This document shows, piece by piece, positions 1 to 33,331 of a stretch of DNA of 33,331 nt. A model generated the notes under the pieces. It did not search any database. It had not been told where the DNA came from and saw only the letters and a program-made list of their open reading frames with translations. Each line of letters opens with the position of its first letter. Position 1 is the stretch's first letter. The stretch is from assembly GCA_016926755.1 (NCBI GenBank), contig JAFGNZ010000178.1:1-33331 (forward strand). The letters run 5' to 3'. This DNA is from Myxococcaceae bacterium (lineage in GTDB: Bacteria; Myxococcota; Myxococcia; Myxococcales; Myxococcaceae). A program made the translations under genes and the position numbers.

Positions 1-294
1 CAGCGCCATGCTCAGGTTCTCCAGCGTCACCGCCTCATCCAGCGCCACCGCGCGGCTCTTGCGCCCGGGGTGCTGCACCACCAGGCCTCGTGTGCCAAGC
101 CGCAGCAGGGCCTCGCGCACGGTGCTCCGGGAGACGCCATAGCGGCGCGCCAGCGTGTGCTCCGAAGGAAGAACTCCATCCTCCGGCAGCTGGCCCAACG
201 AGATAACGCGCTCCAACTCCTGCTCGACTTTGCCATACGAGTCCCAGCCGTTCCATCTCCGCCACCCTCCTCGTTTCAGGTGGCGGCCATCACA
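1..294 (-). CDS. GntR-family regulator, 3' end outside window, 5' end disturbed
   Basis: The minus-strand frame that is open from base 294 to the window edge encodes a winged helix-turn-helix of the GntR family. It contains the family's recognition pattern LPSEHTLARRYGVSRSTVRE, followed by the wing region with GLVVQHPGRKSRAV. Such proteins bind operator DNA as dimers through this N-terminal domain; the ligand-binding C-terminal domain lies beyond base 1, so the effector class cannot be named. The 5' end is odd. Between the in-frame stop at 295-297 and the first helix there is no ATG or GTG, only a CTG at 279 and a TTG at 216 that would cut into the HTH. An ATG at 290 lies in another frame and reaches a stop after four codons. 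Either a rare start codon is used or a single-base frameshift has hit the extreme 5' end. The family call is firm; the start and intactness are not. Confidence 0.7.
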
Positions 295-500
295 TCAGCC
301 AGGTCCGACATGCCAGGTAGGCAGGCCGCTCTGCACTCCGGGGTGCAGGGGGGCTGTCGCTGCGCCGGGGAGCTCCCCTCTTGTGCTGACCTGCCTTTGC
401 TCAGCACCCTCTCGGTCTCAGCGTGCCTTTGGGTGATCCCTCCCCCCCTGCTATCTTGCCCGCGCTCTGCAGCCCTTCTCCTCTCCCCTGAGGTGAGCCC

Positions 501-989
501 ATGACCGAGCAGGAGTTCTGGCGCCTCATCGATACCAGCCGCGAGGAGTCTGGCGGGGACCTCGAGGAGCTGGTGGACGCGCTCACGCAGCACCTGGCCT
601 CCCTGCCGCCGTCGGAGATCGTCGCCTTCGACAAGCAGCTGGGCGCCCTGCTCGATCGCGCCTATGACTGGGGGCTCTGGGGCGCGGCCTTCCTCATCAA
701 CGGAGGCTGCTCGGATGACGGCTTCCTGTACTTCCGCGCCTGGCTCGTGGCTCAGGGCCGGACCGTCTACGAGGCAGCGCTCGCGGATCCGGAGTCCCTG
801 GTGGACGTGGCCGAGCCGGACGCGGAGTTGGAGGAGTTGCTCGGCGTCGCCGAGAGCGCGTACCAGGAGGCCACCGGAGAGGAGCTCCCCGTGCGGGAGA
901 GCACCGAGCCGGACGAGCCGCGCGGTGAGGAGTGGGAAGAGGATGAACTGCAGGAGCGCTTCCCCCGCCTGAGTGAGCGCTTCGGGTAG
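501..989 (+). CDS. DUF4240 domain protein
   Basis: This 162-residue protein matches the DUF4240 pattern. It has an N-terminal FWRLID segment, a central run around YDWGLWGAAFLINGGCSDDG, and then FYFRAWL-like and GR.VYE..L.DP motifs. The family is widespread in actinobacteria and myxobacteria and has no known biochemical function. The C-terminal third is very acidic. The ATG at 501 is preceded by GAGGTGA at good spacing, which supports this start. It is transcribed away from the GntR regulator, with about 200 bases between them. No signal peptide or membrane segment is visible, so it should be cytoplasmic. The family assignment is confident; the role is unknown. Confidence 0.85.
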   Translation: MTEQEFWRLIDTSREESGGDLEELVDALTQHLASLPPSEIVAFDKQLGALLDRAYDWGLWGAAFLINGGCSDDGFLYFRAWLVAQGRTVYEAALADPESLVDVAEPDAELEELLGVAESAYQEATGEELPVRESTEPDEPRGEEWEEDELQERFPRLSERFG

Positions 990-1035
990 CGGTGTGACTC
1001 CGGCGCTCGCGGCCCCTCGGTGAGGGCGCCCCGCG

Positions 1036-1365
1036 TCACCCGGTCGCGCGGAGCTCTTCCACGAAGCGCTGCGCCGCCGCGGGCGCCACCCCGTGCGTGC
1101 GCGCCAGCTCCCGGGCGATGTCCTCGGGCATGTCCCCCGAGCGCAGCAACATCCGCACGTTGTGCTCGAAGGGCCTGAGAATGCTCTGGGCCTCCTCGCC
1201 CGAGGCCACCGTCGGGCGTGCCGCCTCCCGAGGGCGCCGCGCGCCCAGCTCGCTCCGGGCGCGCGCGTAGGTGATGAGGTTGGAGATGAGGAAGTACCTG
1301 CCCACGTTGTGATGCAGCTCCACGTACGCTGAAGGCTCGGAGAGAAGACACGAGTCACACCGCAT
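1036..1365 (-). CDS. small hypothetical protein with N-terminal CxxC
   Basis: This 109-residue frame begins with MRCDSC and later has HH (residues 18-19), which could make a small metal site. The middle is rich in Arg, Ala and Pro. The C-terminal 40 residues look like a helical domain (GDMPEDIARELARTHGVAPAAAQRFVEEL) with the feel of a three-helix or helix-turn-helix-like bundle. I do not recognise the family. There is no convincing Shine-Dalgarno site before the ATG, but the codon pattern has the strong third-position GC bias of a real gene, and it fits between DUF4240 (end 989) and the VOC gene (start 1462) without overlap. Function unknown. Confidence 0.6.
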   Translation of the reverse strand: MRCDSCLLSEPSAYVELHHNVGRYFLISNLITYARARSELGARRPREAARPTVASGEEAQSILRPFEHNVRMLLRSGDMPEDIARELARTHGVAPAAAQRFVEELRATG

Positions 1366-1461
1366 GCCGGCGGACCATGGCGCACCCGCCCGCCATCATC
1401 TAAGACGCCGGACTCCAACGCGAGAGAGGGCCCCCCCTCACTCCTCTCCCTGGGAGGCCTC

Positions 1462-1857
1462 ATGCACCGCAGCCGCTTCTGTGCCCTCGTCATCGACTGC
1501 AAGGTCGACGACATCGACGCCGCCGCCACCTTCTGGAGCCGCGCCTTCGGCAGGCCCGCCCTGCCCCCCTCGGCCGACAGCGGCAACTACCGCGAGCTCT
1601 CCACCCAGCAGGATGAGCCCATGATCCTCCTCCAGAAGGTGGACCACGAGAGCCGCGTCCACCTCGACATCGAGGCCGATGATCTCGAGGCCGAGGTGAA
1701 GCGGCTCGAGGCGCTCGGCGCGAAGCGCATCGCCTTCGTCAAGCGCTGGTGGGTGCTCGAGGCCCCCACCGGCCATCGCTTCTGCGTCGTCCGCCCGCAG
1801 CGCGGCCCCCTGGAGTCCCGCGCCAACTCCTGGGATGACGGGGCGGCCACACCGTAA
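1462..1857 (+). CDS. VOC (glyoxalase-like) family protein
   Basis: This 131-residue protein has the beta-alpha-beta-beta-beta layout of the vicinal-oxygen-chelate fold. One module is MHRSRFCALVIDCKVDDIDA.AATFWSRAFG; the second contains HESRVHLDIEADDLEAEVKRLEALGAKRI and ends GHRFCVVRP. The pattern HLDIEADD...GA is that of the small 'glyoxalase-like domain' proteins common in soil bacteria. Members range from lyases and resistance proteins to proteins of unknown activity, so no substrate can be given. The metal-ligand set cannot be confirmed by eye. GGGAGG sits just upstream of the ATG. The stop is 58 bases before the GTG start of the acyltransferase, on the same strand. Confidence 0.85.
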   Translation: MHRSRFCALVIDCKVDDIDAAATFWSRAFGRPALPPSADSGNYRELSTQQDEPMILLQKVDHESRVHLDIEADDLEAEVKRLEALGAKRIAFVKRWWVLEAPTGHRFCVVRPQRGPLESRANSWDDGAATP

Positions 1858-1903
1858 AGCCCGTCCCCTGTCCCTCCAGGGAGCAGGCGAGCTCCGGGAG
1901 TGC

Positions 1904-1915
1904 TACGGTGGCCCC
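1904..1915 (+). promoter_or_regulatory. candidate -10 element for a leaderless acyltransferase transcript
   Basis: TACGGT (1904-1909) fits the TANNNT -10 pattern. It is followed by exactly six bases before the GTG at 1916, so the predicted first transcribed base is the start codon itself. No Shine-Dalgarno site precedes this GTG and no clear -35 is visible. Inference from spacing only. Confidence 0.3.
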
Positions 1916-2722
1916 GTGGCGCGTGAAGATTCCATTGCGGAGCGGGTGGACCGGCTCGAGCTGCCATTCAACGAGTTCGGCGTCGACCCGTATGGCATCT
2001 CCAAGAAGCACCTCACCCTGGCGGCGTCCGTCCTGGCCGCCTTCTACCGGCACTACTTCCGGGTGAAGTGCTTCGGCATCGAGCACGTGCCGCCGCGCGG
2101 GCGAGCCATGATCGTGGGCAACCACTCGGGGGGCTACGCGGTGGACGGCGCCATGCTGGTCACCTCCCTGCTGCTGGAGATGGAGCCCCCCCGGCTCGGC
2201 CAGGGCATGGCGGAGAAGTTCATCAACCGCTTCCCCGTCGCCTCCCTGTGGACCAGCCGCACCGGCCAGTTCACCGGCCTGCCCGAGCACGCGCGCCGGC
2301 TGCTGGAGGATGACCGGCTCCTCATGGTCTTCCCCGAGGGCGCGCGCGGCACCGCCAAGCTCTACCGCGAGCGCTACTCGCTGGTGGACTTCGGCACCGG
2401 CTTCATCCGCCTGGCTCTCCAGACCCGGACGCCCATCGTCCCCGTCGGCATCCTCGGCGGCGGCACGGCCGTGCCCACCATCGCCAACCTCTATCGCCTG
2501 GGGCGCCTGCTCGGGGTGCCCTACATCCCCATTACCCCCTACCTGCTGCCGCTGCCGCTGCCCGCGCCGGTGGAGCTCCACTACGGCGAGCCGCTCACCT
2601 TCTCCGGCACGGGAGATGAGGACGACGAGGTCATCTCCGGCTACGTGGAGCAGGTGAAGGCGCGCATCGCCGGGATCATCGAGCAGGGGCGCGCGCGGCG
2701 CAGCGGGAGGCAGGGCTCATGA
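1916..2722 (+). CDS. lysophospholipid acyltransferase family protein (PlsC-like)
   Basis: This 268-residue protein belongs to the glycerolipid acyltransferase superfamily, which moves acyl chains from acyl-CoA or acyl-ACP onto a lysolipid at the inner membrane. The acyl-accepting motif is [10 protein letters not shown] (N69, H70, D77). This is the H-x6-D spacing of the mycobacterial/myxobacterial subclass rather than the classic H-x4-D of PlsC. FPEGARG (139-145) is the glycerol-phosphate-binding motif, and [14 protein letters not shown] is the fourth block. A hydrophobic helix lies near residues 33-45. I chose the GTG at 1916 because an upstream in-frame ATG at 1835 would run through the end of the VOC gene. 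The stop overlaps the next gene's start as ATGA, so the two are translationally coupled. Exact substrate unknown. Confidence 0.85.
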
Positions 2723-3654
2723 AGGTCCTCATCCTCGGCATCGCCGGGGGGATCGCCCGGAAGCTGGCCACGCGGCTGCTGGACGCCGGGCACGAGGTGC
2801 TCGGCCTCGACGTGCGCCCCTGGTCGAGCGCCCCCCAGGGCATCGAGTTCCACCGGGTGGACGTGCGCAAGCGCGCCGCGGAGGATGTCTTCCGCCGCCG
2901 CCGGCCCGACGCGGTGGTGCACATGGCCACCGTGACAGCCCTCTCCATGCGAAGCGGCGAGCGCGGCCGCATCAACCTGGACGGCACCAAGGCCGTCGTC
3001 GATCACTGCCGGGACTACGGCGTGAAGCAGCTGCTCTTCGTCGGCCGCCACACCTTCTACGGCGCCGCGCCGGACTCGCCGCTCTACCACACGGAGGACG
3101 AGCCCCCGCGCGCCCTGGAGAAGGTGCCGGAGCTGGCTGACCTCGTCGCCGCCGATCTCTACGCCGCCACCGCCCTCTGGCGCCTGCCCAAGCTCACCAC
3201 CGCCGTGCTGCGCGTCGTCTACACGCTCGGCGCCCCCGGCACCGGGACGCTCGCCAGCTTCCTGCGGGGGCGGCGGGTGCCGATGGTGCTCGGCTATGAT
3301 CCGCTCTTCCACGTGATGCAGGAGGAGGATGTCGTCACCGCGCTCCAGCTCGCGCTGGAGAAGCGCCCGCGCGGCATCTTCAACGTGGCCGGCCCGCCGC
3401 CCATGCCCTTCTCCGTCATCATCCGCGAGACGGGGCGCACGCCGGTGCCGCTGCCGGGGCCGCTGCTGGCCCGGCTGCTCGGGCGCTTCGGCTTTCCCCG
3501 CCTCTCCGAGGGCGCGCTGGCCCACATCAAGTACCCCATCGTCGTGGACAACCGCCCCTTCCGCGAGGCCACCGGCTTCCAGTACGCCTTCGACGAGGGC
3601 CGCATCCTCCGCACCTTCCGCGAGTCCGCCTCGCTCCCCGGCGCCGAGCTCTAG
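2719..3654 (+). CDS. NAD-dependent epimerase/dehydratase-like (extended SDR), active site degenerate
   Basis: This 311-residue Rossmann protein begins [17 protein letters not shown]. The nucleotide-binding loop is GxxGxxA instead of GxxGxxG. Asp31 follows strand 2 (GLDV), as in NAD-preferring members, and DAVVHMA (64-70) is the usual fourth-strand motif. The catalytic signature is not intact: where YxxxK is expected there is Y148-A-A-T-A152, so the lysine is missing, and the serine strand reads [11 protein letters not shown]. It may therefore bind NAD or a lipid/sugar ligand without classic redox chemistry, or act as a regulator. It overlaps the acyltransferase stop by four bases (ATGA), which suggests a joint role in lipid or envelope metabolism. 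Fold confident, activity doubtful. Confidence 0.8.
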
Positions 3655-3741
3655 CGCCCGGCGCGCGCCACTTCAACAACCCGCAAGAACCCGCCGTGCT
3701 GGAGGCCCTCCTCTCCCACTTCGGCTCCATCGGGTGACGCG

Positions 3742-4566
3742 CTAGCCGCCCTCCCCCGGCGCGGCGGCCAGCTTGAACCCGAGCCCCTCCGCCACCTCCG
3801 CTTCACTCAGCAAGCGCCAATGGCCCGTGGGCACGTCCAGCACCAGGCTCCCCACGGCCTCGCGGTGCAGGGTCCGCACGGGGTACCCCACGGCGGCGAG
3901 CATGCGCTTCACCTGGTGGTGCCGCCCCTCGGTGAGCACCAGCTCCACCTGGTCCAGCGCGCGCAGCCGCGCCCCCGCGGGCCGCGTGGGCCCATCCTCC
4001 AGCACCACCCCTTCCCGGAGCCGCCAGAGCGCCGCCTTCGAGGGCCGCCCCGACACCTGGACCACGTAGCGCTTGGGCAGGTGCGTCTCCGGTGAGGTGG
4101 CGTACTGGAGCACCCGCTCGTCGTTGCTGAAGAGCAGCAGGCCGGTGGTGTCCCGATCCAGCCGCCCCACGGCGTACCACTCGAAGCCCCGGAGCTCCTC
4201 GGGCAGCACCTCGCGGAGGAGCTCGAAGACGGTCCCCACGCCCTCCGGGTCCGTCCCCGCGACGATGGCCCCCGCGGGCTTGTGGAACATCAGCACGTGC
4301 AGCGGCGCCTCCAGGCTCCGCGCCTGCCCGTCCACGCGCACCTCCACCCCCGGGAGCACCGGCGCGAAGGGCTCCCGCGCCACCTGGCCCCCCACCTCCA
4401 CGCGCCCGTCGCGGATGGCCTGCTCGGCCTCCGCGCGAGGCATCACCCCGGCCCGGCCCAGCGCGCGCGCCAGCCAGTCTGCCCTGCCTCCAGGCGGCAT
4501 GGGCCCCTTGCGCAGCCGCGCCGCCTCCAGCCACCGCGGTGTCTTCTTCGGGCGCACAGTTCTCAT
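3742..4566 (-). CDS. RsuA/RluB/RluE-family pseudouridine synthase
   Basis: This 274-residue enzyme isomerises uridine to pseudouridine in RNA, most likely rRNA. An S4 RNA-binding domain spans about residues 30-85 (RADWLARALGRAGVM... RDGRVEVGG). The catalytic domain follows with FHKPAGAI, then AVGRLDRDTTGLLLF, whose Asp137 is the expected catalytic aspartate, and later EGRHHQVKRMLAAVG, the family's third motif. The N-terminus is basic (RPKKTPRW), as is common in this family. It converges with the SDR gene across an 87-base gap and is likely a monocistronic housekeeping gene. Which of RsuA, RluB, RluE or RluF it is closest to cannot be settled by eye. Confidence 0.92.
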   Translation of the reverse strand: MRTVRPKKTPRWLEAARLRKGPMPPGGRADWLARALGRAGVMPRAEAEQAIRDGRVEVGGQVAREPFAPVLPGVEVRVDGQARSLEAPLHVLMFHKPAGAIVAGTDPEGVGTVFELLREVLPEELRGFEWYAVGRLDRDTTGLLLFSNDERVLQYATSPETHLPKRYVVQVSGRPSKAALWRLREGVVLEDGPTRPAGARLRALDQVELVLTEGRHHQVKRMLAAVGYPVRTLHREAVGSLVLDVPTGHWRLLSEAEVAEGLGFKLAAAPGEGG

Positions 4567-4726
4567 CGCTCTCCCGCATCTATTCCCAGGCCGGCCCTAG
4601 CGTACAGCCTCACGCTGGGGGCGAGTTGCCCACTCCCGATCGAGGAGGGGCATGGCTGCGCCCCGTGTCGGAGGCGCATGGCACAAAGCTGTCAGACAAG
4701 CAGGCAGCTTGGGCTGACTTCTCCCC

Positions 4727-4743
4727 GGCGGGTAGCTCCCGCC
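4727..4743 (-). terminator. hairpin 3' of xdhB, possible terminator
   Basis: GGCGGG (4727-4732) and CCCGCC (4738-4743) form a 6-bp GC stem with a 5-base loop, 30 bases beyond the xdhB stop. No T run follows on the minus strand, so it is at best a weak or factor-dependent terminator. The rest of the 4567-4773 gap shows nothing I can name. Confidence 0.3.
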
Positions 4744-4773
4744 CAAGGAGTCGCGCTTCCGCGCGGAATGGCC

Positions 4774-7149
4774 TCAGCGCTTCACGCTCCGGGCCGCCTC
4801 CACCGCGCGGAGGATGGCCTCGGGCGTCGCTGGGGAGGCGAGCTGCACCTCCGTGCGCGGCGGACCGAAGGCGGCCACCGCGTGCCGCAGCGCCGTCACC
4901 GCTCCGATGGCGAGCATGAACGGCGGCTCCCCCACCGCCTTGCTCCCGTGGATGGTGCTGTCCTGGGGCGCGCGCTCCAGCAGCTGCACGCGGAAGTCCT
5001 CGGGCGCGTCCCCCAGCGCGGGGATCTTGTACGTGTCCGGCGAGTGCGTGAGGAGCCGCCCCTTCGCGTCGATGAGGACCTCCTCGCAGGTGAGCCACCC
5101 GAGCCCCTGGATGAAGCCGCCCTCCACCTGCCCGCGATCGATCGTGGGGACGAGCGAGCTGCCCACGTCATGGAGGATGTCCACGCGGCGGACGCGGTGC
5201 TCCCCCGTCAGGCCGGAGACCTCCACCTCCACCACGGCGCCGCCGAAGGCGAAGTAGTGGAACGGCTTGCCCTGCCCCATCTTCCGGTCATAGCCGATGT
5301 CCGGCGTCCGGTAGTACCCCGTGGCGGACAGGGACACCTGGGCCTGGTACGCCGCGTGCGTCAGCTCCGCGAAGGTGAGGGAGCGATGCGGGTACGCCGG
5401 ATGTGACACCCGCCCCCCGGCAAAGACGATCCCCTGCGCCTCGGCCCGGTCCACCTGCAGCAGGTGCGCGGCGACGAGCCGCAGCCGCTCGCGCAGCACC
5501 TCACAGGCGGCCTTCACCGCCTGCCCGTTGAGATCCGAGCCGCTGGAGGCCGCCGTGGCCGAGGTGTTGGGCACCTTGTCCGTCGCGGTGGTCATCACCC
5601 GCACGTGCTCGGCGGGCACGCCCAGCGCGTGGGCGCACACCGCCCGCATCTTGGTGTGCAGGCCCTGCCCCATCTCCGTGCCGCCGTGGTTGAGCTGCAC
5701 GGTGCCGTCCCCGTAGATGACGACGAGGGCCCCGGCCTGGTTGAGGAAGCTGGTGGTGAAGGAGATGCCGAACTTCACCGGCTGGTAGCCGATGCCGCGC
5801 TTCGTCCAGCGGGAGGCCGCGTTGAACGCGTCGATCTCCGCCCGGCGGCGCGCGTACTCGCTGGAGGCCATCAGCTCCGCGTGGATGCGCGGCAGGCGGT
5901 TGCCCTCCACCAGCTGCCCATAGTGGGTCCGGTGCTCGGACGGCTCGTGGTAGTAGTTGAGGCGCCGCACCTCCGCCGGATCCAGCCCCAGCCGCTCGGC
6001 GGCGCGGTTGAGCACCTCCTCCACCACGAACATGCCCTGCGGCCCGCCGAAGCCTCGGAACGCCGTGTTGGAGGGCTGGTTCGTCCGCGCCACCCGGCCG
6101 CTCACCTCCACATTCGGGAGGAAGTAGGCGTTGTCCATGTGGAACAGCGCCCGATCCAGGATGGCGTGCGACAGATCGTTGCTCCACCCGCCGTCGGAGA
6201 CGAGCTCGGCCTTCAGCGCCAGCAGCCGCCCATCCTCGAAGAAGCCCGCCTCATAGCGAGCCCAGAACGGGTGGCGCTTGCCCGTCTGCTCCATGTCCTG
6301 GTCCCGGTTGAGCCACACCTTCACCGGCCGCCGGGTGGCCCTGGCCCCCAGCGCCGCCAGCGCCGCGAAGGGCGCCGCCTGCGTCTCCTTGCCGCCGAAG
6401 GCCCCACCCATGCGGGGCACCTCCACCGTCACCTGGTGCCGGCCCAGCCCCAGCACCTCGGCCACCTTCTCCTGCACCTCCGAGGGGTGCTGGGTGGAGG
6501 ACCAGAGGCGCACCGCCCCGTCCTCCTCCATCACCGCCAGCGACGCCTGCGTCTCCAGGTAGAAGTGATCCTGCGCCCCCGTCATGCACTCGCCTTGGAT
6601 GCGCACCGGCGCGGCGAGGAGCGCGGCCTCCGGCTCCCCACGGCGGATGAGGTGCGGGCCGGGATAGAGCCAGTGGGGCAGGAAGGAGCCCTGCTCGAGC
6701 GCCTCGCGGATGGAGAGGCAGGCGGGCAGCGCCTCGTACTCCACCTCCACCAGCGCGGCGGCCTGACGGCAGAGCGCCGCGCTCTCCGCCACCACGAGGG
6801 CCACGGACTGCCCCACGCAGTGCACCTCGTCCACCGCCAGCAGGGGTTCGTCATGCACGCCCCGGACAGGGCACACGTCGTTCACCCCTGGGATGTCCTG
6901 GGCGAAGAGGACGGCGTGGACGCCCGGGAGCGCCAGGGCGCGGCGAGCCTCCTTGCGCACCACGCGCGCGTGGGCGTGGGGCGAGGCGATGACATGGCCC
7001 ACCAGCGTGCCTGGCAGCAAGGGCAGATCATCCACATAGAGGGCCTCGCCGCTGGTGTGCTTCAGCCCGCTCTCGTGGAGGGCGGGGGCATGCAGGGGGC
7101 TCTTCACGTCCGACTCCCGCGGCGCGACTTCGGAGAGTATGGCGACCAT
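4774..7149 (-). CDS. xdhB: xanthine dehydrogenase, molybdopterin-binding subunit
   Basis: This 791-residue subunit carries the molybdenum cofactor that hydroxylates hypoxanthine and xanthine to urate. It has the aldehyde oxidase/xanthine dehydrogenase a/b-hammerhead domain at about residues 20-130 and then the molybdopterin-binding domain. Visible motifs are MGGAFGGKET, FRGFGGPQGM, GGTEMGQGLHTK, TSATAASSGSDLNG and, near the C-terminus, KAVGEPPFMLAIG, whose Glu is the expected catalytic base. The set matches XdhB of two-subunit bacterial enzymes rather than CoxL, which has a different AYRCxFR loop. A GTG at 7152 directly precedes the ATG at 7149; I chose the ATG because GAGGTGA in the end of xdhA is better spaced from it. 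It lies four bases after the xdhA stop, so the pair is one operon. No xdhC maturation gene is in the window. Confidence 0.95.
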   Translation of the reverse strand: MVAILSEVAPRESDVKSPLHAPALHESGLKHTSGEALYVDDLPLLPGTLVGHVIASPHAHARVVRKEARRALALPGVHAVLFAQDIPGVNDVCPVRGVHDEPLLAVDEVHCVGQSVALVVAESAALCRQAAALVEVEYEALPACLSIREALEQGSFLPHWLYPGPHLIRRGEPEAALLAAPVRIQGECMTGAQDHFYLETQASLAVMEEDGAVRLWSSTQHPSEVQEKVAEVLGLGRHQVTVEVPRMGGAFGGKETQAAPFAALAALGARATRRPVKVWLNRDQDMEQTGKRHPFWARYEAGFFEDGRLLALKAELVSDGGWSNDLSHAILDRALFHMDNAYFLPNVEVSGRVARTNQPSNTAFRGFGGPQGMFVVEEVLNRAAERLGLDPAEVRRLNYYHEPSEHRTHYGQLVEGNRLPRIHAELMASSEYARRRAEIDAFNAASRWTKRGIGYQPVKFGISFTTSFLNQAGALVVIYGDGTVQLNHGGTEMGQGLHTKMRAVCAHALGVPAEHVRVMTTATDKVPNTSATAASSGSDLNGQAVKAACEVLRERLRLVAAHLLQVDRAEAQGIVFAGGRVSHPAYPHRSLTFAELTHAAYQAQVSLSATGYYRTPDIGYDRKMGQGKPFHYFAFGGAVVEVEVSGLTGEHRVRRVDILHDVGSSLVPTIDRGQVEGGFIQGLGWLTCEEVLIDAKGRLLTHSPDTYKIPALGDAPEDFRVQLLERAPQDSTIHGSKAVGEPPFMLAIGAVTALRHAVAAFGPPRTEVQLASPATPEAILRAVEAARSVKR

Positions 7150-7153
7150 CACT

Positions 7154-8605
7154 TCACCTCACCTGGACCGTCGCGGCGTGGCGCTCCTGGAGCCGGGGCG
7201 CTGGCTCGCTGAGCGTCTCCAGGAAGAAGCCCCGGAGCAGGTTCTTCGCCACCTGGGCCCGGTACCAATCCGAGCCACGGTGGTCCGTCCTCGGCGTGAA
7301 GTCCTCATCGAGGAGGGGGAGCACCGCCTCCACGCTCGCCTCCGTCCAGGGCTGCCCCACGAGCGCCGCCTCGGCCCGGCTCGCGCGCGCCGGACGGGCC
7401 GACATGCCCCCGTAGGCCAGCCGCGCCTCGCGGACGCGCCCCTGCTCGTCCACCACCACCCGGAAGCCCGCGGAGACGGAGCTGATGTCCAGCTCCCGCC
7501 GCTTCGACACCTTGTAGGCGATGGCGCGCGCCCCCGCGGGCTGCGCCGGCACATCCACGAAGGCGAGGAGCTCTCCGCGCCGCAGCGCCGTGCGCCGGTA
7601 GTCCACGAAGAAGTCCTCCAGCGCCATCCGCCGCTCCCCCGCCCGCGAGAGCACCACCGCCTCCGCGCCCAGGGAGATCAGCACCGGCGCCAGATCGCCA
7701 ATGGGGGACGCCGTGCACAGGTTGCCGCCCACCGTCGCGCGGTTCTTGATCTGCCGCGCGCCGAAGTAGCGCGCCATCCGCTCCAGGGGTGGGCAGGTGG
7801 CCCGCGAGTAGTCCTCCAGCTCCGTCAGCGTCACCGTGGCGCCCACGCGGTGCCCGCCCGCGCGCGGCTCCAGCGTCCGCAGCACGCGCAGCGCCTCCAG
7901 CGACACGAGCAGCGGCGGCTCCGCGAAGCGCTTGGTCACCTCCAGCGAGAGATCCGTCCCGCCCACCACGAAGCGGGCCTCCGGGTGCGCGTCCAGCACG
8001 TCCCACAGCGCCTCGAGGGTGGCGGGGGTGAAGAAGCGCTGGGGCCCGGCCGTGTAGGCCAGCTCCATGGGCTCGGGCTTCGTCTCCGCCAGGGCGCGGG
8101 CGAAGCGATCGGCTGGCCTCAGGCCCGCCACGCGCGCGGCGGCATCCCGGATGGGCCGGTAGCCAGTGCAGCGGCAGAGGTTGCCGCACATCTGCGCGTC
8201 CAGCTTCCACGGCTCGTTGAAGTCCTCGCGGTGGCAGGCCTCCAGCAGCGCCATGGTCACCCCCGGCGTGCAGTAGCCGCACTGGGAGCCCAGCTCGCGC
8301 GCCAGCGCCTCCTGCACCAGGTGGTAGCGGCCGCCCTCCTTCAGCGCCTCCACGGTGTACACGCGCTTGCCCTGCACCATGGGCAGCAGCAGCAGGCAGG
8401 AGTTGATCGCCCGCAGCACCGGCGCCCCCTTCCCGTCCTCCTCCAGCACGGCCACCGTGCAGGCGCCGCAGTCCCCCTCCGCGCACCCCTCCTTGGTGCC
8501 CGTCAGGTGGGCCCGGTCGCGCAGGTAGCGCAGCACCGTGGTGGTAGGAGAGAGCCCCGACTCCTCGACGAGCCGGTCGTTGAGATAGAAGCGCAGCCGA
8601 TCCAT
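7154..8605 (-). CDS. xdhA: xanthine dehydrogenase, iron-sulfur/FAD subunit
   Basis: This 483-residue electron-transfer subunit passes electrons from the molybdenum site through two [2Fe-2S] clusters to FAD and NAD. The first cluster uses C41, C46, C49 and C70 (GCAEGDCGAC). The second uses C109, C112, C144 and C146 (QCGYC and CRCTGYRPI). The FAD domain follows from about residue 190 with FVVGGTDLS and the typical ATVGGNLCTASPIGDLAP, and the CO-dehydrogenase flavoprotein C-terminal domain ends the chain. Length and order match bacterial XdhA. It precedes xdhB directly. CAGGGGA lies upstream of the ATG. With ureidoglycolate lyase at 21610 it hints at purine use, although uricase and allantoin genes are not in view. 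Confidence 0.95.
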   Translation of the reverse strand: MDRLRFYLNDRLVEESGLSPTTTVLRYLRDRAHLTGTKEGCAEGDCGACTVAVLEEDGKGAPVLRAINSCLLLLPMVQGKRVYTVEALKEGGRYHLVQEALARELGSQCGYCTPGVTMALLEACHREDFNEPWKLDAQMCGNLCRCTGYRPIRDAAARVAGLRPADRFARALAETKPEPMELAYTAGPQRFFTPATLEALWDVLDAHPEARFVVGGTDLSLEVTKRFAEPPLLVSLEALRVLRTLEPRAGGHRVGATVTLTELEDYSRATCPPLERMARYFGARQIKNRATVGGNLCTASPIGDLAPVLISLGAEAVVLSRAGERRMALEDFFVDYRRTALRRGELLAFVDVPAQPAGARAIAYKVSKRRELDISSVSAGFRVVVDEQGRVREARLAYGGMSARPARASRAEAALVGQPWTEASVEAVLPLLDEDFTPRTDHRGSDWYRAQVAKNLLRGFFLETLSEPAPRLQERHAATVQVR

Positions 8606-8668
8606 GTGTCCCCTGTCCGCCCCCGAGCGGCGGCTCTGGTGGAGTCTACCCCAGGGGCCGCCCCCACC

Positions 8669-9085
8669 TCACCCCCGGGTGAAGTAGATCGCCGCCAGGC
8701 TGACAAGGAAGTAGGGGCCCACGCTGGCGGCCCCCGCGTACTCCTTGGCCATGCGCTGGCCGAACAGCAGCGCCAGGAAAGTCACTCCGGACACCATGGC
8801 GCCCATGCATGCCAGCCGGGGGCTGCCGGTGGCCACCAGGGCGACGACGCCCGCGGCACACAGGGCTCCGGCCGCCAGCTCCAGCAGCGTGAGGCTCGCC
8901 AGCAGGGGCTTCACCAGCCCGCGGAGCACCGGCACCTTGGAGAACAGCTGCGTCTGCCAGCCCAGGTTGCCCTTCCAGTCGAGGACTTTGTCCAGGCCTG
9001 ACTGGACGAAGGTGATGGCCAGGAAGGCCACGGGGAGGACCTGCAGCAGCCACGAGGCGAACTGGGGCGAGTCGATCGACGGCAT
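8669..9085 (-). CDS. DoxX-like small integral membrane protein
   Basis: This 138-residue protein has about four hydrophobic helices: near residues 12-30, 60-85, 90-110 and 122-136. The N-terminal part reads FLAITFVQSGLDKVLDWKGN, which resembles the 'SG..K..D' start of DoxX/DUF-type quinone-associated membrane proteins. The substrate and partner are unknown. It lies 63 bases upstream of xdhA on the same strand and so might be co-transcribed with xanthine dehydrogenase, though the gap leaves room for a separate promoter. It diverges from the AI-2E permease gene at 9212. Confidence 0.65.
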   Translation of the reverse strand: MPSIDSPQFASWLLQVLPVAFLAITFVQSGLDKVLDWKGNLGWQTQLFSKVPVLRGLVKPLLASLTLLELAAGALCAAGVVALVATGSPRLACMGAMVSGVTFLALLFGQRMAKEYAGAASVGPYFLVSLAAIYFTRG

Positions 9086-9211
9086 CTCCCCACTCTACCC
9101 GGCTCCCACCCGTTCCCAAGTCCCCGTCAACCGGGGTGACCGTGCGGAAGTCGCCGTTTCAAGCGGGATTCCCCTTCCTCCTGGGCGCGGAGGCCCTTAA
9201 GTCGCCTGCAT

Positions 9212-10303
9212 ATGTCTCCGGATCTCACCGCCCGGCGTGTCTTCACCGGCCTCATCCTGCTCTCCATCTTCCTGCTGGCCCTCGTCGTGAAGCCCTTCGC
9301 CAAGGGCTTCTTCCTGGCCGCCGTGCTCGCCGGAGCGCTCTACACGACCCACAAGCGGCTCACCCGCGCCTTCCGAGGGCGCGCCAACCTGTCCTCGGGC
9401 CTGCTCTGCTTCGCCGTCGTGGTGGCCCTGCTGGTGCCGCTCACCGGCTTCACCGCCTTCCTCATCACCGAGGCCACCGCGGGCATGCGCTTCATCAACG
9501 AGACGCTGCGCAAGGAGGGCCTGGAGGGGCTCGTGGACCAGCTGCCCGGCCCGGCGCGCACGTTCACCGAGAAACTCATGGAGCGCTTCCAGGTGGAGGA
9601 GCTGCAGCTGGACGAGCAGCTCCAGCAGCAGGTGACCAGCCAGGGGGGCACCGCGGCCAAGGCGGTGACGGGGGCGGTGGCGGCCACCGGCTCCTTCGCC
9701 TTCCAGACGGTGATGATGCTCATCGCCCTCTTCTTCCTGCTGGTGGACGGCAAGCAGCTGGTGGAGTGGCTCGAGAGCGTCTCCCCCCTCCAGCGCGGGC
9801 AGACCACGGAGATCCTCCGCGAGTTCCGCCGGGTCGTCATCGCCGTGCTGGTGTCCTCGATTGCCACCGCGGGGGTGCAGACCGTGGCGGCGCTGGTGGG
9901 CTACCTCATCGCCCGTGTCCCCATCCCCTTCTTCTTCGCCGCGGTGACGTTCTTCCTGGCGCTCATCCCCGCCGTGGGCGCGGCCGTGGTGTGCTTCGCC
10001 GCGGCCGGGTTGCTGCTCATCACCGGCCACCCCTGGGCCGCGCTCTTCCTGGCCATCTGGGGCGTGCTGGTGGTGGGCCTGGTGGACAACATCGTCAAGC
10101 CCCTGCTCGTCAAGCGAGGCCTGCACATGCACGGGGCCATCGTCTTCTTCTCGCTGCTGGGCGGCCTGGCGACCTTCGGGACGGTGGGCCTGCTGATCGG
10201 CCCGCTCGTCATCGCCTTCTTCCTGGCGCTGGTGCGCATCTACGAGCGCGACTACGGCCGGCCTACCCCCCGGCGCACGGATCCGGCCACCCCGCCCACC
10301 TGA
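9212..10303 (+). CDS. AI-2E family transporter (UPF0118)
   Basis: This 363-residue membrane protein has the AI-2E family topology: two helices at the N-terminus (about 10-45), a third at 62-85, a soluble stretch rich in Glu/Gln (90-155), and five further helices to the C-terminus. The signatures PIPFFFAAVTFFLALIP, the loop before GLVDNIVKPLLV, and GLATFGTVGLLIGPLVIAFF are diagnostic. Some members export autoinducer-2, others are Na+/H+ antiporters, and most are uncharacterised, so the cargo should not be assumed. The start is the only ATG before the first helix, although no strong Shine-Dalgarno site precedes it. Confidence 0.92.
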   Translation: MSPDLTARRVFTGLILLSIFLLALVVKPFAKGFFLAAVLAGALYTTHKRLTRAFRGRANLSSGLLCFAVVVALLVPLTGFTAFLITEATAGMRFINETLRKEGLEGLVDQLPGPARTFTEKLMERFQVEELQLDEQLQQQVTSQGGTAAKAVTGAVAATGSFAFQTVMMLIALFFLLVDGKQLVEWLESVSPLQRGQTTEILREFRRVVIAVLVSSIATAGVQTVAALVGYLIARVPIPFFFAAVTFFLALIPAVGAAVVCFAAAGLLLITGHPWAALFLAIWGVLVVGLVDNIVKPLLVKRGLHMHGAIVFFSLLGGLATFGTVGLLIGPLVIAFFLALVRIYERDYGRPTPRRTDPATPPT

Positions 10304-10324
10304 GGAGGGCGGAGGCCGCGGCGA

Positions 10325-10507
10325 CTACCAGGAGGCGACGAGCCCCTCCTCCCACATGCTGTCGAAGTCGTCCTCCATGGGGGGCTTGGGCCGCGGGGGT
10401 TCGCTCGTGGACGGGAGCTCGCGGGCCAGCGGCGGCACGAGCTCCAAGTGAGGAGCCTCGCGGCGCGGCGCGTTAAAGGCGGTGTCGAGTTTCGGCGCGG
10501 TCAGCAT
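10325..10507 (-). CDS. 60-residue hypothetical protein
   Basis: This short frame reads MLTAPKLDTAFNAPRREAP at its start and ends with an acidic, aromatic tail (EDDFDSMWEEGLVASW). GAGGGG lies five bases from the ATG at 10507, a good ribosome binding site, and codon third positions are GC-rich. A longer reading from 10657 exists, but that extension has low-complexity composition, lacks a binding site and runs through a large hairpin. No domain, signal peptide or membrane segment is seen. The proline-rich middle and acidic tail suggest a disordered, possibly protein-binding peptide. It is convergent with the AI-2E gene (21 bases apart). Function unknown. Confidence 0.55.
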   Translation of the reverse strand: MLTAPKLDTAFNAPRREAPHLELVPPLARELPSTSEPPRPKPPMEDDFDSMWEEGLVASW

Positions 10508-10617
10508 GGTCCCCTCAGCCTCGAGTCCGAGATCTCCGTTCGGAGGACAACCCCAGCAATCGCCGTGCCGTCCATGAACGTCCTGGGAGCCACGGGAAGC
10601 CGGCCCGACCTCGAACA

Positions 10618-10650
10618 CCCGGGTCCTTCTCTCCCAACGAAGGACCCGGG
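10618..10650. repeat. perfect 12-bp inverted repeat
   Basis: CCCGGGTCCTTC (10618-10629) is the exact reverse complement of 10639-10650, with a 9-base loop. The RNA hairpin would be very stable on either strand. Neither side carries a T run, so it is not a textbook terminator. It lies about 110 bases upstream of the 60-residue gene and 190 bases downstream of the protease stop, so it could separate those two minus-strand transcripts or act in the small gene's leader. Confidence 0.6.
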
Positions 10651-10751
10651 GAGTCATTTCCTCGCGTCCCCGCGCTGGGCCGCCTGGCTCTGCATGGAAG
10701 CCCTGTGCATCGAGGGCAGCCCGGTGCCGCCCATCCGTCGTTGACGGAAAT

Positions 10752-10771
10752 CCGTGGCTGGCGAGCCACGG
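10752..10771 (-). terminator. perfect 8-bp hairpin 3' of the S8 protease
   Basis: CCGTGGCT (10752-10759) pairs exactly with AGCCACGG (10764-10771) around a 4-base loop. On the minus strand it lies about 70 bases after the protease stop and is followed by ATTTCC, only a short T patch. A weak intrinsic terminator or 3'-end stabiliser is the simplest reading. Confidence 0.4.
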
Positions 10772-10839
10772 GTGTCCGGGAGCCCACGCCCTCCCTCGGA
10801 AAACCGGGTCTCGCCCGCGCCGGCTGCGTGAAAGGGCCG

Positions 10840-12906
10840 TTAGAAGCTCTGTGCCTCGACCGTGATGGTGGGGGAGCAGATCGTGCTGCTCGCCTGACAG
10901 ACCTTGTAGGTGTAGCTCGTGCCCGTGGGGAACCAGATCCAGTCCGAGTAGTAGTCATCATTGGCGGTGGTCGCCACCTTCTGCTCGTTGCGGTAGACGT
11001 CCACGTTGCTCCCGACCGCGCCCGACCAGGACACGTCGCTCCCATGCAGGAGCGGGTCGATGGCGTAGGCGTACGCCTCGATCCCGATGGACGACACGCT
11101 CACCGCCTTGCTGGTGGTCGCGGTGGCACCCTGGTCATCGGTCACCGTGAGCTGCACGGTATAGGTGCCCGCGGCCACGTAGGTGTGGCTGGGGTTGGGC
11201 ACTTCGTTGGTGGTGCCGTCACCAAGGCTCCAGCTCCAGGCGGTGATGGTGCCGTCCGAGGCCGTGCTGGTGTCGGTGAAGGCGCAGGACAGCCCGCTGC
11301 AAGAGTGGGTGAACGCGGCGGTGAGCGCGCTGTTGCCGCTGCCCTTCAGGAAGTCGAGCGCCGCCTTCGCCTGCACCAGGCCGTAGCCGTAGGAGTTGTC
11401 CCGCCCGGCGGTGCCGAGATCCTCCGCGGTGCTCTCCAGCGCCTGGCGGATCTGCGCGTTCGTCCACGCGGGGTTGACGCTCCAGATCAGGGCCGCCACG
11501 CCGGACACGTGCGGCGTGGCCATGGAGGTGCCGTCCAGGTGCTCGTAGCCGCTGGCCGGCCTGGTGACCTGGCTGACCACGGTGGCCGAGGCACTGAGGG
11601 CATTGGCCTTCAGGAACTGGCCATCCTCCTGGGAGAGGGTGACGGCGGGCAGGGTGCTGGTGCCGGTGCCGAGCCCGCCTTTGAAGGGGCCGGGGACGTT
11701 GTTGTAGAGGATGGCTCCGGTGGCGCCGCCGCTCTTCGCCGTGGCCACCTTGTCCGCGAACGTGGTGACGCCGCGCTCGCAGAGCACCATCTTCCCGCTC
11801 CAGCTCCCCGCGGCGTCGCACAGGCCGCCGTCCACCAGCGGCGCGGCGACGCCCGGGGTGCGCGCGGCGCCGTCCACGCCGTTGGCGACATAGGTGACAC
11901 CGCTCACGGTGACCGAGGAGCTCTCCCTGGCCGGCCAGGTGGAGAGCACGCTGGCGCCGGGCGCCGCCAGATCGACCTGGTTGTTCTTCTGGGAGAACGA
12001 GGTGACCTGCTTGTTGGCATCGACGGCCGCCACCGAGATGACCGAGGGATAGGAGGCCGGGTAGCTGTACGCGGTGTTCCCGGAGTTGCCGGCCGCGGCG
12101 ATGGAGAGCACGCCCTGGTCGAAGGCGCCCTGGAACGCATCGCGCTCGGTGGTGCTGGAGAACTGGCCGCCCAGGCTCATGCTGACCACATGGGCGTGGT
12201 TCGCCACGCAGCGGTTGAGGGCGTCCGTGATGCTGGAGCCGAAGGTGGCGCTGCAGTTGTTGCCGAAGATCTTCACGATGTAGAGCGAGATGCCGTTCGG
12301 GTTGACGCCCACCACGCCCGTGCCGTTGTCGAGCGCGGCGATGGTGCCCGCCACGTGGGTGCCGTGGCCGCAGCCGTCGGTGCTCCAGTCGGACGGGTAG
12401 CCGGAGACGCTGCCGTCCTGGATGTCCTCATGGGCCACGTAGAGGCCCGAGTCGATGATGCACACCTTGCGCTCGGTGGCAGAGCCCTGGGGCCACACCA
12501 GCGGCGCCTGCACCATGTCGACACCGAAGGGCACCTGCTGCGCCATGGGGTAGCGCTCCGGATCCGGCTCGATGTACTCGATGTCCGGGTTGCCACGCAG
12601 GGAGGCCAGCAGCGCGGGGCTCAGCTCGACAGCCACCGAGTGCTGTGGCGCCAGCTCCAGCTTCACCCGCGCGCCCTGCTTCTCCAGCGCGGAGATGCCC
12701 TGCGCGCTCCGGAGGCCGACCCCGCTCCGGTACTTGATGATGTAGCGGCCCGCCGCGCTCAGCCCGGCAGGACCCTCCGCCGCGGGGGGCTCTTCGCCTC
12801 CGGCAGTGGGCTCCAAGCCCGCGGCGTCGGCGCACGCCTGCGCCAGCAGCCCCAGGGAAACGAGACAGGGCAACAACCATCGGGTCTTCGGAAGTGCGAG
12901 TGACAC
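10840..12906 (-). CDS. secreted S8 (subtilisin-like) protease with PA and PKD domains
   Basis: This 688-residue protein is an extracellular serine endopeptidase. The GTG at 12906 is chosen because GAGGAGG precedes it and a signal peptide follows at once. LLAQAC (to C25) could be a loose lipobox, so membrane anchoring is possible. Residues 50-120 form an inhibitor I9-type propeptide. The catalytic triad is visible: D152 in IIDSG, H181 in GHGTHVAGT, S461 in GTSMATPH, with N274 of AAGNSG as the oxyanion residue. Residues about 330-445 are a protease-associated (PA) insertion. A PKD domain (about 528-605, ending VQLTVTDDQGAT) and a last beta-rich Fn3-like module follow. Such enzymes serve predation and protein feeding in myxobacteria. 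It diverges from the macro/NDT-like gene. Confidence 0.93.
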   Translation of the reverse strand: MSLALPKTRWLLPCLVSLGLLAQACADAAGLEPTAGGEEPPAAEGPAGLSAAGRYIIKYRSGVGLRSAQGISALEKQGARVKLELAPQHSVAVELSPALLASLRGNPDIEYIEPDPERYPMAQQVPFGVDMVQAPLVWPQGSATERKVCIIDSGLYVAHEDIQDGSVSGYPSDWSTDGCGHGTHVAGTIAALDNGTGVVGVNPNGISLYIVKIFGNNCSATFGSSITDALNRCVANHAHVVSMSLGGQFSSTTERDAFQGAFDQGVLSIAAAGNSGNTAYSYPASYPSVISVAAVDANKQVTSFSQKNNQVDLAAPGASVLSTWPARESSSVTVSGVTYVANGVDGAARTPGVAAPLVDGGLCDAAGSWSGKMVLCERGVTTFADKVATAKSGGATGAILYNNVPGPFKGGLGTGTSTLPAVTLSQEDGQFLKANALSASATVVSQVTRPASGYEHLDGTSMATPHVSGVAALIWSVNPAWTNAQIRQALESTAEDLGTAGRDNSYGYGLVQAKAALDFLKGSGNSALTAAFTHSCSGLSCAFTDTSTASDGTITAWSWSLGDGTTNEVPNPSHTYVAAGTYTVQLTVTDDQGATATTSKAVSVSSIGIEAYAYAIDPLLHGSDVSWSGAVGSNVDVYRNEQKVATTANDDYYSDWIWFPTGTSYTYKVCQASSTICSPTITVEAQSF

Positions 12907-13017
12907 GGGTTCCTCCTCAGGAGCCAGGCGCGGCCACCACCGGGGCGAGCGACGCGCGCCGCATTCCTGGGGCTGGAGCCAGCACAAATCCAGGCCAGGC
13001 TCCCAACGCATTACCTT

Positions 13018-13033
13018 CGCTGAACACTCAGCG
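13018..13033. promoter_or_regulatory. 6-bp dyad in the divergent S8 protease/macro-NDT intergenic region
   Basis: CGCTGA (13018-13023) and TCAGCG (13028-13033) form a perfect dyad with a 4-base spacer, between two divergent genes. It has the size of an operator half-site pair. No regulator is suggested by the sequence. Confidence 0.25.
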
Positions 13034-13125
13034 AGCCCCCGGATTCACGCACGGACAGAATGCCTCGGTGGCAGTGTCTGACCCGGGACTGGCCGCGGCC
13101 TGGACCCGTGGCGGGGAGGAAGCGC

Positions 13126-13139
13126 TACAGTGGCTCCGA
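13126..13139 (+). promoter_or_regulatory. candidate -10 element just before the macro/NDT-like gene
   Basis: TACAGT (13126-13131) fits the TANNNT -10 pattern and ends eight bases before the ATG at 13140, so transcription would start within about two bases of the start codon. TGGACC at 13101-13106 is a poor -35 at 19-base spacing. The context TACNGTGGC is shared with the acyltransferase start at 1904. Confidence 0.3.
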
Positions 13140-14132
13140 ATGAGCACGGCCCTCGAACTGGTGCTGGAGGCAGGAGACATCACGGAGGCGCGCGCGGATG
13201 TGGCGCTCTTCAAGTACGCGCAGGGCTTCCACGGCGCGTCCCAGGCCGCCGCCCGGCGGCTGGACGCGGTGGGGGTCTCCTCGTCGCAGCTCGAGGTGGC
13301 GCCGGGGGACTCCCGCTTCGTGGAGACCCGAGGGGGGCTGAAGGCGCCGCTGGTGCTGTACCTGGGGACCGTGCGCCTGGGGGACTTCGGGTACCACGAG
13401 ATTCGCCAGTTCGCGGTCCGCGCGCTCAAGGCGCTGGAGTCGCGCCCGGGCCTGCGCCACCTGGCCAGCACGGTACACGGCCCGAACTACGGGCTGGACG
13501 AGGACGAGGCCGTGCTCGCGTTCGCGGGCGGGCTGGTGGAGGCCTTCCAGCGGGGCAACGGGCCGCAGGGCCTGGAGCGCGTCACCCTGATGGAGCTCAA
13601 CTCGCGCCGTGCGCTGCGGCTGCGCAAGGCGCTGGAGCGCGGGCTGGGGGGGACGCCTGGGGTGCAGGCGCTGCCAGGCGGGGGCTTCCGGGTGCAGCGC
13701 ATGAGCGCGTTCGTCCAGGCCCCACCGCTGGCCTCGGCGGGCACGGTGTCCATGGAGAAGCCGCACGCCTTCGTGGCGATGCCGTTCGCGGATGAGCTGG
13801 AGGACACGTACCACTACGGCATCCTCGGGCCGGTGAAGTCCGCGGGCCTGCTGTGCGAGCGCGTGGATCAGGCGGTGTTCGACGGGCCCATCATCCAGCG
13901 CATCAAGGAGCGCATCGAGACGGCGAAGGTGGTGATCGCGGATCTGTCGATGGCCAATCCCAACGTGTACCTGGAGGTTGGCTATGCGTGGGGCCGAGGG
14001 CGGCCCACGGTGCTGCTGGTGCGCGACGTGAAGGAGCTGCGGTTCGACGTGGCCTCCTATCGGTGCATCATCTACCGGAGCATCCGAGAGCTCGAGGCCT
14101 CGCTGACACGCGAGCTGGAGCGGCTGGCCTGA
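13140..14132 (+). CDS. macro/M17-N-like domain fused to nucleoside deoxyribosyltransferase/TIR-like domain
   Basis: This 330-residue protein has two parts. Residues 5-200 (VLEAGDITEARADVALFKYA... APLVLYLGTVRLGDFGYHEI) resemble the N-terminal macro-like domain of M17 aminopeptidases, a fold that binds ADP-ribose-type ligands. Residues 207-330 form a Rossmann-like nucleotide-processing domain of the nucleoside 2-deoxyribosyltransferase/TIR-like group: HAFVAMPF, a helix with ILGPVKSAGLLCERVD, IIQRIKERIETAKVVIADLS (D268), NPN (273-275) and YLEVGYAWGRGRPTVLL, where E279 is at the position of the catalytic glutamate. Related domains occur in NAD-cleaving immune effectors (CapNDT, TIR-like), while macro or SLOG sensors occur in Thoeris-like systems. 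The ATG at 13140 starts exactly at the first domain. recX follows after 35 bases. Domain fold of the C-terminus is confident, the N-terminal call is moderate, and the immune role is inference. Confidence 0.75.
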   Translation: MSTALELVLEAGDITEARADVALFKYAQGFHGASQAAARRLDAVGVSSSQLEVAPGDSRFVETRGGLKAPLVLYLGTVRLGDFGYHEIRQFAVRALKALESRPGLRHLASTVHGPNYGLDEDEAVLAFAGGLVEAFQRGNGPQGLERVTLMELNSRRALRLRKALERGLGGTPGVQALPGGGFRVQRMSAFVQAPPLASAGTVSMEKPHAFVAMPFADELEDTYHYGILGPVKSAGLLCERVDQAVFDGPIIQRIKERIETAKVVIADLSMANPNVYLEVGYAWGRGRPTVLLVRDVKELRFDVASYRCIIYRSIRELEASLTRELERLA

Positions 14133-14158
14133 CAACAGTCAGACCGGGGTGCTACACA
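14129..14158 (+). promoter_or_regulatory. candidate recX promoter overlapping the previous stop
   Basis: CTGACA (14129-14134) and TACACA (14153-14158) are separated by 18 bases and lie just before the recX ATG at 14168. This would give a transcript with almost no leader, consistent with the lack of a Shine-Dalgarno site there. Confidence 0.35.
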
Positions 14159-14167
14159 CGCTCCTCC

Positions 14168-14731
14168 ATGGACGAGCGGAGGGACGGACAGCGCGGCAAG
14201 CCCCAGGGGCCGAGGAAGCAGCCCCGGAAGGCGTCGCCGCGCTATCTGGAGAACGCCGCGCTGCACTACCTGAAGCGCTACGCGGCGACGGTGAGCCAGC
14301 TCAAGCGAGTGCTCGCGCGGAAGGTGGACCGCTCCCTGCGGTTCCACGGCGGCGACCGCGCCGAGGCGCTCGGCTGGGTGGACGCGCTGGCGGACAAGCT
14401 CATCCGCAACGGCCTCATCAACGACCAGGCCTACGCCGAACAGAAGGCACAGTCGCTGCGCGCCTCGGGGCGCAGCGCCCGGGTGATTGCCCAGAAGCTG
14501 CGGATGAAGGGAGTCGCCTCGGACGTCGTCGCGCGGGAGCTGGCCGAGGCCACGGCGGCCGTGCCCGAAGACGCGGCCGCACGCATCTGGGCGCGCAAGA
14601 AGCGCCTGGGGCCCTACCGGCGCGACGCGCGGACCCGGGAGGAGAACCGGCAGAGGGATCTCGCCGCGCTGGCGCGGGCAGGCTTCTCGTTCTCGACGGC
14701 GAAGAAGATCATCGACGAAGCGCCCGAGTAG
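14168..14731 (+). CDS. recX: RecX-family regulatory protein
   Basis: This 187-residue protein has the three tandem three-helix modules of RecX, which binds RecA filaments and tunes recombination and the SOS response. Module one is ALHYLKRYAATVSQLKRVLARK (about 30-60). Module two includes ALADKLIRNGLINDQAYAEQ and RASGRSARVIAQKLRMKGV (about 75-125). Module three ends with ALARAGFSFSTAKKII (about 160-182). The N-terminal 20 residues are basic and probably disordered. The ATG at 14168 follows the macro/NDT-like stop by 35 bases. recX is often beside recA, which is not the case here. Assignment by helix pattern and family motifs; fairly sure. Confidence 0.85.
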   Translation: MDERRDGQRGKPQGPRKQPRKASPRYLENAALHYLKRYAATVSQLKRVLARKVDRSLRFHGGDRAEALGWVDALADKLIRNGLINDQAYAEQKAQSLRASGRSARVIAQKLRMKGVASDVVARELAEATAAVPEDAAARIWARKKRLGPYRRDARTREENRQRDLAALARAGFSFSTAKKIIDEAPE

Positions 14732-14800
14732 CTGCCCACGACCTCAGCCCGTCTCAGAGCCCGAGCTCACTCAACCCTGGGTGATCCACCGGCCGTGGCC

Positions 14801-16978
14801 TCAGGGGGCCGTGCCGGACTTCGCGGCCCCTGAGCGGCGCTTGCCAGGTGCGCCGCTCTTCGCGGGGGCCTCGGCGGCAGGCTTTGGCATCAGCGTCTTG
14901 TAGGCCTCCTTCAAGGCCTCGGGGGTGCTCTCCAGCTTCGCGGCGACCTTCGTGGCCTCGGCGGGCGGCAGCTTCCCCAGCACGCTGCGCATCAAGTGCT
15001 GCTCCACGAAGCCCTGCGTCGTGTCCACCTTCAGGTCCGTCACCTGCCCCTTCGCGTCCAGCACGGGCACCAGCCGCGGCGCCGTGAGGAAGAGCACCGC
15101 CGGGACGTTCGCCGCCTTCACCCGCTGCACCACCTCGTCTCGCAGCTTGGGGTCGAACTTGATGCCCTTCTGCGTCACCAGCTCGCGGATGCCCTGATAG
15201 TCCCCGGTGGCCTTGATGACCATCAGCTTCGAGAGCAGCTCACCCACGGCCTCGCGCATCTTCGCGTAGTCCGTCACCACCCAATAGGTACGCCCGCCCT
15301 CCACCACCTGGCGCACCGCGCCCTTCTCCATCAGGAACATCACCGTCAGGTGCCGGCCGCGGTGGTGGTCCTCCTCCAGCTCATCGCCCTTCTCCACCCG
15401 CTGCAGGTCCGTGAGCGACTCGACGAGGAAGTCCCGGTACATCTGCTGGGCGATCTTCTCCGCGTCCGGGGACAGCTCCGTGAGCGCCGGATCGAACGCA
15501 TGCCAGAGCGCGACGAGGTCCGCGCGCGCCTCCTCCAGTGTGTTGTCGTACTCCTTGAGGAACTTCGAGGGCGGCTGGTTCCCGAGCTTCTTCTTGTCCA
15601 CCTGGCCCGAGGCGTGCCCCAGCACCTCGTGGAAGGCCACCAGCCACTTGCGCGCCGTGACGGAGTACTTCTCCGCCTGGGCGCGCTCCTCGGGTGTGCG
15701 GGAGAACTCGATCGCCAGCGGCAGCCGCCGCAGCGCCGAGGCCGCCTCCATCACGTTCGCCACCAGCACGCTCTTGCTCCCGTACTTCTCGCGGAGGTGC
15801 TGCTCGTTGGGCAGGTTGATGCCCGCGGGCGGCTGCGGATAGGTGGCGATCAGGTGGATGGCCTTCGCCACCGGCAGCGTCACCTTCTTGCGCCGGTAGG
15901 GCTGCGGCCACGGCGTGCGATCCTCGAAGTACTGCGCCTTCTTCGCGATCAGCTCCATCACCCGGTTCTCCGTCGCGTCCCGGTAGTGGATGAGCGCCTC
16001 CCACCAGCCCTTCTGCCCGCGCGGATCCACGTACGACTCGATGAAGCCGATGGTGCCCTCCACCATCGGGTCCACCTTCAGCCACGCGATGTTGTAGGCG
16101 TCCCAGTCCTTGGGCTCGCCCGTCTGGAAGTAGCGCACCAGCTTGGCCAGCACGGGCTTCTGCTTGCTGTTGGCCGACCGCGACGCCTCCTGCAGGTGGG
16201 CGATCACGCGCGACAGCTCCTCCGCATACAGCCCCGGAGGGATCCGCTTGTCCCCAGCGCGGAACACCTGCTCCACCAGCTTGCCGTTCACCTTCACCAC
16301 CCGCGAGTTGAGCGGGTACCTCTCCGAGAAGCGCTCCAGGTCCTTCAGCGTCACCCCAGGCCCGTAGGCGGTGTTCGCCGAGGCGGTGATCATGTCCTGG
16401 CCCTCCGGCGGAGACTTCGCCGTGAGCGCGGGCTCGAAGGCGGCGTCGAAGATCGTCGGCCGCAGCTCCTGGAGCCAGGCCCGCAGGGCGTGCTCGTCCT
16501 TCACCCCCAGGGGCGCGCCAGCCCGGAAGGCACGCCCCGCCGCCGCCTCCAGCTCCCCCGCCGTGAACTCCGGGACGAACTTCTGCCCCGTCACCTGATC
16601 GTGGTTGCCCGTGTGGCCGTAGAAGAGCGACAGGTACGACTTCAGCCGCGCGTCGAACAGGCCCGGACCGCCCGCGCCCTCCAGGCCGAAGAGGTAGACG
16701 CCCTCCATGAGGCGCTTGACCTCCAGCAGCTTCCACCCGAGCTGGTCATAGGCGATGTCCTCGCCCGCATGCGAGGCGAGCGTCAGGTGCCAGGCGAGCC
16801 GCTTCTCCTCCGGGGACAGCCCGGCCACGCCCGGCGCGAAGAGCTGCGCGATGGCGAGCGTCCCGGAGCGCTCCTTGAGGAATGACTGGGCCGGAGGGGG
16901 GGCGCTCGTCGTCGCGGCCTCGGCAGGCTTGGCCTGCGGAGCTGCGGCGAGCATGGCAACCAGGAGGAGGGCGTTCAT
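14801..16978 (-). CDS. secreted dipeptidyl-peptidase III (M49 family)
   Basis: This 725-residue zinc peptidase removes dipeptides from the N-terminus of oligopeptides. The zinc motif is HEVLGH (H450, E451, H455), the six-residue HExxGH form specific to M49, and the third ligand lies in EEARAD (E483). Other M49 features are visible: NTAYGPG, the segment from NIAWLKVDP through GFIESYVDPRGQKGWWE, and INLPNEQ. MNALLLVAMLAAAPQAKP is a signal peptide, so it acts outside the cytoplasm, unlike the eukaryotic enzyme. The spacing between the two zinc motifs (28 residues) is short, as in bacterial members. The C-terminal 30 residues are Lys/Ala/Gly-rich and disordered. TTGGAG precedes the ATG. It is convergent with recX and likely helps digest peptides released by secreted proteases such as the S8 enzyme nearby. 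Confidence 0.92.
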   Translation of the reverse strand: MNALLLVAMLAAAPQAKPAEAATTSAPPPAQSFLKERSGTLAIAQLFAPGVAGLSPEEKRLAWHLTLASHAGEDIAYDQLGWKLLEVKRLMEGVYLFGLEGAGGPGLFDARLKSYLSLFYGHTGNHDQVTGQKFVPEFTAGELEAAAGRAFRAGAPLGVKDEHALRAWLQELRPTIFDAAFEPALTAKSPPEGQDMITASANTAYGPGVTLKDLERFSERYPLNSRVVKVNGKLVEQVFRAGDKRIPPGLYAEELSRVIAHLQEASRSANSKQKPVLAKLVRYFQTGEPKDWDAYNIAWLKVDPMVEGTIGFIESYVDPRGQKGWWEALIHYRDATENRVMELIAKKAQYFEDRTPWPQPYRRKKVTLPVAKAIHLIATYPQPPAGINLPNEQHLREKYGSKSVLVANVMEAASALRRLPLAIEFSRTPEERAQAEKYSVTARKWLVAFHEVLGHASGQVDKKKLGNQPPSKFLKEYDNTLEEARADLVALWHAFDPALTELSPDAEKIAQQMYRDFLVESLTDLQRVEKGDELEEDHHRGRHLTVMFLMEKGAVRQVVEGGRTYWVVTDYAKMREAVGELLSKLMVIKATGDYQGIRELVTQKGIKFDPKLRDEVVQRVKAANVPAVLFLTAPRLVPVLDAKGQVTDLKVDTTQGFVEQHLMRSVLGKLPPAEATKVAAKLESTPEALKEAYKTLMPKPAAEAPAKSGAPGKRRSGAAKSGTAP

Positions 16979-17099
16979 GCAGGCTCCAAGAGAGACAAAG
17001 CCTTGCAGTTAGCACCCGCCCCCCTTCCATTCCAGTCTGAGATGCAGCCCGGTGCCAGGGAATGCCAGAGGCCGCCCCGGCCCACACCGGGAGTCTGGC

Positions 17100-17978
17100 C
17101 TAGAAGGCGTGCTGGTCCTCTCCGGCGCCCCCTCCGAAGCCCTCGATGATTCCCCGGTTCTGCGGCACCGTGCAGGGACACACCTCATAGCGGCATGGGG
17201 CCGGCGCGACCCACAGGCGCAGCGTCCCATCGAAGATGTTGCCCAGGTGCCCGTCCCCGAAGCGCTTGCCCGGGTAGCAGGAGAAGGCGTCCCCTTTGGG
17301 GTGGATGATGAAGTACTTGCTGCCCGCGTGGCACATCCGCCCCTTGAGCTGGAAGCCGCGGTTCATCTGCGACGGCGACACCATGTCCCCGAACGCGCGA
17401 TCGATGCGCCAGCGATCCACCCACCCGTACCGCGCCGGCTGCCCGTTCACTCGCATGAGCTGCGGGTAGAACTTGATGCCCGCGCCCTCGAAGCGCTCGC
17501 GGCTGGCGGCCACCTCCGGCACCTGCCCCGGCACCACCACGCTGTTGACCACGAAGGTGGCGCGCGGCCACTTCGCCAGCAGCTCCTTCACCGCCGTGGC
17601 CTTCTCGAAGAACTCCGCCTCCTCCACCTCCTCGCGGTGCAGCGAGCACGAGAAGGTGCGCAGCTGCTCCCCCGCCGCCTCGATGAAGGTGGAGATGACT
17701 CGCAGCGGGGCGGAGAGGTTGGTGAGCAGCGACACCTTGTGCCCCGCCGCCGCCAGCCGCTGCGCCACCTCCGGCAGCCGCTTGAGCATGAAGGGCTCGC
17801 CGCCGGAGATCTTGAACTCCCAGCTCCCCTGCAGCGCCGAGAGCGCCCCGAGCGCCGCCTCGAGCTGCTCGTCCGTGGGCCCGCCGATGCCCGGCATGTG
17901 CTTCTGCACGCAGTAGGTGCAGCGGTAGTTGCACCCACCGACGATGTTCCAGCTCACCGTGGGGCGCGGGCCGCTCAT
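17100..17978 (-). CDS. radical SAM protein with C-terminal cysteine cluster (second of pair)
   Basis: This 292-residue enzyme has the radical SAM motif CNYRCTYC (C16, C20, C23) right at the N-terminus, followed by KISGGEPFM, the SAM-binding GGE motif, and LLTNLSAP. The C-terminal region has a SPASM/twitch-like set: MCHAGSKYF, FSCYPGKRFGDGHLGN and CRYEVCPC, which should hold an extra Fe-S cluster. Such clusters are typical of enzymes acting on peptides, proteins or sugars. The start at 17978 overlaps the stop of the upstream radical SAM gene as ATGA, so it is the last gene of a four-gene coupled operon. The substrate is unknown. Radical SAM assignment is certain. Confidence 0.92.
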   Translation of the reverse strand: MSGPRPTVSWNIVGGCNYRCTYCVQKHMPGIGGPTDEQLEAALGALSALQGSWEFKISGGEPFMLKRLPEVAQRLAAAGHKVSLLTNLSAPLRVISTFIEAAGEQLRTFSCSLHREEVEEAEFFEKATAVKELLAKWPRATFVVNSVVVPGQVPEVAASRERFEGAGIKFYPQLMRVNGQPARYGWVDRWRIDRAFGDMVSPSQMNRGFQLKGRMCHAGSKYFIIHPKGDAFSCYPGKRFGDGHLGNIFDGTLRLWVAPAPCRYEVCPCTVPQNRGIIEGFGGGAGEDQHAF

Positions 17979-19015
17979 GGCAGCTCCCCCGCCTCGAGCA
18001 GCTCGCGGAGCTCCCGCGCCGCCGCGAAGTTCAGGTCGTGTTTCCCGCAGCGCGCGCAGCCCGGGTAGTACTCGCCCCGGTGGAGCCGCTGGCGCACGGC
18101 CTCGTACGCCGGCGCGCGCCACACCTCCTGGAAGGGGCCCTCCTTCACGTGCCCCGCCTCGATGTGTTCACAGCAGAAGAAGACGCGCCCGTCCACGTAG
18201 ACGCGGCTGTAGAGGTAGCCCGCGAAGCACCCCGTCTCCTGCCCTGACGGCCACCTCCCCGACAGCTGCGCCTCATAGGCGTCCAGGTTGTGCTTCACCT
18301 TCAGCGCCTTGGCCAGCTTGCGCGCCGCCGGGAGCAGCTCTCCCAGCACCTGCTGCTTCTGCGCCTCGGTGAGCGCGTGGTGCTCGGTGCCGCGGGGCAC
18401 ATCCCCCACCTTGAAGGACGCGCGCGCCCCCACCTCGTGCGCCAACTGCACCATCCGCGGCAGCTCCAGGTAGTTCACCCGGTTGATGACCTGCACCAGG
18501 TTGACGGCCGTGACGTCCCGCACCACCCGCACGCCCTCCAGCAGCCGGTGGAACGTCTCCGGAGGCTGGTTGGGGTGATAGGCCACGTACGTCTCCGGCG
18601 ACGCGGACGCCATGTTCAGCAGGAGCTGATCCACCCCCAGCTCCCGCACCCGCGCGAAGTCACACAGCGTCCCGTTGGTGATGATCGTGAGCCGCAGGCC
18701 CCGCGCCTTCACCTTCTCGATGAAGGCGTAGATCTCCGGGTGGGTGAACGGCTCGCCGCCCCCGCTGATGACGATGCGCTCGGCGCCCGCCTGGGCCGAC
18801 TCGTCCACCATGCGGTGGAAGGTGGCCGCGTCCATCCGCTGGCGCTTCCACGCGACGGGCTTCGGTGTCGCCAGCTCCGGCGCGTAGTTCCAGCACGTGA
18901 TGCAGTCGAGGTTGCACGCGTTGGTGACGTCCAGGTGGACCGTCTCCGGCCCGGTGCGCGGCTTGCGCTCCAGGTAGCCTCTCAGGCGCTCCCGCTGGGC
19001 TTCCTCGTTCTTCAT
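17975..19015 (-). CDS. radical SAM/SPASM protein (first of pair)
   Basis: This 346-residue enzyme has CNLDCITC (C34, C38, C41) after a conserved VHLDVTNA strand, then VISGGGEPFTHPEI and TIITNGTL, all standard radical SAM blocks. A SPASM-like region at the C-terminus contains TGCFAGYLYSRVYVDG, FFCCEHIEAGH and GCARCGKHD, enough cysteines for one or two auxiliary clusters. The order resembles SPASM enzymes that modify peptides or sugar/nucleotide substrates. The ATG at 19015 overlaps the glycosyltransferase stop (ATGA), and its own stop overlaps the next gene the same way. Two different radical SAM enzymes back to back suggest two successive steps on one substrate. Which substrate is not evident. 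Confidence 0.92.
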   Translation of the reverse strand: MKNEEAQRERLRGYLERKPRTGPETVHLDVTNACNLDCITCWNYAPELATPKPVAWKRQRMDAATFHRMVDESAQAGAERIVISGGGEPFTHPEIYAFIEKVKARGLRLTIITNGTLCDFARVRELGVDQLLLNMASASPETYVAYHPNQPPETFHRLLEGVRVVRDVTAVNLVQVINRVNYLELPRMVQLAHEVGARASFKVGDVPRGTEHHALTEAQKQQVLGELLPAARKLAKALKVKHNLDAYEAQLSGRWPSGQETGCFAGYLYSRVYVDGRVFFCCEHIEAGHVKEGPFQEVWRAPAYEAVRQRLHRGEYYPGCARCGKHDLNFAAARELRELLEAGELP

Positions 19016-20100
19016 GTGAGCAGCTCCAGCAGCGCCCGCGCCGCGGGCTCCGCGCCATTGCGCTCCACCCGCTTGCGCGCCGCCCCGCGCAGCCGCTCGC
19101 GCGTGGCCGGGTTCAGCACCTCGCGCACCGCCCGGGTGAGCCCCTCGCGCGTCAGCGGCGCGCACACCAGCCCGGCCCCCGCCTCCGCCAGCTCCCGCGC
19201 GCGCTTCTCCTGGTCATCCACCATCCGCTCGAAGGGGACGAACACCGAGGGGATGCCCGCGGAGAGCAGCTCGTGGACGGCGTTGTAGCCGGCCGCGGTC
19301 ACCGCCGCGTCGAAGGCCGGGAGGAAGTCCAGCGCCGGGTAGCGCCCGTGCAGCACCACCGCGCCCTCCAGCGTGGGCGGCGGCTCGCGCCACAGCGGGC
19401 CCGCGCCCACCACCAGCCGCACCCCCGGCAGCTCTCGCGCCACCTGGGCCGTGAGGGTGAGCGCTCGCGCCCCCTCGGGATCTCCGCCGCCGCCAAACGA
19501 GGCGTACAGCAGCGTGGCGTCCTCCGGCAGCCCGAGCGCCTGGCGCGCCTGGGCCCGAGAGGGCAGCTCCTGGCGATCGCGGATGAGGATGGGCCCCACC
19601 GCGCGGGCCTTCGCGGGCTCGGGCAGGCGCCCCACCCGGGACACGTCGTCATGCGGGATGAGGATGAGATCGTACAGGCGCAGCGACGCCTGGAGCAGCT
19701 CCGAGCCCGCGGACTCCACGCGCTGCTCACGGAAGACGAAGACGTTCTTCTGCCGCCAGCGCAGCGCCGGGATGAGCTCCTCGAAGCTGCCCGTGGGGTA
19801 GGTGTCCACCACGAGCACGTCCGGATCGAACGCGGCCAGCGTGTTCCACGTCACCGTCTGCACCAGCTTGAGGTAGCTGCCCTTGCGCAGGCCGCAGCGC
19901 TCCCGGATCGTCTTCGAGGGCAGCTTCACCGCCGCGAAGCCCTCGCGGTAGATGACGTGGTCGGCCTCGGACGAGGTGAGGAAGAGCACCTCGCACTCCG
20001 GCGAGAGCCGCTTCAGCGCCCGCGCGATGGACAGCAGCCGGGTGACGTGGCCCAGGCCCAGGCCGTTGACGGCGTAGAAGAGGAAGCGGGGCGCGCCCAT
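19012..20100 (-). CDS. GT-B glycosyltransferase, MurG/GT28-like
   Basis: This 362-residue protein has the two Rossmann halves of GT-B enzymes. The N-terminal half opens RFLFYAVNGLGLGHVTR, the glycine-rich acceptor-side loop of MurG-type enzymes. The C-terminal half has LLYASFGGGGDPEG and VTAAGYNAVHELLSAGIP followed by SVFVPFERMVDDQEKRA, the nucleotide-sugar-binding block of GT28. No membrane helix or signal peptide is seen, so it is cytoplasmic or peripheral. Its start codon shares one base with the TPR gene's stop (TGATG), and its stop overlaps the radical SAM start (ATGA). Donor and acceptor are unknown; it is not MurG itself, because the chain lacks the canonical MurG N-terminal GGTGGH and sits outside a cell-wall cluster. 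Confidence 0.88.
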   Translation of the reverse strand: MGAPRFLFYAVNGLGLGHVTRLLSIARALKRLSPECEVLFLTSSEADHVIYREGFAAVKLPSKTIRERCGLRKGSYLKLVQTVTWNTLAAFDPDVLVVDTYPTGSFEELIPALRWRQKNVFVFREQRVESAGSELLQASLRLYDLILIPHDDVSRVGRLPEPAKARAVGPILIRDRQELPSRAQARQALGLPEDATLLYASFGGGGDPEGARALTLTAQVARELPGVRLVVGAGPLWREPPPTLEGAVVLHGRYPALDFLPAFDAAVTAAGYNAVHELLSAGIPSVFVPFERMVDDQEKRARELAEAGAGLVCAPLTREGLTRAVREVLNPATRERLRGAARKRVERNGAEPAARALLELLT

Positions 20101-21503
20101 CAGGAGTGATCCCTCCAGTCGCGCTCCTCGCGGTGCTGGCTGGCCTGCCTCGCCGCGGCCTGGGTGGCTGCCTGCGCCGCCGCGGCCTCTCGCGCGCCGT
20201 CGAGATCCAGCAACTCGCTCACGGCGTAGGCCGCCACCCCACCCACCAGCGCGCCGCCCGCGGCGATCGCCGCCACCTCGGCCAGGGAGCGCTGCGGAGT
20301 GAAGTCCCAGGCCGGGACCATGCGGGTGCCCGGATAGGGCTTGTGGCGGTGGGCATAGGGATCATACCCGCCCAGCTCGCTCCAGTGCGTCGCCCGCCCC
20401 TGCGCCACGCGCACCTTCACCGGAGGCGGCTGCCCCGCGGAGGCCATGTTCGCGCACGGGGGGCACGCGAGCACGTGGGTGATCTCCGCGCCCCGCTTGA
20501 GCGGCACCTGCTTCCGGAAGGAGGGATTCGCCAGGGGGCGCGCGCAGAAGTAGCAGCCCACGCGCTCCCCCTCGGGCAGGAAGGCCTTGTCGCCGAAGAG
20601 CGATCGGGCCCGCTCCATGGCCGCCTTCGCGCCCTCCTCCGCCGCGTCCACCGAGGCCAGCACCTGCGCGATCTTCGACCTCCCCTGCCGGGCCCCGGCC
20701 AGCTCGTCGCGCGCCCGCTGCTCCGCCATGGTGGCCTGGTTGAGCATCGCGCGCAGGTCGGCATCCTCCTCCAAGCGCAGGGCGTGCTCCACCGAGACGA
20801 GCGAGCTTGCCACCTGCTCCAGCCGCTGCTCCAAGGGGGACAGGTCCGCCGCGCGCGCCGGTGCTCCGGACTCCCCGCGGGAAGAGGACGGCCCTTCGCC
20901 GGACGATCTGGAGCTCCGCGTGAGGCGGCGGATCAGGAGGATGAGCCCGACGACCAAAGCGATGGGCGTGCCGAGGCAGAGAGCGACCCCGACGGCTTCT
21001 CCTATCTTGTGCGCGGTCGGGTGGGTGAGCTCGGGGCCGGGCTCCTGCGCCGTCGTGCCACCAGCAGAGGCATCTCCACTGGTGGAAGGCTCTCCCGGCG
21101 GCTCCGTGGGCGCCGGGGAGACAGAGTCCTCGGGGGAGAACCCCATCTCCCGCAGCTTGTCGTCGATCTCCGCCCGCTTGTACGCCGGGTCCAGGGTCCT
21201 CGACTGGAGCAGGGCGTCCCGCGCCTCGCCGTAGCGCTTCAGCTTCCGCAGCGCGAGCCCGCGGTTGTATTGCCACCGCGCCTTGCCAGGCTCCAACGCG
21301 GCGGCCTGATCGAACTTCTCGAGGGCCGCCGCGTAGTTCTTCGCGTCGTAGAGCCGCTTGCCCTGCTCGTACACCGCGAGCGCCCGCGCGCTGGCATCCG
21401 CGTCCGCCGCCCCCGTGCCTCCACGCTCCGCCGGCGCCTGCGCCAGCACCCCGGTCCCCAGCAGGAGCACCAGCCCCAGCGCCAGGAAGTTCCATCGCTT
21501 CAC
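20100..21503 (-). CDS. membrane TPR protein with coiled coil and zinc-ribbon-like motif
   Basis: This 467-residue protein starts at a GTG preceded by GGAGG and has a signal peptide (residues 1-23). TPR-like helices lie at 40-110 (YEQGKRLYDAKNYAAALEKF, then WQYNRGLALRKLKRYGEA), so this part should face the periplasm. A transmembrane helix lies at 167-193, followed by RRLTR, which places the rest in the cytoplasm. A coiled coil spans about 220-305. Four cysteines in two CxxC pairs (C317/C320, C347/C350) make a probable zinc ribbon. A conserved-looking aromatic stretch precedes a hydrophobic Gly/Ala segment (407-430) and a charged tail. It is first in the operon and looks like a scaffold that could bring the glycosyltransferase and radical SAM enzymes to the membrane. 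The overall family is not one I recognise. Confidence 0.75.
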   Translation of the reverse strand: MKRWNFLALGLVLLLGTGVLAQAPAERGGTGAADADASARALAVYEQGKRLYDAKNYAAALEKFDQAAALEPGKARWQYNRGLALRKLKRYGEARDALLQSRTLDPAYKRAEIDDKLREMGFSPEDSVSPAPTEPPGEPSTSGDASAGGTTAQEPGPELTHPTAHKIGEAVGVALCLGTPIALVVGLILLIRRLTRSSRSSGEGPSSSRGESGAPARAADLSPLEQRLEQVASSLVSVEHALRLEEDADLRAMLNQATMAEQRARDELAGARQGRSKIAQVLASVDAAEEGAKAAMERARSLFGDKAFLPEGERVGCYFCARPLANPSFRKQVPLKRGAEITHVLACPPCANMASAGQPPPVKVRVAQGRATHWSELGGYDPYAHRHKPYPGTRMVPAWDFTPQRSLAEVAAIAAGGALVGGVAAYAVSELLDLDGAREAAAAQAATQAAARQASQHREERDWRDHS

Positions 21504-21609
21504 GTGCCCACTCCTCCCGTCGGATTCGTCGGGAGTTAACGCCACAAGCGGCGGGAGGGGCAATGCACGTCACGAAGCAGACGCAGGTGGAGCTCCCTTC
21601 CCCCGCGCT

Positions 21610-22116
21610 TCAGTCGCTCGTCACGAGCAGCGGCGCGGAGAGGGGGCGCTCCTCGCAGTCGCGCGCGGTGCCGTCCTCCCACGCCAGCATCAGGAAGTCC
21701 GCTGCCTCATCGAGCGCGATGATGGGGTGGTGCCACACACCGGCGCGGTAGTTCACCCCCTGGCCCGGGCCGCACACGAAGGCGTGCAGCCGGGCAACGG
21801 CCGGCTCGCCGCGCGCGTCGTCCGGACAGACGACGACGAGGAAGCGCCGGCACGCGAGCGGCACGAACAGCTGCGTCGAGCAGGGGTGGCGCTCCAGCAG
21901 GCGCACCTCGAAGGGCAGCGCCTTCGCCACCGAGCGGAAGACGGCGAGGTTCGGCTGTGCCCCCGGCCGGCTGCTGGCGAGCTGGGCCACGCGATCGTAC
22001 CGGGTGGCCGTCCCCTGGTTGGCGCTGGTGCCGCCCGCCAGCTCCAGGCCGATGACATCACCGAAGGGGGCGAACGCCTCCCGCGTGAGGGGTTGTGCCC
22101 GAAGTGCCTCGCCCAT
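21610..22116 (-). CDS. allA: ureidoglycolate lyase
   Basis: This 168-residue cupin-like enzyme splits ureidoglycolate to glyoxylate and urea, the last step of allantoin breakdown. Family motifs are LTREAFAPFGDVI at the N-terminus, the beta-barrel core with LLERHPCSTQLFVPL, and GQGVNYRAGVWHHPIIAL with DFLMLAWEDGT. The ATG at 22116 is preceded by AGGAGG; an upstream in-frame start at 22140 would overlap that site. Length is normal for the family. Allantoinase and allantoicase are not in the window, but xanthine dehydrogenase (4774-8605) belongs to the same purine-degradation route. It lies 106 bases from the TPR gene on the same strand. Confidence 0.88.
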   Translation of the reverse strand: MGEALRAQPLTREAFAPFGDVIGLELAGGTSANQGTATRYDRVAQLASSRPGAQPNLAVFRSVAKALPFEVRLLERHPCSTQLFVPLACRRFLVVVCPDDARGEPAVARLHAFVCGPGQGVNYRAGVWHHPIIALDEAADFLMLAWEDGTARDCEERPLSAPLLVTSD

Positions 22117-22194
22117 GCTCCCTCCTCCTGCCAGGGACACCCGGAGCCAGTGGCCGGTCCCGGGTGTCCCGCCATGCGCTCTCCGCGCCGCGGC

Positions 22195-24282
22195 CTACGG
22201 CGAGACGCCGGCCCCGGAGACGTTGAGGGTGTAGCTCCCCGTGGCCCCCGAGTAGCCGACGACGCGCACGTAGTAGGTGCCCGGCGTCGACACACTATAG
22301 CTGCCCTGCTCCGGGTTGCTCGCGGTGTACCCGCGCGCCAGGTACGTGCTGGTGTCCGCCTCGCTGTACAGGTACCAGTCGAGATCCGCGCTCCCGGAGA
22401 TGGTCAGCGTCACGGTGACCGTGCCCGCCGCGGTGACGGTGAACGTGAACCAGTCCGCGTCAGCGCTGGAGGAGATGGCGCCGGAGACGTTCGTGCTCGC
22501 CGCCACCCGGCCGTCCGCGGTCGCCGCGGTGCCGTTGTCCTCGGACTCGGAGGTGATGGCGTCGGAGGGAGTGCCCCCGCCGCCGCCGCCACCGAACGCG
22601 GTGCCATCCGCCTTCGTGCCCGGCGAGGAGGAGCCGACGGCGCCCGACAGGCTGGTGTGCAGGGCGAAGGAGCCGCTGCTGCTGACATCCGGGCTCCGGT
22701 TCGCCGACACGCCGTCCGTGCCGCTCACCCCCGAGCTCAAGGTGGCCGTGTCCACCACCGTCCCGGCCGCGTTCTTCACCGTCACGGTGTCACCGCTGTT
22801 GGACAGGCCGAGCGAGCCCGTCGACGCCGCCACCGCGTTGGCCAGGCCCGAGGGGATGCCCGAGGCCCCGCCGAAGACCACCACCGCGCCCCCCGCGGCC
22901 ACGCTCGAGCCACTGGCGAAGGTGTGCCGCACCGACGAGGCGTCGGAGATCGTCCAGCCGGAGAGATCCACCGCCGTGCTGCCCGTGTTGACCACCTCCA
23001 CGAACTCGCCGCTCACGGCCGAGCCCGCCTCGTTGACGAGCACCTCGTTGATGAACACGCCGCCCGTGCCGCCGCCGCCACCGTCGGACACGGTGATGGT
23101 GAAGCTCGCGTTGCTCGTGTCGCTGAGGGTGGAGCTGGACGCGTCGCTCACCCGCACCTTCGCGGCGGTGGTGGCGCTGCTCGGCACCGTCCACGCGTAG
23201 CTGCCCGCCGAGGCCGCCGTGCTCGAGGTGATCGTCGTCCACGTGCTCCCGTTCAGCGTGTACTCCAGCTTCACGTTCGTCACCCCCGAGGCCGTCCAGG
23301 TGATGCTGTGCGCGCTGCCCCCCACCCAGCTCTCGCCGCCGTTGGGGGAGCCCACCGTGACGCTCGCGCCGGTGGTGTCACTCGGGATGAGGAAGTCCTT
23401 GATGATGCCCATGTGCTGCATGTTCGTGGCGCCGCTGTCGCCGCTCAGCGCCGGGGAGATCTCCGAGAGGGGCGAGTGCACGCGCGTGTCCACCACCAGG
23501 CCGCTGGCGTAGCTGCTCGCGCCGATCAGCGTCGCCGTCTGGTACTGGCGCAGATCCGCGTCCACCAGGACGTGATCATACGGCTTGCCGCGGCTCGCGT
23601 TGGTGTTGGTGTTGCCGTTGCGATCCGCCGGGTACGGGCTCGCCGTGGACACCACCTGGGAGAAGGTGCTGAAGCAGGACTCGGAGCGGCTGTCGGTGTT
23701 GAGATCTCCGCCGATCGCCAGGTAGTCCCCCGCGGGCACGTTGGCGTTGATGAAGTTCACCAGGTTCGTCGCCTCCGTGTTGCGCACGCTGCTGCTCGCG
23801 GTGAGCAGGTGCACGCTCACCACCCAGAGATCCTTGGGGCCCGGCACGTCGATGCGCGCCCAGGCGAAGTCACGGTTGCTGACCTGGTTGTCGTCCCACT
23901 CGCCCGCGGCGAGGATCGGCCAGCGGCTGATCACCCCGTTGGGGATCTGCGCGCCCCCCTCGCGGTAGTAGGAGAAGGTGGAGCCGAACGCCGTGTCGAC
24001 GAAGCTACGGATGGCGGACGCTGAATTGTCGCCATAGTTGAACTCCTGGATCATCACGATGTCCGGCTGCGTGCCCTGGAAGATGCGGGTGCCGTGGCCG
24101 GGATCGTAGCTCTGGAGATTGCCACTGGTGATGTTCGCGGCCATCAGCCGCACGCGCACGGTGGCGAGCGCGGACTCCTGCGTGTCCAGCGAGTCATCCT
24201 CCACCCCACCCAGCGCTGAACCTCCGCAGGCCACGAGTGTCAGGGAGAGCAGGGCCGCCACCAGGCGACGGTGTACGAGCAT
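22195..24282 (-). CDS. secreted EEP-fold nuclease lipoprotein with lamin-tail and PPC domains
   Basis: This 695-residue protein starts at the ATG at 24282 (GAGG upstream) and has a lipoprotein signal with LVAC (lipobox C19). Residues 35-290 are an endonuclease/exonuclease/phosphatase domain: VMIQEFN (metal-binding Glu), WVVSVHL, IGGDLNTD and a late YDHVLVD (catalytic His). A beta-sandwich with NGGESWVGGSAHSITW follows (305-400), then a lamin-tail domain (about 410-530, with FINEVLVN and LSGWTISD), a poly-Gly linker and a C-terminal prepeptidase (PPC) domain with DWFTFTV and YYVRVVGYSG (575-690). It is probably a surface or outer-membrane-attached DNase or phosphodiesterase, plausible for extracellular DNA use or predation. 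A GTG reading from 24312 is less likely. Domain calls are strong, the substrate is inferred. Confidence 0.88.
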   Translation of the reverse strand: MLVHRRLVAALLSLTLVACGGSALGGVEDDSLDTQESALATVRVRLMAANITSGNLQSYDPGHGTRIFQGTQPDIVMIQEFNYGDNSASAIRSFVDTAFGSTFSYYREGGAQIPNGVISRWPILAAGEWDDNQVSNRDFAWARIDVPGPKDLWVVSVHLLTASSSVRNTEATNLVNFINANVPAGDYLAIGGDLNTDSRSESCFSTFSQVVSTASPYPADRNGNTNTNASRGKPYDHVLVDADLRQYQTATLIGASSYASGLVVDTRVHSPLSEISPALSGDSGATNMQHMGIIKDFLIPSDTTGASVTVGSPNGGESWVGGSAHSITWTASGVTNVKLEYTLNGSTWTTITSSTAASAGSYAWTVPSSATTAAKVRVSDASSSTLSDTSNASFTITVSDGGGGGTGGVFINEVLVNEAGSAVSGEFVEVVNTGSTAVDLSGWTISDASSVRHTFASGSSVAAGGAVVVFGGASGIPSGLANAVAASTGSLGLSNSGDTVTVKNAAGTVVDTATLSSGVSGTDGVSANRSPDVSSSGSFALHTSLSGAVGSSSPGTKADGTAFGGGGGGGTPSDAITSESEDNGTAATADGRVAASTNVSGAISSSADADWFTFTVTAAGTVTVTLTISGSADLDWYLYSEADTSTYLARGYTASNPEQGSYSVSTPGTYYVRVVGYSGATGSYTLNVSGAGVSP

Positions 24283-24354
24283 GTACCTCGAAGAGGATTC
24301 AGTGATTGGCACGATGTGGGATCCTGCCCCGGAACCGGAGCGATGGAGGGTTCA

Positions 24355-24373
24355 CGGAGACACCACGTCTCCG
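24355..24373 (-). other. 7-bp perfect hairpin upstream of the EEP lipoprotein gene
   Basis: CGGAGAC (24355-24361) pairs with GTCTCCG (24367-24373) around a 5-base loop, 73 bases before the EEP start and 93 bases after the VTT gene stop. It lacks a T run, so it may be a leader structure or a weak terminator of the upstream gene. Confidence 0.3.
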
Positions 24374-24465
24374 AGAAAGCGGGCGTGAAACATACTCCGC
24401 CACTTCTCGTTATCGCTTCAGCGCGCGGGCGCGTTGCGTGGCCTCGCGGTGAATTGCTCCCCTGC

Positions 24466-24936
24466 TCACAGTGCGGTCGCGGCGGACACCGCCACGAAGA
24501 GGTAGCGCAGGCCCTTGCCCAGCGCGGTGAACACCAGGAAGTGCGCGCCACGCACACCTCCGAGCCCCGCCGCGAGGACGAAGGCGTCCCCCAGCACGGG
24601 CAGCCACGAGAGCACGAGCAGCGGAGAGCCCCAGGCTCGCAGCCGCGCCTGGGCGCGCTCCAACCGCGGCCCCTCGCGAGCGCTCCGGCGAGCGAACCAC
24701 CGGCCCAGGCGCCCTCCCCCACCCTTCGCCACCCAGCGCCCGAGCAGGTAGAGCGACAGCGCGCCCAGGACATTGCCCACCGTGGCCACCGTGACGGCCA
24801 GCGCCGGTGAGACGCCACCGGTGATGACGGCCACCAGCAGCGCCTCCGAGGGCATCGGCACGATCGAGCCCGCCAGCATCGCGATGATGAACAGGCCGGG
24901 CAGGCCCCAGGCGGCGAGCGTGGAAGGATCGGGCAT
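24466..24936 (-). CDS. VTT/DedA-like small membrane protein (YqaA type)
   Basis: This 156-residue protein is a short member of the SNARE-associated/VTT family. The N-terminal hydrophobic segment contains the family motif PMPSEALLVAVITGG, with the acidic residue after PxPS typical of the reentrant helix. GNVLGALSLYLLGRW follows, then a basic stretch ([20 protein letters not shown]) and a second reentrant half, LLVLSWLPVLGDAFVLAAG. The chain is shorter than DedA (about 200) and closest to YqaA. DedA proteins support envelope homeostasis and lipid scrambling. It diverges from the alcohol dehydrogenase gene 57 bases away. Confidence 0.85.
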   Translation of the reverse strand: MPDPSTLAAWGLPGLFIIAMLAGSIVPMPSEALLVAVITGGVSPALAVTVATVGNVLGALSLYLLGRWVAKGGGGRLGRWFARRSAREGPRLERAQARLRAWGSPLLVLSWLPVLGDAFVLAAGLGGVRGAHFLVFTALGKGLRYLFVAVSAATAL

Positions 24937-24993
24937 CGAGCACCTGAGTTCTCTGGTGGGGTGGGCGGAGGAAGTGGGTTAGTAAACGCGGCC

Positions 24994-25998
24994 ATGAAAA
25001 TCCAAGCCTTCGCCGCTCCAGGGAAGGGCCAACCGCTCGAGCCCTTCGAGTATGAGCCCTCGCCGCTCGCGCCGCATGACATCGAGGTCCGGATCTCCCA
25101 CTGTGGCATCTGCCATAGCGATCTCCACCTGGTGAACAATGACTGGGGGATGAGCCGCTACCCCCTGGTGCCGGGCCACGAGATCATCGGCACCATCACC
25201 CAGGTGGGCTCGGCGGTGACGCGGCTCGCGCCTGGCCAGCGCGTGGGAATCGGCTGGCAGGCGGACTCCTGCGGCGAGTGCGAGTGGTGCGCGCGAGGCG
25301 AGGAGAACCTCTGCTCGCGCAGCGCCCCCACCTGCGTGGGGCGCCACGGCGGCTTCGCCCGCTCCATCCGCGTCAACGGCCACTTCGCCATCCCCGTGCC
25401 GGACGGGCTCGGCTCGGAGAACGCCGCGCCGCTGCTGTGCGCCGGCATCACCGTGTACTCGCCCCTCCGGGCCCACAACCTCGGCCCCCAGCACCGGGTG
25501 GGCGTCATCGGCATTGGCGGGCTGGGGCACCTGGCGCTCCAGTTCGCGCGGGCATTCGGCTGCGAGGTGACGGCCTTCTCCAGCAGCGCGGACAAGGAGG
25601 CCGAGGCGCGGCGCCTGGGCGCCCACCACTTCGCCGCCACCCGCTCCCCCGAGGCGCTCAAGCGGCTGGCGGGCTCGTTCGACTTCATCCTCTCCACCGC
25701 GAACGCGGATCTGCCCTGGCTGGACTACGTGAGCGCGCTGCGCCCCTACGGGACGCTGTGCTTCGTGGCCGCGCCCCCCAGCAACCTGAGCGTGCCCGTC
25801 TTCCCCCTGCTGAGCGCCAACAAGCGGATCGTCGGCAGCACCATCGGCGGCACCGCGGCCCTGCGGGAGCTGCTCGAGGTGGCGGCCCGGCACGGCGTGA
25901 AGGCGCAGACCGAGCGCTTCCCGCTGGCCCAGGTCAACCAGGCCATGGCCCGCGTCGCCCGCAATGAGGTGCGCTACCGGGCCGTCCTGGAGCTCTAA
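24994..25998 (+). CDS. zinc-dependent NADP(H) alcohol dehydrogenase (CAD/YahK type)
   Basis: This 334-residue medium-chain dehydrogenase reduces aldehydes or oxidises primary alcohols. Catalytic zinc ligands are C40 (CGICHSDLH), H62-E63 (PGHEIIG) and C149 (LLCAGITVYSPL). The structural zinc has C93, C96, C99 and C107 (DSCGECEWC...NLC). The Rossmann motif is IGIGGLGHLALQ, and the FSSSADKEAEA that follows strand 2 has serines, as in NADP-preferring members of the cinnamyl-alcohol dehydrogenase group. The ATG at 24994 begins the conserved MKIQAFAA. The start is preceded by TTAGTAAA and a GGAGGA 22 bases upstream, so the transcript may be nearly leaderless. No neighbour suggests a specific substrate. 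Confidence 0.93.
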   Translation: MKIQAFAAPGKGQPLEPFEYEPSPLAPHDIEVRISHCGICHSDLHLVNNDWGMSRYPLVPGHEIIGTITQVGSAVTRLAPGQRVGIGWQADSCGECEWCARGEENLCSRSAPTCVGRHGGFARSIRVNGHFAIPVPDGLGSENAAPLLCAGITVYSPLRAHNLGPQHRVGVIGIGGLGHLALQFARAFGCEVTAFSSSADKEAEARRLGAHHFAATRSPEALKRLAGSFDFILSTANADLPWLDYVSALRPYGTLCFVAAPPSNLSVPVFPLLSANKRIVGSTIGGTAALRELLEVAARHGVKAQTERFPLAQVNQAMARVARNEVRYRAVLEL

Positions 25999-26035
25999 GC
26001 CCGGCCCCCGGCGCCCGGCCCGACGAGGAGCGAGC

Positions 26036-26077
26036 GCGGCGGAGGTCCATCCGTTATAGTGGAAAAACCTCCGCCGC
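26036..26077. promoter_or_regulatory. 11-bp inverted repeat around a -10-like element upstream of cysE
   Basis: GCGGCGGAGGT (26036-26046) is exactly complementary to ACCTCCGCCGC (26067-26077). The 20-base spacer contains TATAGT (26055-26060), a good -10 whose start site would be near 26067, at the second repeat arm. That geometry fits an operator overlapping the cysE promoter. It could instead be the terminator hairpin of the alcohol dehydrogenase gene (stop 25998), but no T run follows. Confidence 0.45.
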
Positions 26078-26109
26078 TCCAGCCAGCAGTGGGGTAACGT
26101 CCGCTCCCC

Positions 26110-26955
26110 ATGGAAGCCCCCTATGACAAGCTGCTCTCGGTCCTGCTCGAAAGCCGCCAGCGCCGTTGCTTTCCCCCGGAGATCCGCACCGCGGCGCCGG
26201 AGTTCGTCCAGCAGGTGCTGGGGCTGCTCTTCCCCCACTTCGCCGAGAAGCTGGAGTGCAACGCCGCCGCCATCCAGCGCGACGTGATGGCGGTGGAGGC
26301 GTGCCTCGTCCGGCTGCAGGCGATCCTGGCGCCGCTCTACCCGGGCGTGGACACCCGCATCCCCCAGCGCTTCATCGCGCAGCTGCCGGAGATCCACGCC
26401 TGGCTGCTGCAGGACGCCGAGGCCCTCCACGAGGCGGACCCCGCCGCGCGCAGCGTGGATGAGGTGATCCTCACCTACCCGGGCTTCTACGCCATCGCCA
26501 TCTTCCGCGTGGCCCACGCGCTGCACCTGTTGGGCCTGCCGCTGTTGCCCCGGCTGCTCACCGAGTTCGCCCACCAGCGCACCGGCGTGGACATCCACCC
26601 GGGCGCCACCATCGGCCGGCGCTTCGTGATCGATCACGGCACCGGCGTGGTGATCGGCGAGACGACGATCATCGGCGACGGGGTGAAGCTCTACCAGGGC
26701 GTGACGCTGGGCGCGCTGGTGGTGCAGAAGAACCTGTCCGACAAGAAGCGCCACCCCACCCTGGAGGACGAGGTGGTGGTGTACGCCAACGCCACCATCC
26801 TGGGCGGAGACACCGTGGTGGGCCGCGGCAGCATCATCGCCGGCAACGCCTGGCTCACCCAGAGCGTGCCAGCCCAGTCCGTCGTCACCCGCCGCAGCGA
26901 GGTCCGCCACCGCGGCGCGGACTCGGAGCTCGGCGAGCTGGAGTTCCACATCTAA
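26110..26955 (+). CDS. cysE: serine O-acetyltransferase
   Basis: This 281-residue enzyme acetylates serine with acetyl-CoA to give O-acetylserine, the substrate for cysteine synthase. An N-terminal helical domain (about 1-150, including IDEVILTYPG-like SVDEVILTYPGFYAIAIFR) is followed by the left-handed beta-helix of hexapeptide repeats (155-265): GVDIHPGATIGRRFVIDHG, TGVVIGE, GVTLGALVV, ANATILGGDTVVG and GNAWLTQSVP. The catalytic Asp-His pair is in VIDHGTG. The long N-terminus resembles the EpsC/SAT type found with cysK in many bacteria rather than the short enterobacterial form. cysK follows after 33 bases in the same direction, so the pair is an operon. Confidence 0.95.
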   Translation: MEAPYDKLLSVLLESRQRRCFPPEIRTAAPEFVQQVLGLLFPHFAEKLECNAAAIQRDVMAVEACLVRLQAILAPLYPGVDTRIPQRFIAQLPEIHAWLLQDAEALHEADPAARSVDEVILTYPGFYAIAIFRVAHALHLLGLPLLPRLLTEFAHQRTGVDIHPGATIGRRFVIDHGTGVVIGETTIIGDGVKLYQGVTLGALVVQKNLSDKKRHPTLEDEVVVYANATILGGDTVVGRGSIIAGNAWLTQSVPAQSVVTRRSEVRHRGADSELGELEFHI

Positions 26956-26988
26956 CCCGCGCAGCCCCCCACCCCGAGGCCCTACCGT

Positions 26989-27906
26989 ATGAAGGCAGCC
27001 AACATCCTGCAGACCATCGGCAACACGCCCCACGTCCGCATCAACCGGCTCTTCCCCTCGCGCGTCGAGGTGTACATGAAGCTGGAGCGCGCCAACCCGG
27101 GCGGCAGCATCAAGGATCGCATCGGCCTGGCGATGATCGAGGACGCCGAGCAGCGCGGCATCCTCAAGAAGGACAGCGTCATCATCGAGCCCACCTCGGG
27201 CAACACGGGCATCGGCCTGGCGATGGTGGCGGCGGTGAAGGGCTACAAGCTCATCCTGGTGATGCCCGAGTCCATGAGCCTGGAGCGGCGCCGGCTGATG
27301 GCGGCGTACGGGGCCAGCTTCGAGCTGACGCCCCGGGCCCAGGGGATGAAGGGCGCCATCGCGCGCGCGCAGGAGATGGTGGCGCAGAACCCCAACGCGT
27401 GGATGCCGCAGCAGTTCGAGAACGAGGCCAACATCGAGGTGCACAAGCGCACCACGGCGAAGGAGATCCTCCAGGACTTCCCGGAGGGGCTGGACTTCAT
27501 CATCACGGGCGTGGGCACCGGCGGCCACATCACCGCGTGCGGCGAGGAGCTGAAGAAGGCGTGGCCCCAGCTGAAGGTGTTCGCGGTGGAGCCGGCCAAA
27601 TCGCCGGTGATCAGCGGCGGCCAGCCGGGGCCGCACCCCATCCAGGGCATCGGCGCCGGCTTCATCCCCAAGAACCTGCACACCCACGCCATTGACGGGG
27701 CGATCCAGGTCTCCGAGGAGGAGGCGTTCGACTTCGCCCGCCGCTCGGCGCGCGAGGAGGGCATCTTCGTGGGCATCTCCTCGGGCGCCGCGCTGGCGGC
27801 GGTGAACCGGAAGCTCTCGGAGCTCCCGGACGGCAGCCGGGTGCTCACCTTCTGCTACGACACGGGCGAGCGCTACCTCTCGATCGAGAGCCTCTTCCCG
27901 GGCTGA
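26989..27906 (+). CDS. cysK: cysteine synthase A (O-acetylserine sulfhydrylase)
   Basis: This 305-residue PLP enzyme replaces the acetyl group of O-acetylserine with sulfide to form cysteine. The PLP lysine is K42 in NPGGSIKDR. The substrate loop TSGNTGIG and the phosphate-cradle [12 protein letters not shown] are intact, and [11 protein letters not shown] then [13 protein letters not shown] match CysK. GAGG lies nine bases before the ATG. It is co-directional with cysE, whose product feeds it. Its stop lies seven bases from the stop of the convergent sulfide:quinone oxidoreductase gene, which consumes the same substrate, sulfide. Confidence 0.96.
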
Positions 27907-27916
27907 GCGCGCTCAG
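27903..27916. repeat. 14-bp perfect palindrome covering both convergent stop codons
   Basis: CTGAGCG/CGCTCAG is a perfect palindrome that includes the TGA of cysK (27904-27906) and the TGA of the sulfide:quinone oxidoreductase gene (27913-27915). There is no room for a conventional terminator between these genes. It may act as a minimal bidirectional 3'-end signal or arise by chance from two similar ends. Confidence 0.4.
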
Positions 27917-29175
27917 GCGCGCCCGCGCAGCATGAGGTTCCAGTAGAGCCGCGGCAGGCCGTACTTCTTCACCAGCCACATGTCGCGCCGCTCCTGGAGC
28001 GTGTCGATCAGCGGGAAGCTCGGGGCGGGCTTCCCGTCGTAGTCGAACTCGGCCAGCAGCAGCTTGCCGTAGCCGGTGGTGAGCGGACACGAGGCGTAGC
28101 CGTCGTACCGCGCCAGGGGCTCTCGGCCCGCCATCACCGCCAGCAGGTTCTCCACCAGCACCGGCGCCTGCTTGCGGATGGCGGCGCCCGTGCGCGAGGT
28201 GGGCAGATCCGACGCGTCCCCCAGCGCGAACACCTCCGGGTAGTCCGGGTGCTGGAGCGTGTGCTTGTCCGCCTTCACCCAGCCCTGGTCCGGGCCCTCC
28301 CGCCAGGCCAGCGGGCCGCGGCGGATGAAGTCCGGCGCGCTCTGCGGCGGCGTCACGTGGAGGATGTCGTAGGGGATGACGGCCTCCGCCTTGCCGCCGT
28401 CCTCGCACGTCACCTGGAAGACGGCCTCGCGCTTGCCGCCCCGGACCTCCACCAGCTCGTGCTGGAAGCGCGTGTCGATGCCGTAGCGCGCCACCACCCC
28501 CTGCAGCACCTCCGCGAACGGCTTGACGCCGAAGAGGGCCTTGCTCCCCGAGGCGAAGATGAGCCGCGAGCGCCCGAGCCGCCCCGTGCGCTGCAGGTGA
28601 TCCGCCGCCAGGTACATGATCTTCTGCGACGCCCCGGCGCACCTCACCGGCGTGGAGGGCTGGGTGAAGAGCGCGATGCCGCCGTCGAAGTCCTGGATCA
28701 TCTCCCACGTCTTCGGCGCCAGGGCGAAGTCGTAGTTGCTGGACACGTAGGGCGTCCGCAGCGCGTCTCGCAGGCCGCGCACCTTCTCCCAGTTGAGCTG
28801 GATGCCCGGCGCGACGACCAGGTAGTCGTAGCCCACGCGCACCCCCGACGCGGTGCCCACCTCCCGGGTGATGGGATCCACCTCCTCGGCGCGATCCTGG
28901 ATCCAGCACGCGCCCTTGGGGATGAAGTCGGCCTCCTCCCGCACGCTGTCCTCCGCGCGCGCCACCCCCGCCCCCACCAGCGTCCACAGCGGCCGGTAGT
29001 AGTGCTTGTGCGAGGGCTCGATGATGGCCACCTCCTTCACCCCGAGGCGCCGGAGCCGCGCCGCCACGGTGATGCCCGCCGTGCCTCCGCCGATGATGAC
29101 GACGCGGAAGCGCTCGCGCGCGGGCAGCAGGGCCAGCGGCGCCGCGCGGGCCTGGGGAGTCGGTGCGAGCTTCAT
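27913..29175 (-). CDS. sqr: type II sulfide:quinone oxidoreductase
   Basis: This 420-residue flavoprotein oxidises sulfide and passes electrons to the quinone pool at the membrane. FAD binds through VVIIGGGTAGITVA (25-38) and ALGDASDLPTSRTG (317-330). Two redox cysteines stand at the type II positions, C179 in PVRCAGASQK and C363 in SCPLTTGYG; a third, C90, is present. The CAGASQK and CPLTTGYG contexts are those of the mitochondrial-like (SQOR) type, which makes persulfide for detoxification rather than for lithotrophy. AGGAGG precedes the ATG. It is convergent with cysE-cysK, so biosynthetic and disposal uses of sulfide sit side by side. A hairpin lies in its leader (29195-29215). Confidence 0.9.
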   Translation of the reverse strand: MKLAPTPQARAAPLALLPARERFRVVIIGGGTAGITVAARLRRLGVKEVAIIEPSHKHYYRPLWTLVGAGVARAEDSVREEADFIPKGACWIQDRAEEVDPITREVGTASGVRVGYDYLVVAPGIQLNWEKVRGLRDALRTPYVSSNYDFALAPKTWEMIQDFDGGIALFTQPSTPVRCAGASQKIMYLAADHLQRTGRLGRSRLIFASGSKALFGVKPFAEVLQGVVARYGIDTRFQHELVEVRGGKREAVFQVTCEDGGKAEAVIPYDILHVTPPQSAPDFIRRGPLAWREGPDQGWVKADKHTLQHPDYPEVFALGDASDLPTSRTGAAIRKQAPVLVENLLAVMAGREPLARYDGYASCPLTTGYGKLLLAEFDYDGKPAPSFPLIDTLQERRDMWLVKKYGLPRLYWNLMLRGRA

Positions 29176-29194
29176 GGAGCCTCCTTCAGCGGAT

Positions 29195-29215
29195 CACCTG
29201 GGTTTCTGCCAGGTG
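29195..29215 (-). promoter_or_regulatory. 7-bp hairpin/operator candidate upstream of the sqr gene
   Basis: CACCTGG (29195-29201) pairs with CCAGGTG (29209-29215) around a 7-base spacer, 20 bases before the sqr start. It could be an operator or a leader hairpin. It could also be the terminator of the upstream class V PLP gene (stop at 29295), but no T run follows. Confidence 0.35.
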
Positions 29216-29294
29216 CGCTTACGGGAAGATCCGCGAGCTGATCACTCGTCCCGTCGATCCAGGGATCCGTCCTGAAAGAGACGCGCCCGCGGCC

Positions 29295-30434
29295 TCACGC
29301 TCTGGTGAAGTCCCGCACCATCCCCAGCAGCCGCTCCACCTCCTCCGTCCGATTGTAGAAGTGTGGCGACAGGCGCAGGCGGCCCCGGCGCAGCGAGAGG
29401 CTCACCTCGCGCTCGGCCAGCCAGCCGTACAGCGCCCGCGGATCCCCGGCAGGCGGCAGGAAGGTGAGGATGCCCGCGCGGTGCTCCGGCGCCGGCCCCG
29501 TGTCGCAGCCCATGCCGCGCAGGCCCTCCTCCAGCGTGGCGAGCAGCTCGCGGATGCGGGCCTCGATGGCGGGCACCCCCACCTCGAGGAGCAGCTCCAG
29601 CGCGGCCCCGAGCGCGTAGATGCCCGTATACGCGTGGCTGCCCTCCTCCAGCTTCCCCGCGTCCGCGCGCAGCTCGAAGTGCGAGCGGTTGAAGTTCCAC
29701 GCGTCCGTGGTGCTCCGCCACCCCACCAGCACCGGACGCAGCCGGGGCAGCACCTCCCGCGCCACGTACAGGAAGCCGATGCCGGAGATCCCCAGCATCC
29801 ACTTGTGGCTGTCCGCGCTCAGGAAGTGGACGCGGCTGCGCTTCACGTCCACCGGGATGCAGCCCACGCTCTGGATGCCATCCACGCACAGCAGCGCCCC
29901 GGCGCGCTCGCACACCGCCCCCACCGCCTCCAGGTCCGTCCGGTAGCCGCTGGCGTACTGCACGGAGCTGAGCGCCACCAGCCGCGTGCGCGGCGTGAGC
30001 GCGGCGGCCACCGCCTCCGGGGTGATGCCCCCTTGCGTCGCGGCGATCTCCCGCACCGAGACGCCGCGATCCCTCAGGTGCAGCCAGGGGTACACGTTGG
30101 AGGGGTACTCGAGCGAGGTGGCCACCGCCACCTCATCCCCGGGCCGCCAGTCCAGCCCCTCGGCCACCAGCCCCAGGCCGTGGCTGGTGTTGCGCACGAA
30201 GGCGAGCTCCTCCGGCTGCGCGCCGATGATCCGCGCCGCCAGCCGCCGGACGTGCTCGGCCCGGGCCTCCCACGCGCGCTCGTGCTTCACGCCGTGGTGG
30301 ACGACATCCTCCATCCACTCGCGCACGGCGGCGGCGGCGCGCAGGCTGGTGGGCGCCACCCCCGCGTGGTTGAAGTAGAGCTGCTGCTCCAGGACGGGGA
30401 ACTCGGCGCGGTAGGAGTCGAGAGGGGTATTCAC
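29295..30434 (-). CDS. class V aminotransferase-fold PLP enzyme
   Basis: This 379-residue fold-type I PLP enzyme has the class V motifs LYFNHAGVAPTS (19-30), RNTSHGLGLVAEGL (81-94), D185 in CVDGIQSVG, and the PLP lysine K211 in SADSHKWMLG. It resembles the cysteine desulfurase/isopenicillin-N-epimerase branch. The SufS/IscS active-site loop with its cysteine (RxGxHCA) is absent; the equivalent C-terminal stretch reads VSLSLRRGRLRLSPHFYN. Desulfurase activity of the SufS type is therefore unlikely, and an epimerase, lyase or related reaction is more probable. Its GTG start shares GTGA with the stop of the large surface protein upstream, an unusual coupling for a cytoplasmic enzyme. Substrate unknown. 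Confidence 0.9.
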   Translation of the reverse strand: MNTPLDSYRAEFPVLEQQLYFNHAGVAPTSLRAAAAVREWMEDVVHHGVKHERAWEARAEHVRRLAARIIGAQPEELAFVRNTSHGLGLVAEGLDWRPGDEVAVATSLEYPSNVYPWLHLRDRGVSVREIAATQGGITPEAVAAALTPRTRLVALSSVQYASGYRTDLEAVGAVCERAGALLCVDGIQSVGCIPVDVKRSRVHFLSADSHKWMLGISGIGFLYVAREVLPRLRPVLVGWRSTTDAWNFNRSHFELRADAGKLEEGSHAYTGIYALGAALELLLEVGVPAIEARIRELLATLEEGLRGMGCDTGPAPEHRAGILTFLPPAGDPRALYGWLAEREVSLSLRRGRLRLSPHFYNRTEEVERLLGMVRDFTRA

Positions 30435-32947
30435 CGCCCCAGTCTAGCGGCTCGGCGGCGAGCCCACAGCGGCGCCAACGCCAGCAGCAGCCACCCCAGG
30501 CCCGCACCGGGCGTGCCGGCCCCGCAGCCGCACCCCGAGCTGCCCCCCTCCACGGTAACTGGGAAGGTGCAGGTCGCGGTCCTGCCTCCCAGATCCCTCG
30601 CCTCGGCGGTGACGATCGTCTCCCCCACCGGGAAGGTGCTGCCGGGCTCGTGGCTGTAGCTCACCGTGGGCGGGGCCAGGTTGTCATCCGCGCTCGCCGC
30701 GGGGAAGTCCACCCTCGCGCCCTCCTCCTCGGTGGCCACCGCCTGCTGGGGCCCCGGGCACGTGATGGTGGGGCCCACCGGATCGACATGGTTCACCTGG
30801 AAGGTGCACACCGAGGTGTTGCCCACCGCGTCCGTCGCCGTGATGGTGACGGGCGTCACCCCCACCGGGAACTCACTCCCGGAGGGCGCGCTGGCGCTCA
30901 CCGTCACCGTGGAGAGCTCATCCACCGCCGACACCGGGAAGGTGACGGGGATGGGCGCCGCGCTCGTGGCAATCCGCACCACGTCCTCTGGGCATTGGAT
31001 CCGCGGCGCCCGCGTGTCGGCGACGTACACCTTGAAAGTGCACGAAGCGGCGCGGTTGTCAGTGGGTGCGCTGTTCTCGTTGTCGGTCGCGGTGATCGTG
31101 ACGCTCGTCTCTCCCTGCGGGAAGGCGCTCCCGGGGCTCGCGTCGCTCCCGAGGGGAGGGACGCTCGTGTAGGTGATGTCCGGCGACGCGCTGACGGCGT
31201 CGCTCACTCCAAAGGAGTAATTGACGGGCGTGACGCTCAAGCTCGTGCCCTCCTGCCGCACCTCCTTCGGGCACAGGAGCAGCGGCGGCCTCGTGTCCAC
31301 CACCTTGACCTCGAAGCTGCACGTCGTGACATTGCCAGCCAGATCCATCGCCGTGGCCGTGATGGGGGTGGCCCCGAGTGGGAACTGGGACTGAAGCGGG
31401 GGGGCGTAGCTCAGCGAGAGCCCCGTCAGCGAGTCATCGAACGCCGCCGCGGGCGGACTGGTGAACAGGGCCCCCTGAGCGCTGATCGCCTCCACGCGCT
31501 GGTCTCCCGGGCAGAGCAGCGCCGGCGCGAAGCAGTCCACCTCCTGGAGCGGGAGGGCGAACAGCTCTTCGCCGAAGTCCGGGTGCGTGGCCACGAAGTA
31601 GAGGTTCCCGCCCGAGACCGTCATCCCGTGCGGGGCGGAGAAACCGCTCCCCGGGGAGAGGTCCGTCAGCCTGTACGCTCCTGTCTTGTCGACCTTCCAC
31701 AGCTCGCTGCCCCAGACGTGATCATCCACATACAGCAGGAGCACTCCTGGACCTTGCGTCAGCGTCTGCAGGGTGGGAGCGGGCGTCTGGGGGACGAAGT
31801 TCGGAACCCGCAGGGTCCCCGCCTCGGTCCCATCGCTCCTCCACAGGTGCTGCCGGCTGTTCTCGTCGGTCGCCAGAAAGAACACCGTCTCACCCACGGC
31901 GGTGAGCAGCTCGGGGGAAGAGTCCTGGATGCCAGGCGCGATGTCCTTGACGAGCTTCACCTGCGTTCCATCACTCATCCACAGCTCGTTGCCGTATTGA
32001 TCACTCTTGCTGAGCGTGAAGAAGAGCGTCTTGCCGGCGCCGCTGGTGTAGTTCCCATGGAGGCTGTAGAGCGGGCTGGCCAGCTCGCTGGGGACGAGCT
32101 GCGGGCTCGCCTGCGGCGTCCCCGGGAGCCTCCAGAGGCCGAAGTTGCCGCTCCCATCCGTGGCGAAGAAGTAGAGCGAGTCCCCCGCCACCGTCAGGTG
32201 GGTGGGATTGCTGCCGAGGTCGCCCTCCCGCAGGTCCGCCACCTGCCGGGCGACCCCGCCCTCGTCGATCATCCACAGCTCGGCGCCGGTGGCGGCCTCG
32301 TCATCCGCCTGGAAGAAGAGCTTCCCCTGGAAGACGGTCAACTCCGCGGGCCGGGAGTCCCCCAGCTCGGAGATGTCCATGACGAGCGAGGTGAGCCCCG
32401 ACGTCCCGTCACTCATCCACAGCTCGAGGCCCTGGGTGGACATGTTGTCGTCGTTCCCATCCTTCATCGCGAAGTACAGCTTGCCGTTCAGGGCGACGAG
32501 CTTGAGGGTGCCTTCGAACTGGGGCGGAAAGCTCCTGAGGGGCTGGGTGCCCGCCTCCGAGCCATCGCTCCTCCACAGCGTGAGGTCTCCGCTCGGGAGC
32601 GAGACGATGAAGAACAGCCTGTCTCCCACGGCGGTCAGGTTCGAGAGCACCGCGTTGCTGGCCGGCCAGGCGCTGGGGCCCTTCACGAGCACGGGGGCTG
32701 TCCCATCGCTCTTGAAGAGCGCGCTGCCGCCGGTGGCGCCTGTGTCCGCGGTGAAGTAGAGCGTGCCCTTCACGTCCACGAGGTTGTCGGGAGGCGAGCC
32801 GCCAGCGCCCACCAGGTCCGCCACCAACCTGGGGGTCGCGCACGGCAGCCCGGGCACGGTCCCCCCGGCGGCCTCCGGGGGCAGGAGCCCTCCCACCCCA
32901 GGCAGGAGCAACAGCAGCAGGTGCACGGCGCGCCGGTGGAGCCACAT
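30431..32947 (-). CDS. ELWxxDGT-repeat/HYR surface protein with MYXO-CTERM anchor
   Basis: This 838-residue exported protein starts with a signal peptide (MWLHRRAVHLLLLLLPG). Residues 40-470 carry about eight ELWxxDGT-type repeats (for example LWRSDGSEAGT, ELWMSDGT, HLWRSDGTEAGT), probably a beta-propeller. Four HYR-like Ig domains follow (about 470-805), each beginning near a PxxxCP motif (LLCPGDQRV, LLCPKEVRQ, IQCPEDVVR, ITCPGPQQA) and ending in CxFxVxV. The C-terminus has a Cys/Gly-rich patch (SGCGCGAGTPG), a hydrophobic helix and RRRAARLGR, the MYXO-CTERM signal that is recognised by myxosortase in myxobacteria. It should end up on the cell surface as an adhesin or recognition protein. 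GGAGAAGAG precedes the ATG. The stop overlaps the next gene (GTGA). Confidence 0.9.
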   Translation of the reverse strand: MWLHRRAVHLLLLLLPGVGGLLPPEAAGGTVPGLPCATPRLVADLVGAGGSPPDNLVDVKGTLYFTADTGATGGSALFKSDGTAPVLVKGPSAWPASNAVLSNLTAVGDRLFFIVSLPSGDLTLWRSDGSEAGTQPLRSFPPQFEGTLKLVALNGKLYFAMKDGNDDNMSTQGLELWMSDGTSGLTSLVMDISELGDSRPAELTVFQGKLFFQADDEAATGAELWMIDEGGVARQVADLREGDLGSNPTHLTVAGDSLYFFATDGSGNFGLWRLPGTPQASPQLVPSELASPLYSLHGNYTSGAGKTLFFTLSKSDQYGNELWMSDGTQVKLVKDIAPGIQDSSPELLTAVGETVFFLATDENSRQHLWRSDGTEAGTLRVPNFVPQTPAPTLQTLTQGPGVLLLYVDDHVWGSELWKVDKTGAYRLTDLSPGSGFSAPHGMTVSGGNLYFVATHPDFGEELFALPLQEVDCFAPALLCPGDQRVEAISAQGALFTSPPAAAFDDSLTGLSLSYAPPLQSQFPLGATPITATAMDLAGNVTTCSFEVKVVDTRPPLLLCPKEVRQEGTSLSVTPVNYSFGVSDAVSASPDITYTSVPPLGSDASPGSAFPQGETSVTITATDNENSAPTDNRAASCTFKVYVADTRAPRIQCPEDVVRIATSAAPIPVTFPVSAVDELSTVTVSASAPSGSEFPVGVTPVTITATDAVGNTSVCTFQVNHVDPVGPTITCPGPQQAVATEEEGARVDFPAASADDNLAPPTVSYSHEPGSTFPVGETIVTAEARDLGGRTATCTFPVTVEGGSSGCGCGAGTPGAGLGWLLLALAPLWARRRAARLGR

Positions 32948-33055
32948 GGTTCCGCTCTTCTCCAGGGCTGAGGCCCAGGCTCCTGTCTACCTCAGTCCCT
33001 CGCCCGGTGGGAGCCCCCGGCGGCCTGGCGGGCCCGGGGAGCGCGCGCGCCCGTG

Positions 33056-33099
33056 AAAAACACGACGGCCGGCGCCCTCTGCTCCGGGCACCGGCCGTC
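33056..33099 (-). terminator. intrinsic terminator after the partial secreted-protein gene
   Basis: On the minus strand a 14-bp stem with one mismatch (arms 33064-33077 and 33086-33099, 8-base loop) is followed after three bases by five T residues (33056-33060). It begins 23 bases after the stop at 33122. This is the only textbook rho-independent terminator in the window. It isolates the ELWxxDGT gene from the gene upstream. Confidence 0.85.
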
Positions 33100-33121
33100 C
33101 AGGACTGCGAGTGAGGGCGGG

Positions 33122-33331
33122 CTAGCGGTTGGCCAGGGTCCCCGAGCCCTCCGTGCTCTGCGGCGCCGAGAGCGGAGCCGCGGGCGGGGCGGCCTTCACG
33201 TCGAACGTGCACTCCCCCGTCCCGACGTTGCCCGCGTTGTCCAGCACCGAGAACGGCACCGTGTAGAGGCGGTCGGTGCCGTCGGAGTTGGCCTCGACGC
33301 GCAGCCGGAACTGGCTGTTGGTGACGACCTC
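33122..33331 (-). CDS. 3' end of a secreted Ig/HYR-like domain protein (partial)
   Basis: The last 69 codons plus stop of a gene that begins beyond the window edge. The translation contains LYTVPFSVLDNAGNVGTG then ECTFDVKAA, the last strands of an HYR/Ig-like domain, as in the neighbouring surface protein. It ends in a Pro/Ala/Ser-rich tail (PLSAPQSTEGSGTLANR) without a hydrophobic anchor, so this protein lacks the MYXO-CTERM signal. It is probably secreted or lipid-anchored at its unseen N-terminus. Frame and stop are clear, the full domain make-up cannot be seen. Confidence 0.75.
   Translation of the reverse strand, partial: EVVTNSQFRLRVEANSDGTDRLYTVPFSVLDNAGNVGTGECTFDVKAAPPAAPLSAPQSTEGSGTLANR

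Follow-up and report, generated by a model that had tools for sequence, protein, structure and literature searches.

The window analysed here, a stretch of 33,331 nucleotides from a Myxococcaceae bacterium (assembly GCA_016926755.1, contig JAFGNZ010000178.1), carries on its reverse strand four contiguous genes: a first gene, a glycosyltransferase gene (GT) and the genes of two radical SAM proteins, R1 and R2 (Table 1). All three junctions overlap, as the original prediction had it, with TGATG between the first gene and GT, and ATGA both between GT and R1 and between R1 and R2. The overlap of GT with R1 is 4 bases long in all 17 loci measured, the window included, that of R1 with R2 likewise in 16 of 16 (L047 has no R2 at its locus), and that of the first gene with GT is of 1 base in 13 of 16, the starts having been chosen in part of these loci by a script near the aligned start. 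Such recurrence is beyond chance. The four genes are a real operon, a conserved and coupled unit, and the functional unit that had been proposed for the window is borne out by gene order and coupling that recur in related genomes.

Table 1. Features of the four-gene cassette (positions are those of the window).
Feature	Position	Strand	Description
First gene	20100..21503	-	GTG start, 467 aa; protein with TPR, membrane, coiled-coil and zinc-ribbon-like parts; proposed to carry the tail that is recognised
Signal-peptide-like N-terminus, first protein	21438..21503	-	Putative, by eye and hydrophobicity
TPR repeats, first protein	21147..21377	-	About residues 43-119; Pfam; confident in structure model
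Predicted membrane helix, first protein	20901..20993	-	Residues 171-201
Zinc-ribbon-like CxxC...CxxC, first protein	20454..20555	-	C317-C350; putative metal binding
Trp at -5, first protein	20115..20117	-	Aromatic at -5 in 16/21 tails
Asp-His-Ser codons GAT CAC TCC ahead of TGA stop, first gene	20103..20111	-	C-terminal end of first protein
GT	19012..20100	-	GT-B / GT28-like glycosyltransferase, 362 aa
R1	17975..19015	-	Radical SAM + SPASM/twitch protein, 346 aa
R1 radical SAM motif CNLDCITC	18893..18916	-	C34, C38, C41, invariant
R1 auxiliary-cluster cysteine region	18047..18229	-	C263-C323; Pfam SPASM
R2	17100..17978	-	Radical SAM protein, 292 aa; twitch-like cysteines at its C-terminus
R2 radical SAM motif CNYRCTYC	17910..17933	-	C16, C20, C23, invariant
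R2 C-terminal cysteine region	17172..17333	-	C216-C269

Pfam recognises TPR_16/TPR_2 in the first protein, for which a single strong membrane segment is predicted. Its two CxxC pairs (C317xxC320...C347xxC350) are invariant in 10 of 10 alignment rows; for the zinc-ribbon-like domain of the window protein Pfam offers nothing at E ≤ 1, and Foldseek returned no match at E ≤ 0.001 for the protein, nearly all of the 50 rows listed being TPR domains. The membrane scaffold that had been put forward for this protein does not make a general rule, because the first protein of distant cassettes is devoid of membrane segment. These distant proteins, which we term type II (loci L055-L057), belong to a family of coiled-coil proteins that lack TPR, zinc ribbon and membrane helix. 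Comparison of the two types with hhalign, using small alignments, gave a probability of 0.1%, and homology between them, considered as a candidate, was not detected in this way. The position of the C-terminal tail relative to the membrane is inferred.

Both R1 and R2 contain the CX3CX2C motif of radical SAM enzymes. R1 exceeds the Pfam cut-offs of Radical_SAM (66 bits) and of SPASM (37.9 bits for a cut-off of 21.5), whereas R2 passes the former (45.1 bits) and stays below the latter (18.0 bits). The extra C-terminal cysteines predicted in both proteins are there, five in each, invariant in 10 of 10 alignment rows (C263, C281, C282, C320 and C323 in R1; C216, C234, C262, C267 and C269 in R2). 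At L055 one R2-like gene is split across two frames. The original prediction had named a match to a well-known pathway as an outcome that would speak against it: no curated NCBIfam cut-off is reached among the matches listed (the best 25 of 38 for R2, the best 25 of 68 for R1). R2 scores 46.2 bits against the rSAM_STM4011 model NF038073 (cut-off 200). With the viperin model NF038283 (cut-off 180), R2 and R1 give 39.8 and 45.2 bits, and PADLOC pVip matches fall in the radical SAM core region; a prokaryotic viperin defence system was rejected, these being generic viperin-core matches. Families of the RRE type are absent from the Pfam and NCBIfam matches listed for the four proteins. As for the glycosyltransferase, it shares with MurG and the GT28 transferases a Glyco_tran_28_C domain at its C-terminus (36.0 bits in Pfam), but with 46.9 bits it falls short of the 250.25-bit cut-off of the MurG equivalog model. 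Many forks of the GT tree are weak, so that no direction of transfer is drawn from it, and the placement of L057 in it is void (mis-framed row).

A few bacteria from soil and reactors have the cassette. We searched 195 Myxococcota genomes, a sample of 398 Pseudomonadota genomes (for R2 and GT) and 200 genomes of one order (for R1), with one further scan of genome contigs for near relatives, run with R2; scoring within each genome was restricted to the best first-look candidates (10 for R1). The alignments used 10 of 13 rows (A1), 11 of 14 (A2 and A3), 10 of 14 (A4), nine (A5), ten (A6 and A7) and five (A8). R1 is present in 19 of the 195 Myxococcota genomes, all 19 with a strong GT match, and the C-terminal domain of the first protein in 16 of the 195, every one with R1. 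At E ≤ 1e-25 R2 is missing from two of the 19 R1 genomes (G103 and G526). Only two genomes, G589 and G592, keep the pair of GT and first protein without R1. Fisher values for co-occurrence, 9e-21 to 2e-24, overstate independence because 15 of the 19 R1 genomes are of one family. Unlinked homologues, the other outcome that the original prediction had held against itself, were seen in a single case: linkage held except in G526, where R1 lies on another contig. The cassette GT count leaves out ten genomes where the GT match is weak (E 4e-25 to 9e-21). For three loci with a weak GT (L058, L059 and L060, the last pseudomonadotal), the gene lists alone were examined. Further afield, two betaproteobacterial MAGs have the cassette, with 59-66% identity for the three enzymes. 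Plasmids gave no R1 match at E ≤ 1e-20, and the 18 viral loci with 23-32% identity to R1 were taken as generic radical SAM proteins. An M49 peptidase was dismissed as a member of the system, since, among the loci compared, the window and L012 are the only two where it adjoins the cassette. A literature search found no description of this cassette among the titles and abstract openings listed.

The first protein of the window ends with Asp-His-Ser-COOH, a feature that had been missed when the window was first read. In R1-bearing genomes all 21 first-gene proteins end with [D/E]-x-S (Asp in 20, Glu in one, G097), against a background of one in 362 other called genes. Three of these 21 are type II proteins (L055-L057, ending DAS, DAS and DVS). 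Terminal serine alone is found in 23 of 23 GT-paired first proteins, compared with 26 of the 362 other genes. The 362 are not independent, because they include orthologous neighbours from related genomes, and the gene caller behind these counts was a crude GC3 script that missed the first gene of L022, the tail of which was read from a tblastn-placed frame. Five of the 21 tails have no aromatic residue at -5.

The two genomes that keep GT and a type-II-like first protein, with no R1 at E ≤ 1e-25 (G589 and G592), have first proteins ending PES and ISS, with no acidic residue at -3; in one of them (L054) a DVS lies internally, 16 residues before the end. G526, with its DRS tail, had no R1 nearby; a later search placed R1 on another contig. 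A paralogue in Hyalangium versicolor (L050) is devoid of the tail, though the genome has R1. We considered whether a Shine-Dalgarno sequence or the overlap with GT could be the source of the conserved tail. This was rejected because codons vary (TCC, TCG, TCT or AGC for the serine; GAT, GAC or GAG for the acidic residue) and because DHS persists at L014 and L049, where GT starts 79 nt and 86 nt past the stop, respectively. The histidine codon, CAC in 17 of 17 His tails, counts against this rejection.

Linkage, coupling, co-occurrence and the tie of the tail with R1, across two first-protein families without detectable homology, are established by these data. What they mean is less certain. The account we favour, with slightly less than an even chance of being right, is that the four genes form a self-contained cassette for protein modification. 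Its first gene would supply a substrate or carrier protein; R1 would recognise the [D/E]-x-S-COOH tail of this protein, and R1 with R2 would most likely alter the tail, through radical chemistry at the Asp in position -3 or next to it. The transferase, GT28-like, would act on the same protein, or docked to it, and may glycosylate it. The absence of a precursor peptide noted originally must be qualified: the conserved [D/E]-x-S of the first protein acts as if it were a recognition or target site within the protein itself. The ORF lists of the betaproteobacterial loci covered frames of 100 aa or more; it is the first protein that bears the conserved C-terminus. There are observations that sit uneasily with this account: Glu at -3 in G097, the -5 aromatic that fails in five tails, the two R1 genomes lacking R2, the tailless L050, the internal DVS of L054 and the low number, two, of genomes that keep the GT pair without R1. 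A stronger version we hold only tentatively, as somewhat improbable: a new radical SAM-dependent modification at the very C-terminal end of a full-size protein, directed by a portable [D/E]-x-S-COOH tag, in which R1 would go with the acidic -3 residue and GT perhaps with the terminal serine.

A tail that merely docks the enzymes would give the same pattern. This is how the tail would work in a sugar pathway, where the sugar that GT transfers, bound to a nucleotide or a carrier, is altered by R1 and R2, the first protein being the platform and its tail only recruiting R1; we see there a less probable solution. Indeed, BlsE, a sugar enzyme, leads the matches of R1 to solved proteins, and AbmM those of R2, with DesII and BtrN also among the nearest relatives. 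In a single-sequence search BlsE is best by a wide margin (1.5e-10 against 1.2e-7 for PqqE) and it comes first in fold comparison (Z 25.2, rmsd 3.1, 293 residues aligned); it is, however, only 18% identical to R1, which scores 51.1 bits for an rSAM_BlsE cut-off of 400. The AbmM match (profile E 9.9e-8) covers the radical SAM core alone (profile positions 11-108). Moreover, the peptide enzyme PqqE equals BlsE in the profile search (1.2e-9 against 1.1e-9), and SkfB, SuiB and PqqE, all peptide enzymes, come next in the fold ranking: sequence and structure do not decide between sugar and peptide chemistry, with the unusual sugar originally suggested, built or attached by the set, as one candidate. 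In G525 an R2-like protein (29-30% identity) lies within what appears by eye as a polysaccharide cluster, next to a UbiA-like prenyltransferase; yet in the two betaproteobacterial ORF lists, read by eye, genes for sugar-nucleotide synthesis do not recur next to the cassette, and the NAD-dependent epimerase gene of the window is about 13 kb off.

The tail might also serve a role of the first protein itself, in partner binding, as a degradation tag or in assembly, with the radical SAM enzymes acting elsewhere. Short C-terminal motifs are common anchors, and type I first proteins also conserve a stretch some 30 residues upstream of the tail. We nevertheless find this improbable: the residues at -3 and -1 track the presence of R1, not the family, over two kinds of first protein that share no detectable homology. 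Least probable by far is a redox cofactor or RiPP-like product, made by modifying the tail and then cutting it off, as in mycofactocin. The published accounts describe a comparable logic, a radical SAM/SPASM enzyme and a glycosyltransferase that co-occur with a polypeptide of conserved C-terminus (PMC3023750, PMC7491314); the coupled set, by contrast, has no peptidase, carrier or dehydrogenase, and the M49 peptidase is a neighbour at only two of the loci compared.

To return to the protein-modification cassette, what sets it apart is that one C-terminal tripeptide pattern and one radical SAM enzyme are common to two large and apparently unrelated types of first protein. SPASM enzymes with known substrates act mostly on small peptides or small molecules. 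If the tail is modified, proteins would be shown to undergo a new type of modification at their C-terminus, and a radical enzyme to have a tag that is both short and portable. Mycofactocin (MftA/C/F) resembles the cassette in its radical SAM/SPASM enzyme, its glycosyltransferase and its polypeptide of conserved C-terminus. Its substrate is, in contrast, a short peptide with Val-Tyr at its end (31 aa long in M. smegmatis), whereas the tail here belongs to a protein of 400-600 aa; its glycosyltransferase, MftF, is of family GT2 and not GT28-like, and MftB, MftD and MftE participate as well. R1 itself reaches 48.6 bits with the maturase model TIGR03962, for a cut-off of 265. Another parallel is suggested by the 16 of 21 tails that combine an aromatic residue at -5 with a fixed residue at -3, which resembles FxSxx-COOH, with F at -5 and S at -3. 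In the VMAP ternary systems, the short FxSxx motif accompanies a radical SAM/SPASM protein (PMC7159879); unlike what is described there, the coupled genes of the cassette include no VMAP or vWA-MoxR partner. The FxsB/FxSxx pair differs also in the tail itself, the residue at -3 being here Asp or Glu in 21 of 21 instead of Ser, with a fixed terminal Ser and an aromatic at -5 that is dispensed with in five.

The four-gene coupled operon of the original prediction is present in the window, its gene set, strand, coordinates and overlaps all being verified. The interpretation attached to it is partly supported and has to be redirected: the most informative feature is a tag at the C-terminus of the first protein, rather than the membrane scaffold or the overlaps. 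None of the four proteins matched an NCBIfam model at cut-off among the matches listed (the best 25 for the two radical SAM proteins, R1 and R2), and the papers listed by literature searches include none on this cassette. Radical SAM genes per se are common, with 35 Radical_SAM matches in the window's genome (this pair included); the R1/R2 pair is not.

Genes of the cassette in the window (GT, glycosyltransferase)
Gene	Coordinates	Strand	Domain call
First gene	21503-20100	minus	TPR repeats
GT	20100-19012	minus	Glyco_tran_28_C
R1	19015-17975	minus	Radical_SAM + SPASM
R2	17978-17100	minus	Radical_SAM; SPASM below cut-off

Within the order, 11 of 117 genomes carry R2 (E ≤ 1e-10). In a scan of genome_contigs that reaches near relatives only, the window's R2 retrieved three loci, one in Hyalangium versicolor (L012) and two, unexpectedly, in betaproteobacterial MAGs (L013, L014), all with the complete set in the same order. 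Identity of the MAG proteins to those of the window is 64-66% for GT, 59-63% for R1, 65% for R2 and 38-41% for the first protein. Among 398 Pseudomonadota the R2 query matched the centre genome itself and one other at 27% identity; the GT query gave, in the Pseudomonadota sample, the centre genome strongly and two weak matches, and R1, in 200 genomes of the centre MAG's order, the centre and one weak match (1.6e-26). Beyond the loci above, the cassette is rare in these samples. Of 195 Myxococcota genomes searched, 21 have a strong GT (10 more, with weak GT matches, are left out of this count), 19 have R1, 18 have R2, and 16 have the first protein's C-terminal domain. Every genome with this domain has R1, and every genome with R1 has a strong GT. 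The cassette genomes are not independent, because 15 of them belong to one family.

Two forms can be told apart. In type I (the window, L012-L024 and L047-L049), a TPR first protein is followed by GT, R1 and R2, with 4-base overlaps at GT/R1 (17/17 measured loci) and R1/R2 (16/16), and a 1-base overlap between first gene and GT in 13 of 16 loci. Contig ends split the cassette of G097 (L023, L051). In G103 (L047) the sequence 3' of R1 does not encode R2, which a genome-wide search at E ≤ 1e-25 did not find either. Genome G526, of a different family, has a longer TPR protein including the zinc-ribbon-like part, then directly a GT (52%), while its R1 (52%) lies on a separate contig; R2 was not found genome-wide (E ≤ 1e-25). 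In type II (L055, L056, L057) the first protein is coiled-coil-like, has neither a TPR match nor a predicted membrane segment, and accompanies a longer GT (38-40%), R1 (37-43%) and, after it, R2-like genes: two each in L055 and L057, and in L056 a single start cut by the contig end. At L053 and L054 a GT adjoins a protein related to the first protein of L057 (22% and 18% identity, respectively), in genomes with neither R1 nor R2 at E ≤ 1e-25. A few kb from the L054 pair, three other radical SAM-like genes stand in a row (L054:726-4026); the next gene has a start similar to one found in L053.

The type I first protein is weakly conserved overall, with its final three residues invariant in 10 aligned rows. 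Where the genome has R1, the 21 first-gene proteins compared end in DHS (16), DAS (2), EHS, DRS or DVS (1 each): serine is at -1 in all 21, aspartate at -3 in 20 (glutamate in 1), and an aromatic residue at -5 in 16. The 362 other genes called in these stretches include 26 with a terminal serine and 1 with [DE]xS. The two first proteins from R1-less genomes end in PES and ISS, keeping the serine at -1 without an acidic residue at -3; one of the two, that of L054, has an internal DVS 16 residues ahead of its end. The DRS tail of G526 was noticed first, with no R1 nearby, and the link between tail and R1 was set as a test beforehand: in the genome-wide search R1 then turned up in G526 but in neither of the genomes with the PES and ISS tails, G589 and G592. 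As no homology is detectable between type I and type II first proteins, the tail is common to two apparently unrelated proteins and follows R1. In Hyalangium versicolor a second copy of the first protein (L050:8111-9112) has neither TPR part nor tail, though the genome has R1; no cassette GT or radical SAM gene adjoins it. Conservation of the tail might have arisen at the RNA level, from the junction with GT. This is unlikely, because synonymous codons vary (serine is AGC as well as TCN) and DHS is retained at two loci where 79 and 86 nt separate the stop from the GT start.

How could enzymes reach this tail? By eye, R1, R2 and GT have no export signal. Predicted structure and hydrophobicity give the first protein an N-terminus resembling a signal peptide, a TPR domain modelled with confidence, a linker of low confidence and a membrane helix (171-201); beyond it the model has a long helical coiled-coil-like part, a zinc-ribbon-like part and a C-terminal helix into the tail, where the last block is of low confidence. 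Should the one strong membrane helix set the topology, the tail would be cytoplasmic and accessible to the enzymes, a placement made uncertain by another, weaker hydrophobic segment around residues 406-429. We propose that R1 recognises the tail, on which the radical chemistry would most likely fall. GT stays adjoining the first protein even without R1, which makes the first protein itself the probable partner of GT.

Fold and sequence comparisons do not discriminate the substrate class of the cassette enzymes. By fold, R1 is closest to BlsE (Z 25.2), then SkfB (22.9), SuiB (21.9), PqqE (21.4) and DesII (21.0); its profile places BlsE (1.1e-9) level with PqqE (1.2e-9), and the single sequence favours BlsE (1.5e-10) over PqqE (1.2e-7). 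The nearest relative of R2 is AbmM. AbmM, DesII and BtrN are sugar enzymes, SkfB and SuiB peptide enzymes. A distant R2-like radical SAM gene (L062:4006-4959) immediately follows a UbiA-like prenyltransferase gene, in what looks by eye like a polysaccharide cluster.

Around the operon, xanthine dehydrogenase-type molybdopterin/FAD dehydrogenase genes (4774-8605) and, on the same strand, a ureidoglycolate lyase (AllA) gene (21610-22140) suggest that purine-catabolism genes flank the cassette at a distance. Next after the operon comes a Peptidase M49 (dipeptidyl peptidase III-like) gene (14801-16978), which among the loci compared adjoins the cassette only here and in L012. A further gene (22195-24312) encodes an endonuclease/exonuclease/phosphatase protein in which a lamin-tail domain is combined with a bacterial pre-peptidase C-terminal domain.

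By membership tests the cassette belongs neither to the mycofactocin nor to the FxSxx systems: R1 scores below the cut-off of the mycofactocin radical SAM maturase model, and position -3 of the cassette tail is Asp or Glu, not the Ser of FxSxx. Yet mycofactocin, as portrayed in excerpts of its literature (PMC3023750, PMC7491314), likewise unites a radical SAM protein, a glycosyltransferase and a polypeptide with a conserved C-terminus, and the logic of FxSxx peptides with their radical SAM/SPASM proteins, as excerpted from PMC7159879, resembles that of the cassette.
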